Below, piece by piece: positions 1 through 64,000 of a DNA stretch of 64,000 nt. Source of the DNA: a virus. The notes under the pieces were generated by a model. That model had not been told where the DNA came from. It worked only from the letters and a program-made list of their open reading frames with translations, and ran no database searches. The position numbers and the translations under genes are program-made. The stretch spans positions 1 to 64,000 of the IMG/VR virus record IMGVR_UViG_3300043409_001491; one strand, written 5' to 3'. How positions within the stretch are numbered: position 1 is the stretch's first letter; each line of letters begins with the position of its first letter.

Positions 1-140
1 CCACCTGTACTTGAGCCTCCTGCAGAAGAGCCACCTGTACTTGAGCCTCCTGCAGAAGAGCCACCTGTACTTGAGCCTCCTGCAGAAGAGCCACCTGTAC
101 TTGAGCCTCCTGCAGAAGAGCCACCTGTACTTGAGCCTCC
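1..140 (+). repeat. 30-bp tandem repeat array inside a CDS
   Basis: Four exact 30-bp copies followed by a partial copy. Each unit encodes the decapeptide PPVLEPPAEE in the frame of the partial CDS at 1-975, and the array then decays into shorter PPVLE and PPAIE units up to about 185. The array is cut by the window start, so the true copy number is unknown. It probably forms an extended proline-rich, acidic linker. Confidence 0.9.
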
Positions 141-975
141 TGTACTTGAACCTCCTGCTATTGAACCTCCTGCTATTGAACCAGAGGCGGGATCAGAAGA
201 AGAAGTAAACAATACAGTTAATGAAGCATTATTAGACGGGCAAATAGATAGCACAGAAGTAGAAGCAATTGCAGAGTCTATGGCAGAAGATGGTGAAATT
301 GATGCAAAAGAAACTAATCAATTAATTGAAGCATTAGCAGAAGATGGAAAAGTTTCTACTGCAGATCAAGAGGCTGTACTTGAAGCACTTGCATCTGATG
401 GAGAAGTTTCAAAAGAAGATGTTGCAGCAATTGTAGCCTTAGTATCTACTGATGGGAAAATGTCTACAGCAGAAAAAGAAATTGTTGCTGATGCATTAAT
501 TCAATCAGTTGCACCAGGAGAAAGTCTTACTAAAGAGCAAGTAGCAGATGCTGGAATTAAATTAGCAGATTTACCACCAGAAACACCAGTTGAGATTCGT
601 ACAAGCGAAAGTGGTCAAGAAGTAGTTATTACAGCAGAAATAGGTGCACAAATTGAGATAGTAACTGATGTAGCAGCATTTGCAGAAGAACTATTTAGCG
701 ATCCAGGAGCAGCCATTGCTGCACTTGGAAGTATAGGTGCAGACATGACTGAAGAAGAAAGAGAAGAAGCAACCAAGATGGTTGTAGCAACAGTAGTTGC
801 AACTGGAGCAGCCCTAAATGCTGTAACAGTGGCAGGAGCAGCAGCAGGAGCAGCGACTAATGCCGCAGCCTCAGCAGCAAGAACCGCAGGTGGAACAGCC
901 CCAACACCTGGCGGAGGCTCAAGTGGTGGAGGACCTAGCGGGGGAGACCCAAGAATAAGGAGAAGGAAACCATGA
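1..975 (+). CDS. C-terminal part of a repeat-rich structural protein (5' end outside window)
   Basis: The reading frame is open from base 1. It has three parts: a PPVLEPPAEE linker; five consecutive 18-residue repeats of the form xxDGxhSxxExxxhhxxh (LLDGQ..., AEDGE..., AEDGK..., ASDGE..., STDGK...), probably paired helices; and a region ending in an Ala-rich helix, a Gly-rich tail and RIRRRKP. I do not recognise the family. The context (small membrane proteins next, tail genes at the far end of the window) suggests a virion or lysis-related protein. It overlaps the next gene by 4 bp. Confidence 0.75.
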   Translation, partial: PPVLEPPAEEPPVLEPPAEEPPVLEPPAEEPPVLEPPAEEPPVLEPPVLEPPAIEPPAIEPEAGSEEEVNNTVNEALLDGQIDSTEVEAIAESMAEDGEIDAKETNQLIEALAEDGKVSTADQEAVLEALASDGEVSKEDVAAIVALVSTDGKMSTAEKEIVADALIQSVAPGESLTKEQVADAGIKLADLPPETPVEIRTSESGQEVVITAEIGAQIEIVTDVAAFAEELFSDPGAAIAALGSIGADMTEEEREEATKMVVATVVATGAALNAVTVAGAAAGAATNAAASAARTAGGTAPTPGGGSSGGGPSGGDPRIRRRKP

Positions 976-1160
976 AAATAATAAAGAAAGTAATGCAGGA
1001 TATGATTGATCAGTTATGGACTTTACTTGGTATGTTTATTGCATATGTAGTACTAGACGGATCAGCCAAGCAAATTGTTGGTGTAGCAATTATGGCAACA
1101 ATGTTTGCATGGGCTATTACTTATCCAATTAGAAATAAAGACTGGAAGGATGATGAATGA
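972..1160 (+). CDS. Small membrane protein, holin-like
   Basis: 62 residues: a short amphipathic start (MKIIKKVMQDMIDQL), two hydrophobic stretches at about residues 15-30 and 36-53, and a charged tail (RNKDWKDDE). The ATGA overlap with the gene upstream indicates translational coupling. The size and topology resemble phage holins and the next gene is also a small membrane protein, but nothing specific proves holin function and the endolysin is 2.4 kb away. Confidence 0.65.
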   Translation: MKIIKKVMQDMIDQLWTLLGMFIAYVVLDGSAKQIVGVAIMATMFAWAITYPIRNKDWKDDE

Positions 1161-1444
1161 TGGCAACTAAAAAAATAGTAGAACCCCCAAAAAATGAACA
1201 CCCACAGAAGGCAATAACAAATATCTTAATGAGAATTCTTGCGGTATTCGCAGCATCAGGACTATCAGTCTTGGGTGCAGGAGCAGTAGTAGGAATTGAA
1301 ACTGTACAAGCAGTCATGCTTGCAGGACTCTTAGGAGTAGCAACAGTTATTGAAAGGCTGGCTAGGGCTTTTTTGGACGATGGAAGACTATCATTGGCAG
1401 AAATCAATGATGCGTTTAAATCAGTAGACAAAAAGGCTAATTAG
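1157..1444 (+). CDS. Small two-helix membrane protein, holin-like
   Basis: 95 residues. A basic N-terminus is followed by two hydrophobic segments (about residues 22-46 and 50-65) and a soluble C-terminal helix (DGRLSLAEINDAFKSV). It overlaps the preceding membrane-protein gene by 4 bp (ATGA), so the two probably act as a pair, as holin/antiholin or spanin-like partners do. Function is inferred only from topology. Confidence 0.65.
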   Translation: MMATKKIVEPPKNEHPQKAITNILMRILAVFAASGLSVLGAGAVVGIETVQAVMLAGLLGVATVIERLARAFLDDGRLSLAEINDAFKSVDKKAN

Positions 1445-1462
1445 TCATATTTTAGACCTTTC

Positions 1463-1491
1463 TTGACACCCCTTCTTGGCAATGGTATACT
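1463..1491 (+). promoter_or_regulatory. Sigma-70-type promoter for the Ntn hydrolase gene
   Basis: TTGACA at 1463-1468, a 17-bp spacer, and TATACT at 1486-1491. It lies just after the stop of the membrane-protein pair and 30 bp before the GTG start of the next gene, which has a GGGAGGGG ribosome binding site. Confidence 0.8.
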
Positions 1492-1521
1492 TAAATATAC
1501 CTAGTCTGGGAGGGGTTTGTC

Positions 1522-2046
1522 GTGACTTGTATTGCTGTAGTTCGCCATGAAGATAAAGTTTATATGGCTGGGGATCGTGGAGCATCAGATGATGGTACCA
1601 TTCTAGCACTTGAAGCGCCAAAGGTTTGGAAGATAGGCCCCTATCTTATTGGGTATGCTGGAGCAATGGACGGAGAAAGAATCCGTTATAACTTTAAACC
1701 AACTGCACCTAATATTAAAGACACAGATAGGTTTATGCAGACAAGGTTTATTAAAGAGTTAAAAGAATTCTATAATGAGTTCTGGGTAGACACATCTAAA
1801 GACGGGGATCTTGGTTTAATTATCTGTGTTCGTGGACAAATCTATGAGCATAGTTCTGCAGATATGTCTTTATCTAAATATACCCTGCCATATTTGGCTA
1901 TGGGTTCTGGAGCAGAGTATGCTTATGGAGTTCTATATGCAACAGATAAACAAAAAAATGCAAGGAATAGAGTAATGCAAGCAGTAAATGCTGCAATTAA
2001 ATTTAATCCATCATGCATGGGTCCAGTTGACATCGTAAGTCTTTAG
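1522..2046 (+). CDS. Proteasome/HslV-like Ntn-hydrolase peptidase
   Basis: 174 residues, GTG start after a GGGAGGGG site. The protein begins MTCIAV. Removing the initiator Met leaves Thr1, and counting from it gives Asp17 (AGDRGAS) and Lys33 (EAPKVWKIG), exactly the Thr1/Asp17/Lys33 triad of proteasome beta and HslV subunits. A GYAGAMDG segment and a late SGAEYAYG motif also fit the fold. There is no propeptide and no ATPase partner in view. It could process virion or host proteins, self-assemble like HslV, or act as a decoy subunit. The fold call is strong; the substrate is unknown. Confidence 0.82.
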   Translation: MTCIAVVRHEDKVYMAGDRGASDDGTILALEAPKVWKIGPYLIGYAGAMDGERIRYNFKPTAPNIKDTDRFMQTRFIKELKEFYNEFWVDTSKDGDLGLIICVRGQIYEHSSADMSLSKYTLPYLAMGSGAEYAYGVLYATDKQKNARNRVMQAVNAAIKFNPSCMGPVDIVSL

Positions 2047-2061
2047 GGGTATACTTATAAT

Positions 2062-2283
2062 ATGTCTAAAGAATGGGAAGAGATTTTAAATAATATACAA
2101 GACAAAGACGCAAACTATAAAGAGTTTGAGATTTGGCTTGAAAACGGAATTGAACGGGGATGGGTAACTGAACCGTTCTGTAATACTCATGATGGTGATC
2201 CATACATGAGCCAAGAAGAAGAACAAGAGTGGGAAGAGGGCGGAGACCCTTGCCAAGTAGTAATTAAAATCAAAGAAAACTAA
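2062..2283 (+). CDS. Conserved small acidic protein, unknown function
   Basis: 73 residues, very acidic, with a compact central motif (FEIWLENGIERGWVTEPFCN) followed by THDGDPYMSQEEE. The spacing of two Cys residues and one His could bind a metal, but no family is recognised. It lies between the Ntn hydrolase and the tRNA pair, all on one strand. Confidence 0.65.
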   Translation: MSKEWEEILNNIQDKDANYKEFEIWLENGIERGWVTEPFCNTHDGDPYMSQEEEQEWEEGGDPCQVVIKIKEN

Positions 2284-2301
2284 CAATGCCAAACCAGCAA
2301 T

Positions 2302-2375
2302 GCGGATATTGCATAGTGATAGTGCGTAACCTTGCCAAGGTTAATGTGCGGGTTTGATTCCCGCTATTCGCTCCA
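2302..2375 (+). tRNA. tRNA-Gly (GCC)
   Basis: A complete cloverleaf: acceptor GCGGATA pairs with TATTCGC, anticodon stem TAACC/GGTTA, loop TTGCCAA with anticodon GCC, T-arm GCGGG/CCCGC. The CCA end is encoded (2373-2375). Confidence 0.95.
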
Positions 2376-2376
2376 A

Positions 2377-2448
2377 GGCCCTATCGTCTAGTGGTTAGGA
2401 TACCAGGCTTTCATCTTGGTGGGCAGAGTTCAATTCTCTGTAGGGCTA
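2377..2448 (+). tRNA. tRNA-Glu (TTC)
   Basis: Typical tRNA-Glu body (TCGTCTAGTGGTTAGGA), anticodon stem CCAGG/CTTGG, loop CTTTCAT with anticodon TTC, T-arm CAGAG/CTCTG. CCA is not encoded. It starts one base after the tRNA-Gly CCA, so both are probably cut from one transcript. The first acceptor pair appears to be G-U. Confidence 0.93.
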
Positions 2449-2457
2449 CAAAAAGTT

Positions 2458-2466
2458 TGATATAAT
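2458..2466 (+). promoter_or_regulatory. Extended -10 promoter for hsp20
   Basis: TGATATAAT is a perfect extended -10 element about 57 bp before the hsp20 start. No good -35 lies 17 bp upstream, where tRNA-Glu ends. Confidence 0.6.
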
Positions 2467-2523
2467 AGACTTATACCTGCCGAATGGGGGTATATTAACT
2501 TATTCGCTTGAAAGGGGAATAAA

Positions 2524-2937
2524 ATGGTAACAACAACACTGGATCTATTCAATGATCCTTTTTTTATTGGATTTAACAGAGAGTTAGTCCGCTTAAATAC
2601 CGCACATAAAACAAACTCACAGACATATCCTCCATATGATCTTCTTAAGTTAGATGAAGATACATATAGAATTTCTTTAGCGATTGCTGGATTTTCAAAA
2701 GAAGATATTAATCTCTCAGTAGATAATGGAACACTCATCATTAAGGGAGAAATTGTAGAAGTAGTAGATGCTGAAATTGTTCACAAAGGAATTGCTGGTA
2801 GAAAGTTTACTCGTACATTTGCTCTTGGAGAATATATGGAAGTAACTGGTGCAGAAATGAAGGATGGTATGCTACACATTAAGGTAGATCGTATTATCCC
2901 TGAAGATAAAAAGCCAAAAACTATTAAAATCAAGTAG
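2524..2937 (+). CDS. hsp20: Small heat shock protein, Hsp20/alpha-crystallin family
   Basis: 137 residues. The central alpha-crystallin beta-sandwich is clear: YRISLAIAGFSKEDINLSV, then GTLIIKGE, then FTRTFALGEYMEV and a terminal LHIKVDR strand. The short C-terminal tail ends KPKTIKIK, which contains the I-x-I oligomerisation motif. Known role: ATP-independent holdase chaperone; homologues occur in many T4-like cyanophages. AAAGGGG lies upstream of the ATG. It probably protects virion proteins during assembly. Confidence 0.93.
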   Translation: MVTTTLDLFNDPFFIGFNRELVRLNTAHKTNSQTYPPYDLLKLDEDTYRISLAIAGFSKEDINLSVDNGTLIIKGEIVEVVDAEIVHKGIAGRKFTRTFALGEYMEVTGAEMKDGMLHIKVDRIIPEDKKPKTIKIK

Positions 2938-2951
2938 TACAATATAGGTGT

Positions 2952-3031
2952 CCCACACAGGACCTTAGTGATGGATTAGTTACCCATTGGATAAAGACCG
3001 TGGCGCAAGTCAGGTGAATTGCCTGTGTGGG
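2952..3031 (+). ncRNA. Candidate structured RNA with a perfect 10-bp closing stem
   Basis: CCCACACAGG (2952-2961) is the exact complement of CCTGTGTGGG (3022-3031). The stem can continue with ACCT/AGGT (2962-2965 with 3012-3015) after a small bulge. The enclosed bases can form an ATGG/CCAT hairpin and a GAC/GTC hairpin. There is no T-run, so it is not a plain terminator, and no tRNA fold fits. It lies between hsp20 and the HNH gene, 30 bases before the HNH start. Confidence 0.5.
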
Positions 3032-3060
3032 GCATAATATTTTGCGGTATAATAATACTA

Positions 3061-3336
3061 ATGACTGACAAAGAGTTGGACCATTATAAGAAGCAAGAGT
3101 TTAAAAATATGCTTGCTAAAATAAAAGAAAACTCTGGCTGTGTAGACTGTGGAATAAATAATCATATTATATTAGATTTTGACCACATTAAAGATAAAAA
3201 ATATAACATATCAAGAATGATACATGACGGATTTTCTTGGAAAGCAATTAAAAAAGAAATTGAAAAATGTCAAGTTGTCTGTGCCAACTGTCATAGAATA
3301 AGAACACATAACAGATTGACATCAAAAGCCTCATAG
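3061..3336 (+). CDS. HNH endonuclease (possible free-standing homing nuclease)
   Basis: 91 residues. It has paired zinc cysteines (CVDC near residue 23 and CANCH near residue 78) and the ILDFDHI core typical of HNH nucleases, ending in CHRIRTHN. An earlier in-frame ATG at 3019 falls inside the structured RNA, so 3061 is preferred; it has a TATAAT 8 bp upstream. Small phage HNH proteins often act as homing or packaging-associated nucleases; which applies here is unknown. Confidence 0.85.
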   Translation: MTDKELDHYKKQEFKNMLAKIKENSGCVDCGINNHIILDFDHIKDKKYNISRMIHDGFSWKAIKKEIEKCQVVCANCHRIRTHNRLTSKAS

Positions 3337-3345
3337 TGATATAAT
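3316..3345 (+). promoter_or_regulatory. Promoter for the endolysin gene
   Basis: TTGACA at 3316-3321, an 18-bp spacer, then TATAAT at 3340-3345, also preceded by TG (TGATATAAT, extended -10). It overlaps the 3' end of the HNH gene and lies 28 bp upstream of the endolysin start. Confidence 0.8.
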
Positions 3346-3372
3346 AGAGTGTAATACCTAAAAGGGGGAAAC

Positions 3373-4014
3373 ATGGCAGCAAAAGGAAGTTTAGAGGCAA
3401 TCATTGAGGTTGCAAAGAAAGAAATTGGAACCATTGAAGGTCCAAAGGATAACGAAACAAAGTACGGAGCATGGATTAAAGTTAACTTCCAACCATGGTG
3501 CCAGTCATTTGTTTCTTGGTGTGCAATGTCATCGGGAGTTTCAAAGTTCCCAAAGTCTGCATCAACAGTAGCAGCATCAGATCATTTTAAAAAAGAAGGT
3601 CGTTGGTCAGATGCACGTAATGATGATCCACAAGCAGGAGACTGGATTTATTTTGATTTTCCAGATGATGGTGTAAATCGTATTTCCCATGTTGGTCTTT
3701 GCATTAAAAACAATGGCGATGGAACCATACAAGTTATTGAAGGAAACACTTCGGGAACTGCAAAGGGAGATCAGCGCAATGGAGGAATGTGTGTTGAAAA
3801 GACTCGTGGTTATGTAAAAAACAACAAGAAGAAGTTGCTTAATGCTGTAGTTGGCTGGGGTCGTCCAGTTTATGCTGGTGAAGAAAATGAACCATTATTA
3901 AATAAACTAGCAGCAACTCCAGTAAAGGCAACATCTCCAGATGCTGCTAAGAAAACAGCAAAGCCAGAAATAAAGAAGTCTTCTGGTGGCAGTAAAGTGA
4001 ATCAGGTTTATTAA
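3373..4014 (+). CDS. CHAP-domain endolysin
   Basis: 213 residues with strong Shine-Dalgarno AAAGGGGG. The CHAP (NlpC/P60-like) domain has the catalytic Cys43 in PWCQSFVSW and His106 in ISHVGLCI, then VIEGNTSG and GWGRPVY. The C-terminal 45 residues are a Lys/Ala/Ser-rich low-complexity tail, possibly for cell-wall contact. Known role: cleaves peptidoglycan peptide or amide bonds to release progeny. It has its own promoter and no holin adjacent; holin candidates lie at 972-1444 and 13870. Confidence 0.88.
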   Translation: MAAKGSLEAIIEVAKKEIGTIEGPKDNETKYGAWIKVNFQPWCQSFVSWCAMSSGVSKFPKSASTVAASDHFKKEGRWSDARNDDPQAGDWIYFDFPDDGVNRISHVGLCIKNNGDGTIQVIEGNTSGTAKGDQRNGGMCVEKTRGYVKNNKKKLLNAVVGWGRPVYAGEENEPLLNKLAATPVKATSPDAAKKTAKPEIKKSSGGSKVNQVY

Positions 4015-4200
4015 TTGCCAGTTTACGAATACAAATGCACAGGAAAATGTCCTAAAGTTGTAATCAAACAAAGATCTATTAAAGATGCCGATCCAGGGTA
4101 TGAGTGTGAAACTTGCACTCTGCCATTGGAACGTGTATACTCTAATGTAGGAGCAGTATTCAACGGTAGTGGATTTTATTCCACTGATAATAGAAAGTAG
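4015..4200 (+). CDS. FmdB-family zinc ribbon protein
   Basis: 61 residues. A TTG start follows the endolysin stop directly. It has the FmdB signature MPVYEYKC, then CP, and a second pair CETC, giving a four-Cys zinc ribbon. Members of this family are small putative regulators of unknown target. Translation is probably coupled to the endolysin. Confidence 0.82.
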   Translation: MPVYEYKCTGKCPKVVIKQRSIKDADPGYECETCTLPLERVYSNVGAVFNGSGFYSTDNRK

Positions 4201-4209
4201 CAATATAAT

Positions 4210-4437
4210 ATGAATATGACAATTACAGAAGATGTTGCAGAAAAAGAATGGATATTAAAAGCAACAGATCGTTGTGATTCTTGTCCATCAGAAGCACTAG
4301 TTAAGGTAACTGGAATATCTGGAGACTTAATATTTTGTGGACACCACTATAATAAGATTATGAATGATGCAGGTGGGTATAAAAAAATGATGTCTTTTGC
4401 ATTAACTGTAATTGACGAACGAAATAAACTAGTTTAG
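4210..4437 (+). CDS. DUF7455-like zinc ribbon protein
   Basis: 75 residues. Motif RCDSCPSEALVKVTG followed by LIFCGHHYNK gives a CxxC...CxHH metal site. DUF7455-type proteins are typical of actinobacteria and their phages. A paralogue is at 36955-37176. Function is unknown; the context with FmdB hints at small regulators expressed late with the endolysin. Confidence 0.8.
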   Translation: MNMTITEDVAEKEWILKATDRCDSCPSEALVKVTGISGDLIFCGHHYNKIMNDAGGYKKMMSFALTVIDERNKLV

Positions 4438-4450
4438 TAAATTATCTTAA

Positions 4451-5275
4451 ATGGATAAAACCTTCTATTTTCTTTCTGGGCTTCCTAGATCTGGAAACAC
4501 ATTGCTTTCTAGTATTTTAAATCAAAACCCTACCGTTCATGTTAGCAGTCTAAGCCCAGTTGTTGATTACTTGTGGTCTGCTTATAGCATATCTTTAAAT
4601 GATCAAAATGCTCTTAGACTTAGTTCACAAAACAACAATAAAACATATTTAAATAATATAATTAATAGTTATTATTTAAATGTAGAAAAAAAAATAATTA
4701 TTGATAGAAGTAAGGCTTGGACACAGAATGCTAACTTTAATTTAATTAAAGATTATATTAATAAAGATCCAAAAATAATATTTACTGCAAGGTCAATAAT
4801 TGATATTTTAGCATCTTTAATATCTGTATATGATAAAACAGAACTTATAGAACAAGATATGCTTTATTATAACTGGAACTATAAACATAACTTATCTTTA
4901 ACTGATAATAAGTGTGATTTTTTAATGAGACAAGGTGCCGCGATTGATCTTTCATTAAGTTCACTTTCAGAATTACAAAAAAATAATAGATTTTCAAATA
5001 TTCATATCATTGAGTATGAAGATTTAATAAAAAATCCAGAAACAAGTATGAAACAGGTTTATTATTTTCTTGAAATGGAAAACTATAGTCATGATTTTAA
5101 TAATATAACAGACATTGAAATTGATAGTGCTATGAGTGATTTATTAATTGGACTTCCTGAAGATTTGCACAAAGTAGAAAAATCTTTAAAGTTGTCAAAA
5201 ATTAACCCACATGATATACTATCAGAGTACGTTATAAACAAATACTCAAATTTAGAATTTTGGAGAAATAAATGA
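4451..5275 (+). CDS. Sulfotransferase (PAPS-dependent)
   Basis: 274 residues. N-terminal PAPS-binding loop LSGLPRSGNTLLSSIL (from residue 8), and the 3'-phosphate motif KIIFTARSIIDILASL (about residues 107-122) with the expected Arg and Ser, then YEDL. Known role: transfers sulfate from PAPS to a sugar, protein or small molecule. Two genes downstream is an APS kinase fusion that could make PAPS. Strikingly AT-rich. The acceptor is unknown; phage fibres or host-surface glycans are plausible. Confidence 0.87.
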   Translation: MDKTFYFLSGLPRSGNTLLSSILNQNPTVHVSSLSPVVDYLWSAYSISLNDQNALRLSSQNNNKTYLNNIINSYYLNVEKKIIIDRSKAWTQNANFNLIKDYINKDPKIIFTARSIIDILASLISVYDKTELIEQDMLYYNWNYKHNLSLTDNKCDFLMRQGAAIDLSLSSLSELQKNNRFSNIHIIEYEDLIKNPETSMKQVYYFLEMENYSHDFNNITDIEIDSAMSDLLIGLPEDLHKVEKSLKLSKINPHDILSEYVINKYSNLEFWRNK

Positions 5276-5394
5276 TTACACAAATTATGAAATTGCCAAG
5301 TTCTAGCAAAACTAAATTCAATGTTTTATCTGATTATGTAATAAATAAATATAGTTGCACACTATATTCACTAGCAGAACACTTAGAAAGGTAA
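5272..5394 (+). CDS. 40-residue chimeric microprotein or gene remnant
   Basis: Overlaps the sulfotransferase stop (ATGA). Residues 1-16 (MITQIMKLPSSSKTKF) mirror the start of the downstream APS kinase (MIIQIMGLPGSGKTEL) but the Walker A glycines are lost. Residues 19-28 (LSDYVINKYS) match the sulfotransferase C-terminus (LSEYVINKYS) at 9 of 10 positions. It looks like the scar of a recombination or deletion between copies of the neighbouring genes; whether it is translated is unknown. Confidence 0.55.
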   Translation: MITQIMKLPSSSKTKFNVLSDYVINKYSCTLYSLAEHLER

Positions 5395-5396
5395 AC

Positions 5397-5960
5397 ATGA
5401 GTAAAAAATCTCAAGAATTATTTCGCTACAAGTATCATAAAAATTATGATGTTCAAGCAATAAAAGATGAAGTGCTTAAACTTGAAGAAGAATGGCTTAA
5501 AGATACATCACGACAAGAGTTATTTGCGGTTCATAAAGAAACTGTAACTGTTTTTTTAACAGATTATTCTCTTGAATGGCAACTTTATAAAAGTTACGCT
5601 GGAACTATTAGAGAACCTGAATCTGTGCTTTATAAGTTAGTAGAACCAATCATTAAAGACTTAGAAAGATTGCATAATGGTAGAGTTGGGCGTGTTATTT
5701 TCCCTAAATTAAAAGCAGGTAAAAAGATTGACGAACATACAGACGGTGGAGATTATTTAAATGTTTCTAGGAGACATCATATTCCAATAGTTACAAACAA
5801 CAAAGTATTTTTTGCAATAGACCAAGGACTTCTCAATATGCATGAAGGTGAATGTTGGGAAATTAATAACATGCGTCCTCATGAAGTTACTAATGATAGC
5901 AAAGAAGATAGAGTTCATTTACTTATTGATATCATACCTAATGAATACATAGGAGAATAA
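5397..5960 (+). CDS. 2OG-Fe(II) oxygenase, aspartyl/asparaginyl beta-hydroxylase-like
   Basis: 187 residues from the ATG at 5397, which has AGAAAGG upstream; an earlier in-frame ATG at 5355 is unlikely. The iron triad is visible: His114-x-Asp116 (DEHTDGGDY) and His162 (MRPHEV), with Arg172 (EDRVHLL) for 2-oxoglutarate. HHIPI and FFAIDQG fit the Asp/Asn hydroxylase branch. It sits between the sulfotransferase and APS kinase and ends directly at the kinase start. It may hydroxylate a protein or a small substrate of the same pathway. Confidence 0.85.
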   Translation: MSKKSQELFRYKYHKNYDVQAIKDEVLKLEEEWLKDTSRQELFAVHKETVTVFLTDYSLEWQLYKSYAGTIREPESVLYKLVEPIIKDLERLHNGRVGRVIFPKLKAGKKIDEHTDGGDYLNVSRRHHIPIVTNNKVFFAIDQGLLNMHEGECWEINNMRPHEVTNDSKEDRVHLLIDIIPNEYIGE

Positions 5961-6722
5961 ATGATAATACAAATTATGGGGCTACCAGGTTCTGGCAAGA
6001 CAGAATTAGCAAAAGCACTTAAAGAACGTATTAACGCTATCCACCTAAACGCAGACGAAGTTCGTGCAACTGTCAACTCTGATCTAGGATTTACCCCAGA
6101 AGATAGACTAGAGCAAGCAAGGCGCATGGGCGAAATGGCTAGACTAATTGCTAAGCAGGGTGTTGCTCCAGTAATTGTTGATTTTGTATGTCCAACAGAT
6201 TTAACTCGTGTAGCATTTGGTAAGCCAGACATATTAGTGTTCATGGATACAATTGCTGAAGGTCGCTTTGAAGATACAAATAAAATGTTTGAACGACCAA
6301 CAGATGTTGATGTATCTTTTATTAGTCACGGTCAAGATTCTGAATCAAAGGCATCTTACATTATTAATAAGTTTGGCCTACACGATTGGTCTGCACCCAC
6401 AACTCTTATGCTGGGTAGGTACCAGCCTTGGCACGAAGGCCACCACGCCCTCTATAAGGAAGCAGGAAATAGAACTGACCAAGTACTACTTGGAGTCCGT
6501 AATACCTATAACACAAGTGAGAAAGATCCACTTAAATTTGATCAGGTAAAAGAATATATTGCCAAAGATAAGTTTATGGACGGGGCATTAGTATTAAGAT
6601 TACCTAACATTACCAACATTATATATGGTAGAGATGTCGGATATAAAATTGAACAAGTAGATTTGGGGGCAGATATTCATGCTATTTCGGCTACTGAAAA
6701 ACGGAAGCAACTGGGTCTTTAA
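5961..6722 (+). CDS. Fusion of APS kinase-like and nucleotidyltransferase domains
   Basis: 253 residues. N-terminal P-loop kinase: Walker A GLPGSGKT at 7-14, then HLNADEVR (28-35), the usual CysC arrangement. The C-terminal domain starts near residue 147 with GRYQPWHEGH (HxGH at 158-161) and ends with ISATEKR, the paired ATP-binding motifs of the NMNAT/cytidylyltransferase superfamily. Known chemistry: CysC phosphorylates APS to PAPS; HxGH enzymes join a nucleotide to an acid or phosphate. The fusion could act as a two-step PAPS maker for the sulfotransferase, but the second domain resembles NadM more than ATP sulfurylase. Confidence 0.82.
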   Translation: MIIQIMGLPGSGKTELAKALKERINAIHLNADEVRATVNSDLGFTPEDRLEQARRMGEMARLIAKQGVAPVIVDFVCPTDLTRVAFGKPDILVFMDTIAEGRFEDTNKMFERPTDVDVSFISHGQDSESKASYIINKFGLHDWSAPTTLMLGRYQPWHEGHHALYKEAGNRTDQVLLGVRNTYNTSEKDPLKFDQVKEYIAKDKFMDGALVLRLPNITNIIYGRDVGYKIEQVDLGADIHAISATEKRKQLGL

Positions 6723-6726
6723 ACAA

Positions 6727-6801
6727 ATGGAAGAGGCAGGCAAGTTAATAAACGAAGCAGAAGAAAAACTATATCTTAAAGATAGACATGAACGTAAGTA
6801 A
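6727..6801 (+). CDS. 24-residue charged microprotein
   Basis: MEEAGKLINEAEEKLYLKDR plus four residues, predicted wholly helical. It lies 4 bp after the kinase fusion and overlaps the DUF2061 start by 14 bp, so it could couple their translation. No family recognised. Confidence 0.45.
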   Translation: MEEAGKLINEAEEKLYLKDRHERK

Positions 6802-6991
6802 GCAAAGGTCTGCTTTAAAGTCTATTATATGGCGTATAATTGGAACAGCAGATACTTTTGCTATTTCATGGTTCATAACTAAAGAGCCAGTAACAGCAGG
6901 AGCAATAGCAAGTTTTGAGGTAGTTACAAAAACAATCCTTTATTACTTCCATGAGCGTGGTTGGAATAAAATAAACTGGGGGAGAGAATAA
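6788..6991 (+). CDS. DUF2061 small membrane protein
   Basis: 67 residues with the DUF2061 pattern: RSALKSIIWRIIGTADTF, a hydrophobic core, then TKTILYYFHERGW. In some Bacteroidetes and proteobacteria DUF2061 genes stand beside cysQ, cysC and cysD/N, so its position after an APS kinase supports a sulfur-assimilation or sulfation role. Function within that context is unproven. Confidence 0.85.
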   Translation: MNVSKQRSALKSIIWRIIGTADTFAISWFITKEPVTAGAIASFEVVTKTILYYFHERGWNKINWGRE

Positions 6992-7398
6992 TGTATGAAT
7001 ACTATGTAAGAAAAGTAGAGAACGTAGTAGATGGAGATACCATTGACGTTCTTATTGATTTAGGGTTTGATATTTTATTTGCATCCCGTGTAAGACTGGC
7101 TGGTATTGATACCCCTGAGTCTCGCACAAAGGATCTTGCTGAGAAGGCTCTTGGTCTTGAAGCCAAAGAGTATCTAAAGAAGTCTTTAAAAGACGCCAAG
7201 TCTGTTATTATCAAGACTGAAAAAATGGACTCATCTGAAAAGTATGGTCGCATTTTAGGCTGGGTATATATTAATGGAGATACGGTGTCCCTTAATGACA
7301 TGATGATTAACGATGGGTATGCATGGGGATACCTTGGAGATACTAAGGTAAAAGATTTTGAAGCACTTAAAAAGGCTAGATTAAAATCTAAAAAATGA
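6991..7398 (+). CDS. Thermonuclease-family (SNase-like) nuclease
   Basis: 135 residues. Staphylococcal-nuclease fold motifs: VVDGDTIDVLIDLGF, RVRLAGIDTPES (active-site Arg and Asp), EKYGRILGWVY, then SLNDMMINDGYAWGY. The start overlaps the DUF2061 stop by one base (TAATG). It has no signal peptide, so it may act in the cytoplasm on host or phage nucleic acid. Confidence 0.9.
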   Translation: MYEYYVRKVENVVDGDTIDVLIDLGFDILFASRVRLAGIDTPESRTKDLAEKALGLEAKEYLKKSLKDAKSVIIKTEKMDSSEKYGRILGWVYINGDTVSLNDMMINDGYAWGYLGDTKVKDFEALKKARLKSKK

Positions 7399-7673
7399 AA
7401 CACATCCTATACTTTACTGCAGACTGGTGCAATCCTTGTAAAAAAACAAGGCCAATAGTAGAAGAGTTAAACCGTGAACAAATCATGGCTAAATTTTTTA
7501 TCATTGATGTTGATGTTGAAATTGAAATGGCACAGGACTTTGAGGTTCTTTCTATTCCTACTTTTGTTTTAATCAAAGATAATATTGAAATTTACCGTGT
7601 AACTGGTGCACAGACAAGGCAGCAGTTAGAGGAGTTGATTGTTTATGAAAAAGATATTCAAAATGATATTTAA
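7395..7673 (+). CDS. Thioredoxin-like protein
   Basis: 92 residues. Active site WCNPC (residues 11-15) after the HILYFTAD strand, and the cis-proline motif SIPTFVLI. It overlaps the nuclease by 4 bp (ATGA). Known role of the fold: dithiol-disulfide exchange. It could serve as reductant for the phage class II ribonucleotide reductase (58416-60446). Confidence 0.9.
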   Translation: MKHILYFTADWCNPCKKTRPIVEELNREQIMAKFFIIDVDVEIEMAQDFEVLSIPTFVLIKDNIEIYRVTGAQTRQQLEELIVYEKDIQNDI

Positions 7674-8019
7674 TCCTGATGGAAAAGACATGATACCAAA
7701 AGATCAAGACGCTATAACACACCTTATTCTAAAAGGCGCCCTTGAGGTTGCTGGGGTTAATAGTTTAAATGGAGAACTTCTATACACAATAACCCCTAAA
7801 ATGAAAGAAATAATGCCAAAAATTTATGAAGATCACATTAGGCAAGTAAACAAAGAATTATTAAACCTATGGGAAAAAGGTTATGTAAATATTGATTTTT
7901 TCTCAGAAGACCCCCTAGTGACCGTATCTGAAAAGGGTCTTGATAAGCAAGCCATTTCTGAGTTGACCATAGAAGAAGTCTGGGCACTAGAAGAAGTCAA
8001 AAGACTGTTAAAGAAGTAA
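7645..8019 (+). CDS. Conserved hypothetical protein
   Basis: 124 residues from the ATG at 7645 (AGAGGAG upstream); a TTG two codons earlier is an alternative. It overlaps the thioredoxin gene by 29 bp. Mixed helical protein (HLILKGALEVAGVNSLNG, then YEDHIRQVNKELLNLWEKG) ending in a charged helix EEVWALEEVKRLLKK. Not recognised. Confidence 0.7.
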   Translation: MKKIFKMIFNPDGKDMIPKDQDAITHLILKGALEVAGVNSLNGELLYTITPKMKEIMPKIYEDHIRQVNKELLNLWEKGYVNIDFFSEDPLVTVSEKGLDKQAISELTIEEVWALEEVKRLLKK

Positions 8020-8023
8020 AATC

Positions 8024-8032
8024 TGATATAAT
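8024..8032 (+). promoter_or_regulatory. Extended -10 promoter
   Basis: TGATATAAT 25 bp before the TTG start at 8058; the leader carries GAGAGG. No matching -35 is seen. Confidence 0.6.
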
Positions 8033-8057
8033 GAATGTATAGATTGAGAGGTTTATT

Positions 8058-8618
8058 TTGAACCATATTAAAGAAGGCGATTTTGTCATGGGGTCTACCT
8101 CTGAAGGCATGATCCACGGCATAGTAGAGCACATTATGATTGAAGGTGGAACACTAGGTACACCTGGATCAGAGTATGCCCTTGAATCAATGCCACCAGA
8201 AAATCCAGCAATGTCTGTTAGAATTTATAAAGAAGAAGATGGCAAGTGGGAAGCAACAGCCTATAGTATTGGAATGATGTATATGGATGCAAAGGTTGCA
8301 GATATAAACAATCATATGATGGAAGACGATAGCGAAGAAATGGATTCAGAAGTTGCAATGGCAATGTATGATTCATCAATTGGCAAAGCAAAAAAGCCTA
8401 ACTATGGAGAAATGATTCAACCACGTCGTGGTGGGTCAACACCGTCTAATCCAAAACTTTATGCAAGAGTTGTGCAGGCAGCAAAAGATAAATTTGATGT
8501 GTACCCATCTGCGGTTGCAAACTCTTGGGTAGTGCAAGAATACAAACGTCGTGGTGGAACATACAAGTCTAAAAAAGAATTGGGATCAGATAATTTTTGG
8601 AATGGATTTTTAAAATAA
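8058..8618 (+). CDS. Conserved phage protein with C-terminal YPSAVANSWVV domain
   Basis: 186 residues, TTG start with GAGAGG upstream and its own extended -10. The N-terminus is a small beta-domain (GDFVMGSTSEGMIHGIVEHI); the middle is acidic and Met-rich; the C-terminus has the motif KFDVYPSAVANSWVVQEYKR followed by GGTY, shared with many phage head-region proteins. Role unknown. Confidence 0.7.
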   Translation: MNHIKEGDFVMGSTSEGMIHGIVEHIMIEGGTLGTPGSEYALESMPPENPAMSVRIYKEEDGKWEATAYSIGMMYMDAKVADINNHMMEDDSEEMDSEVAMAMYDSSIGKAKKPNYGEMIQPRRGGSTPSNPKLYARVVQAAKDKFDVYPSAVANSWVVQEYKRRGGTYKSKKELGSDNFWNGFLK

Positions 8619-8752
8619 TGCCAAAGAAAAAAGCACAATCATTTAATGCAACACAAATTAAAGATGGAATGGTTGTTCGCATGAATAAAAACGGTACAGT
8701 TAAATCTGTTCTTGGTCCATATGAAGTAAAACATATAAAGAAGGATAAGTAA
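8618..8752 (+). CDS. 44-residue basic microprotein
   Basis: MPKKKAQSFNATQIKDGMVV and a further 24 residues; Lys-rich, probably one small beta-hairpin. It starts at the stop of the previous gene (TAATG) and its own TAA overlaps the next ATG by one base, so the three genes are translationally coupled. Confidence 0.6.
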   Translation: MPKKKAQSFNATQIKDGMVVRMNKNGTVKSVLGPYEVKHIKKDK

Positions 8753-9120
8753 TGGCAGAGACATACTCACCTAATGCAGGTATGAAGGCTGCAGCAAGAC
8801 GTGCCTTAAAGTATAAAGAAGATGGCAAAGCAAGAGGTGCTGGGACTCCAGTAGGTTGGGGCAGAGCAACTGACATTGTAAATGGTGCAGCCATGTCTCT
8901 TGATACTGTTAAAAGAATGTACTCTTTCTTTTCCCGTCACGAAGTAGATAAAAAAGGAAAAGATTTTGATAATGCAGAAAACCCATCTAATGGCAAGATT
9001 ATGTGGTTAGCCTGGGGTGGAGATGCAGGGTTTGCTTGGAGTCGGGCAATAGTAAACAGAGAAAAAAGTAAGACAGAAAAGATCTGGGACGGAAGTCCAT
9101 TTAGCATCAGGGGGAAATAA
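8752..9120 (+). CDS. Conserved phage protein, head-region type
   Basis: 122 residues. Motifs GTPVGWGRATDIVNG, MYSFFSRHEVDKKGKDF and MWLAWGGDAGFAWSR recur in many phages, alone or fused to prohead protease-like proteins, but the function is not established. It directly follows a 44-residue gene in a coupled cluster. Confidence 0.75.
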   Translation: MAETYSPNAGMKAAARRALKYKEDGKARGAGTPVGWGRATDIVNGAAMSLDTVKRMYSFFSRHEVDKKGKDFDNAENPSNGKIMWLAWGGDAGFAWSRAIVNREKSKTEKIWDGSPFSIRGK

Positions 9121-9123
9121 ATC

Positions 9124-9288
9124 ATGGAAGATTTAACAGTTGAAGAAATAAAACAATTAGTTACGTTTTATAAGCAAAGAGCAACAGAGATGGAGTTTAA
9201 CTTGTTGCAATCACAGTTAAAACTTAATAGGGCTTTGTTTACAGAACCAGTACCAGAAAAAAATAATATTAGCAAAAAAAATAACTAA
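9124..9288 (+). CDS. 54-residue helical protein
   Basis: Sequence begins MEDLTVEEIKQLVTFYKQRA and continues as one long amphipathic helix, probably a coiled coil, with an Asn/Lys-rich tail. It starts 3 bp after the previous stop. Unknown function. Confidence 0.6.
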   Translation: MEDLTVEEIKQLVTFYKQRATEMEFNLLQSQLKLNRALFTEPVPEKNNISKKNN

Positions 9289-9304
9289 ATAGTTAGGAGA
9301 AATC

Positions 9305-9721
9305 ATGGAGATTGCCTTAATTGTTGGCTTGACATTGGCCGTGTTTTCCTCTATACTTGTAGTCATAAGTAAAAAAGAAAAAAGATCTTTTAATAAAACG
9401 TTATATCGTCAAAGCGATATGCACAATATGTTAAAAGAGTTTTTCTTTAGAGATATTTTTGATAACAAAGATGTTTCTTCTCAATCTAAAATTTGGAAAG
9501 AGAAAAAAACAACTAAGTTTCTTATAATAGATCAAAAAGCATATTGGGTATCTAATAATATGTTCTATGTTGGTGATACGGACAATGGTCAGGTTAGACC
9601 AGAAACTGGAAGACCAATAGACATATCAACGATGTCTCCAAAAGAAGTAAACAAAATGTTATTCATCCTGGATAACTTAAATGGTGGGAGAAAAAATGAT
9701 AGTGGCGGTGCAAGGAACTAA
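9305..9721 (+). CDS. Membrane-anchored hypothetical protein
   Basis: 138 residues with AGGAGAAATC upstream. One N-terminal transmembrane helix (residues 2-22) followed by KKEKR, then a soluble domain with FLIIDQKAYWVSNN and DISTMSPKEVNKML. Topology predicts a cytoplasmic body. Overlaps the next gene by 26 bp. Confidence 0.65.
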   Translation: MEIALIVGLTLAVFSSILVVISKKEKRSFNKTLYRQSDMHNMLKEFFFRDIFDNKDVSSQSKIWKEKKTTKFLIIDQKAYWVSNNMFYVGDTDNGQVRPETGRPIDISTMSPKEVNKMLFILDNLNGGRKNDSGGARN

Positions 9722-10046
9722 CGAGTTTGATGACTATAACTTGTTTCTTCGTGCAATGAGCGTTGCATTATCAGGAATGAAAAATGATGAAAAGGACTTT
9801 ACAATTTATTCTGTTGGTCCTGCAAAAATTAATTCTTTTGTTTCAGAATTCTCAAACCTTTCAGAACGAGGCATGAAAGCCAGGGGTCGTAAGATAAAGT
9901 TTTATAAAGTTCCAGAATCTTGGGTTCAAGAAAATATGGAGCACATAAACTATTTTGCATTCTTAAGTAAACCAAAACAGTCTGTATCAAAATTAGTCCA
10001 TTCTGCAGAATTAAAAAATGTAGAAGTTGGAATATTCCGTTATTAA
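9696..10046 (+). CDS. Possible SLOG/DUF2493-like protein
   Basis: 116 residues. The ATG at 9696 has GGGAGA upstream and gives a first strand MIVAVQGTNEFDDYNLFLRA, like the Rossmann-type start of SLOG (YspA/DUF2493) nucleotide-binding proteins. The later glycine motif of that family is not obvious, so the assignment is weak. An in-frame ATG at 9681 is less likely. Confidence 0.55.
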   Translation: MIVAVQGTNEFDDYNLFLRAMSVALSGMKNDEKDFTIYSVGPAKINSFVSEFSNLSERGMKARGRKIKFYKVPESWVQENMEHINYFAFLSKPKQSVSKLVHSAELKNVEVGIFRY

Positions 10047-10059
10047 TAGAAAGAGTATC

Positions 10060-10269
10060 ATGATAATTAATTCATTAGCACACATGGAAAAAATTGTTTC
10101 AAAGAATAAAGAACTAGCCTGGATAGGCTGGGATGTTGTGGAGCGTAAAAGATCAGATCTTGCCAGAACATCACCAAGCGGGGTACGTGTAAAAAATGCA
10201 TGGTACCTACAAAAAACCTTTAACCTTAATCGTAATGGTTGGGATATTCCAAACAAATACGGTCAGTAA
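10060..10269 (+). CDS. Conserved small phage protein
   Basis: 69 residues. Contains MEKIVSKNKELAWIGWDVVE and GVRVKNAWYLQKTFNLNRNG, a pattern seen beside whiB-like genes in other phages as far as I recall. The stop TAA abuts the WhiB start. Function unknown. Confidence 0.65.
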   Translation: MIINSLAHMEKIVSKNKELAWIGWDVVERKRSDLARTSPSGVRVKNAWYLQKTFNLNRNGWDIPNKYGQ

Positions 10270-10554
10270 ATGAAACAACATTTGTGGAAAGATGAAGCAG
10301 CCTGCCTTGGACTTGATACTAATATATTTTTTGATAAGTATGAAGAAGTTCTTGATGTCCGTCCAATTGTAGACTCAATGTGCCAACGATGCCCAGTAGC
10401 AAATATTTGTTTTGCCAACGGTGTTTCTGGCAAAGAGTATGGTGTTTGGGGTGGTGTATTCCTTGAACTGGGAAATATATCTAGAGAGTTTAACAAACAT
10501 AAAACAAAGCAGGACTGGGCCAATACCTGGCAGTCACTGACAATGGAGAAATAA
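10270..10554 (+). CDS. WhiB-family iron-sulfur transcription factor
   Basis: 94 residues. Four cysteines with WhiB spacing: Cys12, Cys38-x2-Cys41-x5-Cys47 (MCQRCPVANIC), followed by the G[VI]WGG turn (GVWGGVFL). Known role: binds a 4Fe-4S cluster and interacts with actinobacterial sigma-A. WhiB-like proteins are actinobacteria- and actinophage-specific, so this is strong host evidence. It lacks the long basic C-terminal DNA-binding tail of some members. It may redirect host RNA polymerase or interfere with host WhiB proteins. Confidence 0.93.
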   Translation: MKQHLWKDEAACLGLDTNIFFDKYEEVLDVRPIVDSMCQRCPVANICFANGVSGKEYGVWGGVFLELGNISREFNKHKTKQDWANTWQSLTMEK

Positions 10555-10555
10555 T

Positions 10556-10618
10556 ATGTGGTCATTGGTAATTATTTATGTTAAATCATTTATCTATTGG
10601 AGGAAAGATGTCAATTAA
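10556..10618 (+). CDS. Possible 20-residue membrane peptide
   Basis: MWSLVIIYVKSFIYWRKDVN, one hydrophobic helix. It starts one base after the WhiB stop and overlaps the start of the next gene. It may be a leader peptide for translational coupling; coding status is uncertain. Confidence 0.3.
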   Translation: MWSLVIIYVKSFIYWRKDVN

Positions 10619-11315
10619 TGTATATTGGGCGTGTGCAGAAAAAGAATGGGCTCGTGCAGAAAAACCAGTTAGCATATCTAAAAGGTTTTATGATTTACAT
10701 AAGTTTGATCCATCAGAAAAGTCTACACCCATAAAGTGTCCAGCAGTAGTTCCAGAGTTAAATAACCTGTTTGGATTAAAGTCTTTATATACTTATGAAT
10801 TTTCAATAAAAAACGATAAAGTTGACTCTACATTATACGATCAAGAGTTTTATGATAAACATGTAATTATAAGAGATTTAGAGAAAAAATTGTTTTCTTT
10901 CACACAAAATTACATATTATTTACTGATAAAGAAAGTTTAGAAGTAACAGTGCAGATACCTCCATATTTTGAAAACAGTGATTTATCAAAAAATACATTT
11001 TCTTTGCCTGGGACTATGGATATAGGAAAGTGGTTCAGAAAGTTAGATCATAGTTTTTATTTAAAAGATAATGTTAATTCTTTTAACATTAAAGAAGGAG
11101 ATATATTTTATTATATAAAGTTTCATACAGATGAAAAAATTAACTTTAAACAGTTTATGGTAACAGATAAAATAAATACTTTTCATGATCACTTAACAAG
11201 TTCAACAGTAAACAGAAGTTTAAAGCATAGGAAGTTAAACGAGTTCTACCAAGCCTTTAGGTATAAAGACAAAGTATTAAAAGAAATTAAGGATAACCTA
11301 CTAGATGATAGATAA
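10608..11315 (+). CDS. Hypothetical beta-rich protein (DUF6065-like?)
   Basis: 235 residues from the ATG at 10608, which has TTGGAGGAAAG upstream. The order of elements (IKCPAVVPELNNLFGLKS, then VQIPPYFE, FSLPGTMDIG and IKEGDIFYYIKF) resembles the protein at 12951-13703 (CPSF...GYIVPMW, LPTFFHFN, PGVRDTD, IPRGTPLAQYIPF). I infer they are distant paralogues of one phage family of unknown function. They flank a glycosyltransferase gene. Confidence 0.6.
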   Translation: MSINVYWACAEKEWARAEKPVSISKRFYDLHKFDPSEKSTPIKCPAVVPELNNLFGLKSLYTYEFSIKNDKVDSTLYDQEFYDKHVIIRDLEKKLFSFTQNYILFTDKESLEVTVQIPPYFENSDLSKNTFSLPGTMDIGKWFRKLDHSFYLKDNVNSFNIKEGDIFYYIKFHTDEKINFKQFMVTDKINTFHDHLTSSTVNRSLKHRKLNEFYQAFRYKDKVLKEIKDNLLDDR

Positions 11316-11345
11316 ATGTTAAGATTGGCTTGGTTTTAAAATATT

Positions 11346-11576
11346 ATGTACACAGATCAAATGCGTAGAGCATTTCATTCTATTATTCCTCCAAAAGGAT
11401 TTAACATAGAGTTGATTGATAATGAACATTTTTTAACAATTAAACTAGATGAATATGTATTTGCAAGAATGGTTCATGATGATAAAATACAGGCATTGCA
11501 GTATGTGCTAAATGCAAAAAAAGCATTAGAAATGGAAGGCGCAATAGTGTTAGTTACAAGAGAGGCTATTAAATGA
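11346..11576 (+). CDS. Hypothetical protein
   Basis: 76 residues, mixed alpha/beta (GFNIELIDNEHFLTIKLDE, then DDKIQALQYVLNAKKALE). The stop overlaps the glycosyltransferase start (ATGA). No family recognised. Confidence 0.6.
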   Translation: MYTDQMRRAFHSIIPPKGFNIELIDNEHFLTIKLDEYVFARMVHDDKIQALQYVLNAKKALEMEGAIVLVTREAIK

Positions 11577-12493
11577 CAATATTTATATCTATAGCATCTT
11601 TCCGTGATCCAGAACTTCTCTACACTATTAAGAGCGCTATTGACAACGCAAGCAATCCAGAGAACCTACACTTTGGTGTTGTTTATCAGGGCCTGCCATT
11701 AGAAATGCCAAACTTTGACTCAGTTCCAAACCTATCTCTTGTAACTATGCACTCTAAAGAAGCCAGAGGTGCGGGGTATGCAAGAGCAAAGGCCATGGAA
11801 CTATACAACAACCAAGACTATTTCCTTCAAATTGACTCACATACAAGGTTTGCAAAAGACTGGGACACTATATGTATTGATCAACTAGAAAGGGCTAAGA
11901 ATATTTCTGGTCATTCTTCAGTTATTCTTTCATATTTTCCTGCTCCATATGAGCCAGAAAGTAATGGCGGTATGCATTTAATTAAAAAACATCCAAAGAT
12001 AAAGTCATACCCAACTAGACAAAAGATAGCATTAAACAGAAAAAATCAATGGACTGCAGAAAGACTTGAGTTTATAAATAGAGTAAAAGAAGATCCAGAA
12101 ATATCAGAGACTGTCCTTGGTGGTTTTATGTTTTCTTATGGAGCAATGGTTGGTGAACTTCCATACGATCCAGACTTAAGTTTCTTTGGTGAAGAGATTT
12201 GTTTTGCTATGAGGGCTTGGACTAGAGGCTGGGATATTTATTCCCCTGCCAAAAATATTGTTTATCATTTTTATTCTCGTGGTGGGTACTATAAGATCTG
12301 GGGAGATAGAAATCTAAGAGGCTTATCTTGGAAAGAGTTAGAAGAAATATCATACAAGAAACAAAGAAAAATCCTTTGTGGTGAAGAAGAGGGAATCTTC
12401 GGTGCTGGAAACGTTAGAACCCTTGCAGAGTATGAGATCTTTACTAATACTAACTTTAAAGATTTTTATAGTTTGACAAACCCACGGCATTAG
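11573..12493 (+). CDS. GlcNAc-transferase-like glycosyltransferase (PF11397 type)
   Basis: 306 residues. Motifs of the UDP-GlcNAc skp1-type family: IFISIASFRDPELLYTI, FGVVYQG, RGAGYARAKAM, and the metal-binding DSH in FLQIDSHTRF followed by WD; later FFGEEICFAMRAWTRGWD. Known role of the family: adds GlcNAc to a protein or sugar acceptor in the cytoplasm. It is coupled by a 4-bp overlap to the gene upstream. A third sugar locus, besides 14194-19361 and 43661-47471. Confidence 0.85.
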   Translation: MTIFISIASFRDPELLYTIKSAIDNASNPENLHFGVVYQGLPLEMPNFDSVPNLSLVTMHSKEARGAGYARAKAMELYNNQDYFLQIDSHTRFAKDWDTICIDQLERAKNISGHSSVILSYFPAPYEPESNGGMHLIKKHPKIKSYPTRQKIALNRKNQWTAERLEFINRVKEDPEISETVLGGFMFSYGAMVGELPYDPDLSFFGEEICFAMRAWTRGWDIYSPAKNIVYHFYSRGGYYKIWGDRNLRGLSWKELEEISYKKQRKILCGEEEGIFGAGNVRTLAEYEIFTNTNFKDFYSLTNPRH

Positions 12494-12502
12494 GATATAC
12501 TT
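12474..12502 (+). promoter_or_regulatory. Sigma-70-type promoter
   Basis: TTGACA (12474-12479), 17-bp spacer, TATACT (12497-12502), overlapping the end of the glycosyltransferase gene. The predicted start of transcription (about 12509) falls on the first ATG of the next gene, so translation may be leaderless or begin at the ATG at 12523. Confidence 0.8.
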
Positions 12503-12507
12503 AAAAC

Positions 12508-12951
12508 ATGTGGACTGGGGATATGAAAGACATTTTTATTATTGTTTTTGCAACACTGTCAATTTGCTTTGCAGTGTCATATTTGTTAGTGTTAAGACAA
12601 TCCGTTAAACTTAAAAAAGACATTGCAAGATTGTTTATTGAAAATACTTTGCTTCAAGAATATGTTGATCTAACAAAATCTATAAAAACAAAAGAAGACT
12701 CAGATGAATCAATACATAAAGAAAACTTTATTAAATTTCTTTCTGACTCACGAGACTGGGCATTTTTATATATTGAGAATGTACAAAAAGGATTAACTAA
12801 GTTTGTTAATGATGTTGATGCAGATGTATCACACTTTGATGAATATGGAGAAGCACTATCTATGTCAAGGCCTGACTATCCATCTATGAAAAATATTTCA
12901 AAAGCATATAAAGAATTAAAAACACTACTACCAGAGGATGAATTAAAATAA
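12508..12951 (+). CDS. Membrane-anchored coiled-coil protein
   Basis: 147 residues (142 if the ATG at 12523 is used). One N-terminal transmembrane helix (about residues 9-28), a coiled-coil stretch (RQSVKLKKDIARLFIENTLL), then an acidic helical domain. Unknown function. One-base overlap with the next gene. Confidence 0.65.
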   Translation: MWTGDMKDIFIIVFATLSICFAVSYLLVLRQSVKLKKDIARLFIENTLLQEYVDLTKSIKTKEDSDESIHKENFIKFLSDSRDWAFLYIENVQKGLTKFVNDVDADVSHFDEYGEALSMSRPDYPSMKNISKAYKELKTLLPEDELK

Positions 12952-13703
12952 TGAACAATAAACTTAAAGTAAATTTTATGTTAAATAAAAATAAAACTCC
13001 AGAGGTTAATTTTGTAACAAACATATTTGGTTTAAATTTGCTAGAAGACTGTGTTCCAAAACCAGCAAAAGAATATATTCCTCAATGGTGGAAGGATACT
13101 CCAACAATAAAAACAGAAAAACATTGGGGTGGTTCAAATCATGGCAATATGAAAGTTTGTCCATCATTTTCTGATTATTTTACAAAGGGATATATTGTGC
13201 CAATGTGGGTTGATTCTCATCTTTATTATGATTCAAGCACTGGAGAAGGCAAATGGGTAACAGCAGATGGAAATTTTATTTGGGAAAGTCATTCAAATGA
13301 GCAATATTTAGATTACGTTGATCATAAATTTTTAAATAAAGAATCATTTTTTGTTTTTAAGATAAAGTTACCTTGGTTTATTTTTACAACAAAAGGATAT
13401 TCTTTATATCAACTACCAACATTTTTTCATTTTAACGAAGACTTTTCAGTAGTTCCTGGAGTTAGAGATACAGATGTTTATCATGAAATGAATGTTCAAA
13501 TTTTAATCCATAGTGATAAAAAAGAAATTTTTATACCAAGAGGAACACCGTTGGCACAGTATATTCCTTTTAAGAGGGAAAAAACTAATTATGATGTTAG
13601 AGAAGCCACTCAAAAAGACTTATCAAAAATATCTGCACATAACCTAAATTTATCAACAAAGTTTGTAAAGTTAAGTTCTTATTTAAAAGATAGAAAAAAA
13701 TAA
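12951..13703 (+). CDS. Phage protein with IPQWWKD motif
   Basis: 250 residues. It begins by naming a motif common in phage genomes, CVPKPAKEYIPQWWKD, then MKVCPSFSDYFTKGYIVPMW, LPWFIFTTKGYSL and FIPRGTPLAQYIPF. It is beta-rich; the biochemical role is not known to me. It may be a distant paralogue of the protein at 10608-11315. A TAATG overlap couples it to the XapX gene. Confidence 0.65.
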   Translation: MNNKLKVNFMLNKNKTPEVNFVTNIFGLNLLEDCVPKPAKEYIPQWWKDTPTIKTEKHWGGSNHGNMKVCPSFSDYFTKGYIVPMWVDSHLYYDSSTGEGKWVTADGNFIWESHSNEQYLDYVDHKFLNKESFFVFKIKLPWFIFTTKGYSLYQLPTFFHFNEDFSVVPGVRDTDVYHEMNVQILIHSDKKEIFIPRGTPLAQYIPFKREKTNYDVREATQKDLSKISAHNLNLSTKFVKLSSYLKDRKK

Positions 13704-13861
13704 TGAAAGATATATTATTGTCAATACTAACAGGTTTTGGATGTGGCGTAGTCTTTGCTGCATTCAAATTGCCAGTACCAGCACCACCAGTTTTTGCGGG
13801 AGTCGCAGGAATTGTAGGGCTATGGGCTGGATATGCTATACTAATTAAGGTTCTATCCTAG
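13703..13861 (+). CDS. XapX-domain small membrane protein
   Basis: 52 residues. It matches the XapX pattern: LLSILTGFGCGVVFAAFKLP, then PAPPVFAGVAGIVGLWAGY, two hydrophobic helices around a PVPAP turn. Family members are small membrane proteins of unknown function in bacteria. Starts at the stop of the gene upstream. Confidence 0.85.
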   Translation: MKDILLSILTGFGCGVVFAAFKLPVPAPPVFAGVAGIVGLWAGYAILIKVLS

Positions 13862-13869
13862 GAGGAAAC

Positions 13870-14145
13870 ATGAACACAGAACAACTAAAGGCACTACTTG
13901 CATCATACGGACGTTCAGTCCTTGCATCAGGCCTTGCACTATATATGGCAGGAGTGACGGATCCAAAGGATCTGTGGACTGCCCTTGTTGCAGCAATCGC
14001 ACCCGTAGCAATTAGAGCAATCAATCCTAACGACAAGGCTTTTGGTCTATTGCCAGATGCTAAGGCCGTAGAGATGGCTCTGAAGGCTGCTAAGGCACCT
14101 GCAAAGAAGAAGGCACCAGCCAAGAAAGCAGCGCCAAAGAAGTAA
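13870..14145 (+). CDS. Small membrane protein with Lys-rich tail, holin-like
   Basis: 91 residues with an excellent TAGGAGG site. Hydrophobic segments LASGLALYMAGV and LVAAIAPVAIRAI flank TDPKDLWTA; the C-terminus is an Ala/Lys/Pro repeat (KKKAPAKKAAPKK). This plan (two helices, highly basic end) matches many actinophage holin candidates, but no experiment-linked motif is visible. Confidence 0.65.
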   Translation: MNTEQLKALLASYGRSVLASGLALYMAGVTDPKDLWTALVAAIAPVAIRAINPNDKAFGLLPDAKAVEMALKAAKAPAKKKAPAKKAAPKK

Positions 14146-14162
14146 TATTTACTTACAGAATT

Positions 14163-14190
14163 GCCAGTCTAGAAATAGGCTGGCTTTTTT
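14163..14190 (+). terminator. Rho-independent terminator between convergent units
   Basis: GCCAGTCTA / TAGGCTGGC stem (9 bp with one G-U), GAAA loop, then six T. It closes the rightward block; the leftward sugar operon ends at 14194, so it may also stop polymerase from that side. Confidence 0.88.
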
Positions 14191-14193
14191 GTT

Positions 14194-15225
14194 TTATGAG
14201 TTAATAATGTCTATATATTTTTCTTTTAATGACTCTCTTGAAAAATGTTCAAACCCTAAATTAAATGCTTTTGTTTTCATTGCTTCTTTATTACTAATAA
14301 TATAGTTATCAATAAGTTCAGCAAGCGATTTAGGATTAACTGACCAAACATTTACAGTTGCTTTTGCCTTAAACTTATCAATTAACTCAGCCTCCAGTGT
14401 CCATTCATCTGGCAATACCGTTGTGTTTGGAGAAACTCTGGGCATAAATACTGGTAGACCACTCATCAATGCCTCATTCATTGGTAAACATAAACCAGCA
14501 TATCTTCTAGGCAATACCATTGCATCATAGCCAAAGTACAGATCTTGCTTGTTTGCAACGTTATCAGTTTCTATAATAATTCTTTCATCTGTTGATTTAA
14601 TCTCTAAAGGTGTTTGTGTTTTAATAACTAACTTATAATCTTCCTTTGAATATTCAAGCATCTTAATAACGGTTTCTGTACCGTTGCGATCTTTAACGGC
14701 TGCCTTGCCAGCAACATGCAGAATCCTGTTATGGTCTTGTGCATTTATACTTCTTACATCTTTAAATAACTCTGCGTCAGTTGGTGGCGGTAGATGAATA
14801 ACCTCACATATATCACCATACAGTCTTCTAATATCATCTATATGCCAAGTACTTGGAGCCAATAATACATCTGGTAATGACCAGTCTGGATGTTGTAGGT
14901 TACCTAAAAATTCATAGTTATATTGAAGGATGGTTTTTATACCAGCCATTCTAGCCATATCAATAAACTGTTGTGAGTAAAAGGTTTCACAACTAATAAC
15001 AACGTCAAGGTTTCGTAAAAATTCTTTTATTTCCCCATGTCTAGGAAAACCTCTGTCTGTTGTAATGCAGTCATAACCTGCATACCACTCTGGATGCTGT
15101 TTGTTTTGATTAAAAAAACTTGAGTTAATTAATAAAATTTTGTCAGGGTTTAGCATGTTTACTAGTTCTCTGGTTTGATTACCCAGGCCAGTGTTGTCAG
15201 ATCTTGCTATGATTCCTAATCTCAT
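14194..15225 (-). CDS. Glycosyltransferase, GT4-like (GT-B fold)
   Basis: 343 residues. N-terminal MRLGIIARSDNTGLGNQTRE loop, a central AGKAAVKDRNGTETVIK segment, and a C-terminal donor site with PRRYAGLCLPMNEALMSGLP, equivalent to the E-x7-E region of GT4 enzymes. Last gene of a six-gene leftward operon; overlaps the gene before it by 4 bp. Confidence 0.83.
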   Translation of the reverse strand: MRLGIIARSDNTGLGNQTRELVNMLNPDKILLINSSFFNQNKQHPEWYAGYDCITTDRGFPRHGEIKEFLRNLDVVISCETFYSQQFIDMARMAGIKTILQYNYEFLGNLQHPDWSLPDVLLAPSTWHIDDIRRLYGDICEVIHLPPPTDAELFKDVRSINAQDHNRILHVAGKAAVKDRNGTETVIKMLEYSKEDYKLVIKTQTPLEIKSTDERIIIETDNVANKQDLYFGYDAMVLPRRYAGLCLPMNEALMSGLPVFMPRVSPNTTVLPDEWTLEAELIDKFKAKATVNVWSVNPKSLAELIDNYIISNKEAMKTKAFNLGFEHFSRESLKEKYIDIINS

Positions 15226-15980
15226 TCTTTATATCCCCAAAAATTATCATCTGTCGTAAATTTTTTATGACCATCACGACCATCTAAATGGTAAGATCTT
15301 TTAATGTTTATATCAGGATGATAGATCCATAACTTATGCATATTCCAGCCATCTTCGTTAAAAATATCATATGGCAAAATATCATCTTGAACCTTGCCGT
15401 GAAAAGTGTCTTCTATAAAAAAGAATTTGTCACATGATGGCAAGACAACATCTCTATAATAACTTTTGGTTGTTAGGTGTGGACGTTGGCTCCATTGAGC
15501 AGTCTTTAAAAACCCATCCTCTAAATCAAACATTAAATGTTCGTGAGGTTCTGGAATAAAGGCCTCAAAGTGAAAACGAATAGTATTTGCTTTGCCATAC
15601 TCAATCATGTCTAAACATTTTTCCCAATCAATAGGATCAGTTGTAAGAGGAGCATCTCCTTCAATATAAAGAAGCAATGATGTTTTTATTTCTGGCATTG
15701 TTAGTCGCATCATTCCTGTTTGGTGGATATGACTTTCAAAAACCATTGGCAGAACATTTTTATATTCATGTAAGCATTTCCATAAAATACGATTTTTATA
15801 TTCATCATAGCCTGACTTGCGGTGACTTTGTTCTCTTCTTAATCCATCAATCTGCATAATTATTTCATTATCTGGAAAATGAAATCTAATAGACTTAATT
15901 GTTTCATCTATGATATCTGTATTAGGATGAGATGGCAAAACAGAAGTTACCAAAACAATAGTTATATCTCTTTTATGCAT
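15222..15980 (-). CDS. Glycosyltransferase, GT-A-like
   Basis: 252 residues. The N-terminus resembles GT-A enzymes (ITIVLVTSVLPSHPNTDIID, then SIRFHFPDNEIIMQIDG), and the probable metal-binding acidic motif is LLYIEGDAPL. Within the leftward sugar operon, overlapping both neighbours by 4-8 bp. Donor and acceptor unknown. Confidence 0.72.
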   Translation of the reverse strand: MHKRDITIVLVTSVLPSHPNTDIIDETIKSIRFHFPDNEIIMQIDGLRREQSHRKSGYDEYKNRILWKCLHEYKNVLPMVFESHIHQTGMMRLTMPEIKTSLLLYIEGDAPLTTDPIDWEKCLDMIEYGKANTIRFHFEAFIPEPHEHLMFDLEDGFLKTAQWSQRPHLTTKSYYRDVVLPSCDKFFFIEDTFHGKVQDDILPYDIFNEDGWNMHKLWIYHPDINIKRSYHLDGRDGHKKFTTDDNFWGYKE

Positions 15981-16845
15981 TTAGTTGCTCCATTATCTTA
16001 ATACCCAGATCTCTTTTATATTTAATCCACCAACCAACAACCCTGTGCATGTTATTTGGATAGTTGTCTAGTAACTCTGGAAGAAGTTTTTCAATATTAT
16101 TCCAATTATCTACAGATTCAACAGGAAACTCAGGACCAAACATTTTTTTATAAAACTTTGTTTCTGTCATGCTTGGATCTAGTTTATCTGCAATCGGAAG
16201 GGTCAACAACTCTATTGATTCAAAGAATCTAAATGTATCTATCACTGCAGCACCAGATGGGCATGGAGCAATCTTTGCACTTGAGAGTTTAGCGTAGTAA
16301 TCTTTTGGTTTATCTCCCAGAGAGAACCCTCTTGTTGGCCCATAGAGTGAATTTTTTAGGATTGGCATAACCAATGCTAACTCTTTTCTTCTTGAGTGCG
16401 TTATCTGTCCACCAAAGTACACATCATATTCTTTTTCTTTATATTCTGGAGCGTTGTCCTTTAGGTGTTGTGGAACTCCAATTGGCATCTTGTTATATTG
16501 ATCATGCTTTTCATGAGGGTATTGAATCCATATCTCAATATTATTATGTCTAATTTTACTTACATCAAACCTAGCATTCTCATCTCCATTAATAAATAAA
16601 ACAACTCTAGAAAGTTTATTTAATTCATTAGATAGTTTATCTTCATTACCAGCAGTCTGTGGTCCAGGGATTACAACAAAGGCTTTATCTCCTTTTGGAA
16701 TTTCTGTAACCCTTATTTGATCTACTTCATGCTTATCAAATATTTCTTTTAATAATCCATAATCCCATTTGTCATTTGCATAATCTTGTCCATCATGAGA
16801 ATATAAGTATGCGCTATATTGATTCATAGTATAAATGAACCTCAT
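15973..16845 (-). CDS. Glycosyltransferase, exostosin/GT-B-like
   Basis: 290 residues. Contains YDVYFGGQITHSRRKEL, a typical start of the second Rossmann domain, and KIAPCPSGAAVIDTFRFFES, a donor-binding region as in exostosin-like transferases. Overlaps the FkbM methyltransferase gene by 32 bp. Acceptor unknown. Confidence 0.72.
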   Translation of the reverse strand: MRFIYTMNQYSAYLYSHDGQDYANDKWDYGLLKEIFDKHEVDQIRVTEIPKGDKAFVVIPGPQTAGNEDKLSNELNKLSRVVLFINGDENARFDVSKIRHNNIEIWIQYPHEKHDQYNKMPIGVPQHLKDNAPEYKEKEYDVYFGGQITHSRRKELALVMPILKNSLYGPTRGFSLGDKPKDYYAKLSSAKIAPCPSGAAVIDTFRFFESIELLTLPIADKLDPSMTETKFYKKMFGPEFPVESVDNWNNIEKLLPELLDNYPNNMHRVVGWWIKYKRDLGIKIMEQLNA

Positions 16846-17527
16846 GCTGATAGTCTAAAATTATTTCAGTGTATCCTAATCCTTTTATCCATTGTCTAAG
16901 ATTATATAAAGATTCATTCCATTGCTGTAGCATAAACTCAGGGTGTCCAGATAACCAAATCTTTGGTTTGTGCTCTCTAAGCACCCTCTCAGCCCCTCCT
17001 AGGACCCTCCACTCACTACCCTCTACGTCCAAGGAAATGGCGGTAGGGGCTTTAATACCATGATCATATACACAAGAGTCTATAGTAATCTGACCATAGG
17101 TTTCTCCTTCAAGGTATAGTTCTTTAAACCCGTGGGCTGCTTCAATTACATCGTTAACTTCTGGTGGCCATTCATCGTAATATATTCTTGAAAGACTGTT
17201 TATCTTATCAGATGCAAATCCAGGAATACAAACCATTGGAAGATCTAAATTATTTGCACTCCAGAGTAGTGGAAAGTGTGACCAGACTTTGGGGTTTGGC
17301 TCAAATACAACTACTTCCGCACCCCACATTTGACATAGTGCAGCAAACTCGCCCTCTTCTGCACCAACATAATACATAACATCTCCAGAAGAAATATTTT
17401 CAGACATGTGTTTTAGTCTTGGCTTTTCCCAACCATGTGGTTGATACCAATCAGGACGTGCAGCACGATGCTCTGGCAAAGTAATCTCAAACTCACCATT
17501 AATTATTACTTTTCTCATCTCTGTCAT
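16814..17527 (-). CDS. FkbM-family methyltransferase
   Basis: 237 residues from the ATG at 17527, which overlaps the epimerase stop as ATGA; a longer frame to 17566 is less likely. SAM motifs: VMYYVGAEEGEFAALCQMWG, then VVVFEPNP, and the FkbM-type SLDVEGSEWRVLGGAE. Known role: O-methylation of sugars or related groups. It probably caps or modifies the glycan built by this operon. Confidence 0.85.
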   Translation of the reverse strand: MTEMRKVIINGEFEITLPEHRAARPDWYQPHGWEKPRLKHMSENISSGDVMYYVGAEEGEFAALCQMWGAEVVVFEPNPKVWSHFPLLWSANNLDLPMVCIPGFASDKINSLSRIYYDEWPPEVNDVIEAAHGFKELYLEGETYGQITIDSCVYDHGIKAPTAISLDVEGSEWRVLGGAERVLREHKPKIWLSGHPEFMLQQWNESLYNLRQWIKGLGYTEIILDYQHEVHLYYESI

Positions 17528-18408
17528 TTCTGCAACCATTCTATTAATGATACCTTTGGTGTCCATCCAGTTAAACCTTTAAACTTTTCATTAGACGCAA
17601 GAGTTTCTTGTACTTCCCCAATTCTTGACGGGATAAACTTAACATCATTTGAAATCATATTAGCAATATCAATTATAGAATAGTTACTTCCATACCCAAT
17701 GTTATACACCTCACCAAAACCATGAGTTACTTCAGATGCAAGGATGTTTGCTTCTATTACATCAGATATATGTGTAAAGTCTCTGCGCTGAGATCCATCT
17801 CCAACAACTGTTAGCGGTTTGCCTTCATGGTATTGTTTTAAAAACAGTCCTATTACTGGTGCATACTGCCCTTTTAGTGGCTGTCTATCTCCATAAACAT
17901 TGAAGTATCTAAGTGATATAGTCTCAAGACCATAAAGATTATAATAAACTTTTGCAAGGTTTTCACCAAAGACTTTTGCAGCAGAGTATGGTGTTAGTGG
18001 GTCAGATGGTTGTGTTTCTATGTTTGGAAGTATTGCTTTCTTACCATAGGCAGATGATGTACTAGAATAAACAAACTTCTTTACTTTTGCTAAGCGAGAT
18101 AGTTCTAATACATTGGCAGTTCCCACTGCGTTAGACTCAATAGATTTTCTAGGGTTTAGTATTGCTGGTTGAATTCTTGCATCAGATGCAATATGAAATA
18201 CATAGTCAATTCCATTAAACAAATGTTCTATCTTGTTATAGTCACATATATCATATTTATAATTATTTGCTTTTGGGTTCCAGTAAAATTGCTCATGACA
18301 CTCTGCTGACTCATTATCTATACAGATAACATTATGACCAAGGTCTATAAGTTTATCAACAAGATTAGATCCAATGAAGCCTGCTCCTCCAGTTACTAAA
18401 CAATTCAT
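17524..18408 (-). CDS. NAD-dependent nucleotide-sugar epimerase/dehydratase
   Basis: 294 residues. Extended SDR: NAD motif TGGAGFIGSNL at the N-terminus, SSTSSAYG with the catalytic Ser/Thr, PYSAAKVFGE (YxxxK), RYFNVYGDRQ and GDGSQRRDFTHISDV. Closest in style to UDP-glucose/UDP-GlcNAc 4-epimerases. It supplies an activated sugar to the adjacent transferases. ATGA overlaps on both sides. Confidence 0.88.
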   Translation of the reverse strand: MNCLVTGGAGFIGSNLVDKLIDLGHNVICIDNESAECHEQFYWNPKANNYKYDICDYNKIEHLFNGIDYVFHIASDARIQPAILNPRKSIESNAVGTANVLELSRLAKVKKFVYSSTSSAYGKKAILPNIETQPSDPLTPYSAAKVFGENLAKVYYNLYGLETISLRYFNVYGDRQPLKGQYAPVIGLFLKQYHEGKPLTVVGDGSQRRDFTHISDVIEANILASEVTHGFGEVYNIGYGSNYSIIDIANMISNDVKFIPSRIGEVQETLASNEKFKGLTGWTPKVSLIEWLQK

Positions 18409-19361
18409 TTAATACCCAACTCTTCTAAGATTGCAGTCCATCTATGGACATAGGTATGTTCTTTCTTTGTACGGTTGTGACCGTTGACTCTGATTCTTTC
18501 TCGTACCAAAGAGTTTTCAAGATACTGATCTATCTTATCTCTTAAGTCATTAAAGTTTCCATGCTTATAAAATACAACTTCATCAGGCATAAAGTATTCA
18601 TCTAATCCCTTAATTTCTGGGTAGATGGTAAAACCACCACGTCCAGTAGACTCAAACAATCTATCACTAGTGTAGTAAGGATAATCAAATCCTATGTTAA
18701 GACTATCTCCAACTGCAATCTTGCTCTTAGCATAGATGCGATTTAGTGCATCACCACGAATAGTTCCAGTGTCGCCATCTCCACCAACGTGAAGGAATCG
18801 TTTGCCGTATGTCTTTCTTAAGAAGTCAATTAGTTCTGGGCGATACTTATGTTCATGGTGATATCTTCTACTGCCAACAAAAATAACATCGTACTCAAAG
18901 TTTTGTGTGTCATAGTCTGGGTGGATGTAACATTCTTTATCATATACCCCTGCAGGCATGAAGTGGCCTTTTACGGCGGTATTGTGATCAAACCAATCAG
19001 CCATAAGTTTATCTACAGTAAAGAAATGACCAATAGTTCTATAGAAACTGTCATGCTTAAGATCATTTTGTCTATCAAGGCCAAACCATAAATCTAAATG
19101 ATATGTCATAGTAGGAACACCAGCAGATTTAAGTTTATTAAGAACGTCATCCATTGAGATGTTTCCACCAGTTTCCCAGCCATGTGTGTGCACCCAGATA
19201 AACAGATCAGACTCTAATGCTTTTTCTAGGATAGTTTGGGTCTTGGCCTTACGCTCCTGCAATTTTGTGACGGTATTGCCTAAAGACTCTAGACTACTAG
19301 CATGATGATTCTCACTGCTATAAGACACTTCAAAATTGCCAAGAAAAACTATATTAGCCAA
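18405..19361 (-). CDS. Glycosyltransferase, CgeB/GT1-like
   Basis: 318 residues. The N-terminus IVFLGNFEVSYSSENHHASS and the C-terminal half (DVIFVGSRRYHHEHKYRPEL, DSLNIGFDYPYYTSDRLFES, TGRGGF) match the CgeB/Glyco_trans_1_2 group, where the last motif binds the nucleotide sugar. First gene of the leftward operon; a TATAAT overlaps the 3' end of tRNA-Arg just upstream (about 19385-19390). Confidence 0.82.
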   Translation of the reverse strand: MANIVFLGNFEVSYSSENHHASSLESLGNTVTKLQERKAKTQTILEKALESDLFIWVHTHGWETGGNISMDDVLNKLKSAGVPTMTYHLDLWFGLDRQNDLKHDSFYRTIGHFFTVDKLMADWFDHNTAVKGHFMPAGVYDKECYIHPDYDTQNFEYDVIFVGSRRYHHEHKYRPELIDFLRKTYGKRFLHVGGDGDTGTIRGDALNRIYAKSKIAVGDSLNIGFDYPYYTSDRLFESTGRGGFTIYPEIKGLDEYFMPDEVVFYKHGNFNDLRDKIDQYLENSLVRERIRVNGHNRTKKEHTYVHRWTAILEELGIK

Positions 19362-19390
19362 GACTACCCCTTTTGTTTTATCTATTATAG

Positions 19391-19463
19391 CACCTCTGGC
19401 AAGAATTGAACTTGCGACACCAGGCTTAGAAGTCCTGTGTTCTATCCACTGAACTACAGAGGT
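19391..19463 (-). tRNA. tRNA-Arg (TCT)
   Basis: Acceptor ACCTCTG/CAGAGGT, anticodon loop CTTCTAA (TCT), T-arm GCAAG/CTTGC. The base pair next to the anticodon loop is mismatched (A-G). CCA is not encoded. AGA is a common codon in this AT-rich phage. Confidence 0.92.
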
Positions 19464-19464
19464 T

Positions 19465-19540
19465 TGGCTGGGGATGCAGGCATCGATCCTGCGACATCCG
19501 AATTAACAGTTCGGCACTCTACCATCTGAGTTAATCCCCA
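19465..19540 (-). tRNA. tRNA-Asn (GTT)
   Basis: Acceptor TGGGGAT/ATCCCCA, anticodon stem CCGAA/TTCGG with loop CTGTTAA (GTT), T-arm GCAGG/CCTGC. The CCA end is encoded, and the body is 19468-19540. Confidence 0.94.
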
Positions 19541-19544
19541 TTAG

Positions 19545-19618
19545 TACACCAGGTAGGACTTGAACCTACGATAGCCGAATTATGAGTTCGGTGCCTTAAC
19601 CAACTTGGCTACTGGTGC
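19545..19618 (-). tRNA. tRNA-Met (CAT), elongator-like or Ile2
   Basis: Acceptor GCACCAG/CTGGTGT, anticodon stem CCGAA/TTCGG, loop CTCATAA (CAT), T-arm GTAGG/CCTAC. It lacks the three G-C pairs of an initiator anticodon stem. A lysidine-modified Ile tRNA (reading ATA) cannot be excluded, and ATA is frequent here. The 3' end of the endonuclease VII gene runs 23 bases into it. Confidence 0.92.
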
Positions 19619-19967
19619 TTAAGTAGTTAATTGCTCTTTCTAATCTATCAATATTATCTTGAAATACACCAAGGCCACGGTTACAGTTGTGGCAGATATG
19701 TCCTCTAAAACTATTTGTTATGTGGTCATGATCTACTACCCAGATGCTGGCATTTCCTCCAGTACCTTTTAATTCTTCCTCATTCTTTAAACAAATAGGG
19801 CAGATGTGATCTTCTTCTGGATATCCCCAGACCTTTCTTAACTCTAGCCGCTGCTTTGCCAATTTGGAAGCACAAGACCTACACTCTGGCCTTAAATATT
19901 TTCCACCAGAAGATGGAGAAAACTGGGACTTATCTAAATCAAGCCCACATTTGCTACAAACCTTAAT
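19596..19967 (-). CDS. Endonuclease VII-family (HNH-fold) nuclease, apparent ATT start
   Basis: Up to 123 residues. Two zinc ribbons and the family core are present: KVCSKCGLDLDKSQFSPSSG and LRPECRSC near the N-terminus, then CPICLKN, WVVDHDHITNSFRGHICHNC and NRGLG. The N-terminal ribbon reads in frame only back to ATT at 19965-19967, directly after the TAA of the gene upstream; no ATG, GTG or TTG precedes it. A TTG at 19862 would remove the first ribbon. Known role of the family: cleavage of branched or recombining DNA (T4 gp49). Confidence 0.8.
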   Translation of the reverse strand: MKVCSKCGLDLDKSQFSPSSGGKYLRPECRSCASKLAKQRLELRKVWGYPEEDHICPICLKNEEELKGTGGNASIWVVDHDHITNSFRGHICHNCNRGLGVFQDNIDRLERAINYLSTSSQVG

Positions 19968-20051
19968 TTACTTTACCTTATAGGTCATAACAAAATAACA
20001 TGCTACATACCCAGCAATAAATGCAGGGATCAAAAATAAAATGTTAATCAT
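19968..20051 (-). CDS. 27-residue membrane microprotein
   Basis: MINILFLIPAFIAGYVACYF and seven more residues (VMTYKVK): one transmembrane helix. Its ATG overlaps the end of the gene upstream and its TAA abuts the ATT start of endonuclease VII, suggesting translational coupling across all three. Confidence 0.55.
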   Translation of the reverse strand: MINILFLIPAFIAGYVACYFVMTYKVK

Positions 20052-20145
20052 CTTCTTCCTCAAATTCTCTAAGGGCATTGTTATTATCATTACAATAATT
20101 ACAATCACCGTGTTCTAATCTGTTACCACAATAATTACAAAACAT
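20044..20145 (-). CDS. 33-residue zinc-ribbon microprotein
   Basis: MFCNYCGNRL, then GDCNYCNDNN and an acidic tail: two CxxC pairs form a minimal zinc ribbon. TTAGGAGAAG upstream is a good ribosome site. Confidence 0.65.
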   Translation of the reverse strand: MFCNYCGNRLEHGDCNYCNDNNNALREFEEEDD

Positions 20146-20163
20146 ACTTCTCCTAACATATCT

Positions 20164-20192
20164 ATTCTATCAGGTTTGAATGTTTATTGCAA
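20164..20192 (-). promoter_or_regulatory. Leftward promoter
   Basis: On the minus strand TTGCAA, a 17-bp spacer containing CAAACC, then TAGAAT. It serves the genes from 20145 leftward. Confidence 0.6.
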
Positions 20193-20200
20193 CAAAGTAA

Positions 20201-20407
20201 TTAGTATCCACCTGTGCATTCATTCCTGCTATGGTATAGCCTAATTTTTGTCATAATTTTGCGGGATGGAGCAGACATATTATCCTTACAGGCAAGACAC
20301 CTATAAGACCATTCTCCAGTAAAGAAATCATGTACATACCCTTTAGCCTTAGAATACTTTTTGGCTACAAAGGTTTGAAATGGATCTGGAATTTCTAGAT
20401 TAATCAT
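20201..20407 (-). CDS. Small cysteine-containing protein
   Basis: 68 residues: DPFQTFVAKKYSKAKGYVHD, then WSYRCLACKDNMSAPSRKIM and CTGGY at the end. CLAC suggests one half of a metal site. Overlaps the zinc-finger gene upstream by 8 bp. Confidence 0.65.
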   Translation of the reverse strand: MINLEIPDPFQTFVAKKYSKAKGYVHDFFTGEWSYRCLACKDNMSAPSRKIMTKIRLYHSRNECTGGY

Positions 20408-20504
20408 GTTCTTTCATATGTCTAGATAAAGATTCATTAGCCATAATACCCCAACGAAGGTCCCATTGTTTTTTACACGTAGGGCAGGTCAAGGTTCTAC
20501 TCAT
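20400..20504 (-). CDS. 34-residue zinc-finger microprotein
   Basis: MSRTLTCPTCKKQWDLRWGI and SLSRHMKEH give a C2H2-like arrangement (CPTC...HxxxH). Overlaps both neighbours by about 8 bp. Possibly nucleic-acid binding, unproven. Confidence 0.65.
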   Translation of the reverse strand: MSRTLTCPTCKKQWDLRWGIMANESLSRHMKEHD

Positions 20505-20823
20505 CTTTGTCCCAATATGCTTTACCAAAAGCATCATAATCATCCCAACCTTCATCTGCCATATCAATTCTCATTTGATTTAACTCTGTTTTCCAGCCGT
20601 CCAAGTCTATAGTGTAGTATGTTCCCCATCGCTCATAAGGTTTATTAAGATACTTCCACATTTTTGCGTGGTATTTAAAGCGTAGCCCTAACTGACTATC
20701 TAAAGACTCATCCAAATCAATAGCCTTAACTAAATGATTACCAGCATAACCACCAAGAAAGTTTCCTATCCATCGTAATGGCCAGATCCTAGTTTTCTGT
20801 ATCTTTGTTGAATGCTTCAGCAT
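20497..20823 (-). CDS. Hypothetical protein
   Basis: 108 residues from the ATG at 20823. The compact conserved-looking core is RIWPLRWIGNFLGGYAGNHL, then SLDSQLGLRFKYHAKMWKYL and RWGTYYTIDLDGWK. The frame stays open to 20874 but that part overlaps an independent small gene. No family recognised. Confidence 0.65.
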   Translation of the reverse strand: MLKHSTKIQKTRIWPLRWIGNFLGGYAGNHLVKAIDLDESLDSQLGLRFKYHAKMWKYLNKPYERWGTYYTIDLDGWKTELNQMRIDMADEGWDDYDAFGKAYWDKDE

Positions 20824-20914
20824 CTTTAGGTACCCACACTTTCTTTCCATCTTTCCATACTGGCCAATAGCCAAGGCTACGCCAATCCATTTGAGTTATC
20901 TTAGGCTCTTTCAT
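20789..20914 (-). CDS. 41-residue Trp-rich microprotein
   Basis: Sequence includes MDWRSLGYWPVWKDGKKVWV and ends in a polar helix. It overlaps the genes on both sides in other frames (14 bp upstream, 35 bp downstream). The Trp-rich beta-like body is unlike random sequence. Confidence 0.55.
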   Translation of the reverse strand: MKEPKITQMDWRSLGYWPVWKDGKKVWVPKDAEAFNKDTEN

Positions 20915-21002
20915 CCATACCCCTATCCCAAATTACCAAACACTTACTACATTGTATCCCATCTTGCCTCATATACCAAGTATGGCTACACTCTTTTGCC
21001 AT
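20901..21002 (-). CDS. 33-residue zinc-binding micro protein
   Basis: MAKECSHTWYMRQDGIQCSK followed by CLVIWDRG: pattern C-x-H...CxxC fits a tiny zinc knuckle. Overlaps both neighbours. Confidence 0.6.
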   Translation of the reverse strand: MAKECSHTWYMRQDGIQCSKCLVIWDRGMDERA

Positions 21003-21102
21003 ATGCACACCAAATTCTTCCATCTGTCATGGTTTGATGTAGATCCCAAAACAATGGATCTTTCTGTAACATTGCACATTTTCTACAGTCTTGAGGTTTC
21101 AT
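20986..21102 (-). CDS. 38-residue Cys-containing microprotein
   Basis: MKPQDCRKCAMLQKDPLFWD, then WCAYGKRV: CxxC plus a late Cys. Its ATG overlaps the stop of the gene upstream (ATGA). Confidence 0.6.
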   Translation of the reverse strand: MKPQDCRKCAMLQKDPLFWDLHQTMTDGRIWCAYGKRV

Positions 21103-21242
21103 AGTTTAGCAACTAACTTAGCAGCCATCTTGAGTCCTTTTACTAATCCGTCATGGTAGTCTTGATTCTTAATGACCTTAGTAGTATCCCAAATGCGATA
21201 GGATTCTTGGTCTAATAGTTTAGATATCTCTTCATTACTCAA
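21099..21242 (-). CDS. 47-residue helical protein, TTG start
   Basis: Begins LSNEEISKLLDQESYRIWDT (TTG read as Met) and ends GLVKGLKMAAKLVAKL. It overlaps the gene upstream by 8 bp. Unknown. Confidence 0.55.
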   Translation of the reverse strand: MSNEEISKLLDQESYRIWDTTKVIKNQDYHDGLVKGLKMAAKLVAKL

Positions 21243-21408
21243 AGTCAACCTGACTTTCAAACATGTTAGTCATGTAGTTATCTTTTCCTCTTGCAACCTT
21301 TGCTGCAAGCATACGCATACCCAATGCATTAGTAGTTGAATCCTTAATCTCAATGGCTTCAATAGCACTGGCAATCTCTTCTCGTAATGTCATTTCGTCT
21401 ATGCTCAT
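21235..21408 (-). CDS. 57-residue helical protein
   Basis: MSIDEMTLREEIASAIEAIE, then NALGMRMLAAKVARG. All-helical, acidic N-terminal half. First gene after a strong promoter. Not recognised. Confidence 0.65.
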   Translation of the reverse strand: MSIDEMTLREEIASAIEAIEIKDSTTNALGMRMLAAKVARGKDNYMTNMFESQVDFE

Positions 21409-21414
21409 GTACTA

Positions 21415-21443
21415 AGCATATCAGATTTTCAACGGTATGTCAA
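21415..21443 (-). promoter_or_regulatory. Leftward promoter
   Basis: Minus-strand TTGACA, 17-bp spacer, TATGCT, placed 7 bp before the ATG at 21408; the transcript would be nearly leaderless. Confidence 0.78.
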
Positions 21444-21470
21444 GAATGTTCCTTACACACAGGCATAAGA

Positions 21471-21593
21471 TTATTGTGAACAGATAAGGCAGATAAAAGG
21501 TTTATCATTAGATTTAATAAATATCTGTAAACATTTACTACAGGCTACTTTATAACCCATAAACCTACTACAGGATGATTCTAACTTGTTCAT
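21471..21593 (-). CDS. 40-residue zinc-ribbon microprotein
   Basis: Contains VACSKCLQIFIKS and FICLICSQ: two CxxC pairs. ATGA overlap with the gene upstream. Confidence 0.65.
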   Translation of the reverse strand: MNKLESSCSRFMGYKVACSKCLQIFIKSNDKPFICLICSQ

Positions 21594-21754
21594 ATGCTCC
21601 ACCATGATGGGTTTTGATTAAACAGGCCATACTTTTCTATATGTGCTTGTCTTAGTGCTTCTTGATGTTGTGAGTTATTTTCATGAGTATCTTTACCGCA
21701 GTATGGACATAGGTCAGAGCCAACTAATTCATAGACATGGCTGCAGTGCTTCAT
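21590..21754 (-). CDS. 54-residue zinc-ribbon microprotein
   Basis: MKHCSHVYELVGSDLCPYCG, then a helix rich in His and Gln ending PSWWSI. C-x-H and CPYC suggest zinc. Coupled by ATGA to both neighbours. Confidence 0.65.
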   Translation of the reverse strand: MKHCSHVYELVGSDLCPYCGKDTHENNSQHQEALRQAHIEKYGLFNQNPSWWSI

Positions 21755-21942
21755 TTACAAGCCATGCAGTAAAAAGGTGATCTAAGATTATCTTTGTGAG
21801 TTACTATGTTTTGAGCACACTCAAAGCACTTGGCTCCAACTAAATCATGTTTTTCTAAATCATAGATTGAGATTTTTAGAGTCCTGGTGTAATATAATTT
21901 AGTTAGATACCACGTTAATAATATGAGAGTTAATGTTAGCAT
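21751..21942 (-). CDS. Membrane-anchored zinc-ribbon protein
   Basis: 63 residues. N-terminal hydrophobic helix (LTLILLTWYLTKLYY), then GAKCFECAQNIVTHKDN and FYCMACK (two CxxC pairs). Unusual combination of a membrane anchor and a zinc ribbon in one tiny protein. Confidence 0.7.
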   Translation of the reverse strand: MLTLTLILLTWYLTKLYYTRTLKISIYDLEKHDLVGAKCFECAQNIVTHKDNLRSPFYCMACK

Positions 21943-21946
21943 AACT

Positions 21947-22069
21947 CTATTCTATCACATTAGGGTTTGTCATGTCATCATCCATAGCCCCGCAATTAGA
22001 GCAGGTTACTTGACCATCAAGGTCTAGTTGATAGTCGCATCCATATTTGTTACATAAGGCATCAGTCAT
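21947..22069 (-). CDS. 40-residue zinc-ribbon microprotein
   Basis: MTDALCNKYGCDYQLDLDGQ, VTCSNCGAMDDD: CxxxxC and CxxC. Overlaps the next upstream gene by 8 bp. Confidence 0.65.
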   Translation of the reverse strand: MTDALCNKYGCDYQLDLDGQVTCSNCGAMDDDMTNPNVIE

Positions 22070-22253
22070 TTTTTAATCCCCTAATAAATTCTACCAATTG
22101 ATCACAATCACAACGATCTAATCCATGGTGGTTTGACCACTCTTTATTAAAATCTGATCCATCATCATGTCTTTTTTGTACGGCTAGGGCAATTCTTTCT
22201 CGCTCTTCTATGGCAGAATTACCACAAGTCCAACAGGTATCTATGCTGCTCAT
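22062..22253 (-). CDS. 63-residue zinc-binding protein
   Basis: MSSIDTCWTCGNSAIEERER, then WSNHHGLDRCDCDQLVEFIR: CWTC and CDC pairs separated by a helix. ATGA overlap with the gene upstream. Confidence 0.7.
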   Translation of the reverse strand: MSSIDTCWTCGNSAIEERERIALAVQKRHDDGSDFNKEWSNHHGLDRCDCDQLVEFIRGLKND

Positions 22254-22393
22254 TTTAGATCCTTAGATACTAAATACTTGTCCATAAGTTCATTAAATAC
22301 TTTTTTGCATTTCTCATCATTCCAGCCATTTTCCATGCCAGTAGTTGATACCGCTTCTCTTAATTTACGGCTGTACCAGAATAAGTCGTTCAT
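22250..22393 (-). CDS. 47-residue helical protein
   Basis: MNDLFWYSRKLREAVSTTGM, then WNDEKCKKVFNELMDKYLV. ATGA overlaps on both sides. Unknown. Confidence 0.6.
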   Translation of the reverse strand: MNDLFWYSRKLREAVSTTGMENGWNDEKCKKVFNELMDKYLVSKDLK

Positions 22394-22512
22394 ATATTTT
22401 TTTCAAGTTTATCAAGACGGTCTTTTAAAGGTTTTAGCATATGTAAAACCATAATAAAATCTAAGCCTAAGCCTAGAAATAAACCAAATAAAAACCATAG
22501 TAATGAGTTCAT
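22390..22512 (-). CDS. 40-residue membrane microprotein
   Basis: MNSLLWFLFGLFLGLGLDFI, then a basic helix PLKDRLDKLEKNI: one transmembrane span with a cytoplasmic helix. First gene after promoter 22519-22547. Confidence 0.65.
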   Translation of the reverse strand: MNSLLWFLFGLFLGLGLDFIMVLHMLKPLKDRLDKLEKNI

Positions 22513-22518
22513 ATATAC

Positions 22519-22547
22519 ATCATACCATTCGGCGAAAAAATTGTCAA
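22519..22547 (-). promoter_or_regulatory. Leftward promoter with CGCCGAA in its spacer
   Basis: Minus-strand TTGACA, 17-bp spacer, TATGAT, ending 7 bp before the ATG at 22512. The spacer contains CGCCGAA; another copy lies upstream at about 22559-22565. Confidence 0.78.
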
Positions 22548-22588
22548 GTCTTTAAAGTTCGGCGGAAATAGAGTAACAAACCTTCTCA

Positions 22589-22603
22589 TGCCCTACACGG
22601 GCA
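22589..22603 (-). terminator. Hairpin after gene 22604-22810
   Basis: TGCCC / GGGCA stem with a five-base loop directly after the stop codon on the minus strand. No T-run follows, so termination strength is uncertain. Confidence 0.45.
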
Positions 22604-22810
22604 CTATTGGTTAGTATCCCCAATATGCGATACTTCTACAGGAAAGACATACTTAGTCTTGTTTACAATTGCAGCAGAGACCTTACGGCCACCCACTCTG
22701 ATTACAGGTTTAGACTTCATAGGCTTGCGCTTACCTTTGATCCTAGGGCCTTGCCTATGCATGTTCCTAGTAGTAGGCAAAGATGTCACAAATAGGTTAG
22801 GCTCTGACAT
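22604..22810 (-). CDS. Basic hypothetical protein
   Basis: 68 residues from the ATG at 22810; the frame is open to 22942 but that part covers another gene. Very basic middle (RQGPRIKGKRKPMKSKPVIR) then GGRKVSAAIVNKTKYVFPVE. It may bind nucleic acid; unproven. Confidence 0.6.
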   Translation of the reverse strand: MSEPNLFVTSLPTTRNMHRQGPRIKGKRKPMKSKPVIRVGGRKVSAAIVNKTKYVFPVEVSHIGDTNQ

Positions 22811-22958
22811 TATCTTTCTTTGCATTTCTTTTTGCCCAAGCCAGTTTATGTTGTTTTTCAAGAGCACGGTATTCATCTGAAGGTGGGCACTCATTACACC
22901 AATGATAACTGGTAAAGTAAGGCTCCCCACGCTTATGGGCACACATTGAACTTTTCAT
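22797..22958 (-). CDS. 53-residue zinc-binding protein
   Basis: MKSSMCAHKRGEPYFTSYHW then CNECPPSDEYRALEKQHKLA: C-x-H and CNEC. Strong AAAGGAGATATT before the ATG marks this as the real frame here. Confidence 0.68.
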   Translation of the reverse strand: MKSSMCAHKRGEPYFTSYHWCNECPPSDEYRALEKQHKLAWAKRNAKKDNVRA

Positions 22959-22969
22959 AATATCTCCTT

Positions 22970-23185
22970 TTAATAGTTTCTATATTTCCAATTTAGCAGG
23001 GTATAGACAAACTCTCCATACCAAGTCTTACTACAACGCTTAATGCCATCTTCCCCATAATGATCATACATAAATAGGATTAGTTTGGCTTTATCCCTGG
23101 TTCTAGTCACCTTACCGCAAGAGATGCATGATTCAAAGATATACTTGGGCAAAGGTTTGTCAAAGTCTACATCGTTTTTCTTCAT
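22970..23185 (-). CDS. 71-residue CxxC protein
   Basis: DKPLPKYIFESCISCGKVTR, then YDHYGEDGIKRCSKTWYGEF. CISC plus a single late Cys. Its ATG overlaps the stop of the gene upstream. Confidence 0.65.
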   Translation of the reverse strand: MKKNDVDFDKPLPKYIFESCISCGKVTRTRDKAKLILFMYDHYGEDGIKRCSKTWYGEFVYTLLNWKYRNY

Positions 23186-23418
23186 TATATTTGTTCCTTA
23201 GCATACATGATTTTAAACTCTAACTCATCCCTATTTTCTGCAACTGTTCTGGCTGTCCAGTTAATCAGAGATATGGTTCTAGTTATATCATTATGAGATA
23301 CATGCTCAGACTGAGCAGCCTCAAGGTATCTGGATATGTCATTTTTGAGGTTTTCTAAAACAAATGCGAAATCCTCTTCGTATTGATGAATTTGCTTTTT
23401 ATTTTTTTTAGTAATCAT
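23185..23418 (-). CDS. 77-residue helical protein
   Basis: Basic start MITKKNKKQIHQYEEDFAFV, then long amphipathic helices. First gene after a promoter. Unknown. Confidence 0.65.
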   Translation of the reverse strand: MITKKNKKQIHQYEEDFAFVLENLKNDISRYLEAAQSEHVSHNDITRTISLINWTARTVAENRDELEFKIMYAKEQI

Positions 23419-23424
23419 AACTCA

Positions 23425-23453
23425 ATCATATCAAAAAATTCGGGGAAAGTCAA
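23425..23453 (-). promoter_or_regulatory. Leftward promoter
   Basis: Minus-strand TTGACT, 17-bp spacer (with CCCCGAAT), TATGAT, 7 bp before the ATG at 23418. Confidence 0.75.
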
Positions 23454-23484
23454 GAAAGACCCCATTATCCCTAGTATAAACACA

Positions 23485-23625
23485 TCATGGTATACATAGC
23501 GTACAAAAACAGTTTACTTCGTGATAGTGTGCTGGATTACATCTAGGACATTTGCTTGTTGGTTGCTCAATATAGTAGGCAACCTTAAACATTAAACCAC
23601 AGTTAAAGCATAGGATATTTGCCAT
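23485..23625 (-). CDS. 46-residue multi-cysteine zinc protein
   Basis: MANILCFNCGLMFKVAYYIE, then KCPRCNPAHYHEVNCFCTLC: CFNC, CPRC and CFCTLC, six or more Cys, enough for two zinc sites. Confidence 0.68.
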   Translation of the reverse strand: MANILCFNCGLMFKVAYYIEQPTSKCPRCNPAHYHEVNCFCTLCIP

Positions 23626-23631
23626 GTATCC

Positions 23632-23660
23632 AGCATATCACAGATAGCCAGAGAGATCAA
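23632..23660 (-). promoter_or_regulatory. Leftward promoter
   Basis: Minus-strand TTGATC, 17-bp spacer, TATGCT, 7 bp before the ATG at 23625. It borders the origin-like region. Confidence 0.65.
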
Positions 23661-23680
23661 TACCGTTTGAAATATGGGAT

Positions 23681-24300
23681 GGTTTGACATAGTTATCCAC
23701 AGGTGGGAGGCGTGGTTTGATAGAGTTATCCACAGATTTACTATAGTTATCCACAGGTTAAATGTTACTGATATTTTTTAGATTTATCTTAAAGTGGAGC
23801 AAAGTGGAGGATAGTGGGTTATTGGGCGTTTATACAGATGGCGTCGTAATGTCTAACAGCGGCCAAACCTCCTATCATAAAACCTTCACATTGTCAAACC
23901 TTACAAACCTTGGCATTATACCCCCAAACCTCCCATTTGTCAACTCTAAAACCCTACACAAAATGGCAGAAAATGTCCAATAAAATCATATAAAGGTTTG
24001 ATAATATTGATAATATCTAGAAAACCAGGGAAAAATATATAGTCTTCGTAATGTCTTTTAACCTATAGGGTTTGGTATATCTTCTGATCCCCGCCTGCAA
24101 ATGTGTAACAGGATTAGGACTTATGCTGGCGCCGCAGGACCGCCAAAATGCGGCGGTATAAAGAAGGATACGATTTACTCCTAGTATAACTACGAGAGTT
24201 ACCAAACCTTGCAAAGTATCTTTTAGGCATACAATAATTATACACTGGTTTGAAGGTTTGTCCATGAATCTGGAAAAATTATAAAAAGATCGTAATGTTT
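23681..24300. other. Candidate replication origin (gene-free, DnaA boxes and iterated hexamers)
   Basis: About 620 bp without a convincing gene. Holds three perfect DnaA boxes TTATCCACA (23693, 23726, 23747), the first two in repeated GGTTTGAYAKAGTTATCCACAG modules 33 bp apart; eleven GGTTTG/CAAACC hexamers; an AT-rich direct repeat (TTGATAATA twice, near 23998-24017); a perfect ACCGCC/GGCGGT hairpin (24139-24157); and two copies of a GGGAAAAAT-N10-CGTAATG element. These are the usual parts of an iteron or DnaA-dependent origin. Open frames at 23762-23983 (+) and 24017-24265 (-) look like chance. Confidence 0.6.
23693..23755 (+). promoter_or_regulatory. Cluster of three DnaA boxes
   Basis: Three exact TTATCCACA nonamers at 23693-23701, 23726-23734 and 23747-23755, spaced 33 and 21 bp. 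Same orientation. Further boxes lie at 32877-32885 (+), 35604-35612 (-) and 35646-35654 (-). Confidence 0.8.
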
Positions 24301-24310
24301 TTTTAAGGTT

Positions 24311-24592
24311 TTACTGCTGCTCGGATGATGCGATCTCAAGCAGTTCATCAAGGGTCATGCCCTCCATGATGTCATCAGGATCTACTTTAAGGGATCCAAT
24401 GAACATATCAAAGGTATCTATAACATACCTGCGTCCATCATCTGATAACTCTACTATCAAACCTTCACTTGTCAAAAAAGCCAGGGGAAGGCCAAGATCA
24501 TTAAACTCTACAAAATCTCTAAACTCTTTACTATCACCATAGTTAGCATGTAGTTCACCTAATATTCCACATACCGTTTCAAAATTAACCAT
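24311..24592 (-). CDS. Acidic hypothetical protein
   Basis: 93 residues, strongly acidic: LGELHANYGDSKEFRDFVEF, then VIDTFDMFIGSLKVDPDDIM and EGMTLDELLEIASSEQQ. It lies next to the candidate origin; a minus-strand TATACT (about 24599) could drive it. A DNA mimic is conceivable but unsupported. Confidence 0.65.
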   Translation of the reverse strand: MVNFETVCGILGELHANYGDSKEFRDFVEFNDLGLPLAFLTSEGLIVELSDDGRRYVIDTFDMFIGSLKVDPDDIMEGMTLDELLEIASSEQQ

Positions 24593-24678
24593 AGTTCAAG
24601 TATAGCAGATTCCCTGGTTCTGGGAAAAATAAGGTTTGATCGTAATAAGGTTTGAAGGTTTGGCTCGGGCCTCGGGCC

Positions 24679-24732
24679 CTGCCATTTCTGGCAGCCCCCA
24701 TTCCTAATGGATTGCTCAGCCCCCGCAGGGGC
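24679..24732 (-). terminator. Two GC-rich hairpins downstream of gene 24741-24968
   Basis: Perfect CTGCCA-TTTC-TGGCAG (24679-24694) and GCCCC-CGCA-GGGGC (24719-24732). No clear T-run. They may stop leftward transcription before the origin-like region. Confidence 0.5.
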
Positions 24733-24740
24733 ATTGCGTT

Positions 24741-24968
24741 TTATAAAATCTTATCGCTATAATAACCTAGCCTGTTATATTCCACAACTTCTTTATTATA
24801 TTCTGCTGCCTCTAATACTTCAAGTGCTCTACGATAAATTAAATATGGTTGAGCAACTGCAAGATATTTTCCTACTGCTTCAAGGTCTAGCGAATAATCT
24901 GATAACTGCTTGCCAATAGCAATAGCAACTTTTTCCTCTTTGCTTATACCTAGTTTAAGACCTCTCAT
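24741..24968 (-). CDS. Hypothetical helical protein
   Basis: 75 residues from the ATG at 24968, which leaves a proper gap to GGAGGG; an ATG two codons earlier touches that site. LGISKEEKVAIAIGKQLSDY and YRRALEVLEAAEYNKEVVEY are helical. Unknown. Confidence 0.6.
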   Translation of the reverse strand: MRGLKLGISKEEKVAIAIGKQLSDYSLDLEAVGKYLAVAQPYLIYRRALEVLEAAEYNKEVVEYNRLGYYSDKIL

Positions 24969-24980
24969 CCTCATCCCTCC

Positions 24981-25009
24981 ATTGTATCAAAAAAAGAGGT
25001 GGAGGGCAA
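24981..25009 (-). promoter_or_regulatory. Leftward promoter
   Basis: Minus-strand TTGCCC, 17-bp spacer, TACAAT, just upstream of the gene at 24968. Confidence 0.55.
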
Positions 25010-25050
25010 CCCACCACAGTTCGCCCCCCACCATAAGTGCGAGAGTGACC

Positions 25051-25413
25051 CTACTCCCCCACTAGCGCAACGACAGGTTTATAAGCCTGTACAAATAGGT
25101 CCCAGTCAGCCTTAACGTTTCCGTCAATAACAACTTCCTGAATAATGTCAACTATAACGGTTTGATCACCTAGGTCAGATGATGTATCATTAATAGCATA
25201 AATTCCAAAGCCTGTCTCACTTAGGACGGAGTCTTGAATAAGATAACTAATAATCATACGTGTTACATAAGACTCATCGCTCCAACGTGGACGTGCATGG
25301 TCCAGCGCCATTGCTAGGTCTCTCTGCCATTCATCCTGACCCCAGTGACTGTAGAGCACTACTGCAGGTTTGTCTTCTCTGTCTTTAAATACAAAGTGAA
25401 TCCGTGCTCCCAT
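25051..25413 (-). CDS. Conserved hypothetical protein
   Basis: 120 residues from the ATG at 25413 (AAGGATATAAAA upstream). MGARIHFVFKDREDKPAVVL, YSHWGQDEWQRDLAMALDHA and WSDESYVTRMIISYLI look conserved and resemble small actinophage proteins of unknown function. The frame to 25485 overlaps another gene. Confidence 0.65.
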   Translation of the reverse strand: MGARIHFVFKDREDKPAVVLYSHWGQDEWQRDLAMALDHARPRWSDESYVTRMIISYLIQDSVLSETGFGIYAINDTSSDLGDQTVIVDIIQEVVIDGNVKADWDLFVQAYKPVVALVGE

Positions 25414-25423
25414 TTTTATATCC

Positions 25424-25603
25424 TTACTTTGGTAGGCACTTAGTGATTCGCCAGTACTTCCAGCAATCCATGCCCTTATGCTCAAAGTACTTAGATATTG
25501 CAGGCATGTTTAAACGTGTAGGAACAACAGGGTCTGCAGCAAACGTTGGTGTTGCAGTCAGTGTAAGTCCTACTGTAATTAATACCGCTACTACTTTTTT
25601 CAT
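25424..25603 (-). CDS. Secreted peptide with signal sequence and two cysteines
   Basis: 59 residues from the ATG at 25603. Basic MKKV start, hydrophobic core VAVLITVGLTLTA, and a TFA-A cleavage site near residue 22. The mature 37-residue peptide is basic and ends DCWKYWRITKCLPK, with two Cys that could form one disulfide outside the cytoplasm. Unusual in a phage early region; it might act on the cell envelope or as a superinfection or neighbour-directed factor. Confidence 0.7.
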   Translation of the reverse strand: MKKVVAVLITVGLTLTATPTFAADPVVPTRLNMPAISKYFEHKGMDCWKYWRITKCLPK

Positions 25604-25638
25604 TATATTCCATTCTCTAGTTTGTGTGTTGTTTAACA

Positions 25639-25821
25639 TTACTCTGCTTCTTCCTCTTCTATGTCTGTTACTTCTAGTGGATACCAATCATATGCATAGT
25701 CCTCAACATTTTCACTTAACTCTATGCGGTTCATCTCATCAAGTGCTTCTTGCTCTGATTCTGCCTCAATTTCAAACTCATAGTGAATTTCTCTAGTGGC
25801 AGTTATTCTGTATAGTGACAT
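25639..25821 (-). CDS. 60-residue acidic protein
   Basis: MSLYRITATREIHYEFEIEA, then ESEQEALDEMNRIELSENVE: a beta-hairpin and helix of the kind found in small phage and actinobacterial proteins; ends DIEEEEAE. Abuts the next gene. Confidence 0.65.
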   Translation of the reverse strand: MSLYRITATREIHYEFEIEAESEQEALDEMNRIELSENVEDYAYDWYPLEVTDIEEEEAE

Positions 25822-26256
25822 TTACTTCTCCAATCCTACTAAGGTCATTTCTTCAATGGTAGCACAGTTAGGGCATTTTTCCAAATCGTGCTCTTGGAAG
25901 GCATCTCTGATAAGATTATCAGGGTCTTCTAATTCTGAATCACAGTTCTCGCAGTAATACCACGGTATACCAACTTGAATCTGTATAGTAGTATTATCAG
26001 GGAAAGGAACCTCAGTGACAAAGTATCCTATTCGATTAACAAATCCCCAGCCAGACCAGATGTACAGGCCACCGTCGTCTCCGTCACCAAGCATCCAGAT
26101 ACGGTTTTCATCCTGCGTCTTGACAAACTCTACCTCAGAGCCATAGGTCTCAAACATGTGGCCATCAAATGAAGAGGTAACGTCAATGTGATTCTTGATA
26201 GGCTTATAAGTGTTAAACCATTCATCTTCTGTAAGTTCAATAAAGTTATCAGTCAT
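25822..26256 (-). CDS. Conserved protein with C-terminal zinc ribbon
   Basis: 144 residues. N-terminal FIELTEDEWFNTYKPIKNHI, a middle with GDGDDGGLYIWSGWGFVNRI, and a C-terminal ribbon YYCENCDSEL...KCPNC. Function unknown; it overlaps the next upstream gene by 8 bp. Confidence 0.7.
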   Translation of the reverse strand: MTDNFIELTEDEWFNTYKPIKNHIDVTSSFDGHMFETYGSEVEFVKTQDENRIWMLGDGDDGGLYIWSGWGFVNRIGYFVTEVPFPDNTTIQIQVGIPWYYCENCDSELEDPDNLIRDAFQEHDLEKCPNCATIEEMTLVGLEK

Positions 26257-26467
26257 TGTCTTCTGCTAACTCTACCGTGCAGATATAGTATTTGCCTAAG
26301 AAAATATTATATGCTGCTTCAAGGCCATCTACAAACCCTCTGGCCTCTGTACGTTCCATGGATAGCATTGCGTCCCCATAGTCGCCGTCTTCTTCTTCCT
26401 TGGCTATCTCTAAGAAATCTAAAGTAGCCTTGTCAATCATCTGTTCTAACATTTCTTGCGGGGTCAT
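26249..26467 (-). CDS. Acidic helical protein
   Basis: 72 residues: MTPQEMLEQMIDKATLDFLE, then RTEARGFVDGLEAAYNIFLG. ATGA overlap upstream. It is similar in plan to the next protein (26464-26703): both contain a GFVDGLEAAYN / GYLEALTNVY type helix, so they may be diverged duplicates. Confidence 0.62.
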   Translation of the reverse strand: MTPQEMLEQMIDKATLDFLEIAKEEEDGDYGDAMLSMERTEARGFVDGLEAAYNIFLGKYYICTVELAEDND

Positions 26468-26703
26468 CGCTTCTCCTCTATGTTTTTGCGGTCTATAGAT
26501 AAATTATAGGTCATGCAGTATACATTTGTCAAGGCCTCTAGATACCCTTCCAAAAACCTATCGTCATTGTCTCCGTCCATAACTTCTTCTGTCTCCAGCA
26601 TTTCAACCTTTAGGTAGCCGTGGATAACATCAATTAATGGGATAGTTATATCTTCAAGGGACTTAACTAAATATTCAGGGATAAAAGGATACTTATCACT
26701 CAT
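26464..26703 (-). CDS. Acidic helical protein
   Basis: 79 residues from the second ATG (26703). DITIPLIDVIHGYLKVEMLE and DRFLEGYLEALTNVYCMTYN. Overlaps the genes on both sides by 4-8 bp. Unknown. Confidence 0.62.
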   Translation of the reverse strand: MSDKYPFIPEYLVKSLEDITIPLIDVIHGYLKVEMLETEEVMDGDNDDRFLEGYLEALTNVYCMTYNLSIDRKNIEEKR

Positions 26704-26857
26704 CAATAACCTCCAGTATATGGTCTAGACAAACGATTGCTCCAGTTAAATAGTTATAGGTTGCGTCCTTGCTTGGTAGGTCTTCAAGGCTATCCCTATC
26801 CTGTACTATGGATATGCGGTGTATCTTGATATATTCTCGTAGTGTTTTTATGTTCAT
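26696..26857 (-). CDS. 53-residue protein
   Basis: MNIKTLREYIKIHRISIVQD, then YNYLTGAIVCLDHILEVIDE, helical. First gene of the 25051-26857 run, 7 bp after a strong -10. Confidence 0.62.
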   Translation of the reverse strand: MNIKTLREYIKIHRISIVQDRDSLEDLPSKDATYNYLTGAIVCLDHILEVIDE

Positions 26858-26863
26858 ATATTA

Positions 26864-26892
26864 ATTATAGTGGTTTGGGCTGACAGGGTCAA
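26864..26892 (-). promoter_or_regulatory. Leftward promoter with TGTCAG spacer motif
   Basis: Minus-strand TTGACC, 17-bp spacer containing TGTCAG and CAAACC, then TATAAT. A CRP-like palindrome lies at 26903-26918, 11 bp beyond the -35. Confidence 0.8.
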
Positions 26893-26902
26893 GTTCTACA
26901 GG

Positions 26903-26918
26903 TGTGATGTTGGTCACT
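26903..26918. promoter_or_regulatory. CRP/GlxR-like operator
   Basis: TGTGA-N6-TCACT, one base from the consensus TGTGA-N6-TCACA. Upstream of promoter 26864-26892 and overlapping the end of gene 26914-27015. Confidence 0.65.
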
Positions 26919-27015
26919 TCCCTGGACAGTTCATGTGAAAGTATACTATTAGCATATGCTCAGGATCTGTTGTGGTTGCTCCACATGTGTTACAGGACCA
27001 AGATTGTTTAGCCAT
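26914..27015 (-). CDS. 33-residue CxxC microprotein
   Basis: MAKQSWSCNTCGATTTDPEH, then LIVYFHMNCPGK: CNTC and one late Cys. Coupled to the gene upstream (TAATG). Confidence 0.55.
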   Translation of the reverse strand: MAKQSWSCNTCGATTTDPEHMLIVYFHMNCPGK

Positions 27016-27089
27016 TAGCAGTCCTCACATAGTACATCGCCATAAGGAATAGATTTGCCACACTCACAACACCAAGACTCATCTTTCAT
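27015..27089 (-). CDS. 24-residue zinc-knuckle peptide
   Basis: MKDESWCCECGKSIPYGDVL then CEDC: a complete four-Cys zinc knuckle in only 24 residues. Ends at the start of the next gene. Confidence 0.5.
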   Translation of the reverse strand: MKDESWCCECGKSIPYGDVLCEDC

Positions 27090-27094
27090 CCCCA

Positions 27095-27253
27095 TTAATC
27101 AAAGTACCCTTCTGCCCATAGCCCCTGGAGAAACTCTCTAGTAGTAACTAGGTAGTTATAGATAGCAGGGTGCTCATCAGAGTTGATTAATAGTATAGCG
27201 TTATCAACACCATATGTCATGTTGTTTAAGTCTTCTAATTCATAGCCTAACAT
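27095..27253 (-). CDS. 52-residue acidic protein
   Basis: MLGYELEDLNNMTYGVDNAI, then YLVTTREFLQGLWAEGYFD. Unknown. Confidence 0.6.
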   Translation of the reverse strand: MLGYELEDLNNMTYGVDNAILLINSDEHPAIYNYLVTTREFLQGLWAEGYFD

Positions 27254-27257
27254 TAGC

Positions 27258-27416
27258 CTACCCCCAGTATTCTAAGATAGTTTGCATGGTAGTATGTATT
27301 ACGCAGTCACAGTCTCCACCCATGTTATCCATGAATTCAAGATGTGAGTAGTTGTCGTTGTAGATTTCATCTACGAGTTCGCTTATTGTGTATGGTTTGA
27401 ATGTTGTTTGAGTCAT
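27258..27416 (-). CDS. 52-residue protein
   Basis: MTQTTFKPYTISELVDEIYN, then MGGDCDCVIHTTMQTILEYW. CDC pair. First gene after promoter 27423-27451. Confidence 0.62.
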   Translation of the reverse strand: MTQTTFKPYTISELVDEIYNDNYSHLEFMDNMGGDCDCVIHTTMQTILEYWG

Positions 27417-27422
27417 GTATTA

Positions 27423-27451
27423 ATTATCGCATGAAACTGGGAAAATGTCAA
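27423..27451 (-). promoter_or_regulatory. Leftward promoter
   Basis: Minus-strand TTGACA, 17-bp spacer starting TTTTCCCAG, then GATAAT. CATTACG sits 6 bp upstream of the -35, making a bipartite element also seen at 24028, 24271 and 24621. Confidence 0.78.
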
Positions 27452-27537
27452 CTCTTCCGTAATGAAGATTTGAGAAAAATAACACTGTTACGTAATAAGA
27501 GTTGTAACAAAATGTTATAAAACCCGAGCCAACCTTG

Positions 27538-27611
27538 CGATTCCAACGGGACTTGAACCCGTAGCCTCTACCGTGACAGGGTAGCGATCTAACCAATTGA
27601 TCTATGGAATC
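27538..27611 (-). tRNA. tRNA-Asp (GTC)
   Basis: Acceptor GATTCCA/TGGAATC, anticodon stem CTACC/GGTAG with loop CTGTCAC (GTC), T-arm ACGGG/CCCGT. CCA not encoded. Confidence 0.95.
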
Positions 27612-27614
27612 TTG

Positions 27615-27636
27615 CGAGCAGTTTTAAATCTTGCTC
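27615..27636 (-). terminator. Hairpin with A-rich loop after the DUF932 gene
   Basis: Minus strand GAGCA-(AGATTTAAAAC)-TGCTC between the DUF932 stop and tRNA-Asp. Same hairpin family as at 29516, 30113 and 32915; weak stem, so it may serve RNA processing rather than termination. Confidence 0.45.
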
Positions 27637-27647
27637 AGGATTTTTTA

Positions 27648-28664
27648 CTATGCGAGTTGCATTACATTCTGTACAACTTTTAGCAAACGATTTTTTTCTG
27701 CATTGATAGCAGGGTCAAATCCGCTTGCACTTGCTAGGATTGATTCATTAGAACCACCACGAGCAGAACGATACCAATCAAGACGCTCAGTTAGCGCATT
27801 GAAAGCACCCCACGCATTACCAGCAATCATGCCGTTATATTCGCCAGTGTAAATGTCATTGATAACATCTATTTTGTTTTCCCACTTCTTTACAGCACCC
27901 TTAGAATCTTTTTCAGGTTTTGCATAAGCAGCAAGAATAATATCGTTGAATTGCTTGGCAGAAACTTCTTTTTCAATCATAGCCTTAGCCATGATATCAA
28001 ATGCGTCCATGTACTTGTTAGCCATGCCAAGGGTCTCACGAGCAACTTGCACCTTACCGCTTGCAGTTTGTGTGTGACGAATCTTGAATGATTGCTTTAC
28101 GCCACCCTTGACTTTTTTCTGATTAAGTGCAAGATTGAGAGTGTTAGCGCATACTACACGAACAGGTGTGATACTTGCTTGAATAGCGATAGAACCATCG
28201 TGTGATGTATTGATAAGCAAATAAGTCTTTACCTTATCTGCAACACCGCTAGGGTCTAGAATTGTCTCACGCTCTAGTGCAAGAGAACCAAATACAACAC
28301 GTCCACCCTTGATTGCGCCAGCAGTTTCCCAACGTCCACCACCATCTAGAATGTTATCACCAAATGAGAATAAATCTTCATTCTGCATTACATGGTAACG
28401 CTCACCAACAACACCAAGAATGTCTGTCTGTGAATTATCTGTAGGGTTAGTACGCAATACATATTGATATTGTTTATCACTTGTTAAGTGTGATGGAGTA
28501 ATCATATCCTCTAGACGAACATTCCAGCCATTAAGATTTGCTGCTTCCAGCATTTCGATAGTAGATTTTTCTTCTGTGAATACGGTACCCAATCCATGCC
28601 AAGCAGGCTCACGGAAAGAGGCGAAAGATTCTTTTCCGTTTTGTGTTTCTATGTCATGTGCCAT
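27648..28664 (-). CDS. DUF932 / TIGR03299-type phage-plasmid protein
   Basis: 338 residues from the ATG at 28664 (AGGAAAAAACTC upstream); the frame continues to 28727 without a good start. Motifs of the DUF932 family: EPAWHGLGTVF near the start, LGVVGERYHVMQNEDLFSFG, then PVRVVCANTLNLAL and GMIAGNAWGAFNALTERLDW. Widespread in phages and plasmids, with no settled biochemical function; sometimes adjacent to recombination or replication genes. Largest gene of this early block. Confidence 0.9.
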   Translation of the reverse strand: MAHDIETQNGKESFASFREPAWHGLGTVFTEEKSTIEMLEAANLNGWNVRLEDMITPSHLTSDKQYQYVLRTNPTDNSQTDILGVVGERYHVMQNEDLFSFGDNILDGGGRWETAGAIKGGRVVFGSLALERETILDPSGVADKVKTYLLINTSHDGSIAIQASITPVRVVCANTLNLALNQKKVKGGVKQSFKIRHTQTASGKVQVARETLGMANKYMDAFDIMAKAMIEKEVSAKQFNDIILAAYAKPEKDSKGAVKKWENKIDVINDIYTGEYNGMIAGNAWGAFNALTERLDWYRSARGGSNESILASASGFDPAINAEKNRLLKVVQNVMQLA

Positions 28665-28698
28665 GAGTTTTTTCCTTTTCTGTTGATTGTTTATACTA

Positions 28699-28727
28699 AG
28701 TTTAGCAGACAGGGCTGACAAAGTCAA
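28699..28727 (-). promoter_or_regulatory. Leftward promoter with TGTCAG spacer motif
   Basis: Minus-strand TTGACT, 17-bp spacer with TGTCAG, TAAACT, upstream of the DUF932 gene. Confidence 0.68.
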
Positions 28728-28783
28728 ATCGTCCTAGCAGACAGGGGACAATCTGGACATTTCTTAAAGTGTCGTAAATCACA

Positions 28784-28799
28784 TGTGATCTTGGTCACA
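28784..28799. promoter_or_regulatory. CRP/GlxR-like operator
   Basis: Exact TGTGA-N6-TCACA upstream of the DUF932 promoter, followed on the plus strand by CCCCCCGAG. Confidence 0.75.
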
Positions 28800-28871
28800 C
28801 CCCCCGAGTTTTTTATGGCAAAAAAATTAAGCAGTTTACATGGCCATGCTCAGGGCCCTTGCCTAGTTTAA

Positions 28872-28888
28872 AGACATTCGGCATGTCT
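28872..28888 (-). terminator. Hairpin after gene 28904-29329
   Basis: Minus strand AGACAT-GCCGA-ATGTCT followed by TTAAA. Short stem; moderate terminator. Confidence 0.5.
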
Positions 28889-28903
28889 ATTAGTAGCCCC
28901 CTA

Positions 28904-29329
28904 CTAAATATCTATTCTGTCAACACTGGCTGACAACCAAGAAATATTATCTGAGTTATATTGAACGGTATCAAAATCAATATCGTGAATTGTATTCTGT
29001 GCAGACTCCTCATCACGAGCATTAACTGTAACTGAATAAAGAACTGTAACTTCTAGTTCAAATTCTTTAGTTAGTTCAAAGCCCATAATTTCAGCAATTT
29101 GTTCTGCTTGAGATTCAGAGATATCTTCATTCTCTAATTCTTTAAGGGTCCAGTCTTGCATTCCCTCAACCATACGGTTACGGTCTGCAGAATCTGTATA
29201 TGAACGTTGTGTTACTTTTTGGATGTGCTCTTCAAGATTAGCAATGCGCTCATCCTTGATTTGAATCTGAGACTTAAGAAAGTCTTCTGTAGCATTTATG
29301 ATTGTTACTGATGTTTCTGCTTGGTCCAT
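28904..29329 (-). CDS. Hypothetical protein with N-terminal coiled coil
   Basis: 141 residues from the ATG at 29329 (AAAGAGG upstream). Coiled-coil region DERIANLEEHIQKVTQ, an acidic linker, then a beta-type C-terminal domain FELEVTVLYSVTVNARDEES similar in style to other small phage proteins. Unknown. Confidence 0.65.
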   Translation of the reverse strand: MDQAETSVTIINATEDFLKSQIQIKDERIANLEEHIQKVTQRSYTDSADRNRMVEGMQDWTLKELENEDISESQAEQIAEIMGFELTKEFELEVTVLYSVTVNARDEESAQNTIHDIDFDTVQYNSDNISWLSASVDRIDI

Positions 29330-29360
29330 GAGGGGCCTCTTTCTGTAGTTGGTTAGTTTA

Positions 29361-29390
29361 ATTATACCGCTGGCCACTGACATTTGTCAA
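29361..29390 (-). promoter_or_regulatory. Leftward promoter with TGTCAG spacer motif
   Basis: Minus-strand TTGACA, 18-bp spacer with TGTCAG, TATAAT. Serves gene 28904-29329. Confidence 0.75.
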
Positions 29391-29417
29391 GGGCCCTGGA
29401 TCCTGGGAAAAGGGGTA

Positions 29418-29500
29418 GATGGCGGTGTGCCGTTATGACTCAATACCCTTTGGTTAAAGGGTCACACTCTTACCTATGCCGTCGGAACGGACAGACCATC
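29418..29500 (-). ncRNA. Candidate multibranched structured RNA
   Basis: Nested complementary segments: closing GATGG/CCATC (29418-29422 with 29496-29500), GTGTG/CACAC (29425-29429 with 29463-29467), a perfect ACCCTTT/AAAGGGT hairpin with a GGTT loop (29445-29462), and CCGT/ACGG (29479-29490). It lies in a 260-bp space between a terminator and the next promoter. Strand is uncertain; no protein frame explains it. Confidence 0.45.
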
Positions 29501-29515
29501 ATTTAATTGTATGAG

Positions 29516-29538
29516 CAGTTTTGATACTTACTCAGGTA
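29516..29538 (-). other. Hairpin of the AAAAC-loop family, inside a short Cys-rich frame
   Basis: Minus strand GAGTA-(AGTATCAAAAC)-TGCTC. The surrounding bases can be read as TNCKKCNYLSKYQNCSYN before a stop, a zinc-ribbon-like peptide, but no usual start codon precedes it, so coding is doubtful. Confidence 0.35.
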
Positions 29539-29615
29539 ATTGCACTTCTTGCAGTTGGTGCGAACTGGCTCTATAGTATTTCTATTATCGCCCTAATCAG
29601 CCTGGCGAAAGTTGA

Positions 29616-29635
29616 GGGAGGTTTTTACGCCTCCC
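29616..29635 (-). terminator. Terminator hairpin after gene 29646-30068
   Basis: GGGAGG-(CGTAAAAA)-CCTCCC on the minus strand, 11 bp after the stop. Strong stem with an A-rich loop; followed by a modest T content. Confidence 0.68.
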
Positions 29636-29645
29636 CCAATTTCAT

Positions 29646-30068
29646 TTATAGGTATTGTGCGATTGCGTTGTAAGTTGAGGTATTTACTGTTTCCTCATCT
29701 GTCATCTTTAACAGACGAATTGCATTTGAGATTTCTTTCTTTGACTCACGATAAGAGTGTTGATGGATTACTTCGTATTCCTTCTCAGGCTCTTGTGGCA
29801 AATCTTTTTCTGCAACTGTCAAATCAAAGTCAATGTTTAGATTGTTTGAGTATGAGCGATAGTTAGTGCGGAAGTTTTCTGCCTTCTCTATGTTTGCTAC
29901 GGCATAAGAAATAAGTTCTTTCTTATACACATCATAAGCCATCTGATACTTTGCTTCTTTTGCGTTTTGTGTTGCGTAGTCTGCTTCTAGTGTAGCAAGT
30001 GCTTGCTCTAGTCCTGCGATTACACGAACTGTTGGGATTTTTACATTTATTGCTTTTGCTCTAGCCAT
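29646..30068 (-). CDS. Conserved hypothetical protein
   Basis: 140 residues: MARAKAINVKIPTVRVIAGL opens a beta-like region, then a long helical stretch EADYATQNAKEAKYQMAYDV, ending in a charged region with HQHSYRESKKEISNAIRLL. Clear AAAGAGATAAACAG upstream. Unknown function. Confidence 0.68.
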   Translation of the reverse strand: MARAKAINVKIPTVRVIAGLEQALATLEADYATQNAKEAKYQMAYDVYKKELISYAVANIEKAENFRTNYRSYSNNLNIDFDLTVAEKDLPQEPEKEYEVIHQHSYRESKKEISNAIRLLKMTDEETVNTSTYNAIAQYL

Positions 30069-30112
30069 CTGTTTATCTCTTTTCTTTGGTGGTTTGTTAG
30101 TGGGGGTGGTGT

Positions 30113-30138
30113 GAGCAGTTTTGCACAGACATACTCAG
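30113..30138 (-). terminator. Hairpin of the AAAAC-loop family
   Basis: Minus strand GAGTA-N14-TGCTC with loop ending CAAAAC, 16 bp after the stop of gene 30154-30318. Confidence 0.4.
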
Positions 30139-30153
30139 GTCTTTTGTTTTAGA

Positions 30154-30318
30154 TTACTTTGCTGTCCAAGTTGTGTAGCGAGTGTTACCTTCTACATTTA
30201 ACTTAACACGAACATTTCCGTTAGCAAGAGTTGTGATTTCCTCAATGACTCCTGTTACCTTTGACTTTTGAGTTGTGTAGGTATCTCCTACGCGATAGGT
30301 TGCGGTTGCTACTGACAT
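30154..30318 (-). CDS. 54-residue beta-rich protein
   Basis: From the ATG at 30318 (AAGAAGGAAATC upstream): MSVATATYRVGDTYTTQKSK, then ITTLANGNVRVKLNVEGNTR. Looks like a small beta-barrel of KOW or SH3 style. Unknown role. Confidence 0.65.
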   Translation of the reverse strand: MSVATATYRVGDTYTTQKSKVTGVIEEITTLANGNVRVKLNVEGNTRYTTWTAK

Positions 30319-30349
30319 GATTTCCTTCTTTCTGTTTGGTTGATATTTA

Positions 30350-30379
30350 AGTATAACATTTCCTACTGACATTTTGCAA
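30350..30379 (-). promoter_or_regulatory. Leftward promoter with TGTCAG spacer motif
   Basis: Minus-strand TTGCAA, 18-bp spacer with TGTCAG, TATACT, upstream of gene 30154-30318. Confidence 0.68.
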
Positions 30380-30420
30380 ATCCTACCCTAACATTTCTCA
30401 CTATGTGAGATGACTAGGGG

Positions 30421-30436
30421 TGTGATTTGGGTCACT
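30421..30436. promoter_or_regulatory. CRP/GlxR-like operator
   Basis: TGTGA-N6-TCACT, centred about 85 bp upstream of the predicted start of the 30318 transcript. Confidence 0.65.
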
Positions 30437-30500
30437 TTTTATGCCCCATGCCTGCGAATAGAATAATGATAAATAATACAGTTAAGATTAAGATTTCCAC
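30432..30500 (-). CDS. Possible 22-residue membrane peptide
   Basis: GTG start; reads VEILILTVLFIIILFAGMGH then KK (GTG as Met): one strongly hydrophobic helix with a Lys tail. It follows the gp88 gene and overlaps the operator. Confidence 0.4.
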   Translation of the reverse strand: MEILILTVLFIIILFAGMGHKK

Positions 30501-30506
30501 TTAGCC

Positions 30507-31229
30507 TCATTTCTTAGTTGCAGAAAAAACTATGTCTGCTTTAGAGTATACACACAATGAGCAAGAAACGCAAGCGGAGCCTTTTGTACTGATTAGAGGT
30601 ATCTGCCTATTATTCTCAGGACACTTCGCGGCAGGGCGATTAGTAAGTGCCTTCATGTCTGCTTGTCCTATTAGAAAGTTTTTAGCAAGGTATGCAAGAC
30701 GAATGCCATGATCATTTTTCAGGGTAACGCCAATAGACTTATTCTCACTATCTGTGGAATAATATAAAGATAGATTAGCAATGTCCTTAAGCATAACAGC
30801 GGCAGACTTAACTCTAGTGTATACCCAGAATTGTATATTAGTATTGTTAAGGATGATATTCTTCCATGCTTGTGTATAAGTATCATTGAAGAAATCTCCG
30901 TCCCAGTGGATACGGAATAGTTTTGGGGCATTGCGTTTATCACAGTCAATAATAAACTCATCTATCATTTGAGTTAATAACACCTGCATGGTGTCAAGGT
31001 CTGCGTCTTTGAGTAATTCCCAGTTATGCAATAAGTTTTTCTTTACCGCTGGGAAGACCTTTTCCAATTTGCCTGCATAGCAAACAGTCTCACAGACAGT
31101 AGTTGCGCCAGGACATGAATAGGCCTTTCCTGCTGGTAATCCGAAAGTGTTGGCGATACTTGCTTGTTTTCCATTTGGTGTGACGGCATTGGCTACTTTC
31201 CTATCTTTGCTTCTAAGTAATTTAGTCAT
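30507..31229 (-). CDS. Gp88-family actinophage protein
   Basis: 240 residues. Cysteine motif YSCPGATTVCETVCYAGK near residue 38, FRIHWDGDFFNDTYTQAW in the middle, and a C-terminal cysteine cluster KGSACVSCSLCVY. This matches the mycobacteriophage gene product 88 family (PF17338 type), whose cysteines could hold a metal or Fe-S centre. The function is not known. It supports an actinobacterial host. Confidence 0.87.
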   Translation of the reverse strand: MTKLLRSKDRKVANAVTPNGKQASIANTFGLPAGKAYSCPGATTVCETVCYAGKLEKVFPAVKKNLLHNWELLKDADLDTMQVLLTQMIDEFIIDCDKRNAPKLFRIHWDGDFFNDTYTQAWKNIILNNTNIQFWVYTRVKSAAVMLKDIANLSLYYSTDSENKSIGVTLKNDHGIRLAYLAKNFLIGQADMKALTNRPAAKCPENNRQIPLISTKGSACVSCSLCVYSKADIVFSATKK

Positions 31230-31235
31230 GGTGGG

Positions 31236-31379
31236 TTACTCGCTTTCTTGTTCTAATTCTACTACAGGGGACTGACAAATATTCTTTCTAGAATAAGTTT
31301 TCTTTGAAGGCACAGCCGTAGCAGCGTTAGACCTACGTAATTCCATAAGTCTACGTAATTCTTCAGGTGTTTTCTTCAT
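31236..31379 (-). CDS. 47-residue basic helical protein
   Basis: MKKTPEELRRLMELRRSNAA, then KKTYSRKNICQSPVVELEQE. The DNA that encodes the last third also carries the TGTCAG motif found in leftward promoters, so a promoter for the gp88 gene may be embedded in it. Confidence 0.62.
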   Translation of the reverse strand: MKKTPEELRRLMELRRSNAATAVPSKKTYSRKNICQSPVVELEQESE

Positions 31380-31384
31380 ACTTA

Positions 31385-31413
31385 ATTTTAGCAGAAATGG
31401 GAAAAAATGTCAA
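31385..31413 (-). promoter_or_regulatory. Leftward promoter
   Basis: Minus-strand TTGACA, 17-bp spacer (TTTTTTCCC...), TAAAAT, close to the ATG at 31379. Confidence 0.75.
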
Positions 31414-31446
31414 CTTACGTAAACGACACGCCCAGTGCGCCCGAGG

Positions 31447-31473
31447 TTTTTTATGCGGGGAAGTGCATAAAAA
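31447..31473 (-). terminator. Terminator after gene 31486-31716
   Basis: TTTTTATGC / GCATAAAAA stem with an eight-base loop, followed by A/T bases and CCTCGGG on the minus strand. Confidence 0.65.
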
Positions 31474-31485
31474 CTTTAGTAATTA

Positions 31486-31716
31486 TTATTCTTCAAAAAA
31501 TACATACCACTCAATAGTTTCATCATCAAATAAATAAACATGACCCTCTTCATTAAAATCATTTCTAGTGTAAATATTAAATCCATCTGCATTTTCTGTA
31601 ATGGTTTCAATAGTTACACATTCATCATCAACCTTAATTAGATCGCCTTCCATAAGTTGAGAGGGCAATAAGTTATCAGCAAATCTAAGTTCCATGCTGT
31701 TTATTGTATCAGACAT
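31486..31716 (-). CDS. Acidic hypothetical protein
   Basis: 76 residues from the ATG at 31716 (GAGGATTGAA upstream): MSDTINSMELRFADNLLPSQ, then LIKVDDECVTIETITENADG, a small beta protein. Unknown. Confidence 0.62.
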   Translation of the reverse strand: MSDTINSMELRFADNLLPSQLMEGDLIKVDDECVTIETITENADGFNIYTRNDFNEEGHVYLFDDETIEWYVFFEE

Positions 31717-31717
31717 T

Positions 31718-31993
31718 TCAATCCTCATCTACTGGGTCAATGAACCAATTAAGGTGGTGTTGGTCTACAATCGCTCTTGCTGGTGCGTGACTCATACCCT
31801 TATAGAATACGCCTTCAGGCATAGCAATAAATCTTTCATAGTCCTCATCATAGTAAGCGTCAATAGCCTCAATACAAGGCTGAACCATAGAAAGTGGTAC
31901 TGGTGGATAGTGATTACCCCGTAAGTGATACGCTAATTGCGTTTCTAAATCTAATACTGTATCTTTGATACCTAGTGCTGTTACGCTTCCCAT
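31718..31993 (-). CDS. Conserved hypothetical protein
   Basis: 91 residues: TVLDLETQLAYHLRGNHYPP followed by VPLSMVQPCIEAIDAYYDED, then ARAIVDQHHLNWFID. The LRGNHYPPVP segment recurs in actinophage small proteins as far as I recall. One-base overlap with the next gene. Confidence 0.68.
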   Translation of the reverse strand: MGSVTALGIKDTVLDLETQLAYHLRGNHYPPVPLSMVQPCIEAIDAYYDEDYERFIAMPEGVFYKGMSHAPARAIVDQHHLNWFIDPVDED

Positions 31994-32211
31994 TATTTAC
32001 TTACGACCTTTCGTCCTTCACGATAGAAAGTGGTGGTGTGCATTTTTCCATTAGGCTCTGATAGATTAACTGTTGCGTATTCATCAGCCATTCCCCAATC
32101 AGTAAACGATAGATAAGACTTTACTGCATCAAGTGCGTTGTCATAGCGACCAATCCAATGAGGCGACCTATCTCCGTCATAGGTGTTTGTTACTGAATAT
32201 AGATATTCCAT
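31993..32211 (-). CDS. Hypothetical protein
   Basis: 72 residues: MEYLYSVTNTYDGDRSPHWI, then GRYDNALDAVKSYLSFTDWG. Alpha/beta. TAATG coupling with both neighbours. Confidence 0.65.
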   Translation of the reverse strand: MEYLYSVTNTYDGDRSPHWIGRYDNALDAVKSYLSFTDWGMADEYATVNLSEPNGKMHTTTFYREGRKVVSK

Positions 32212-32393
32212 TATGCATTCTCCTTAGTGTATTCATTCATTTCATTCTCAGCATACCATAGGGTGTATTCAATCGCAATCGCTGTACCCTTTTCACAATC
32301 GTTGCAAAAATCTGTAATAAACTCATTCTTCATTATGAGTCCTTCATCATAGCAAGTGTAGCAAGTGCCAATCTCATCAAATAAGTTTCCCAT
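32211..32393 (-). CDS. 60-residue zinc-ribbon protein
   Basis: GTCYTCYDEGLIMKNEF, then FCNDCEKGTAIAIEYTLW: CYTC and CNDC pairs. Coupled to both neighbours by single-base overlaps. Confidence 0.68.
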   Translation of the reverse strand: MGNLFDEIGTCYTCYDEGLIMKNEFITDFCNDCEKGTAIAIEYTLWYAENEMNEYTKENA

Positions 32394-32503
32394 TATTTAT
32401 ACTCCTTAACGCAATTAGTGCAAATAGAATAGTTAGTGCAATAGCATGATTTCGCATTAGGGCGAAGCATATCTGTTTCATAGTAGTCATCATAGAAATC
32501 CAT
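32393..32503 (-). CDS. 36-residue Cys-rich microprotein
   Basis: MDFYDDYYETDMLRPNAKSC then YCTNYSICTNCVKEYK: five Cys, including CTNC. Acidic, Tyr-rich start. Confidence 0.58.
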   Translation of the reverse strand: MDFYDDYYETDMLRPNAKSCYCTNYSICTNCVKEYK

Positions 32504-32504
32504 A

Positions 32505-32735
32505 TTAGTCCCCTACCTTTACTGCAATCGTAGCATAAAAATCTTCCTTGGGCAAATCAGGGAACCCACGATAGGTAGGGCGTACTGTTACAAGATAGGC
32601 TTCAGCATTATGAAAATAAATATTTTCACGCTTTTCTGCATACTGTATAATTCCTTCCAAGCCTCTACGCTTTAGAGAGTGTGAGCGATAATACTTACCT
32701 TCAAGTAAATCTGTTATTGTGTATTCTGTAGCCAT
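32505..32735 (-). CDS. Hypothetical protein
   Basis: 76 residues: MATEYTITDLLEGKYYRSHS, then RRGLEGIIQYAEKRENIYFH, ending in a beta strand. Unknown. AAAGAGG upstream. Confidence 0.65.
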   Translation of the reverse strand: MATEYTITDLLEGKYYRSHSLKRRGLEGIIQYAEKRENIYFHNAEAYLVTVRPTYRGFPDLPKEDFYATIAVKVGD

Positions 32736-32777
32736 AGGGGCGACCTCTTTCTTTAGTTAATTTATTATTACTCTGTA

Positions 32778-32802
32778 ATCCTACCATGGCAGGCTGACAA
32801 AA
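32778..32802 (-). promoter_or_regulatory. Leftward promoter of the TGTCAG class
   Basis: Minus-strand TTGTCAG then TAGGAT 10-11 bp later; a weak -35 (TTAGAT) is 19 bp before the -10. Serves the run 32735 to 31486. Confidence 0.5.
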
Positions 32803-32848
32803 ATCTAATTACTAGCCAGTAGTCTTAAATAATGAGACGCTCAAGGAT

Positions 32849-32864
32849 TGTGAGAAAAATCACA
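32849..32864. promoter_or_regulatory. CRP/GlxR-like operator
   Basis: Exact TGTGA-N6-TCACA between a DnaA box palindrome and the promoter at 32778. Confidence 0.75.
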
Positions 32865-32876
32865 TCGTACGTAAAG

Positions 32877-32893
32877 TTATCCACAGCCTGTGG
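32877..32893 (+). promoter_or_regulatory. DnaA box within a CCACAG/CTGTGG palindrome
   Basis: TTATCCACA (32877-32885) continues into CCACAGCCTGTGG, a perfect inverted repeat. A near copy with TTATACACA is at about 34066-34082. Confidence 0.65.
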
Positions 32894-32914
32894 AAAACCC
32901 CCCGAGAAAATATT

Positions 32915-32935
32915 GAGCAGTTTTATATCTTGCTC
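32915..32935 (-). terminator. Terminator-like hairpin of the AAAAC-loop family
   Basis: Minus strand GAGCA-(AGATATAAAAC)-TGCTC then AATATTTTCTCGGGG, 11 bp after the stop of gene 32947-33096. Confidence 0.55.
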
Positions 32936-32946
32936 AGGATTTTATT

Positions 32947-33096
32947 TTATTTGTTGCGTTCATCTCGCAATTTAAGTTGCAGCCTGCGAATTTCTTTCTG
33001 TTGTTCAATGTTGTGTTTCCAAAATACAAGCATCATTGAAAGAGATCCAGCAAGTGCAATTACAATTGCAATAAGTGTTCCAGTGTCAAGAATCAT
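32947..33096 (-). CDS. 49-residue membrane protein
   Basis: MILDTGTLIAIVIALAGSLS and MMLVFWK form one transmembrane helix; then a basic coiled helix EQQKEIRRLQLKLRDERNK. Start overlaps the gene upstream (ATGA). Spanin- or anchor-like plan, function unknown. Confidence 0.65.
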   Translation of the reverse strand: MILDTGTLIAIVIALAGSLSMMLVFWKHNIEQQKEIRRLQLKLRDERNK

Positions 33097-33275
33097 ACTG
33101 TTTCCATCTCCTTAACGCAAGCATCCCAAAATCTTGTTTCATCAAATCTTGGATTGTCTGCACTAAACCACTCGCTGAATTCAAAAACTAAATCTTGAAA
33201 TACGTGTGAGTCAATAGTATCTGCAAACTGGTTTAGAATTTTTGCAGTTTCTACATAGTCTTTGCGTGTCATCAT
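33093..33275 (-). CDS. 60-residue conserved phage protein
   Basis: TRKDYVETAKILNQFADTID, then EFSEWFSADNPRFDETRFWD: helical. Similar short proteins occur in many actinophages; unknown function. Confidence 0.66.
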   Translation of the reverse strand: MMTRKDYVETAKILNQFADTIDSHVFQDLVFEFSEWFSADNPRFDETRFWDACVKEMETV

Positions 33276-33481
33276 TAGTTGGCCACCTTTAGAATTGCAT
33301 AAGAGCCATTTTCATTTATTTCATCAAGGGCTGGCTGAATTCTTGGCGCAAGTAAATCTTTTAGCATTGACTCTAGCATTTGAATTTGCATTGACTCTGA
33401 AAGTCTAAGCAGTTGCATTCCTACTGGGTGAGTTTCGTCAACCTCTGTTACGAAGTGAAGTGAGTGAGGTATTTTTACCAT
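33275..33481 (-). CDS. 68-residue helical protein
   Basis: LHFVTEVDETHPVGMQLLRL, then MQIQMLESMLKDLLAPRIQP. Coupled to the next gene. Unknown. Confidence 0.65.
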   Translation of the reverse strand: MVKIPHSLHFVTEVDETHPVGMQLLRLSESMQIQMLESMLKDLLAPRIQPALDEINENGSYAILKVAN

Positions 33482-33501
33482 GTTTTTTATTTCCTATTCT
33501 T

Positions 33502-33657
33502 TTAGTTGGATTCAGGGGTATTGAATAAATTAAGGTCTTGCTCTAGTGAAAAATCACATTCGCAAGTTTCTACATCAAAATCATTAGCGTTACCAAAAAA
33601 TAGTAACCCTGTTGAATTGCATTCCTCGCAAGGAATTGTTAGGACTGAGTTTATCAT
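33502..33657 (-). CDS. 51-residue zinc-binding protein
   Basis: MINSVLTIPCEECNSTGLLF, then DVETCECDFSLEQDLNLF: CEEC...CEC. The start overlaps the stop of the gene upstream. Confidence 0.64.
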   Translation of the reverse strand: MINSVLTIPCEECNSTGLLFFGNANDFDVETCECDFSLEQDLNLFNTPESN

Positions 33658-33842
33658 TATACTAAGGCCTTCCCTCTAAGTGTTCCACGAATACCAAGCA
33701 AGTCGCATGATACTTTTACAGATACGCCAACAGGTAGCGCATTAGGATAGTTAGAGATAAAATCTGCAACCTGTCCTCTAGTTGATAGGGGAATTGTTTT
33801 TACTGAACCTGAATAGGTTTCTAGTTTTATAGTGTAAGTCAT
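33657..33842 (-). CDS. 61-residue beta-rich protein
   Basis: MTYTIKLETYSGSVKTIPLS, then ISNYPNALPVGVSVKVSCDL. Unknown. GAAAGGAAG upstream. Confidence 0.64.
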   Translation of the reverse strand: MTYTIKLETYSGSVKTIPLSTRGQVADFISNYPNALPVGVSVKVSCDLLGIRGTLRGKALV

Positions 33843-33875
33843 TTGGTGACTTCCTTTCGTTTTAGTGATAAGACT

Positions 33876-33898
33876 ATCTTACCATTAGGGGCTGACAT
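33876..33898 (-). promoter_or_regulatory. Leftward promoter of the TGTCAG class
   Basis: Minus-strand ATGTCAG then TAAGAT; no TTGACA. The CRP-like site 33926-33941 is centred about 64 bp upstream of the predicted start. Confidence 0.5.
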
Positions 33899-33908
33899 TT
33901 TAGGGCAT

Positions 33909-33959
33909 TTATTCGCTAGGCTCATTGTGATACTGGTCACACTTATTTGCTAGGCTCAT
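33909..33959. repeat. 17-bp direct repeats flanking a CRP-like site
   Basis: TTATTCGCTAGGCTCAT (33909-33925) and TTATTTGCTAGGCTCAT (33943-33959), one mismatch, sit either side of an exact TGTGA-N6-TCACA (33926-33941). Confidence 0.8.
33926..33941. promoter_or_regulatory. CRP/GlxR-like operator
   Basis: Exact TGTGA-N6-TCACA between two 17-bp direct repeats. Confidence 0.75.
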
Positions 33960-33984
33960 GCCCTTATTTAATTGTTATAAGGCA

Positions 33985-34060
33985 AGTATAGCAAAAAAAT
34001 ATCAAGAAAGCAAATCGACACGCCGTAAATCAGGGGAATAGTAGTGTGATCTTAACCACA
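33985..34060 (-). promoter_or_regulatory. Second leftward promoter module with operator
   Basis: Minus strand in order: TGTGG-N6-TCACA (34045-34060, one base off the CRP consensus), CGGCGTGTCG (34016-34025), then TATACT (33985-33990) with a weak TTTGCT -35. The order matches the two rightward modules at 35670-35735 and 35887-35952. Confidence 0.6.
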
Positions 34061-34097
34061 TAAGTTATACACAGGCTGTGGAAAACCCCGAGCAAAA

Positions 34098-34122
34098 ATT
34101 GCAGAGTTTTTATTTCTGCAAT
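34098..34122 (-). terminator. Rho-independent terminator
   Basis: Minus strand ATTGCAGA-(AATAAAAAC)-TCTGCAAT followed by TTTTTGCTCGGGG; 8-bp perfect stem after gene 34132-34197. Confidence 0.8.
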
Positions 34123-34131
34123 CTTTTTTAT

Positions 34132-34197
34132 TTATGCTCCGTTATGAAACCAAACTACAAGAGCAGTGCAAGTCATAGCAATAAGAATAACTATCAT
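34132..34197 (-). CDS. 21-residue membrane peptide
   Basis: MIVILIAMTCTALVVWFHNG and a final A: one transmembrane helix. It follows the gene upstream immediately, just before a terminator. Confidence 0.5.
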   Translation of the reverse strand: MIVILIAMTCTALVVWFHNGA

Positions 34198-34287
34198 TTA
34201 TTTATTCTCAATCTCATCTAATAGTTCCCAAAGTATTGGCTCTAATTCTTTAGCAGCCAAATCTAATTTATCTTGTAAGGTTTTCAT
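34198..34287 (-). CDS. 29-residue acidic helix
   Basis: MKTLQDKLDLAAKELEPILW and nine more residues. Directly abuts both neighbouring genes. Unknown. Confidence 0.5.
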   Translation of the reverse strand: MKTLQDKLDLAAKELEPILWELLDEIENK

Positions 34288-34452
34288 TTATTTAACTCCC
34301 TTGTATAGAAAATCCCAAGCCTTACGGCAGATTAAAATTGAACGGCAGTTATCACAACAGATAACACCATGGGGGTTAAGGTCTAAGTCATAGACATCAA
34401 CAGAGGCAGAAGACTTACCACATACAGAAGCAAGGTTTAGAAATGTACTCAT
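34288..34452 (-). CDS. 54-residue Cys-containing protein
   Basis: Cys pattern C-x24-CCDNC-x6-C: FLNLASVCGKSSASVDVYDL, then GVICCDNCRSILICRKAWDF. Resembles small actinobacterial zinc proteins. ATGA overlap upstream. Confidence 0.65.
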   Translation of the reverse strand: MSTFLNLASVCGKSSASVDVYDLDLNPHGVICCDNCRSILICRKAWDFLYKGVK

Positions 34453-34622
34453 TTAGTTAAATACCAATCTGTCCACATAGGTAGACGCTCAGGGTCATGG
34501 TCGCCATAGTAGCGCTCAATATTTTGTTCACAATCTTGGCAGAAAGTAAATTGCTCATCTCCTACTGAGGAGATAGCGGAAAGCATAGGATTATGCTCTT
34601 TACATATTGTTGAGATAGTCAT
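34449..34622 (-). CDS. 57-residue Cys-containing protein
   Basis: MTISTICKEHNPMLSAISSV, FTFCQDCEQNIERYYGDHDP, then LPMWTDWY. C-x-x-H and CQDC suggest one zinc site. Confidence 0.65.
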   Translation of the reverse strand: MTISTICKEHNPMLSAISSVGDEQFTFCQDCEQNIERYYGDHDPERLPMWTDWYLTK

Positions 34623-34789
34623 TACTTGACCCCCTCAAACAATTCTTTACACTTGTTAGGATTTTCCCACCAAGTGAAACCTGCGTGATACTTAGCAGGG
34701 GCGAGGACAACCTGTCCACAAGGGCAGAGGTTCATTACACCTCTAGGGTAATCGCTAACAGTAGCGAACTTTTCAAACAATGAATTCAT
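34622..34789 (-). CDS. 55-residue CPC protein
   Basis: MNSLFEKFATVSDYPRGVMN, then LCPCGQVVLAPAKYHAGFTW. CPCG and a late Cys. AAAGGAATTC upstream. Confidence 0.64.
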   Translation of the reverse strand: MNSLFEKFATVSDYPRGVMNLCPCGQVVLAPAKYHAGFTWWENPNKCKELFEGVK

Positions 34790-34844
34790 TTTGAATTCCT
34801 TTCTTTAGAGGATTTCTTTACCTCTTGTTTTTCTTTATACTGTA

Positions 34845-34868
34845 ATTGTAGCAGGGGGGACTGACAAA
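34845..34868 (-). promoter_or_regulatory. Leftward promoter of the TGTCAG class
   Basis: Minus-strand TTTGTCAG then TACAAT; no TTGACA. The CRP-like site at 34905-34920 is about 74 bp upstream of the predicted start. Confidence 0.5.
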
Positions 34869-34904
34869 TTGGGGGGTTACTGGCCAGTATTTTAAAACTA
34901 TTTT

Positions 34905-34920
34905 TGTGATACTCGTCACA
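34905..34920. promoter_or_regulatory. CRP/GlxR-like operator
   Basis: Exact TGTGA-N6-TCACA, next to a terminator and CTCGGG. Confidence 0.75.
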
Positions 34921-34936
34921 TTTACCCGAGCAAAAA

Positions 34937-34958
34937 ATCGTAGGTTTTATTCTACGAT
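34937..34958 (-). terminator. Rho-independent terminator
   Basis: ATCGTAG-(AATAAAAC)-CTACGAT then TTTTTTGCTCGGG on the minus strand; plus-strand reading also ends in a T-run, so it may work both ways. Confidence 0.8.
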
Positions 34959-34965
34959 CTTTTTT

Positions 34966-35079
34966 TTATTTAGAATAACTTCCAGATTTTATTAGCAAGT
35001 CTAACTTTTTTGCTAGTGGGTCAATGTATTCATCTTCCCAAAAGTTTTCTATTTCTAGTTTTTCTACATAGTCTCTCAT
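34966..35079 (-). CDS. 37-residue acidic helical protein
   Basis: MRDYVEKLEIENFWEDEYID and PLAKKLDLLIKSGSYSK. Abuts the gene upstream. Unknown. Confidence 0.58.
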   Translation of the reverse strand: MRDYVEKLEIENFWEDEYIDPLAKKLDLLIKSGSYSK

Positions 35080-35247
35080 TTAGTTCTCCTCTCTTTCTAG
35101 TAGGAATAAATTGTTTAGTGTTTGATTAGCACGATTAAGAGTGTTGAGCAATTCACGATTAGCGAACGCTTGGCGTTCCTCAGCATACTTAGCCTGTTGG
35201 GCTAGTCGCAATTCCTCTAAGCGAGGGGATAGTTTAGGGTTAGTCAT
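35080..35247 (-). CDS. 55-residue coiled-coil protein
   Basis: MTNPKLSPRLEELRLAQQAK, then RELLNTLNRANQTLNNLFLL: long amphipathic helices with heptad spacing. Confidence 0.62.
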   Translation of the reverse strand: MTNPKLSPRLEELRLAQQAKYAEERQAFANRELLNTLNRANQTLNNLFLLEREEN

Positions 35248-35251
35248 TTAC

Positions 35252-35476
35252 TTATTCCCAACTTCTACTAGTAGCGTACACCTTGCGATTGCTAGGTGTG
35301 TAGTTAGGTAACTCAGTTAGAGCAACCTCTAGGATAGTACCTTGTAAGGCTACTATGTCTAAGTATTCGTTAGCGTAGACTTCGCTAGGTACTACTAGAG
35401 TAGTTGTACTAAACTCTCTTGAGAGAGGATAGTTTGGGTTAGAGTTATACTCTACCTTGTATTTTAGTGAAAACAT
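35252..35476 (-). CDS. 74-residue beta-rich protein
   Basis: MFSLKYKVEYNSNPNYPLSR, then VVPSEVYANEYLDIVALQGT. First leftward gene from the divergent control region. AAAGGAAAAC upstream. Confidence 0.65.
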   Translation of the reverse strand: MFSLKYKVEYNSNPNYPLSREFSTTTLVVPSEVYANEYLDIVALQGTILEVALTELPNYTPSNRKVYATSRSWE

Positions 35477-35527
35477 TTTGTTTTCCTTTCTTTATCAAGA
35501 ACCTTTCTTGATTTTCTTTATACTAGT

Positions 35528-35550
35528 ATTATAACACCTACCACTGACAT
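35528..35550 (-). promoter_or_regulatory. Leftward promoter of the TGTCAG class
   Basis: Minus-strand ATGTCAG, then TATAAT (35528-35533). Starts the leftward block. Confidence 0.62.
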
Positions 35551-35589
35551 TTAGGGGTGTACAAAACGGACATATGGTACATATGCCAC

Positions 35590-35654
35590 TGTGACATACA
35601 TCATGTGGATAACTTGAGCGTGTTTTAAGGGTGTGATGTGCGTCATGTGGATAA
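35590..35654. promoter_or_regulatory. Two degenerate CRP-like sites overlapping two DnaA boxes
   Basis: TGTGA-N6-TCATG at 35590-35605 and again at 35632-35647; each runs into TGTGGATAA (DnaA box on the minus strand, 35604-35612 and 35646-35654). The two 23-bp units are direct repeats 42 bp apart. Confidence 0.65.
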
Positions 35655-35669
35655 CTACCCGAGCCAAAA

Positions 35670-35735
35670 TGTGAGGTAGATCACATGCAGGATACGGCGT
35701 GTCGCCTTGACTTTTAGGGGTATCTATGTTATACT
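35670..35735 (+). promoter_or_regulatory. Rightward promoter module 1
   Basis: Exact TGTGA-N6-TCACA (35670-35685), then ACGGCGTGTCGCC with a GGCG/CGCC dyad, then TTGACT (35707-35712), 17-bp spacer and TATACT (35730-35735). Operator centre is about 64 bp before the predicted start, class I CRP geometry. Confidence 0.75.
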
Positions 35736-35780
35736 TCTAGTATTAGATAGTTAAAGTATAACTATAAAGAAAGGTTCAAA

Positions 35781-35891
35781 ATGAACACTATAGAAAAAAA
35801 TGAGGCTCTCGCTCAGACACCTGAGCAGACCCTAGCAGACTATGCTAGATTAGACGCACTTATCGCTAAGGGTACCTACTCAGATAAGTGA
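35781..35891 (+). CDS. 36-residue protein
   Basis: MNTIEKNEALAQTPEQTLAD, then YARLDALIAKGTYSDK, helical and acidic. AAAGGTTCAAA upstream. First rightward gene; its stop overlaps the next operator. Confidence 0.6.
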   Translation: MNTIEKNEALAQTPEQTLADYARLDALIAKGTYSDK

Positions 35892-35952
35892 CCTATATCA
35901 CACCACGCCAACGGCGTGTCGCCTTGACTTTTCAGGGGATATAGGATACCCT
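35887..35952 (+). promoter_or_regulatory. Rightward promoter module 2
   Basis: AGTGA-N6-TCACA (35887-35902), then ACGGCGTGTCGCC, TTGACT (35924-35929), 17-bp spacer and TACCCT (35947-35952). Same order and spacing as module 1, so it is a duplicated unit. Confidence 0.68.
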
Positions 35953-36072
35953 TACAGGTATAACAATTAAATAGTAACACAAATCCTAGTGAGCCCTACA
36001 TAGTAGGCAAATAACTTAGGTCAGCAAAAAGGTTAGCAAATCGCTAACAGTTAAAAACGAAAGGTGTTCACA

Positions 36073-36246
36073 ATGAATACACTAAACAGAATAAAAGCAG
36101 AGCAAGACCTTGCTCGCTCAATCGCTCATGAGAAAGCAATCGCTAAGTCTCCATGGATACGTGAAAGCGTAGAAGCCTATCGCTCAGCAGATGAGGCACA
36201 GATAGCCACAGTAGAGGCTATACGCAAGCAATGGTATGGTTTCTAA
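36073..36246 (+). CDS. 57-residue helical protein
   Basis: From the ATG at 36073 (AAAGGTGTTCACA upstream): MNTLNRIKAEQDLARSIAHE, then KSPWIRESVEAYRSADEAQI. Unknown. Confidence 0.62.
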   Translation: MNTLNRIKAEQDLARSIAHEKAIAKSPWIRESVEAYRSADEAQIATVEAIRKQWYGF

Positions 36247-36247
36247 C

Positions 36248-36331
36248 ATGACTATACTACTCATCATCTCTCTAGTATCTTTTATCTTTATCCCTATTGG
36301 AATCTACCTAACTAACGAAGGACACATCTAA
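36248..36331 (+). CDS. 27-residue membrane peptide
   Basis: MTILLIISLVSFIFIPIGIY and LTNEGHI: a single transmembrane helix. Follows the previous stop by one base. Confidence 0.5.
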   Translation: MTILLIISLVSFIFIPIGIYLTNEGHI

Positions 36332-36333
36332 AA

Positions 36334-36501
36334 ATGACTATCACATACTCAATTTGGCAAGGCTCAAAACTTATCTCTATCGACAACGTTGCACATGAGG
36401 TTAAAGCAATAGACCACCTCATTGCATCACTCAACGCCAGTGAATTAGGCAAGGTAAAAAAGTTTACTGCTAACGTTATGCACATCAAGGCAGGTGAATA
36501 A
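36334..36501 (+). CDS. 55-residue protein
   Basis: MTITYSIWQGSKLISIDNVA, then KAIDHLIASLNASELGKVKK. Alpha/beta; unknown. Ends at the start of the next gene. Confidence 0.62.
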   Translation: MTITYSIWQGSKLISIDNVAHEVKAIDHLIASLNASELGKVKKFTANVMHIKAGE

Positions 36502-36606
36502 ATGTTATCAGCGATGTATGCACACACATGCGAGACCTGTGGAGATACAGGTATTATTATATTTGATGAAAGCAATACACATATAGACCCTTGCAGGTGT
36601 GTATAA
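36502..36606 (+). CDS. 34-residue zinc-knuckle protein
   Basis: MLSAMYAHTCETCGDTGIII, then PCRCV: CETC...CRC, the pattern of a DnaJ-like zinc knuckle. Coupled to the gene upstream. Confidence 0.58.
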   Translation: MLSAMYAHTCETCGDTGIIIFDESNTHIDPCRCV

Positions 36607-36777
36607 AAAATATTTGTCAATAGTATAAGATCTTTAGCGGGTACCGTGTGCTCACTGTTTTATCTATATTTATTTTATTTATCTATGTATCATACACGTA
36701 TAGAAAATATTCAGATTTTGGTCAAACCTCAAATACAAAATTTTTCAGATTTTCACGGGATATGATAGAATAATACT
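36607..36777 (+). other. AT-rich intergenic stretch
   Basis: 170 bp, no gene. Contains CAAACC once and TATGATAGAATAATACT just before the next ATG, which may supply a -10. Nothing else stands out. Confidence 0.4.
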
Positions 36778-36915
36778 ATGGCTATATTAAACAACCTAGA
36801 TAACGACAAACCACTATTTGAAACAGAATCATCTTCTCTGGCTATAAAGGTTTTTTCAGAAACCTGTTGCAATGGATGTTCTTGCAAATCTGAATCAGAT
36901 CACAAACCAGTATAA
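36778..36915 (+). CDS. 45-residue Cys-containing protein
   Basis: MAILNNLDNDKPLFETESSS, then VFSETCCNGCSCKSESDHKP: four Cys in CCNGCSC. Possible metal site. Confidence 0.58.
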   Translation: MAILNNLDNDKPLFETESSSLAIKVFSETCCNGCSCKSESDHKPV

Positions 36916-36954
36916 CTATTTGTTACATTCAAATAAATAACATATAATTAAACT

Positions 36955-37176
36955 ATGAATTCTGAAACGGTATTGGTTCAAGACAAATCTAGACCTATCC
37001 TGGCTATTAACAGATGTGATTACTGTGATGCTCCAGCAATGGTCAGAGCAACTCTTATAAACGGAGAACTATATTTTTGTGGTCATCATGCTAGAAAAAC
37101 AGGGAATAAACTCGTTATACAATCAATAAATGTTTTTGATCCTGAAGGCGTATTTAATTTCGGTAAACAAGGATAA
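36955..37176 (+). CDS. DUF7455-like zinc ribbon protein (paralogue)
   Basis: 73 residues. INRCDYCDAPAMVRATLING, then ELYFCGHHARKTG: CxxC and CxHH as in the protein at 4210-4437. The two share the ribbon but differ outside it. Function unknown; family typical of actinobacteria. Confidence 0.8.
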   Translation: MNSETVLVQDKSRPILAINRCDYCDAPAMVRATLINGELYFCGHHARKTGNKLVIQSINVFDPEGVFNFGKQG

Positions 37177-37177
37177 A

Positions 37178-37384
37178 TCACCATTTCCCAACGGGACACT
37201 TAGCATTTTGTAACATAGACTTAGCAGCCATAAAGCAACCACACTTCTGACATGTTTGTGTTCTTGGTCTAAAAAATTCACAGGTTTTACAAATTTCTAG
37301 TCTTGCTGCTGCTACTTCCTCTGGTGATCTGGGGGAACCATTAAATAAGTCCCAAGGCCTAACATCTTTTTCTTTATCACTCAT
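37178..37384 (-). CDS. DUF6171-like zinc protein
   Basis: 68 residues from the ATG at 37384. RLEICKTCEFFRPRTQTCQK, CGCFMAAKSMLQNAKCPVGK, W: six conserved Cys. A paralogue on the plus strand is at 42267-42494. It is an isolated leftward gene in a rightward block, convergent with the DUF7455 gene. Confidence 0.78.
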   Translation of the reverse strand: MSDKEKDVRPWDLFNGSPRSPEEVAAARLEICKTCEFFRPRTQTCQKCGCFMAAKSMLQNAKCPVGKW

Positions 37385-37537
37385 ATATCTATTATAGCCC
37401 ATACGGAGATATCATTCCAGTACTTGACACTAGTAGAGTATATTACTCTTATGTTGTCAGGTGGAGGTTTGTACTCTATTTTCGGCTTAATTCGTATCCC
37501 GCCGAATTTGAAATAAAAATAATGTATAATGGGATAC

Positions 37538-37804
37538 ATGACGATTCAAGACTGGGCTGCGCTAATTCTTTCGATTCTTTCAATTATCGCAGTACTCGCG
37601 GGTGGCATCAAATGGTTAGTAAAACATTATTTGAGCGAACTTAAACCAAATTCTGGATCATCGATGAAAGATCAAATTTCAAGATTAGAAACCGCTTTAG
37701 AAGATCAAAGAGTTGACTCTATAAATTCTAGAAATCGACAAGAGAAAAAACTTGATGAGATGTATAAAATTCTACTTGATCATATTGCTAAATTAACTAA
37801 ATAG
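37538..37804 (+). CDS. Membrane protein with coiled coil, holin-like
   Basis: 88 residues from the ATG at 37538. N-terminal transmembrane helix (ALILSILSIIAVLAGGIKWL), then a long coiled coil with SRLETALEDQRVDSINSRNR. Plan resembles DUF2746-type phage proteins placed near lysis genes; role unproven. TATAAT lies 15 bp upstream. Confidence 0.66.
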   Translation: MTIQDWAALILSILSIIAVLAGGIKWLVKHYLSELKPNSGSSMKDQISRLETALEDQRVDSINSRNRQEKKLDEMYKILLDHIAKLTK

Positions 37805-38108
37805 TATTTACTATATATAAACTATCTTTAAAAACCTTAACTACAGTATTCTCTCTTCTTATATATATTTAGTATACACTATTCAATACCTGGCATATTG
37901 GACTTATAGTTACAAAACGGACATAGGTAATTATAACGATTTGATAACTCTTTTTATATACCTGGTGTTATATGCTTAATTATGGCTTATATAACCTTTT
38001 GTTATAAACTTTTATATACTGGCATAAAATAATGTTATAATGTTTTTGCTGGCACTCTAGGTTGCTACCCCCACCCTACGGCGCCTAGGGTGTCCAGTTA
38101 TGAAATTA
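37805..38108. other. AT-rich gap with a perfect GC-rich hairpin
   Basis: About 300 bp without genes. The first 230 bp are very AT-rich with many TATATA and TTATAA palindromes. At 38072-38092 lies CACCCTA-CGGCGCC-TAGGGTG, a perfect 7-bp hairpin. It divides early genes from the virion fibre genes and may hold a terminator plus late promoter, or an origin. Confidence 0.5.
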
Positions 38109-38117
38109 TGGTATAAT
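38109..38117 (+). promoter_or_regulatory. Extended -10 late promoter
   Basis: TGGTATAAT 7 bp before the ATG at 38125; no -35. A transcript from here would be almost leaderless. Confidence 0.62.
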
Positions 38118-38124
38118 CAATATT

Positions 38125-38541
38125 ATGTGTACTCCTACAACCGAAAAACTTGGTGCCACACCTGCCAACATTCAATGGAACGTTGTTCGTGGAGATACGG
38201 CAACGCTTAAGGTAGAGTTTTTTGAAGATGACGAAGTTACCCCATATGAGACTACGGCTTGGACATTTATAGCAACTTCTTATGATCCAGTAGCCGATGC
38301 TTTAGATTTATTAACGGTAGAGTCCTATGAAGACGGTGTTATTTATATTATTGCAAAAGCAAACATTACAGCAAACTGGGGACTTGGAAAATACAAGCCA
38401 GTAGTTTCAGAGTTAAGGTTTGACCTTCAAGCCACACTTCCTGGAGATGGAGTATCTGGCGGTGGCGGAGATGAAGTTACTAAGTGGACTCCAGTTATTG
38501 GAACAATTTGCGTAATGGGTGATGTGAGCGGTACGCTATGA
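38125..38541 (+). CDS. Virion-associated Ig-like/BppU-like domain protein
   Basis: 138 residues. IQWNVVRGDTATLKVEFFED opens a beta-sandwich domain also seen at 39405-39767 (YNFSYYRGDTYQFIIR) and 48752-49210 (VNWTVVIGDSASFRIYVEDD). This RGD/GD-T pattern resembles baseplate BppU N-terminal and other small tail-fibre-attachment domains. Likely a minor virion protein; the stop overlaps the next gene. Confidence 0.65.
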   Translation: MCTPTTEKLGATPANIQWNVVRGDTATLKVEFFEDDEVTPYETTAWTFIATSYDPVADALDLLTVESYEDGVIYIIAKANITANWGLGKYKPVVSELRFDLQATLPGDGVSGGGGDEVTKWTPVIGTICVMGDVSGTL

Positions 38542-38624
38542 TAGTTGTAGTAACTCCAGCCCAAGTAAATATTCCTCCAGTAATTAAAGTTGGAACTAAG
38601 GTTTATAGAACACAGTCTAAGTGA
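38538..38624 (+). CDS. 28-residue peptide
   Basis: MIVVVTPAQVNIPPVIKVGT and eight more residues, beta-like. ATGA coupling with the previous gene. Possibly a virion accessory; uncertain. Confidence 0.45.
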   Translation: MIVVVTPAQVNIPPVIKVGTKVYRTQSK

Positions 38625-38635
38625 TAAAATAGTCT

Positions 38636-39379
38636 ATGGCAAAAAGCATGGACTCTCCACAACCCCTTAAAAGAAAAGGGTATTCTCAAGCAATTCAAGA
38701 ATCCTCTGTTCAGCAAACTACAGATTTAAAAGAATATATAGCCGTCCCTGGACTAACAGGAATTCAAGGCGAAAGAGGACACAAAGGGGACAAGGGAGAA
38801 AAGGGTGACCAAGGGCTTGAAGGATTAAAAGGTGATATAGGTAAGACAGGACCGCAAGGGCCCCGTGGAGAACCTGGAAAGGGTGCTGAGGGCTATGATT
38901 CAGTTTCTGGACAATACCCAGGATGGGTTTATTATAAAAATGGATCAGATAGGTCAGTTAATTTAGGTGCTGGTAGAGGAGATGATGGCTGGGTGACTCT
39001 TAATTTCATCCCAGATAAAGAAAAAAGCAATAGGGAATATATGCCAAGAGGATCAGAAGACCTGTGGCTTCCAGAACAAAACTTATTTAATTTTAAATCT
39101 TTAAAGATTGGGACAAAGGTAGACATAAGATATGATTTTTCTATAGCCACAGAGTCAATGAACACGGACCTTTGGATTAGAACATTTAATGAAAAATATT
39201 TAAAATCTCCAATCTCACATGTTGCAAATCTTAAATACCAGTATTCCTACGATATGTCGTTTTCTCAAACCTTATACATAGACGAGTCAAAAATTAAGAG
39301 TCATGGAGCAAGGCCACAAGCCAGAACCGACACACAGGCTTCCTTGTTTTTAAATGGTCTCTACATATCGGTTTCTTAA
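38636..39379 (+). CDS. Collagen-like tail fibre protein
   Basis: 247 residues. Residues about 40-84 are Gly-X-Y triplets (GIQGERGHKGDKGEKGDQG, GDIGKTGPQGPRGEPGKG), a collagen-like triple helix, followed by a C-terminal beta-rich domain (about 150 residues). Such helices trimerise phage fibres. Some Y positions are Pro (GPQGPRGEP), which could be substrates for the proline hydroxylase encoded 4 kb downstream. An extended -10 (TGATAAAAT, 38622) precedes it. Confidence 0.85.
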   Translation: MAKSMDSPQPLKRKGYSQAIQESSVQQTTDLKEYIAVPGLTGIQGERGHKGDKGEKGDQGLEGLKGDIGKTGPQGPRGEPGKGAEGYDSVSGQYPGWVYYKNGSDRSVNLGAGRGDDGWVTLNFIPDKEKSNREYMPRGSEDLWLPEQNLFNFKSLKIGTKVDIRYDFSIATESMNTDLWIRTFNEKYLKSPISHVANLKYQYSYDMSFSQTLYIDESKIKSHGARPQARTDTQASLFLNGLYISVS

Positions 39380-39388
39380 TGGTATAAT
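39380..39388 (+). promoter_or_regulatory. Extended -10 late promoter
   Basis: TGGTATAAT, followed by AGGAGG and the ATG at 39405. Confidence 0.62.
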
Positions 39389-39404
39389 AAACTTAGGAGG
39401 AATA

Positions 39405-39767
39405 ATGGCATTTCCAGGTACATATAATTTTAGTTACTACCGTGGTGACACGTATCAATTTATCATCCGTCCAAAAAATGCAAATGGGACAACTTTTTCA
39501 TTAGATGCCTATGATGGCAATGCCTTATTTACAATAGCCAATCGGCGTGGTAGCACGGGTACACAGGTCGCAGCAACAGCAACAATAGATACTTCAACCG
39601 ATATTGTTACATGCACAATTACTCCTGAACAAGGAAGAGAACTTGCTGCTGGAACCACATATGTTTATGACGTTCAAATTACAAATACAACCCCAACACC
39701 AGATGTGATCTTTACGCTACTTACTGGATCGATTACTGTAACTGATGATATTACTGGTGCCGCTTAA
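39405..39767 (+). CDS. Virion-associated Ig-like domain protein
   Basis: 120 residues from the ATG at 39405 with a strong AGGAGG. YNFSYYRGDTYQFIIRPKNA, then SLDAYDGNALFTIANRRG: beta-sandwich related to the proteins at 38125 and 48752. One-base overlap (TAATG) with the next gene. Confidence 0.68.
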   Translation: MAFPGTYNFSYYRGDTYQFIIRPKNANGTTFSLDAYDGNALFTIANRRGSTGTQVAATATIDTSTDIVTCTITPEQGRELAAGTTYVYDVQITNTTPTPDVIFTLLTGSITVTDDITGAA

Positions 39768-40330
39768 TGACAGATGTAGTATTATCCACAGATGACTTAA
39801 CTGTTTTATCTGGACCAGAGACAATTGAACTTCTTGTTGACATTGGCCCAACAGGAACACGTGGTAGTAAATTTTTTGTCGGTATTGGAAACCCAAACTC
39901 AGATGACACTTTAGACCCACTATTAAATGACCTATATGTTAACTCAGCACCTGGATCAGATTACGGATACTTGTATCAATATGTTTCAGAGCCTGGTGGA
40001 GATACTTGGGTAGAGGTTTTAAATATTACCCCTGCAATTTATTCAAAAATACATACTGTGACTTTTGCATCAGGAACAGATGCTGATTATGGAAGCGGAA
40101 CAATTGTAGTTCCAATAACAGACATAACCTCAGTTACTGGTTTAGAGGCAGATAATTTTAGTGTTCAATATTCTATTGTTAATGCAAAACCATTAGCAAC
40201 ATCTCTTTCTTTAGTTTCAGTGTCTGGAACAAACCTTGTTCTAAACCTTCAAGCCTCAGAGTATGATGGAACTTGGGCAGCCCTTGAAACAGAGGCTTCT
40301 GTTCATCTATTTGTTTCGGTTGTGCTATAA
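39767..40330 (+). CDS. Tail fibre/virion protein
   Basis: 187 residues, beta-rich: IGPTGTRGSKFFVGIGNPNS has one short collagen-like turn, then YVNSAPGSDYGYLYQYVSEP, a domain common in phage fibres. C-terminal half is a Ser/Val-rich beta domain. Minor virion protein by context. Confidence 0.65.
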   Translation: MTDVVLSTDDLTVLSGPETIELLVDIGPTGTRGSKFFVGIGNPNSDDTLDPLLNDLYVNSAPGSDYGYLYQYVSEPGGDTWVEVLNITPAIYSKIHTVTFASGTDADYGSGTIVVPITDITSVTGLEADNFSVQYSIVNAKPLATSLSLVSVSGTNLVLNLQASEYDGTWAALETEASVHLFVSVVL

Positions 40331-40331
40331 T
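40323..40331 (+). promoter_or_regulatory. Extended -10 late promoter
   Basis: TGCTATAAT overlapping the stop of the previous gene, 18 bp before the ATG at 40349. Confidence 0.6.
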
Positions 40332-40348
40332 GAATGAGGTGAAATGAC

Positions 40349-40933
40349 ATGGCATCTGAATCTATAGGCTCAATTTATCCCACAGAAATACCTGGGTATG
40401 CAGACAATGCTGACATTCAAGCGGCATTTAGACTCTACCACTATGGTTCTACAACATATAGCACTGCAAATTCAAATACCGCAAACCTTGAACCCACATC
40501 AATTGCCTTTCACCTAAATGCGTTACAAGAACAGATAACAACACTAACATCTCCAAGAGAAACTGCAGCAATATCAGCAACTGCTGCTACTGGAACTGTA
40601 CACCTTAATATAAGTACAGCATCCGTTCATATTTACACATCAAACTCAACTGCAAACTATACTTTAAATATTCGTGGAAATTCATCAACTACCCTAAACT
40701 CATTAATGGAAATTGGTGAATCTATTACAGTTACTTTTGAACATCCAAACGGTTCTACGCCATATTATGCCACTGCATATACTATTGATGGTAATGCCGT
40801 TACTCCTAAATGGCTGGGTGGAACAGCCCCTACAGCAGGAAACGCTAGTGCGACAGATGTGTATATGATCCAGATTAGAAAAACTGCTTCTGCTACCTTC
40901 ACATGTCTGGCATCTCAATCTAAGTTTGCTTAG
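40349..40933 (+). CDS. Virion protein with fibre C-terminal domain
   Basis: 194 residues. The N-terminus is helical around [20 protein letters not shown]; the C-terminal domain has [20 protein letters not shown] and [20 protein letters not shown] followed by VYMIQIRKT, a domain that ends many phage tail-fibre or appendage proteins. The exact position in the virion is unknown. Confidence 0.66.
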
Positions 40934-40941
40934 GGGTTAAC

Positions 40942-41775
40942 GTGCCACTATTTCGTAATCCCAGCGCAATTGGTATATTTTTAAAGTTAGCACCAACACC
41001 AACTCCAACACCAACTCCAACGCCAACACCTACTCCAACTCCGACGCCAACGCCAACACCTACTCCAACACCTACTCCTACTCCAACGCCTACTCCTACA
41101 CCTACTCCTACACCTACACCTACTCCAACGCCAGAGCCAACTCCAACACCAACCCCGACCCCAACTCCGACACCAACCCCGACCCCAACTCCGACACCAA
41201 CTCCGACACCAACTCCGACACCTACACCAACACCTACACCAACTCCAACTCCTACACCGACCCCTACTCCTGCACCTACAGAAGGAATAGTCTATCTTTC
41301 ATACTGCTATAATGGAACACCAACACAAGATGGATTCTTTGTTGATGCTAATAATGCGGTTGTACAAAATATTAACCAAGCCTGTGCTGCCTACACCTCA
41401 CTTCTTCAAGGTCTTACTCCACCAGCCACAAGTATTGTTTGTTCAATAGTATCGATGCCTGATTTGCCAGCAAGTTGTCCTCCTCCACCAACCCCTACTC
41501 CAACACCTACTCCAACACCTACTCCAACCCCTACTCCAACACCTACTCCAACTCCTACTCCAACGCCAACTCCAACACCTACACCAACGCCTACTCCAAC
41601 GCCAGAGCCAACTCCAACACCAACCCCGACCCCAACTCCGACACCAACTCCGACACCAACTCCGACACCTACACCAACACCTACACCAAGTCCAGTACCA
41701 CCAGGCAACTTCTGTGGCTTTGATTGCTTTGGAGAAGAAGTCGAGTCTTCATGTGCAAATCCATGTCCGTTCTAG
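40942..41775 (+). CDS. Pro-Thr repeat protein (virion stalk or fibre)
   Basis: 277 residues, GTG start. Two long (Pro-Thr)n blocks, about residues 17-112 and 182-253, interrupted once each by Glu, separated by a 68-residue globular segment with four Cys ([20 protein letters not shown]), and ending in [11 protein letters not shown]...CANPCPF. The blocks should form extended polyproline-type rods exposing up to about 80 Thr and Pro residues, ideal for O-glycosylation or proline hydroxylation by the enzymes encoded just downstream. Confidence 0.85.
40995..41279 (+). repeat. Low-complexity (Pro-Thr)n coding repeat, first block
   Basis: Hexanucleotide-like CCAACT/CCTACA units with varied third positions, all encoding Pro-Thr. 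Synonymous variety suggests selection on the peptide rather than recent slippage. Confidence 0.85.
41488..41703 (+). repeat. Low-complexity (Pro-Thr)n coding repeat, second block
   Basis: Second Pro-Thr block. A stretch near its end (from CCAGAGCCA) repeats the first block almost exactly, which suggests internal duplication. Confidence 0.85.
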
Positions 41776-41823
41776 TAGTCATGATAAGATATATGCTAAA
41801 CTTAGATATCAAAAGGAGAAATA

Positions 41824-42249
41824 ATGTACGCCTGTGTAGTAAAAAATAGCGAAGGAACTTGGGATGTGTTTGGATTTCTTGCATATCCAGCAAACCAGGA
41901 AAAGCAAGATAGGCTACAGGCTGCAGTGGCAAGCGGTCTTCCAATTACTGGAATGATCTTGACTCCTTATAAGTGGTCAGCAACAAATGGTGCAACTTTT
42001 AACGGTACAGAATTTACTGGAGGAAGCCAATCTCCTGTTCCACAAGACAATGATTGGTCATCAGTTAATACATTTGGGTATATTTGTGATAATGTGATTA
42101 TTGGTGCATTTATAACAAGCACTGGCACTGTAATGTGTAATCAATATAATGCAATATTTGATGATGAAACAACAATAATTAAAGTTCCAGAAAGCCAGAC
42201 AGCCAACATTGGCGATATCTGGGATGGCGAAAACATAATTAATAGATAG
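41824..42249 (+). CDS. Hypothetical virion-associated protein
   Basis: 141 residues: MYACVVKNSEGTWDVFGFLA, then PITGMILTPYKWSATNGATF. beta-rich. Promoter-like TGCTAAACT at 41794 and AAAAGGAG before the ATG. No family recognised; context suggests a fibre tip or accessory. Confidence 0.6.
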   Translation: MYACVVKNSEGTWDVFGFLAYPANQEKQDRLQAAVASGLPITGMILTPYKWSATNGATFNGTEFTGGSQSPVPQDNDWSSVNTFGYICDNVIIGAFITSTGTVMCNQYNAIFDDETTIIKVPESQTANIGDIWDGENIINR

Positions 42250-42266
42250 TAAAAGTGGGGGTAGAT

Positions 42267-42494
42267 ATGTCAAAGTGGGAAGAATGGAAAGAAAGTCTTG
42301 GGGAAACAAGACCTTGGCATTTATTAGATCATAGCAAGTTGGTAGACGACAAGTCTATATCTGATGCTAGACTAAACATATGTAAAACATGTCCAGAGTT
42401 AATTAAACTTACAACAACATGTAAAAAATGTGGATGCTTTATGGCAGCAAAAACAAAACTACAAGGGGCAGCATGTCCAATAGGGAAATGGTAA
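42267..42494 (+). CDS. DUF6171-like zinc protein (paralogue)
   Basis: 75 residues from the ATG at 42267. RLNICKTCPELIKLTTTCKK, CGCFMAAKTKLQGAACPIGK, W: the same six-Cys frame as 37178-37384. It begins the modification cluster and might be a small metal chaperone or regulator; function unknown. Confidence 0.78.
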   Translation: MSKWEEWKESLGETRPWHLLDHSKLVDDKSISDARLNICKTCPELIKLTTTCKKCGCFMAAKTKLQGAACPIGKW

Positions 42495-42504
42495 AGGGGC
42501 CAAA

Positions 42505-43104
42505 ATGATAAAAGAAGAAATAGCACCAGGAATAGCCGTATATAGCGATGTAATTCCAAATAGTAATACACTATATCAAGACATTGAAGAAGGAATGGCT
42601 TCTGCGGGACTAAAATGGAATGAAGCAAGTGTTAAAGAATCAACAGATCCAATGGTAAACAAAAATACAAGAGACACAAGTACTTTTGGAGTTCAATATG
42701 CAGGACAAATAAAAGATCTAACAACAACAGATCCAAGAGAAGTTTTTGGCTTAAGCCTAAATAATATCTTCTTTGAGCATTTTGACCCAGTAGAAAAAGA
42801 CTACATGGCAACATATGGAATAGGCTCAGACTGGCATGATGTTTACGGAATTTTAAAATATGGAGCAGGCCAGCAATTTACTAACCACATTGATGACCAT
42901 CCAAGTTATCACAGACGAGTATCTACTGTCTACTATTTAAATGATAACTACACGGGTGGAGAAATTAACTTTCCTCGTTTTGGAATTACCTTTAAACCAA
43001 AGGCTAATCAAATGATTGTGTTTCCTTCAACATATGTTTATAATCACTCAGTGTCTCCAGTTATTGAAGGTGAAAGATATGCCGTAGTTAGTTGGTTACG
43101 ATGA
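42505..43104 (+). CDS. 2OG-Fe(II) oxygenase, prolyl 4-hydroxylase-like
   Basis: 199 residues. The P4H-type catalytic core is clear: His128-x-Asp130 in FTNHIDDHPSYHRRVS, the strand TVYYLNDNYTGGEINFPRFG, then QMIVFPSTYVYNHSVSPV with His181 and the 2OG-binding Arg191 in EGERYAVVSW. This matches prolyl 4-hydroxylase and related phage enzymes. Known reaction: O2- and 2-oxoglutarate-dependent hydroxylation of proline. It stands beside a Pro-Thr repeat protein and 3 kb from a collagen-like fibre, both plausible substrates. ATGA overlap with the next oxygenase. Confidence 0.88.
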   Translation: MIKEEIAPGIAVYSDVIPNSNTLYQDIEEGMASAGLKWNEASVKESTDPMVNKNTRDTSTFGVQYAGQIKDLTTTDPREVFGLSLNNIFFEHFDPVEKDYMATYGIGSDWHDVYGILKYGAGQQFTNHIDDHPSYHRRVSTVYYLNDNYTGGEINFPRFGITFKPKANQMIVFPSTYVYNHSVSPVIEGERYAVVSWLR

Positions 43105-43661
43105 AAGAGCCATTGCTAGTTAATGATGTTTTAAGTCCAGAAGACTATGCAATTCTTACTAGTGCCGTTTCAAATCCAAAATCTTTTGAATATCAAGAAG
43201 GTTTTTCAAGATATGTTGTTGCAGATAATAATCTTGCAATACTGGCAGAACTTGCAAATAAATTAATTCCTACCGCAAGAGAAGCATTTGGAAGCGATAC
43301 TTTACTTCCAACATATACATTATTTGCACACTATGAAGGACAGAACCCTGCTCCAAGTCTTTATAAGCACAAGGATGATAATGCTTGCACATACACTTTA
43401 GACATGTGTGTTTATCAGAATGAGTCTTGGGATCTGTTTGTTGAAGATAAGGCTTACACGCTTTATCCTAATCAAGCCCTTGCATACTATGGTAATGATC
43501 AGATGCACTGGAGAGAAGAATTTCCTAATCCAGAAACAAATCATGTTGCAATGGTCTTTTTTCATTTTGCAGAACCAGACCACTGGTACTTTACAGAAGG
43601 TCCAGAGTATCTTCACACTCATATTCGTGCAAATAAAGATTCTATGGCTAAAGTCATGTAA
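43101..43661 (+). CDS. Second 2OG-Fe(II) oxygenase-like protein
   Basis: 186 residues from the ATG at 43101 (overlapping the preceding TGA). Putative iron ligands His90-x-Asp92 (LYKHKDDNACTYTLD) and His136 (NDQMHWREEF), with a double-stranded helix pattern between. Related phage proteins are annotated as oxygenases but the 2OG Arg is not certain. Tandem with the P4H-like enzyme; it may act on the same substrate. Confidence 0.72.
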   Translation: MKEPLLVNDVLSPEDYAILTSAVSNPKSFEYQEGFSRYVVADNNLAILAELANKLIPTAREAFGSDTLLPTYTLFAHYEGQNPAPSLYKHKDDNACTYTLDMCVYQNESWDLFVEDKAYTLYPNQALAYYGNDQMHWREEFPNPETNHVAMVFFHFAEPDHWYFTEGPEYLHTHIRANKDSMAKVM

Positions 43662-44680
43662 TGAAACCTATCTTTTTTAAACTTTGGAATGCTGGATTGT
43701 TTAACCAAGTGCTAAGTTTAGAGTTAGCAGCAGGGCTTGCTCACGAAACTAAAAAACCAATAATAGTTCATTTTTTTTGTCATGATCCAAATAGAAAAAT
43801 ATATATCTCTACACCAAGTATACATTTTAATGATCAAAGAAATAATTTTACAGATCGCTCTTTTAAAAATAACCCTCACCTTTTAGACTTGTTTGATGTT
43901 AGTGCAGATCTAATTATTGTTAATGAAAAAATAGATTCATTTAAACAAGAAGAATTTGTTATAGATGAATTAGCAACTAAATATTATTATAGCAAAGAAA
44001 AAGAAATATCTGATGATGAATTATTGTTTGCAGAAGGCAGAGAAAGACTTACTTTTAATAAAAATATACATTTAAAAGGTACTTTAGGAGTCTATTCAAG
44101 ATTTTTTTATAATAGAAGTCCTGAGTTAAATGAAGTTTTGTCTTCAGTTAAGCCTAAGCAGATCTATCGGGATTTGGCTAAAAAAATATCAGAATCTCTT
44201 GGTAATTTCCAAGGAATGCATTTAAGGTTGTCAGATCATCTTGTAAGCACAGACTATCACAAAGAAGAAATAGTCAATGAATGGATAACAAAATATGAAA
44301 ATAATGGTATTCCTATTGTTTTATCTACAGATGAACCAAGTCACCGATTAGTAAATAAAAATAAGCATAGGTTTATTTTATTGGATGAATACATAGTCAA
44401 TAATTTTAAAGATGATTTTATGTCTTTGCCGTTTCAGGATGAGGTAGTTTTTGGCCTTATTTGTAATTTAGTTTTACATGACTCAGTAAATTTTGTAGGA
44501 AAATCAGGAACTACTTACACATCATATATTCACAGAAACAGGAATCAAAAAAATATTGAAACTTGGGATTTCTTTGATAATCCACCAAAAGCAGAAGGTC
44601 TTCCATATTCTTGGAATAATTATCCTAGACCAAATGATCAAAAAATGTGGTGGAGAGAGTGGCCAGAATCAAAATGCTAA
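43661..44680 (+). CDS. Fucosyltransferase-like glycosyltransferase
   Basis: 339 residues. NAGLFNQVLSLELAAGLAHE at the N-terminus and GMHLRLSDHLVSTDYH in the centre, then VLSTDEPS and FVGKSGTTYTSYIHRNRN. This layout is that of the GT-B O-/alpha-fucosyltransferase superfamily, although the usual HxRRxD is changed to HLRLSD. One-base overlap with the oxygenase upstream. Confidence 0.72.
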   Translation: MKPIFFKLWNAGLFNQVLSLELAAGLAHETKKPIIVHFFCHDPNRKIYISTPSIHFNDQRNNFTDRSFKNNPHLLDLFDVSADLIIVNEKIDSFKQEEFVIDELATKYYYSKEKEISDDELLFAEGRERLTFNKNIHLKGTLGVYSRFFYNRSPELNEVLSSVKPKQIYRDLAKKISESLGNFQGMHLRLSDHLVSTDYHKEEIVNEWITKYENNGIPIVLSTDEPSHRLVNKNKHRFILLDEYIVNNFKDDFMSLPFQDEVVFGLICNLVLHDSVNFVGKSGTTYTSYIHRNRNQKNIETWDFFDNPPKAEGLPYSWNNYPRPNDQKMWWREWPESKC

Positions 44681-45618
44681 GAAACAAAGTAATTATAAAT
44701 GCCTGGACAGGAATGTTTGGAATTAGAATGCACGAATATGCATTTGCTAAAACTTATGCACACAAAAACAATATGGACCTTGAATTATTGTCAAACTGGG
44801 AAGGTTCTGTTATGTTTAAAAATGCAACAGAGTCCTTGATAGAGTTTCCAGAGTTACAAGAATATTTAAAAAATGGCGGAAGACCATTAGAAGAAAGAAA
44901 TAATGAAACATTAAAGTATTATCCAGGATCAATATACTGGAACGGTAATTGGCATCCAGAAGATCCGTATAAAAATAATAACTGCTCGATTGTTACTAAT
45001 GACACCAACGCATATCAGGAGTCTATATTTGACCAAATGGAACTTTCCTATATAAAACATATTTTTGAGTTAAGCGATTTAATAAAAGAATCAGAAGTTT
45101 ACAAGCATTGGGAATCAAAAGCAGGAACATACGATGTTGCTCATCTTCGTAGAGGAGATATTGCAGATATTAATTATAATCTTAATAATGAACAAGGCTA
45201 TTCTGTGGTATCAAAAGATTCTTATTTTTCTGCTTTTGAAAAGTTTGGGTATGACAAAGATAAAATTGAATGGATATCAAATGATCATACTAAGAAGTGG
45301 CATCAAGATAGACCAGACATGATCTTTTTGCCATGGTCTTATCCACAGGGTGCTCAGTTTGATGAAAAACTAGGCTTTGATTTTCTTGATGATTGGTTAA
45401 AGATGTATTTTGCTAGAACAATATTTAGAGGAAATAGCAGTTTTTCTTTCTGGGCAGGACTACTGTCTCCAACAGCAAAGGTTTATTCTCCAGTAGTTGA
45501 TAAACAACTAATCTATGGCCGTGATGGTTTAACAGAAGAATTATTCTTAGATTTTACTGAGGGCAATGAAAATCATTGGATGTATTCTGGCACAGATAGA
45601 AAGATAAGGATAAGATAA
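44674..45618 (+). CDS. Fucosyltransferase-like glycosyltransferase (HxRRGD)
   Basis: 314 residues from the ATG at 44674, which overlaps the previous stop. IINAWTGMFGIRMHEYAFAK resembles the G-x-G-N-Q/M-HEY start of GT11-like enzymes; VAHLRRGDIADINYN is the GDP-fucose-binding HxRRGD; then WISNDHTKKWHQD and FRGNSSFSFWAGLLSP. Predicted to use a GDP-linked sugar. Followed by a GDP-mannose 3,5-epimerase gene that could supply it. Confidence 0.8.
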   Translation: MLRNKVIINAWTGMFGIRMHEYAFAKTYAHKNNMDLELLSNWEGSVMFKNATESLIEFPELQEYLKNGGRPLEERNNETLKYYPGSIYWNGNWHPEDPYKNNNCSIVTNDTNAYQESIFDQMELSYIKHIFELSDLIKESEVYKHWESKAGTYDVAHLRRGDIADINYNLNNEQGYSVVSKDSYFSAFEKFGYDKDKIEWISNDHTKKWHQDRPDMIFLPWSYPQGAQFDEKLGFDFLDDWLKMYFARTIFRGNSSFSFWAGLLSPTAKVYSPVVDKQLIYGRDGLTEELFLDFTEGNENHWMYSGTDRKIRIR

Positions 45619-45619
45619 A

Positions 45620-46642
45620 ATGAAAACAGCACTAGTTTTAGGAGCAGGAGGCTTCATAGGAAGCCATATGGTAAATAGGCTTAAGTCAGAAGGATATTGG
45701 GTTAGAGGTGTTGACTTAAAACATCCTGATTTTTCTAATACACAGGCAGACGAATTTATTGAGAGAGATCTATCTGTATATGAAAATGTTGAAAAAGTTA
45801 TTAAGTTTAAAGGATATCAAGGAAACTTTTACCACGAGATTCCATATCGTTCCATAGATTCATTTGATGAAATATATCAGTTCGCTGCAGATATGGGTGG
45901 AGCAGGATATATTTTTACTGGTTTAAATGATTCTCAGATTATGGAAAACTCTGCTCTAATAAACCTTAATCTTTTAAGAGCACAGTCAAGACTTAATGAA
46001 AAATATGATATAAACAAAACCAAAATATTCTATTCAAGTTCTGCCTGCATGTATCCTGACTATAAGCAGTTAGATGTTAACAATCCTGGATTGAAAGAGT
46101 CTGATGCATACCCTGCAGATCCTGACAGCGAGTATGGCTGGGAAAAACTCTTTAGCGAAAGAATGTTCTTAGCATTTAACAGAAACAATAAGATTCCTGT
46201 AGCAATTGCCAGATACCATAATATTTATGGACCAGAAGGAACTTGGGACGGTGGAAAAGAAAAGGCTCCTGCTGCAATGTGTAGAAAAGTTATACAAGCA
46301 GATGGTTTTATAGAAATTTGGGGGGACGGAGAACAAACCCGCTCATTCCTATATATAGACGAATGCATAGAAGCAACAAGAAGACTTATGGAGTCAGACT
46401 TTACTGGACCTGTTAATATTGGATCTGAGGAAATGGTTACTATCAATCAGTTGGTAGACATTGCTTGTAGTATTGAAGGCAAGGTTTTAAGCAAGATGCC
46501 TATTCCTGGACCTTTAGGAGTTAGAGGCAGAAACTCTAATAACGATTTGGTTAGAGAAAAGTTAGACTGGGACTATTCAATGTCTCTTAAGGATGGAATT
46601 CAAAAAACTTATGATTGGATTAAAAATCAAATAAATGAATAA
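45620..46642 (+). CDS. GDP-mannose 3,5-epimerase
   Basis: 340 residues, start one base after the previous stop. Extended SDR with GAGGFIGSHM, the diagnostic FAADMGGAGYI, SSSACMYPDYKQ (Cys equivalent to the catalytic Cys145 of plant GME), SEYGWEKLFSER (YxxxK), HNIYGPEGTWDGGKEKAPAA (Lys equivalent to Lys217), GDGEQTRSFLYIDEC and GVRGRNSNNDLV. Known reaction: GDP-D-mannose to GDP-L-galactose or GDP-L-gulose. Best known in plants; some bacteria have it. It would feed the neighbouring transferases. Confidence 0.92.
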   Translation: MKTALVLGAGGFIGSHMVNRLKSEGYWVRGVDLKHPDFSNTQADEFIERDLSVYENVEKVIKFKGYQGNFYHEIPYRSIDSFDEIYQFAADMGGAGYIFTGLNDSQIMENSALINLNLLRAQSRLNEKYDINKTKIFYSSSACMYPDYKQLDVNNPGLKESDAYPADPDSEYGWEKLFSERMFLAFNRNNKIPVAIARYHNIYGPEGTWDGGKEKAPAAMCRKVIQADGFIEIWGDGEQTRSFLYIDECIEATRRLMESDFTGPVNIGSEEMVTINQLVDIACSIEGKVLSKMPIPGPLGVRGRNSNNDLVREKLDWDYSMSLKDGIQKTYDWIKNQINE

Positions 46643-47471
46643 AACTGAAGTTGTAAAAGAATGTTTTATGCCAGATGGAATTGGCGCACAACTTTGGAGA
46701 AAAATTTATGTAATGTCATATGCAAAATATTATAATCTATTGTTTGAAGACACACCAATTACAGATTTTTTAATTCATGAATCTGATAAAGTTTACAGCG
46801 AAGAGGAAAAAATTAAATTTATTGACAAGTTTAATACAATATTAAAAAATCCTTGGAAAGGTATAGATTTTTCTAATAAGGATCATTTTTTTCTTTCTGA
46901 AAAGGTAGGCTTGGGCTATTCTAACCTATATGGACACGCAGGGCTAATAAACCCCCCACATCCATTTTTAGAAGTTGCAAAAGAGTTTAGCACTATAGAA
47001 AAAACTGAAAATAATGTAATTATTCATATACGAAGAGGAAACGTGATTCCAGAAAACCCCAGGTGGGTAGAAGAATCTGTCTATATTGATATGTTACAAC
47101 TTTTGCCACATTTTTTAAACAAGTTAAAAATTGTACCAGACAGAGTAATAATTTTTACAGATGCTTCAGATACAAATAAAAGATATAAACCCATAAATCA
47201 AACCCAATTAGATAAATGGCAACAGGGGCATTTGTATAAAGACGAAAACGATTCTTTTGAAACTACTTCTATAAATTTTGAATTATTTAGAAATTCGTAT
47301 CCAGGTATTGAGATTTTAAATAATTTAGATACTTATACGGCTTTTAATATGATGGTTATGGCAAAAGTGCTAATAACATCAAAATCTGCATTTAGCCAGG
47401 CTGCTGGATTGCTATCAAAAAACACTGTTGTGCCAATTGATAACTATGACAGTTGTTTTAAAAATATATAA
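46635..47471 (+). CDS. Fucosyltransferase-like glycosyltransferase (HxRRG)
   Basis: 278 residues; 8-bp overlap with the epimerase. FMPDGIGAQLWRKIYVMSYA, then NVIIHIRRGNVIPENPRWVE (HxRRGN), VIIFTDASD and LITSKSAFSQAAGLLSKNTV, the order found in GDP-fucose-type GT-B enzymes. With 43661 and 44674 it makes three related transferases, each possibly adding one sugar. Confidence 0.76.
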   Translation: MNKTEVVKECFMPDGIGAQLWRKIYVMSYAKYYNLLFEDTPITDFLIHESDKVYSEEEKIKFIDKFNTILKNPWKGIDFSNKDHFFLSEKVGLGYSNLYGHAGLINPPHPFLEVAKEFSTIEKTENNVIIHIRRGNVIPENPRWVEESVYIDMLQLLPHFLNKLKIVPDRVIIFTDASDTNKRYKPINQTQLDKWQQGHLYKDENDSFETTSINFELFRNSYPGIEILNNLDTYTAFNMMVMAKVLITSKSAFSQAAGLLSKNTVVPIDNYDSCFKNI

Positions 47472-47507
47472 AAAATACCCCCAAGGATTTCTCCAAAGGG
47501 GTATTTT
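47472..47507. terminator. Bidirectional terminator
   Basis: AAAATACCCC / GGGGTATTTT stem with flanking A and T runs between the rightward sugar genes and the leftward lysozyme gene. Confidence 0.85.
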
Positions 47508-47518
47508 ATTACCTAAAA

Positions 47519-48064
47519 TTACTTAGGAAATTTGCTCATCCACATTCTGGTCTTAGGCGTAATGCCTTTCCAAGAAGACCAGTCGTTTCCACCATTGGAC
47601 ATGTAGTATGCAATCTCCGCATTTTTGACGGGATTGAATAGTTCAGCGTTAGAGTCAAGATCAAACTTATCTCGTCTATCTGGACCCAGTGTATCAATCA
47701 TATTAATTTGGAACATCCCGTAGGAGGAGTCCCCAGTCTTATGGTTTCCGTTAAATGCTAAGGGACGACCATTAGATTCTTTCTTAGCAATAGCCCATGC
47801 TACTACTAAGTCGTTGCCTTTGAATCCCACCAAAGAAAGCAACTTCTTTAATTCAATATCTGTAAGATTTGTTTTGTTTTCATAACGTTCTAACATTTTT
47901 GCTTTAGAAACAACAAAAGCCACCTTGTGGGTGGCAGCAGAGTTTTCAGCGTGTTTAGTTAGTAAGTTGTTTTCCGTAGTTGATGCATTGGCAAAGTTGC
48001 TAAAGGGTGCTACAACTCCGACCATTGCGAGGATTCCAATCCAAGCCTTCTTGTCTCTTCTCAT
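47519..48064 (-). CDS. Secreted lysozyme/transglycosylase (SLT-like)
   Basis: 181 residues. Signal peptide MRRDKKAWIGILAMVGVVAP with likely cleavage after ANA (near residue 27). The C-terminal domain has the catalytic Glu in AIAKKESNGRPLAFNGNHKT, then DSSYGMFQINMI and NPVKNAEIAYYMSNGGNDWS, as in transglycosylase SLT/lysozyme proteins. Known role: cleaves the glycan strand of peptidoglycan. Being exported by the host Sec system it could act from outside. It is alone on the minus strand with its own promoter, so it may be expressed at a different time. Confidence 0.86.
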   Translation of the reverse strand: MRRDKKAWIGILAMVGVVAPFSNFANASTTENNLLTKHAENSAATHKVAFVVSKAKMLERYENKTNLTDIELKKLLSLVGFKGNDLVVAWAIAKKESNGRPLAFNGNHKTGDSSYGMFQINMIDTLGPDRRDKFDLDSNAELFNPVKNAEIAYYMSNGGNDWSSWKGITPKTRMWMSKFPK

Positions 48065-48087
48065 AATAGTAACCTCCTAGAGAACAA

Positions 48088-48143
48088 ATGCTACCTGTTG
48101 GTAGCATGTATTAATTATAACACGAATTTGCCATCAAAGTCAA
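48088..48143 (-). promoter_or_regulatory. Promoter and leader hairpin of the secreted lysozyme
   Basis: Minus-strand TTGACT, 18-bp spacer, TATAAT (48114-48119), then a perfect ATGCTACC-AACA-GGTAGCAT hairpin (48088-48107) at the start of the transcript, then AGGAGG. The hairpin probably stabilises the mRNA. Confidence 0.78.
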
Positions 48144-48189
48144 ACTTTAGATAACATTTTGGTAAACTTTTAGTTTTTACGGGGGAAAG

Positions 48190-48198
48190 TGGTATAAT
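48190..48198 (+). promoter_or_regulatory. Extended -10 late promoter
   Basis: TGGTATAAT 10 bp before the ATG at 48209. Confidence 0.62.
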
Positions 48199-48208
48199 AA
48201 TAAGTACT

Positions 48209-48736
48209 ATGGCTACTGGTGCAACTACAACTTATGATCTTCCTTATCCCGTTTTAAGTGACCCTGTAAATGTCCACGAGGATATTCAATCACTTGCAGA
48301 ACGCATAGAAGATGTTATTTCAAACATTGGACTTCCTTTTATTTCACTAGAAGTTAGAAATATAACTGTATCAACAATTGCAAAAGGAACACCAGTTTAT
48401 ATTTCAGGGTATACATCAAAACCAACAGTTGCAAAATGTGATTCAAATGACCTAACAACATTTCCAGTAGTTGGAATAACACAAGCAGCAATGACAAGTA
48501 ATTCTGATGGTGTAATAATTATCTCTGGCGTATTTGAAAATATAAATACTGCATCCTACACTGCTGGAGATATACTTTATGTTGCTGATGGTGGAGGTTT
48601 GACAGATACAGTTCCTACTGATGGATCAGGTGCTGTAGCAGTGGTTGCTAAATCAAATGCCTCAACTGGTGTTATTATTGTTGGACAGCCAAAAGGTAAT
48701 GGATCTTGGGGGGCATTGAAAAATGGACTTGCTTAA
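48209..48736 (+). CDS. Virion protein, capsid-decoration or fibre domain
   Basis: 175 residues. After a helical N-terminus (VHEDIQSLAERIEDVISNIG) comes a beta-barrel with KGTPVYISGYTSKPTVAKCD, FPVVGITQAAM, GVFENINTASYTAGDILYVA: a domain common in phage fibre and appendage proteins. Ends GNGSWGALKNGLA. Confidence 0.66.
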   Translation: MATGATTTYDLPYPVLSDPVNVHEDIQSLAERIEDVISNIGLPFISLEVRNITVSTIAKGTPVYISGYTSKPTVAKCDSNDLTTFPVVGITQAAMTSNSDGVIIISGVFENINTASYTAGDILYVADGGGLTDTVPTDGSGAVAVVAKSNASTGVIIVGQPKGNGSWGALKNGLA

Positions 48737-48745
48737 TGGTATAAT
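48737..48745 (+). promoter_or_regulatory. Extended -10 late promoter
   Basis: TGGTATAAT between the stop at 48736 and the ATG at 48752; a transcript would be nearly leaderless. Confidence 0.6.
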
Positions 48746-48751
48746 TTAACA

Positions 48752-49210
48752 ATGGCCGTATATAGAAACCCTAATGAAACCCCCCTAGAAGGAGTAACTG
48801 CTCCATCTACCTATAACATTGGAAATAAACCTCCACTTGTTAACTGGACCGTTGTAATTGGAGATAGTGCTTCTTTTAGAATTTATGTTGAAGATGATCT
48901 TGGAAATGAATTAGATTATACATTCCCTGTTAGTGGTGACGATGCTGGTTGGGATATTTCTGGAGAGTTTAGACGATACTCTGATAATACTGGAGATGAT
49001 CTGTTGTTTACGATTTATCCAAATCAAGTACCAGGGCTTGATGAGCCTGGAGAGTTTACAGTTACAGTATCACCTGCACAGTCTAAGATTTTAAGAACAG
49101 GCGATGTCTTTGATATTCAATTAAGAGATGGTGCCACTCGTGTTTGGACTGTTTGTCAGGGTGAGATGACTATGATTGGCGAAGTCACAGAGCAAGATAC
49201 AGTAAGTTAA
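48752..49210 (+). CDS. Virion-associated Ig-like/BppU-like domain protein
   Basis: 152 residues. VNWTVVIGDSASFRIYVEDD, then DISGEFRRYSDNTGDDLLFT and TVTVSPAQSKILRTGDVFDI: beta-sandwich, third member of the family with 38125 and 39405. Followed by a fibre cluster. Confidence 0.66.
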   Translation: MAVYRNPNETPLEGVTAPSTYNIGNKPPLVNWTVVIGDSASFRIYVEDDLGNELDYTFPVSGDDAGWDISGEFRRYSDNTGDDLLFTIYPNQVPGLDEPGEFTVTVSPAQSKILRTGDVFDIQLRDGATRVWTVCQGEMTMIGEVTEQDTVS

Positions 49211-49212
49211 TT

Positions 49213-49548
49213 ATGGCAACAACCAATATAACCAATATTGGCAGAAGCCAAACCATCTCTGATATAAAACCAACAATAACAGCAGAAAATATATCTACCC
49301 ACTCTTCAATAATTTCAAGCATTGCTTTTTTAGTTACAGCAGCAACAATTGCAATCTCTCCAACAATTGAAGACATATCAGGCTCTGTCGGATCTTTGGT
49401 AACTGCAGACTATCCTAAAATAACAACGGTAACAGAGATACTACCATTTAGACTAACCATAACTAATATTGGCATTGAGGGGTACAGTCCTTCAAATCCC
49501 CCAGGAATTGGAATTCAAATGATTGGTTTTTCTAACTATATACTTTAA
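49213..49548 (+). CDS. Hypothetical virion protein
   Basis: 111 residues, Ile/Thr-rich, probably beta (MATTNITNIGRSQTISDIKP). Two bases after the previous stop. No family recognised. Confidence 0.6.
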   Translation: MATTNITNIGRSQTISDIKPTITAENISTHSSIISSIAFLVTAATIAISPTIEDISGSVGSLVTADYPKITTVTEILPFRLTITNIGIEGYSPSNPPGIGIQMIGFSNYIL

Positions 49549-49553
49549 CAATA

Positions 49554-49562
49554 TGATATAAT
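49554..49562 (+). promoter_or_regulatory. Extended -10 late promoter
   Basis: TGATATAAT 6 bp before the ATG at 49569. Confidence 0.6.
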
Positions 49563-49568
49563 TCAAAC

Positions 49569-50021
49569 ATGGCGAAAATATCATTATCAAGCGTAAAAGC
49601 CCTGTTTCAGACAGGCGACAGACCAACTCAAGAAAACTATGTTGATTTAATTGATACGGCGTCTGCTCAGGCAACAGATTTGGGTAGTGCAGGTAGCAAC
49701 GAAGACACAAATGAAATAACCGTAACAGGTATTGAGAACAGCACACTCTTTGATAGTTTTTCAGCCACAGAGTGGAGATCCATTAAGTATGTGGTCTCAT
49801 TAAAAAAGAATAGTGGAGATAAGTTCTTTACAACAGAATTGACCATAGTCCCTGACGGTACAAATGATAATGTTAGTGAATATGGAACAGTAGACAATAA
49901 TGGGAATATTGGCACCATTAACGTCTCTAGAACAGGAAGCACAGTCTCACTAACTGTAGTTCCTGTGTCAGGTCAGACCCCCATCACCTTACGCTATATG
50001 CGTACAGGCTTGAAGGCTTAA
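49569..50021 (+). CDS. Tail fibre-associated protein
   Basis: 150 residues. ALFQTGDRPTQENYVDLIDT is the common 'fibre N-terminal adapter' helix; the C-terminal domain (FDSFSATEWRSIKYVVSLKK, GTVDNNGNIGTINVSRTGST) is the same fold as the end of the 706-residue fibre next door, so both probably cap fibres. Confidence 0.7.
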   Translation: MAKISLSSVKALFQTGDRPTQENYVDLIDTASAQATDLGSAGSNEDTNEITVTGIENSTLFDSFSATEWRSIKYVVSLKKNSGDKFFTTELTIVPDGTNDNVSEYGTVDNNGNIGTINVSRTGSTVSLTVVPVSGQTPITLRYMRTGLKA

Positions 50022-50036
50022 CCAAGGAGATAACAA

Positions 50037-52157
50037 ATGGCAACAATAACAAAAGATTTTAGAGTAAAGGCAGGACTGGTAGTTGAAGGATCAACTGCGA
50101 CTGTCAACACACATGATATAGTTACAAAAGAAATTTTTGATGCAAAAGGTGATTTGCTGGTTGGAACAGGTTCTAATGCTGGAACAAGAGTTGCCGTTGG
50201 AACAAACGGACATATTCTCATGGCAGATTCCAATGAAACAAATGGACTTAAATGGACATCACCACCTGCAGTCGGTGTATTCGATACACAGATTAGTTTT
50301 GAAGGTTCTACAGTAGATACTGCTGAGACAACACTTACAATAGTAGACCCAACAGAAGACCGCACAATTACACTTCCTAATGCAACTGGAACAGTTGTTC
50401 TTAAAGATTCAACTGATACACTAACAAATAAATCAATTTCACTAACAACAAATACTATTACTGGCACAAAAGCAGAGTTTAACTCAGCAATGTCAGATGC
50501 AGATTTTGCATCACTTGCTGGTAGCGAAACACTAACTAACAAAACAATTAACTTATCAGATAATAGCCTAAGTGGAACGGTTGCACAATTTAATACTGCT
50601 CTTAGTGATGACAACTTTGCTACCCTCACAGGTTCAGAGACTCTTACAAATAAGACACTTACATCACCAACAATGACTTCTCCAGCACTTGGTACTCCAG
50701 CATCAGGAACTTTAACTAACGCAACAGGTCTTCCAGTTAGTGGAATCGTTGACTCAACATCTGAGGCTCTTGGCGTTGGAAGTATTGAATTAGGCCATGC
50801 ATCTGATACAACTATTGCTAGATCTGGCGCTGGTGTTGTAACTATTGAAGGTGTTGAGGTTACTACAAATACCGCAACTCAAACCTTAACAAACAAAACT
50901 TTAACAAGTCCAACAATGACTACTCCAGCACTTGGAACCCCCGCTTCTGGTGTTTTAACCAACGTAACAGGTCTTCCAATCTCAACTGGTGTAGACGGAC
51001 TTGGATCAGGGGTTGCAACTTTCTTAGCAACACCTTCTTCAGCAAACCTTGCAGCAGCATTAACCGATGAGGCAGGATCTGGAACAGTAGCATTTACTAC
51101 TAGCCCAACTTTTGTTACACCAGTTCTTGGTGTGGCTACTGCTACATCTGTTAATGGTACAACTATCCCGTCATCAAAAACACTTGTTGTAACAACAGAT
51201 ACCTTAGCAGTTCACGCTGCTACAACTTCTGCTGAATTAGCAGGAGTTATCTCAGACGAGACTGGTACTGGAGCACTTGTTTTTGCTAATACCCCAACAC
51301 TTGTAACACCAAACATTGGTGCAGCAACTGGAACATCTTTGGTTCTTTCAGGGGACCTAACAGTTAACGGTACAACAACTACAATTAACTCAACAGAAAT
51401 TACAATTGATGACAAGAACCTTGTTCTTGGTGCAGTAACATCTCCAACAGATGCAGGCGCAGACGGTGGTGGTATTACTCTTAAGGGTGATTCAGACAAG
51501 ACTTTCTCATGGATAGATGCAACTGATGCATGGACTTCTTCAGAACACCTTAATCTTGCTTCTGCCAAGGTATTAAAGATTGCTGGAACTGAAGTTCTAT
51601 CAGCAACACAGTACACTGGAAATGCTGCAACAGTAACAAATGGTGTTTATACAACAAGCAAGATTTCAGCACTCGCTGCAACATCTTCTGCAGAACTTGC
51701 AGGAGTTATCTCAGATGAGACGGGAACTGGTGCTCTAGTATTTGCTAACACACCAACTCTTGTTACTCCAGTAATCGGAGCAGCAACTGGTACATCTTTA
51801 GTTCTTTCAGGCGTACTAACTGCAACAGCAATCACACTAAATGATTCATCAGTAGGTTCTGCAACAGCAACTGCTGGAACATCAGCAACTACAATTGACT
51901 CATTCCCATCAGCAACATATTCTTCTGCTAAATACATTGTTCAGATGAAAAAGGGAACTGACATTGAAGTAATTGAAGTTCTTGTTACAGTTAACTCAGC
52001 AAATGACGTATATCTAACAGAGTATGCTAACGTACAAAGCAATGTACAACTTGGAACAACAAATGCTGTCCATGACGGAACAAACGTTCTTCTTCAGGTA
52101 ACTGCTGCAGCAGCAGATACTGCTGTTAAGATACACAGAACTTATATTGAAGCATAA
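50037..52157 (+). CDS. Large tail fibre protein
   Basis: 706 residues with AAGGAGATAACAA upstream. N-terminus [20 protein letters not shown]. The middle repeats [38 protein letters not shown] several times, plus a [20 protein letters not shown] module shared with the 1223-residue fibre. The C-terminal domain matches that at 49569. Typical modular phage fibre of stacked beta repeats. Confidence 0.85.
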
Positions 52158-52178
52158 CTAATAGAATAGAGTCTGGGA

Positions 52179-52820
52179 ATGGCAACTGTAAATAAAGACT
52201 TCAGAGTAAAGCATGGGCTCGCCGTAGCCGAAGGCGCTACTTTTGGAGGAACTGTTACAGTTGCCGCCCCTACTGAAAACCTACATGCTGCTACTAAAGC
52301 ATATGTAGATAGCCAATCAAATGCATTGGAAGTTTCAGCAACTGCTCCAGTATCTCCAAGCAATGGAGATTTATGGTTTGACACAGTAACAACTAGAGTC
52401 TATGTTTATTATAGTTCTGAGTGGATTGCTTTGGCTACCCTTGCAGATGCAGAGGTTTTACAAGAGCATATTCACGATACTACTCCTGGCGGAACAGGCA
52501 AAATTGCAACTATATTTGTAGATGCAGAATATTATTATAGTGCAGGAAATCTTGTAAGTGCTGGATTTTATAATACAGCAAGTTGGGATTCCACCTTTAA
52601 TGATGAAGATTGGTACATACTAGAACTGCAATCTGAAACTGTTGAGATTGCTCAACACATCCACAATACATCAATTGATGGAACTGGGCTTATTGTAACT
52701 ACGTTTGTTGATGCTGGATATTATTATGAGATCAGCCCATTAGAAGACGCGGGTTCTTATAGTACAGAAAGTTGGAGTTCAACGTATAACGGTGGGCTTT
52801 CATATGACCTGTATAATTAA
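52179..52820 (+). CDS. Tail fibre protein with two HIH repeats
   Basis: 213 residues. N-terminus MATVNKDFRVKHGLAVAEGA as in the previous fibre, then APVSPSNGDLWFDTVTTRVY (a common fibre linker), then two about 50-residue repeats beginning LQEHIHDTTPGGTGKIATIF and AQHIHNTSIDGTGLIVTTFV. HIH could hold metal in a trimer. Confidence 0.8.
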   Translation: MATVNKDFRVKHGLAVAEGATFGGTVTVAAPTENLHAATKAYVDSQSNALEVSATAPVSPSNGDLWFDTVTTRVYVYYSSEWIALATLADAEVLQEHIHDTTPGGTGKIATIFVDAEYYYSAGNLVSAGFYNTASWDSTFNDEDWYILELQSETVEIAQHIHNTSIDGTGLIVTTFVDAGYYYEISPLEDAGSYSTESWSSTYNGGLSYDLYN

Positions 52821-52825
52821 AGATA

Positions 52826-52834
52826 TGATATAAT
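52826..52834 (+). promoter_or_regulatory. Extended -10 late promoter
   Basis: TGATATAAT 30 bp before the 1223-residue fibre; GAAGGAG follows. Confidence 0.62.
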
Positions 52835-52863
52835 TTGTTTATAATGCTACCGAAGGAGCAAAA

Positions 52864-55800
52864 ATGGCAACAAGAATGCAACAGCGTAGAGGCACTGCAG
52901 CGCAGTGGACCTCTACAAATAGCGGCGCTGGTCCAATCCTAAATGCTGGAGAAATCGGCTGGGAATCAGACACCAATAAATTTAAAATAGGTGATGGAAC
53001 AAACACTTGGGCTGCCCTTGACTACTTTATAGACGCCGACTCAACTGTAAGTCCATCCTTTGGAACAAGTATTACCTTTGAAGGTAGCACTAACGACGGT
53101 AATGAAACAACGCTAATTGTTGTTGATCCAACAGCCGATAGAACAATCTATCTTCCAAACGCATCAGGTACAGTTATTACAACTGGTAATCTTTCAGATA
53201 TTACAGACATTGGAGTGTTTACTTCAACAATCGTAATGGAAGGCTCTAGCGCAGACGCCTCTGAACTTACGCTATCAGCAGGAAACCCAACAGCAGACCG
53301 CACAATTACATTCCCTGACGTAACAGGAACTGTTGCTTTAGCAGAAACAGTAGCCTCTTCTCTTTCAACGGCTTTAGAATCTTATGTTTTAACATCAAAG
53401 GTTGGTGCGTCAACAGATGGCGTTGCAGGTCTAAATTCAGACTCTAACTTGCTTGTTCCAGGAACAAAGATTATTTTTGAAGGTACTGTAGATGGATTTG
53501 AAACTGAATTTTCAGTAACAAACCCTACAGCAGATGTAACTTTAAGTTTTCCAAATGCTACAGATACAATAGTTGGAAGAATAACAACCGACACACTTAC
53601 AAACAAAACTCTAACATCGCCAAAAATTAATGAAGATGTTATTATGTCGGCAACCGCCACAGAACTTAATATTCTTGATGGAGCAACACTATCAACAACA
53701 GAACTTAACTATGTTGATGGAGTAACTTCTGCAATTCAAACTCAAATAGATTTAAAATCTCCTCTTGCATCACCTACTTTTACAGGAACAGTAAATGCAG
53801 CAGCAATTACTACTTCTGGAGATGTAGTAGTTGGAGACCAAGCATTTGTAGGTACAGGGGCTTCAACATTCTCAGGTGCTGGAGATGGAAATTTAACAAA
53901 TCCAGCAATGGTAGTTAGATTTGCTAATGGAGCAAGTGAAGCCTCATTTGCCCAAATGGCATTTCAAAACAATGACCCAACATCTTCTACTGACATAATT
54001 GCTTATGCAGATAATGGAAATGACACTTCTGGTTGGACCGATATGGGTATGACTGGAAGTACTTTTAGTTCTGCAGACTATACAATTACAGCCGCAAACG
54101 ATGGATACATGTTTGTTCAAGCACCACTTGGAAACTTAAGGTCTATTAATAACAAAGTACTTGCTAGCAACGTAGCAACACTTACAACATCTGCTGCTCA
54201 CGGATATGCTATTGGAGATGAAGTTGTTGTAAGTGAAGTAGATGCTACATTTAACGGTACCTTCATAATTACAGCAGTAACTTCAACTACTTTTAGTTAT
54301 GCAAAATCAGCAGGAAACGTTGCTTCAGCAGCAGTTTCTCCAGTTGGATCAGCAAAGGTTGCAACAGGTAATGGAAACCTTGTTTTAGCAACAGGTGAGA
54401 ATGGTACAAGAAATAAGATTGTATTTGCTGCTGGAGGTCTTTCTACTAGCAACACGCAAATGGAAATTACACCAGATGAAAGTGTGCACATTGAAATAGC
54501 AACACCATCAACATCACCCACAACAGGAGCACTAACAGTAGTTGGTGGAGTTGGTATTACTGGAGATATGAATCTTCAAGGAGACCTAGATGTAAACGGA
54601 ACTGTAGACTTCTCTGGAGTTACAACTCTTCCAATTGGTACAAATGCTAATACATTCTTAGCAACCCTTACTAACCCAGTCGTAGTTGTTGATACAACAG
54701 CAAACGACTTTGCACAAATTGCTTTCCAGAACCGTAGCGCACACGCAGATGCCTCTACAGACATCATTGCTTATTCAAATACTGGAAGTGATACCGCTGG
54801 TTATATTGACATGGGTATTACATCTTCAGCATTTTCTGATGTGGACTTTACAATCACTGGACCTGGTGACGGATATATATTCGTAACTGGTGCAACTGGT
54901 GGATCAGATGGAGGTAACTTAGTCTTAGCAACAGGTGATACAGGTTCAACAAATAAAATCATCTTTGCTGCAGGTGGATTAGCATCTAATAATGAACAGA
55001 TGACAATTACTCCAGATGACAACGTTAAGATTTCTATTGCTACTCCATCAACTTCTGCTACTACTGGTGCTTTACAAGTAGTCGGCGGCGTAGGTATTCA
55101 AGGAGACATGAACGTTGATGGTAATGTTAATATTGAAGGAACAATCACATTTGGTGGAGCAGGAACTACTGTAGAAACCGCAAACCTTAATGTTACAGAT
55201 CCTGCAGTCTTTGTTGGAACTAACAACCAATCAGATATTGTTGACCTTGCTTTTATCGGAGAGTATGCAACAACAATTGGTACAATTACAAAGACTGTTT
55301 CAAATAAGGCTCTTACATCAAATGTTGCAACACTTACAACATCAACAACACATACTTATCTTGCTGGAGACGTTGTAGTTGTTTCTGGTGTAGACGCTAC
55401 ATTTAACGGTACTTATAACATTATTGCAGTACCAACTACAACAACATTTACATATGCTAAGACAGCAACAAATGTATCCTCAGCAGCAGCCTCTGGCTCT
55501 GCAGCGGTATCAGCCAGACGTAAATTTGCTGGTATTGCAAGAGATGCATCAGATGGGGTAATCAAAGCATTCAAGGATGCAACAACTAAGCCAACTAGCA
55601 CAGTTAACTTCTCTGAGGCTGGATTAGCATACTCTGATCTACAGGTTGCTGGAATTACAGCATCATCAATTACTGTTGGAGATGTAACTAATACAGAGTT
55701 TGGATACTTAGATGGAGTAACTTCATCAATCCAGACTCAAATTGGTACAAAGTTAGACTCAACAACTGCTGCTACTACATATGCTCCTATTGCAAGCCCA

Positions 55801-56535
55801 GTCTTTACTGGAATTGTGTCTGTTGCAACTTCAATTGAATTTGAAGGCTCAACAGCAGATTCTTTTGAGACAACGTTAACTCTAACAGATCCAACTGCTG
55901 ATCGTACAATAACTTTGCCAAATGCTACTGGAACAGTATCTTTGGTTTCAAATGCCGAAACTCTTACTAACAAGACTATGGCATTTTCTTCAAACACAAT
56001 TACTGGAACAATCTCAGACTTTAATACAGCGCTAACAGATCAAGATTTTGCAACATTAGCAGGTACAGAAACTCTTACAAACAAGACTCTTACACTTGGA
56101 AATAATACTATAAGCGGTACTATTGCACAATTTAATACCGCAGTAACAGATCAAGATCTTGCAACTCTTGCAGGCACTGAAACATTAACTAACAAAACCA
56201 TAACAGCACCAGTAGTCAATTTGGCTATTAATGCTCAGACTGGAACAACATATACATTTGTCCTAACAGATAACGGAAAGTTTGTTACTGCATCTAATGC
56301 ATCGTCTCAGACTTACACTATACCGCCTGCTGCCTCAGTTGCCTATGCTATTGGTGCACAGATCAACTTAGTCCGTAAGGGTGCAGGAGCGGTTGCTTTT
56401 GCTGCAGGCGCAGGTGTAACTATTCGTTCTACTGGTGCAACGCCTGCCGCACCAACATTGCGTGTACAATATTCAACTGCTACTTGTATCTATGAAGGTT
56501 CAGATATTTGGTATGTAGTAGGAGATATTTCATAA
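52864..56535 (+). CDS. Very large tail fibre with Mtd-like N-terminus
   Basis: 1223 residues. The N-terminal RMQQRRGTAAQWTSTNSGAG, PILNAGEIGWESDTNKFKIG, DGTNTWAALDY is the major-tropism-determinant-type N-terminal domain. Then four FEGS...[11 protein letters not shown]-type modules, two copies of a VATLTTSxxHxY-GDEVVVS-VDATFNGT-I module, and a C-terminal beta domain TYTFVLTDNGKFVTASNASS. No lectin or variable repeat and no reverse transcriptase are seen. Probable main receptor fibre. Confidence 0.87.
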   Translation: MATRMQQRRGTAAQWTSTNSGAGPILNAGEIGWESDTNKFKIGDGTNTWAALDYFIDADSTVSPSFGTSITFEGSTNDGNETTLIVVDPTADRTIYLPNASGTVITTGNLSDITDIGVFTSTIVMEGSSADASELTLSAGNPTADRTITFPDVTGTVALAETVASSLSTALESYVLTSKVGASTDGVAGLNSDSNLLVPGTKIIFEGTVDGFETEFSVTNPTADVTLSFPNATDTIVGRITTDTLTNKTLTSPKINEDVIMSATATELNILDGATLSTTELNYVDGVTSAIQTQIDLKSPLASPTFTGTVNAAAITTSGDVVVGDQAFVGTGASTFSGAGDGNLTNPAMVVRFANGASEASFAQMAFQNNDPTSSTDIIAYADNGNDTSGWTDMGMTGSTFSSADYTITAANDGYMFVQAPLGNLRSINNKVLASNVATLTTSAAHGYAIGDEVVVSEVDATFNGTFIITAVTSTTFSYAKSAGNVASAAVSPVGSAKVATGNGNLVLATGENGTRNKIVFAAGGLSTSNTQMEITPDESVHIEIATPSTSPTTGALTVVGGVGITGDMNLQGDLDVNGTVDFSGVTTLPIGTNANTFLATLTNPVVVVDTTANDFAQIAFQNRSAHADASTDIIAYSNTGSDTAGYIDMGITSSAFSDVDFTITGPGDGYIFVTGATGGSDGGNLVLATGDTGSTNKIIFAAGGLASNNEQMTITPDDNVKISIATPSTSATTGALQVVGGVGIQGDMNVDGNVNIEGTITFGGAGTTVETANLNVTDPAVFVGTNNQSDIVDLAFIGEYATTIGTITKTVSNKALTSNVATLTTSTTHTYLAGDVVVVSGVDATFNGTYNIIAVPTTTTFTYAKTATNVSSAAASGSAAVSARRKFAGIARDASDGVIKAFKDATTKPTSTVNFSEAGLAYSDLQVAGITASSITVGDVTNTEFGYLDGVTSSIQTQIGTKLDSTTAATTYAPIASPVFTGIVSVATSIEFEGSTADSFETTLTLTDPTADRTITLPNATGTVSLVSNAETLTNKTMAFSSNTITGTISDFNTALTDQDFATLAGTETLTNKTLTLGNNTISGTIAQFNTAVTDQDLATLAGTETLTNKTITAPVVNLAINAQTGTTYTFVLTDNGKFVTASNASSQTYTIPPAASVAYAIGAQINLVRKGAGAVAFAAGAGVTIRSTGATPAAPTLRVQYSTATCIYEGSDIWYVVGDIS

Positions 56536-56553
56536 ATATAGCGTTTTAACACA

Positions 56554-56562
56554 TGCTATAAT
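56554..56562 (+). promoter_or_regulatory. Extended -10 late promoter
   Basis: TGCTATAAT 22 bp before the adhesin ATG; AAAAGGAG follows. Confidence 0.62.
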
Positions 56563-56584
56563 TATATAAGAAAAGGAGTCTTAG

Positions 56585-57895
56585 ATGCCAGTACTTGGAA
56601 TTGTTTCATCATCAGCCAAAGGTGCACCTGGAACACCAATATCTGTATCTGCTACAAATGTCGGTTCTGGTCGTGCTTTCAATGATGGCAGAGCAGATGT
56701 TTCCTTTACTACAGGCCCAGGCGGATTGGCCACTTCCTTTACTGTTACTTCTAGTCCAGGCGGATACACTGGCACTGGTTCTTCATCTCCAATAACCGTT
56801 ACAGGCCTACAAAGTGCCACTGCTTATACATTTACAGTTGTGGCAACTAACGCTGCTGGATCATCGGCTGCATCTTCAGCATCTGCCGCTATTACAGCAA
56901 CAACCGTTCCAAATGCGCCTACTGTTGGAACATTTAGTAGATCAAGCAACACCGTAGGTTCACTTACATTTACTGCACCTTCTACGGGCGGTACTGCAAT
57001 TACTTCTTACGTAGCATCAACAAATCCATCTATTGCTATAACTACAGCCAATTCATCTAGCCCAGTGACCCTTACTGGTTCGTATGTTCAAGGCACGACA
57101 TATACAGCACGTCTCCTTGCGGTCAATGCAAATGGTTCATCTGCAAACTCTTCTTATTCTAACGGAGTTATTATAAGTCCTACTCCTGTTACCGTATCAT
57201 ATGTAATAGTTGGCAGCGGCGGCGGCGGCGGCACTGGCGGCGGCGGAGCAGGCGGACGAGTTGCATCATCATTCACAGCATCTGGAAGTTATGCAATTAG
57301 CATCGGCGGCGGTGGCGGTGGCGGCACTGGCGGCACTGGAGGTGCAAACGGTGGCACAGGAAGCGCAGCCAGTATTGCAGGAATTAACACTGGCAACGGC
57401 GGAGGCGGAGGCGCCTCTGGCGGATCAGGCGTAGGTGGAGGTTGCGGCGGCGGCGGAGGTTACACTTATCCAGGCTCCACATCAGGAGGCGCAGGTAATC
57501 AAGGCGGCAACGGCGGCACTGGTACTGGAAATGATGGCCGAGGAGGCGGTGGTGGTGGTGTTGGCGGAAACGGAACAAACGCTGGTGGATCAAATGCTGG
57601 CAACGGCGGTGCTGGCATAAGCGGTGTTGGCGGCGGTGGCGCTGGAGGCGCTGTTTGGAATCCTGGTAGCCCTGGCCCAGGCGGAGGCAGTGGAGGCAGC
57701 AGAAACATTGGCGGAGGCGGCGCTGGCTCTGGCGGAACTGGCGGCGGCGGCGGTGGCGGCGGCGAGAACGGCGGCGGTTCAGGAGGAAGTGGAATAATTA
57801 TTTTAACGGCATCGGCTGCAGCAACAAGTTCAAGCGGTGCATCGGTATCAGGAACAACTTACACATTCACAGGAAGCGGGAGTATAACTTTCTAA
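56585..57895 (+). CDS. Adhesin with FN3 domains and polyglycine domain
   Basis: 436 residues. Two fibronectin type III-like domains (about residues 17-110 and 112-200; ITVTGLQSATAYTFTVVATN), then a 200-residue Gly-rich domain with long GGGGG and GGxGG runs, and a small C-terminal strand region GSGIIILTASAAATSS. Polyglycine-II sandwiches of this type form the receptor-binding tips of some T-even phage adhesins. GC-rich locally because of GGC codons. Confidence 0.85.
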   Translation: MPVLGIVSSSAKGAPGTPISVSATNVGSGRAFNDGRADVSFTTGPGGLATSFTVTSSPGGYTGTGSSSPITVTGLQSATAYTFTVVATNAAGSSAASSASAAITATTVPNAPTVGTFSRSSNTVGSLTFTAPSTGGTAITSYVASTNPSIAITTANSSSPVTLTGSYVQGTTYTARLLAVNANGSSANSSYSNGVIISPTPVTVSYVIVGSGGGGGTGGGGAGGRVASSFTASGSYAISIGGGGGGGTGGTGGANGGTGSAASIAGINTGNGGGGGASGGSGVGGGCGGGGGYTYPGSTSGGAGNQGGNGGTGTGNDGRGGGGGGVGGNGTNAGGSNAGNGGAGISGVGGGGAGGAVWNPGSPGPGGGSGGSRNIGGGGAGSGGTGGGGGGGGENGGGSGGSGIIILTASAAATSSSGASVSGTTYTFTGSGSITF

Positions 57896-58263
57896 TGGCA
57901 CACTTTGCACAACTAGATGAAAACAACAATGTACTTCAAGTGCTTGTTGTTAGAAACGAAGATATTGATTCTTCAAACGAAGAAGCCTCTGGTATCGCAT
58001 ATCTGACCGATATATTTGGTGGTATTTGGAAACAAACCTCTTATAATAATAACATTCGTAAAAACTATGCAAACATTGGATCTACATATAATCAAGATCT
58101 TGATGCATTTATTTCTCCACAACCCTATCCTTCTTGGATATTAAATGAAATTACTTGTAAATGGGAAGCCCCCATCCCTATGCCAACAATTGAATATGAT
58201 GATAGATTTACCTATGTGTGGAAAGAAGAAACTGTTTCTTGGTTTAAAGTTAATTTTGAATAA
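57895..58263 (+). CDS. Conserved tail-associated protein
   Basis: 122 residues. AHFAQLDENNNVLQVLVVRN, then WKQTSYNNNIRKNYANIGST and LDAFISPQPYPSWILNEITC followed by KWEAPIPMP: a family well known in marine and freshwater tailed phages, usually next to fibre genes. Exact role unknown. TAATG overlap with the adhesin. Confidence 0.78.
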   Translation: MAHFAQLDENNNVLQVLVVRNEDIDSSNEEASGIAYLTDIFGGIWKQTSYNNNIRKNYANIGSTYNQDLDAFISPQPYPSWILNEITCKWEAPIPMPTIEYDDRFTYVWKEETVSWFKVNFE

Positions 58264-58415
58264 ATACAGTAGACTAAACAAAAAACAAAGCACTTAACCA
58301 TAAACCTAACGGTTAGTGTACGTTTTATGCGTATTTATATTTTATAAAGTTGTGATACACTAGTACTACTTCCGATTTTCTGAAGTACTCACTTAATTTT
58401 ATGAAAGGTAAATAA
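58264..58415 (+). promoter_or_regulatory. Spacer and promoter of the ribonucleotide reductase gene
   Basis: Holds a hairpin CACTTAACC / GGTTAGTG (58291-58318) with one bulge after the fibre gene, and TGATACACT (58353-58361), an extended -10-like element. No cobalamin riboswitch is recognisable. AAAGG precedes the ATG. Confidence 0.5.
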
Positions 58416-60446
58416 ATGTCAGATGTTTTTTCGTTTCGCTTGCTAGAAGATTTTGTAAATAAATATAACAATGTTCCAGCACCCTTTGGTTTCTCAGATG
58501 CTGGATCTAACTCTTTGGGAGAGGTTACATTTATACGCACATACTCACGCATGAAGGAAGACGGTACAAAAGAACGTTGGCACGAAGTTTGTCGTCGTGT
58601 AATTGAGGGTATGTATTCAGTACAAAAAAACCATGCTAAAGATAATCGTCTACCATGGAATGATAACAAGGCTCAGAAATCTGCACAAGAGGCATTCCAA
58701 AGAATGTTTGAATTAAAGTGGACACCACCAGGCCGTGGTCTATGGGCATTTGGAACTCCTATGACTATGGAGAAACGTAATTCTGCTTCCCTTCAAAATT
58801 GTGCAATGGTTTCAACTCGTGACATTGATCGCAATGATCCAGGTGCTTTATTTGCTTGGGTAATGGATGCATTAATGCTGGGTATTGGGGTTGGATTTGA
58901 TACCCTTGGAAAAGACAAGCAGATGTCAATTTATGCACCTACAGAGCCAGCAATAGTTTATGAGATACCAGATACTCGTGAGGGTTGGGTTGAATCTGTT
59001 AGACTTTTAATAAATTCATACCTTCGTCAAAACCAGCCTATTCAAGAGTTTAACTATGACCTTATCCGTCCTCTAGGAGCACCCATTAAAGGCTTTGGAG
59101 GGGTTGCCAGCGGTCCAGCACCATTAATTGAACTACATATACGTATTAGAAATGTAATTGGCTCTAGAGCAGGGCAAGAATTTGATTCTCGTGCAATAGT
59201 AGACATTGTTAATCTTATTGGTACCTGTGTTGTTTCTGGAAATGTTCGTCGTTCTGCTACCCTTGCACTTGGGGCACCAGAAGATGAAGGTTTTATTAAT
59301 TTAAAAAATCCAGAAGTATTCCCAGAACGTAACTCCTATGATCCAGAAAAACCAGGATGGGCTTGGATGTCTAATAATTCTATTTCAGCAACAGTTGGAA
59401 CAAAATATGAAGACTATGTAGATTTAATTGCAGACAATGGAGAGCCAGGATTTATTTGGTTAGATGTTGCAAGAGAATACGGAAGATTAAAAGATGCACC
59501 AGATTATAAAGATTCAAGAATTATGGGATTTAATCCATGCGCTGAGCAACCCTTAGAGTCTTATGAATTATGCACACTAGTAGAAGTTCATTTAAACCGT
59601 CACGAATCTAAAGAAGATTTTTTGCGTACACTTAAGTTTGCATATCTTTACGGAAAAACCGTTACTCTTATGCCTACACACTGGCCACAAACAAATGGCA
59701 TTATGCAACGTAATCGTCGCATTGGCACATCTCTTACTGGTATTGCATCTTTTGCAGATACTAGCGGTCTTCCAGCATTGCGTGAGTGGATGGATGAGGG
59801 ATATACTAAAATTCGTCACTATGATCATAAATATTCAGAGTGGCTTTGTGTTCGTGAATCAGTTCGTGTAACTACCGTCAAACCTTCAGGATCTGTTTCT
59901 CTTCTATCAGGTGCAACTCCTGGAGTTCACTGGGGACCTGGTGGAGAATTTTATCTTCGTGCTATTCGTTTCGGTAATACCGATCCAATGATGTATTTAT
60001 TTAAAGCAGCGGGATATAAAATTGAAGACGATGTTGTATCAGCAAATACCTCAGTGGTTTATTTCCCAGTTGCATCAGGACACAAACGTTCTGAAAAGCA
60101 GGTTAGTTTATTTGAAAAAATTGGTTTGGCAGCAACAGCCCAAAAGTATTGGTCTGATAATGGCGTTTCCGTTACTCTTTCATTTGATAAAGAAGAAGAG
60201 ACAAAGTTTATTGCTCCAGCCCTAAACATGTATGAGGGTCAACTAAAGGCAGTCTCATTTCTCCCAATGGGTAACAAGACTTATCTTCAACAGCCATATA
60301 CAGAGATTACAAGAGAAGAGTACAACTCTTACGTTGGGACAATTGGCAAGATTGACTGGTCTGCAATTTATGATGGCAAAGATAATTTAGATGCAGAATC
60401 TGAGAAGTACTGCTCAACAGATGCTTGTGAGATTAAATTATATTAG
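58416..60446 (+). CDS. nrdJ: Class II (adenosylcobalamin-dependent) ribonucleotide reductase
   Basis: 676 residues, monomeric RTPR type. QNCAMVSTRDI holds the first redox Cys; VVSGNVRRSATLALG; NPCAEQPLESYELC places Cys, Glu (+2) and Cys (+11) exactly as Cys408/Glu410/Cys419 in Lactobacillus RTPR; C-terminal CSTDACEIKLY carries the shuttle cysteines. Known reaction: ribonucleotides to deoxyribonucleotides using B12. It needs no oxygen but needs host cobalamin. It lies between two fibre genes, unlike the usual placing with replication genes; the thioredoxin at 7395 may reduce it. Confidence 0.95.
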   Translation: MSDVFSFRLLEDFVNKYNNVPAPFGFSDAGSNSLGEVTFIRTYSRMKEDGTKERWHEVCRRVIEGMYSVQKNHAKDNRLPWNDNKAQKSAQEAFQRMFELKWTPPGRGLWAFGTPMTMEKRNSASLQNCAMVSTRDIDRNDPGALFAWVMDALMLGIGVGFDTLGKDKQMSIYAPTEPAIVYEIPDTREGWVESVRLLINSYLRQNQPIQEFNYDLIRPLGAPIKGFGGVASGPAPLIELHIRIRNVIGSRAGQEFDSRAIVDIVNLIGTCVVSGNVRRSATLALGAPEDEGFINLKNPEVFPERNSYDPEKPGWAWMSNNSISATVGTKYEDYVDLIADNGEPGFIWLDVAREYGRLKDAPDYKDSRIMGFNPCAEQPLESYELCTLVEVHLNRHESKEDFLRTLKFAYLYGKTVTLMPTHWPQTNGIMQRNRRIGTSLTGIASFADTSGLPALREWMDEGYTKIRHYDHKYSEWLCVRESVRVTTVKPSGSVSLLSGATPGVHWGPGGEFYLRAIRFGNTDPMMYLFKAAGYKIEDDVVSANTSVVYFPVASGHKRSEKQVSLFEKIGLAATAQKYWSDNGVSVTLSFDKEEETKFIAPALNMYEGQLKAVSFLPMGNKTYLQQPYTEITREEYNSYVGTIGKIDWSAIYDGKDNLDAESEKYCSTDACEIKLY

Positions 60447-60455
60447 GCCGTATCC

Positions 60456-60464
60456 TGCTATAAT
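60456..60464 (+). promoter_or_regulatory. Extended -10 late promoter
   Basis: TGCTATAAT 18 bp before the ATG of the last gene; ATAGGAG follows. Confidence 0.65.
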
Positions 60465-60481
60465 AAGGGGATAGGAGAACC

Positions 60482-63400
60482 ATGTCTAACCCATCCAATT
60501 TGTATGCAGAGAAGATCTTTAGTGAACACCCTCTGGTTCTTTGGGCACTAGACGATAAACTTGATTATATAAGTTTAATCTCAGAGGCACAAAGAAATAT
60601 TCTTGGTCTTTGGTCTGCAACAAATTGCACCGCTTACTCTGGCACCTCTTTTGCAGGGGAGCCATTTCCAGCCAGTTATAATACAAAGATTAGATGTACC
60701 GTACCAGTAGGACTAACAAATGAGGCAACATTAATAAGTCCTGACATTATAAATTTTCAAGATCTAGATTCAAGCCTTAAAACATTTTCTATAGGTACTC
60801 ATTTTTATTCAAATAGTCCATACCTTGAATCAGTCTCTATTGGATACGAATACACAGATACAACAACTTCTCAAATAATTCAAAATTTAAAAACATTTCA
60901 AACATCTATATTCCAGCAATGGGGTTTTGTGTCAGAAACATTTCAAATTCCAGATGAAAGTACAGGTTTAAGAATAATCATAAAACTTGTAACAACTGAT
61001 GGAGGGGCTGTTGCAGCAGACTACGAATTTTATTTAAATGGAATAACCCTTGGTCAGTGGTCTGAAGAGTTTAATGTTTCATCTTTAGGTGTTGACTCAC
61101 AGCCTTTCCCAGATGATATCACTTTAGAAACAACAAGCAGAGTTGTTCCTGCATCAGCCTATGGAATTTCATCAGACACTGGCTACTACCTTGTAAACAA
61201 TAAATCCTTGGTTGCAAAAAATACTGGCATCCCACTAGTCTTTGGTGCATCTGGAATTACAAAACTTACACCAAATAATGGTAGTCCGTCAGTTATTTTT
61301 CCTGGAAAAGGATTCTTGCATGAAGTTGGAAGATACAATAACTACACTGTTGAGTTTTGGACAAGAATAAGTTCAGAGTCCACTACGGCTAAAAAAATAT
61401 TTGGTCCAATTGGAAGTAGCGATGGCTTGTATGTAGAAGATGGATTCTTGACACTTTTAATTGGTGAAAGTTTTAATTCTCATTTTGTTTCTGAGTGGTT
61501 TAGGCCAATGTTGATACACATTGCAGTAGTAAATAACAGTGCAGTTGTTATGATAAATGGAGAGCAGGTTATTTCTTTAGATTTTAGCACTGCTTCTATG
61601 AGCCTTCCAGATGGAGTTGATGAAGATTGGGTTGGGTTCTATTCTTATGAAGATGTTACACCAATTGAGATTGATTGTTTTGCCATTTACTCTTATCGCG
61701 TTCCAGATGTTGTTGCAAAAAGAAGATGGGTATATGGTCAGGGAGTCGGATCATCAGAATCAATTGACTCTGCATATTCAGGAACCTCTGCTGCAATTGA
61801 CTATACATTTGCAGACTATACAGCCAACTATACTTATCCAAGTTTTGCACAATGGCAACAGGGAAGTTTTGATAATTTAGCAACTACAGAAAAATACTTA
61901 AAAACCCCAGACTACTCCTTGCCAACAATTTTTACTGGAACAAAAACATTACAAGACATGTACGACGAATCAGAAACACTGTTTGATAACCTTACTAGTG
62001 GAAACATAGGAACTGATTATAGGTTTATATCTTTAAATCCTAATTCGACTTGGGATAATGAAGGAGCCTATATATATTTTACAAACTTTAATGTTTTAAA
62101 TGATCAAGTCGCATCTCTCTATGGAGTTTTTGAAATAGGAAATGAAGGAAGCGGAACAGATCAAGAAGAAAAAATATTATTTAAGGTTTACAGTCAAAGT
62201 ACTGGAAACTATTTTATAGTTAAAGTTGATGGACTTGAGATTGTATACTCTTTAAATTATGGAGGAACCGAAGAAGAAATTTATCGTGTAGAGAATATTT
62301 CTTTAAATGAACCATTTCCAGCAGGGTTTAATATTGAAACACTTGTAGGAGCGTTTGGAGGAAATCTTTCAACATTCTTTGGTAATCAAAACTCTTTAAG
62401 CCTTTATGTTGGAGGCGACAATAATGGAGATAAGACATTTAATGGATACATATATTCAGTTGGATTTTCAACAAAGTCAAATTTAAATTTAATATCAGGT
62501 GTCTTTAATTCTTCTGGCGTTATAGTTAATGAAAATGATACAACATTAAGTGATATAGTAACAGCAGGGCTTTATAATCAAGATGGGGACCTAGTTGATG
62601 CTGAATTTTATAACACTGAATTTTGGGCTTACCTCTACGATGGCGGAACAGTAAAATCAAATTCTACAATTCTACTGGAGCATATGGCAAGTTATACACT
62701 CCTGCCAACATTTTCATATAACAAACTATTCTTAGATATTGGTATTGCTGGTCATTGGGAAGATTATCTGCCGTTGTCTTATTTTGGACAATATGTTGAA
62801 AATGAGGCTGGAAATTCTTTTTATGATTTAGATTTTTTACAGTTTAACTTGGGATATCCATCACCAGATACATTGCTAGAATCAACGGCACAAGGAACAA
62901 TAACTTATGAAGACTTAATGAATAGTTATAAAACACCAGTCAGTAAAACGTATGCTCAACTGCAAAATATAATCCTTACTGGATGGAATAACTATGTAGA
63001 TATGCTAGAAAATTCTTTAAAATATTATGAATACAATACCGAAAATGAATCTATTAGAAGTTATGTAACTTTCCAGTATGTGGATGAAGGTGCAAATGCT
63101 TTGTCAAGTTATTTCACAGAGACTGTTTCTCCACAAGAAAGTTCTGTTATTGATGTGTCCGATTACCCCTCTTGGCAAAGTACAAAGTTTGAAATTATTG
63201 ATAATACATTAGTTTATCCAAGAAAAGATATAGATTTCAATAAACTGGCAGTTGTTTATAGCATTGATTTTAATGTTAGTGGAATAATTAAAAAACCAGT
63301 CATTCTAAAAAAGTTAGAGATTGCCTCTCAATCACTTAATGATAACTCCTTTAATCCAATTGGAACAAGATTCGGTTCTGACCTTTTCCCATACAAGAGG

Positions 63401-64000
63401 TCTGGACTTTACTATGATTATAAATCAAAGAATCCATTTAGCATTTATAAAGGAAGCACACCTTACTTATATACAAACCGTACATCTGGAATCCAGGTTC
63501 GTGGAGATTTTGATTTAAACGAAGATCGTGGTATCTCTATGCCAGTAAATCAGTCTGTTGCAGATAACTATAGAGTAAGCGCCTTTCAATCATGGGTCAA
63601 GTATGAGCAAAGGGTTTTTCCACTAACCCCAATAGCATTATTTGAGGTTGAAAATAAAAATAATACAATTGTATTTTATGTTGTTGCAAATGACAAATTT
63701 GGTAAAAGAGGGGTTGTTTATGCAAAAAACAAAAATGATAACTCTGATTTCAATGAAATTGCATATTTTATAAATGGAAAGGCTGTTCGTGAACCAGTAT
63801 TAACAGTTAAAGAGTGGTCTGTCTTGGGAATTAATTTTACAACAGATTTAAACTTTGACTTGTTCTTAGGCTCTATAAATTTAAAGGGGCCAGCAATCTT
63901 TAATAATATCTCATATTATCAAGCAAATAATCTTCAACAGTTACAATCAAAGATTAATAGACCATGGAACAAGGTTAAGCAAGATGGTGCTATAGATTAT
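60482..64000 (+). CDS. Giant tail protein with LamG-like domains (3' end outside window)
   Basis: Open for all 1173 codons to the window end. MSNPSNLYAEKIFSEHPLVL and WALDDKL open a protein type common in large phages; then ITKLTPNNGSPSVIFPGKGF, YTVEFWTRISSESTTAKKIF and IHIAVVNNSAVVMINGEQVI form a concanavalin/LamG-like jelly roll, and a second such region lies near residues 480-660 (LFKVYSQSTG, LYVGGDNNGDKTFNGYIYSV). Likely a large baseplate or fibre protein. May be related to the partial gene at the window start but this cannot be shown. Confidence 0.82.
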   Translation, partial: MSNPSNLYAEKIFSEHPLVLWALDDKLDYISLISEAQRNILGLWSATNCTAYSGTSFAGEPFPASYNTKIRCTVPVGLTNEATLISPDIINFQDLDSSLKTFSIGTHFYSNSPYLESVSIGYEYTDTTTSQIIQNLKTFQTSIFQQWGFVSETFQIPDESTGLRIIIKLVTTDGGAVAADYEFYLNGITLGQWSEEFNVSSLGVDSQPFPDDITLETTSRVVPASAYGISSDTGYYLVNNKSLVAKNTGIPLVFGASGITKLTPNNGSPSVIFPGKGFLHEVGRYNNYTVEFWTRISSESTTAKKIFGPIGSSDGLYVEDGFLTLLIGESFNSHFVSEWFRPMLIHIAVVNNSAVVMINGEQVISLDFSTASMSLPDGVDEDWVGFYSYEDVTPIEIDCFAIYSYRVPDVVAKRRWVYGQGVGSSESIDSAYSGTSAAIDYTFADYTANYTYPSFAQWQQGSFDNLATTEKYLKTPDYSLPTIFTGTKTLQDMYDESETLFDNLTSGNIGTDYRFISLNPNSTWDNEGAYIYFTNFNVLNDQVASLYGVFEIGNEGSGTDQEEKILFKVYSQSTGNYFIVKVDGLEIVYSLNYGGTEEEIYRVENISLNEPFPAGFNIETLVGAFGGNLSTFFGNQNSLSLYVGGDNNGDKTFNGYIYSVGFSTKSNLNLISGVFNSSGVIVNENDTTLSDIVTAGLYNQDGDLVDAEFYNTEFWAYLYDGGTVKSNSTILLEHMASYTLLPTFSYNKLFLDIGIAGHWEDYLPLSYFGQYVENEAGNSFYDLDFLQFNLGYPSPDTLLESTAQGTITYEDLMNSYKTPVSKTYAQLQNIILTGWNNYVDMLENSLKYYEYNTENESIRSYVTFQYVDEGANALSSYFTETVSPQESSVIDVSDYPSWQSTKFEIIDNTLVYPRKDIDFNKLAVVYSIDFNVSGIIKKPVILKKLEIASQSLNDNSFNPIGTRFGSDLFPYKRSGLYYDYKSKNPFSIYKGSTPYLYTNRTSGIQVRGDFDLNEDRGISMPVNQSVADNYRVSAFQSWVKYEQRVFPLTPIALFEVENKNNTIVFYVVANDKFGKRGVVYAKNKNDNSDFNEIAYFINGKAVREPVLTVKEWSVLGINFTTDLNFDLFLGSINLKGPAIFNNISYYQANNLQQLQSKINRPWNKVKQDGAIDY

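Follow-up and report, generated by a model that had tools for sequence, protein, structure and literature searches.

The early region of this virus carries an array of palindromes resembling the operator of actinobacterial CRP/GlxR regulators. Sites of this kind, read here as docking sites for host CRP, stand upstream of about half of the early promoters in a large freshwater actinobacterial virus family, which suggests that a host regulator switches on viral early genes. The palindromes are probably operators of a host global regulator of the CRP/GlxR family that activates the phage early promoters; we infer from sequence comparison that host CRP is the protein that binds and activates here and that the family indicated below is the host. 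Phage early promoters are usually regarded as strong and self-sufficient, and the literature searched contained no precedent for GlxR/CRP operators within them. In this large freshwater phage group many early operons seem to depend on a global regulator of the host, so that infection would be linked to host physiology.

The window, that is, the whole 64,000-nucleotide stretch analysed (positions 1 to 64,000 of record IMGVR_UViG_3300043409_001491), contains all eleven palindromes listed in a first-pass annotation (Table 1). Its count of five complete matches to TGTGA-N6-TCACA was correct, whereas the sites one base off number four and not three, and the remaining two are two bases off. A further one-mismatch site at 36889, overlooked in that annotation, would be the twelfth, and its membership of the set is not clear. 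The 105.9-kb record has no exact copies beyond these five, all of which lie within 26.9-35.9 kb, and the reversed motif, used as a control, has no exact copy in the record. With up to two mismatches allowed, the window holds 39 sites against 39.9 by chance, so that significance is carried by the strong sites.

Table 1. Palindromes, promoters and a regulator gene in the window; spacings run from the start of the palindrome to the start of the -10 element.
Feature	Sequence	Position	Strand	Relation
CRP/GlxR-like palindrome, 9/10	TGTGATGTTGGTCACT	26903..26918		leftward -10 begins 49 bp on
CRP/GlxR-like palindrome, 10/10	TGTGATCTTGGTCACA	28784..28799		leftward -10 at 95
Weaker copy		28768-28783		abuts 28784 palindrome; 79 from same leftward -10
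CRP/GlxR-like palindrome, 9/10		30421..30436		leftward -10 at 81
CRP/GlxR-like palindrome, 10/10	TGTGAGAAAAATCACA	32849..32864		leftward -10 at 81
CRP/GlxR-like palindrome, 10/10	TGTGATACTGGTCACA	33926..33941		leftward -10 at 60
Palindrome, 9/10	TGTGATCTTAACCACA	34045..34060		leftward TTGCTT-N17-TATACT, -10 at 70 (hand count)
CRP/GlxR-like palindrome, 10/10	TGTGATACTCGTCACA	34905..34920		leftward -10 at 70
Weaker palindrome, 8/10		35590..35605		overlaps DnaA box; leftward -10 at 72
Weaker palindrome, 8/10		35632..35647		overlaps DnaA box; no promoter at standard distance
CRP/GlxR-like palindrome, 10/10	TGTGAGGTAGATCACA	35670..35685		rightward -10 at 60
CRP/GlxR-like palindrome, 9/10	AGTGACCTATATCACA	35887..35902		rightward -10 at 60
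Predicted early promoter	TGTCAG-N10-TATAAT	26864..26885	-	served by 26903
Predicted early promoter, DUF932 gene	TGTCAG-N10-TAAACT	28699..28720	-	served by 28784
Predicted early promoter	TGTCAG-N10-TATACT	30350..30371	-	served by 30421
Predicted early promoter	TGTCAG-N10-TAGGAT	32778..32799	-	served by 32849
Predicted early promoter	TGTCAG-N10-TAAGAT	33876..33897	-	served by 33926
Predicted early promoter	TGTCAG-N10-TACAAT	34845..34866	-	served by 34905
Predicted early promoter	TGTCAG-N10-TATAAT	35528..35549	-	downstream of 35590
Predicted rightward promoter	TTGACT-N17-TATACT	35707..35735	+	served by 35670
Predicted rightward promoter	TTGACT-N17-TACCCT	35924..35952	+	served by 35887
WhiB-family gene, Actinobacteria-type regulator		10270..10554	+	evidence for actinobacterial host

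The same palindrome occurs throughout the phage family. It has 391 exact copies in 80 related viral loci, where it is the commonest palindrome of the 5-mer-N6 type (the next has 66), and it was found in each of the 24 whole records searched, with 2-9 copies per record and no matches to the control. A chance origin was ruled out by this distribution together with the five-to-none regional split. The six-base gap in the related loci favours T-N-T-A-N-A, which is the central preference of the CRP/GlxR consensus, so that the palindrome and its central TA together are those of a CRP/GlxR operator. The earlier statement that nearly all sites lie outside genes is in line with the family-wide count, in which only 38 of 282 exact copies fall in open reading frames of at least 80 amino acids against 155 expected, and the palindromes are located upstream of promoters and never across the core promoter. 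Roughly half of the family's TGTCAG promoters lack a site that matches in at least nine of the ten bases. The motif is common to phage lineages of low protein similarity, and a divergent relative whose DUF932 protein is 53% identical (L292) shows the same site layout. Known RNA elements were also sought, and only a tRNA was detected.

The distances between palindrome and promoter are quantised, which is a new observation. In a family scan with all gaps allowed equally, the start of the palindrome precedes the start of the -10 element by 49, 60, 70 or 80/81 bp, and distances to TGTCAG, likewise with all gaps allowed equally, peak at 44, 54, 64/65 and 75. The palindrome centres are thus at about -54, -64, -75 and -85, in steps of one helical turn. 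Spacings were in phase in 303 of 375 cases and in antiphase in 55, and about 40 of the 375 form a small out-of-phase group, 49/50 bp from TGTCAG. Phase concentration R reached 0.60 over 47 gene families, a value equalled by none of 20000 jittered sets, and 17 of 30 multi-member gene families had at least two in-phase spacings; the phasing is thus also present within orthologous promoters. One-mismatch sites are phased in the same way as exact sites, and eight of the eleven sites in the window fall on the series. Such spacing is the signature of a putative activator contacting RNA polymerase.

The sites resemble class I operators in being clear of the core promoter and in helical phase with it. 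The class I geometry of about -64 proposed earlier for the two rightward sites agrees with their centre at -64.5, if transcription starts 7 nt past the -10 element. Class I CRP sites of E. coli are centred at -61.5, -71.5 and -82.5; the series described here, with the same start assumed, lies at about -64.5, -74.5 and -85.5, some 3 bp beyond. To our knowledge, little is known of CRP-RNA polymerase geometry outside E. coli, and the spacing record across dozens of gene families may indicate how actinobacterial CRP must face the polymerase. The motif, its central TA, the activator-like geometry and the family-wide phasing together support the original proposal of a CRP/GlxR-type operator upstream of early promoters. 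In the mechanism proposed, the host CRP/GlxR regulator would bind upstream of the phage early promoters and contact RNA polymerase from the same helix face at one of four distances spaced one turn apart. Because host CRP would already be in the cell at the time of infection, transcription of the early operons could begin in this lytic-looking phage with no phage-encoded protein bound to the palindromes.

A CRP-like phage factor had been offered as an alternative to the host protein, and it was set aside because no cNMP-binding protein (PF00027) was detected in 24 phage records, some of them fragmentary; this favours host CRP over a phage-encoded one. A WhiB gene is present in 16 of 18 phage records, which points to an actinobacterial host. 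The host family was assigned from a single 4.7-kb contig in the bin of a single MAG, and other bins, which contain distant relatives, carry cyanobacterial and Methylophilaceae labels. A count of binned relatives yielded a single close hit among 296 genomes of the family, and the phylum sample added no further close hit. These counts are too few to decide the host, and the candidate family is the most likely one, to judge from that single contig. Most of 81 genomes of this family encode a single CRP of about 232 amino acids, whose gene adjoins nth and whose top PDB matches are M. tuberculosis CRP and C. glutamicum GlxR. Its helix GASRETVNKALADFA is identical to the recognition helix of M. tuberculosis CRP. 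The candidate hosts thus possess a GlxR/Rv3676 orthologue, and this single protein with an identical recognition helix makes host CRP the best candidate. A signature of the motif in host chromosomes was also sought and rejected: the 81 genomes contain four exact sites, one of which is the phage contig, leaving three chromosomal copies against 18 for the reversed control, and near-exact sites show no clear excess. Since permuted controls vary widely, no avoidance of the motif by the host is claimed. With host chromosomes nearly devoid of exact sites, the specificity attributed to host CRP is drawn from the protein.

The suggestion that the early programme is tied to host cAMP did not find support, as class III adenylyl cyclase (PF00211) was detected in none of the 81 candidate-host-family genomes by a search that does detect C. 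glutamicum. Previous studies have reported that M. tuberculosis CRP is active independently of cAMP (PMC9645806) and that C. glutamicum GlxR binds about 100-fold more tightly with cAMP (PMC7026483). The cAMP link is doubtful, and a need for cAMP may be absent. A broader and speculative reading is that the early programme of this freshwater actinophage family combines cAMP-free host CRP, the TGTCAG element and DnaA boxes, so that the levels of CRP and DnaA might convey the growth state of the host to early transcription; the use of cAMP-free CRP would then arise because streamlined hosts kept CRP and lost adenylyl cyclase. The finding raises the question of CRP's role in hosts that apparently make no cAMP.

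Other proteins could occupy the palindromes. A phage-encoded DNA-binding protein unrelated to CRP might activate or time the early operons, in keeping with the early proteins, most of which are small and of no known family, the missing motif excess in candidate host genomes, and the TGTCAG element, which is phage-specific and not enriched in the host chromosome, so that the phage may itself supply at least one further factor. This explanation is unlikely, however, given that the motif matches the CRP/GlxR operator exactly, its central TA included, is common to dissimilar lineages and has a matching recognition helix in the candidate hosts, while no CRP-type gene occurs in the 24 records. It is quite improbable that the sites are repressor operators silencing early or prophage transcription like the stoperators of mycobacteriophage L5, even though many copies occupy spacers of an early region with an L5 gp88-like gene: the sites are clear of core promoters and in helical register with the -10 element, and KingCyrus, the mycobacteriophage whose gp88 protein is most similar, lacks exact copies of the motif in the 25 kb examined. 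L5 stoperators are asymmetric 13-mers, and the sites described here, being palindromic and in register with promoters, are unlike the L5 type.

The sites and neighbouring DnaA boxes might instead form a replication-control region in which host CRP and DnaA are architectural, since 441 copies of the DnaA box TTATCCACA are present in 81 loci, where the reversed control has 16, and half of these copies are at most 100 bp from a palindrome. We regard this as very improbable, because the palindrome keeps strict register with promoters and the DnaA boxes keep only a loose one, the sites extend across about 9 kb at a frequency of one to a few in each operon, and 147 of 231 palindrome promoters have no DnaA box in the 200 bp upstream. 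Activation by host CRP remains the preferred reading.

The GlxR regulon of C. glutamicum and the targets of M. tuberculosis CRP (Rv3676) share the operator TGTGA-N6-TCACA, their regulator is orthologous to that of the candidate hosts, and GlxR activates selected promoters (PMC3917453, PMC7026483). In contrast to those regulons, the operators described here are phage-borne, form a tight array over early operons with four quantised spacings, and belong to phages whose candidate hosts have no class III adenylyl cyclase. Class I CRP promoters of E. coli (lac type) likewise place the site upstream of the -35 element at several positions one turn apart, but the -35 is weak in most promoters here, which are of the form TGTCAG-N10-TATAAT. 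The good -10 and the conserved element near -28, which could replace the -35, recall the MotA box of T4 middle promoters, as a resemblance only. Stanwilliamsviridae (Streptomyces phages NootNoot, Bmoc, Jay2Jay and Karimac) encode DUF932 proteins 48-52% identical and have a similar leftward early layout and the same TGTC-N12-TA promoter spacing; however, their early region has no exact CRP palindrome, and the early spacers of NootNoot carry a different recurring one, TGTCCGG-N-CCGGACA. The sites were also absent from the Arthrobacter and Gordonia phages examined and, as noted, from KingCyrus. The cultured Rhodococcus phage Trina, which encodes a DUF932 relative, has exact and near-exact CRP sites in its early spacers and terminal repeat, as here, the exact ones being intergenic in the early region and three sites having a -10 at 49 bp. 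Although its sites are fewer and the TGTCAG element is not established in it, Trina could serve as a test system.

All eleven CRP-like palindromes (TGTGA-N6-TCACA) reported in the early spacers by the first-pass annotation were confirmed at their coordinates. Its count of five perfect copies also stood, whereas single mismatches were found in four copies rather than three, and the other two carry two mismatches. The IMG/VR viral record, 105,901 bases long, holds all five of its perfect copies within 28.8-35.7 kb and no match to the reversed control motif. When two mismatches were allowed, the window total equalled the chance expectation, and therefore the weight falls on the strong sites only. 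Using the DUF932 protein (window 27648-28727) as query, we recovered 80 related viral loci, in which TGTGA with a gap of 6 was the commonest 5-mer palindrome among gaps 3-8 (391 copies, against 66 for the next gap-6 palindrome), the same arms at other gaps giving 0-5 copies each. The palindrome was present in 24/24 whole records searched, with zero control matches, and its inner six bases favour T first, T-A in the centre, and A last, as does the CRP/GlxR consensus. The intergenic placement noted earlier was also borne out, with 38/282 perfect sites inside ORFs of at least 80 aa (155 expected).

Positions of palindromes, promoters, and DnaA boxes; spacing runs from palindrome start to -10 start (bp)
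Feature	Position	Direction or strand	-10 spacing	Remark
Palindrome	26903	leftward	49	in series
Palindrome	28784	leftward	95	exception; weaker abutting copy at 79
Palindrome	30421	leftward	81	in series
Palindrome	32849	leftward	81	in series
Palindrome	33926	leftward	60	in series
Palindrome	34045	leftward	70	in series; read by hand
Palindrome	34905	leftward	70	in series
Palindrome	35590	leftward	72	exception
Palindrome	35632			exception
Palindrome	35670	rightward	60	in series
Palindrome	35887	rightward	60	in series
TGTCAG-N10 promoters, nine	26.8-35.6 kb	leftward		
DnaA box	23693	+		
DnaA box	23726	+		
DnaA box	23747	+		
DnaA box	32877	+		
DnaA box	35604	-		
DnaA box	35646	-		
DnaA box	39782	+		
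DnaA box	45339	+		
Trina perfect palindrome	861/137263			terminal repeat
Trina perfect palindrome	129621			
Trina perfect palindrome	131233			

The palindromes keep a helical register with the early promoters. Two scans of the viral collection, allowing every gap across a 31-bp range, together with the relatives, yielded 615 palindrome-TGTCAG pairs with distances peaking at 44, 54, 64/65, and 75, and 414 palindrome-TATAAT pairs peaking at 49, 60, 70, and 80/81, both in steps of one helical turn. Grouping by downstream protein gave 49 groups, and in the 47 within the tested range the phase concentration at 10.5 bp was 0.60, a value reached by none of 20,000 jittered sets. Among unique pairs, 303/375 were in phase and 55/375 antiphase; one-mismatch palindromes keep the same series, plus an extra position at 33/34. 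A minor class at 49/50 from TGTCAG, half a turn out of register, accounts for about 40/375 promoters (loci L081-L289). Across phages, orthologous promoters differ most commonly by 10-11 bp, and 17/30 groups contain more than one in-phase spacing. Shared descent alone explains the register poorly, because unrelated genes show the series too and, at one and the same gene, it moves by full helical turns.

Palindromes never lie over the core promoter and keep one helix face towards it. Both features are predicted by contact activation, in which a regulator at the palindrome would contact RNA polymerase from that face and activate the early promoter; a repressor bound there, in contrast, would not need the register. 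Class I CRP sites in E. coli are centred at -61.5, -71.5, and -82.5. If the start is set 7 nt past the -10, the centres here fall at about -53.5, -64.5, -74.5, and -85.5, a shift of 3 bp on that assumed start.

In the early promoters, A or T precedes TGTCAG, and ten bases, in many cases closing with TGn, separate TGTCAG from the -10 hexamer. The loci contain 601 copies of TGTCAG-N10-TAnnnT (at most 81 at neighbouring spacings), and a palindrome of 9/10 or better is lacking at roughly half of the phage family's TGTCAG promoters. In WTGTCAG-N10-TATAAT (window 26864-35549, minus strand, and the 80 loci), TGTCAG spans about -28 to -23 and the -35 is weak. The Streptomyces relatives (Stanwilliamsviridae) share the spacing TGTC-N12-TA (16, against at most 3 at others). 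The TGTCAG-N10 form, with 8 copies (2 intergenic) across 1.2 Mb of candidate-host chromosomal DNA, shows no enrichment there and therefore looks like a phage element, possibly resembling a MotA box. Several promoters carry a second box, TGTCCG, between palindrome and TGTCAG (divergent relative L292; window ~35566), as do Streptomyces relatives. By eye, GAGCAGTTTT-N8..11-CTCAGG is repeated in early spacers (27613, 29512, 30112, 32914); it gave no Rfam match and could represent a terminator or a hairpin used in processing. The DnaA box TTATCCACA is strongly enriched in L001-L080 plus the window (441, against 16 for its reversed control), half of the copies lying no more than 100 bp from a CRP palindrome; three boxes within 63 bp (23693-23755) could mark an origin.

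A CRP-like phage factor, one of two ties proposed earlier, found no support, as no cNMP-binding domain was found among 24 phage records. WhiB, a hallmark of Actinobacteria, is encoded in 16/18 phage records, and the closest bacterial contig (L291, 79-80% identity) is binned in an Actinomycetota MAG, whose family, the candidate host family, is tentatively taken to be Nanopelagicaceae (acI). A CRP-type match, nearly always a single protein of ~232 aa, occurs in 63/81 genomes of this family; its gene adjoins nth (endonuclease III), its best matches are M. tuberculosis CRP and C. glutamicum GlxR, and its recognition helix, GASRETVNKALADFA, is that of M. tuberculosis CRP. No evident regulon of near-perfect sites was seen in candidate host chromosomes. 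The other proposal, a tie to host cAMP, is doubtful and possibly wrong: class III adenylyl cyclase (PF00211) was found in 0/81 genomes of the family (G024, G027-G106) by a search that detected the C. glutamicum enzyme, and M. tuberculosis CRP is reported to be cAMP-independent (PMC9645806). For GlxR, in contrast, cAMP raises affinity ~100-fold in vitro, but in vivo binding persists in a cyaB mutant (PMC7026483). Perhaps the candidate hosts keep a CRP that works without cAMP.

No precedent for CRP/GlxR operators in phage early promoters was found in literature searches that reached only a minority of subscription journals. Palindromes were absent or at background in Stanwilliamsviridae, mycobacteriophage KingCyrus, and the Arthrobacter and Gordonia phages examined. 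Four perfect and three near-perfect copies are present in L292, whose DUF932 is no more than 53% identical, and they lie mostly ahead of TGTCAG promoters. Trina, a cultured phage of Rhodococcus (DUF932 41% identical), has eight copies with at most one mismatch in its last 39 kb (1.6 expected), three of its palindromes having the -10 at 49; a perfect intragenic copy at 78426 may be chance. Streptomyces phage NootNoot (739-9307) repeats another palindrome, TGTCCGG-N-CCGGACA, in its early spacers, at the place that CRP sites occupy in the freshwater phages.
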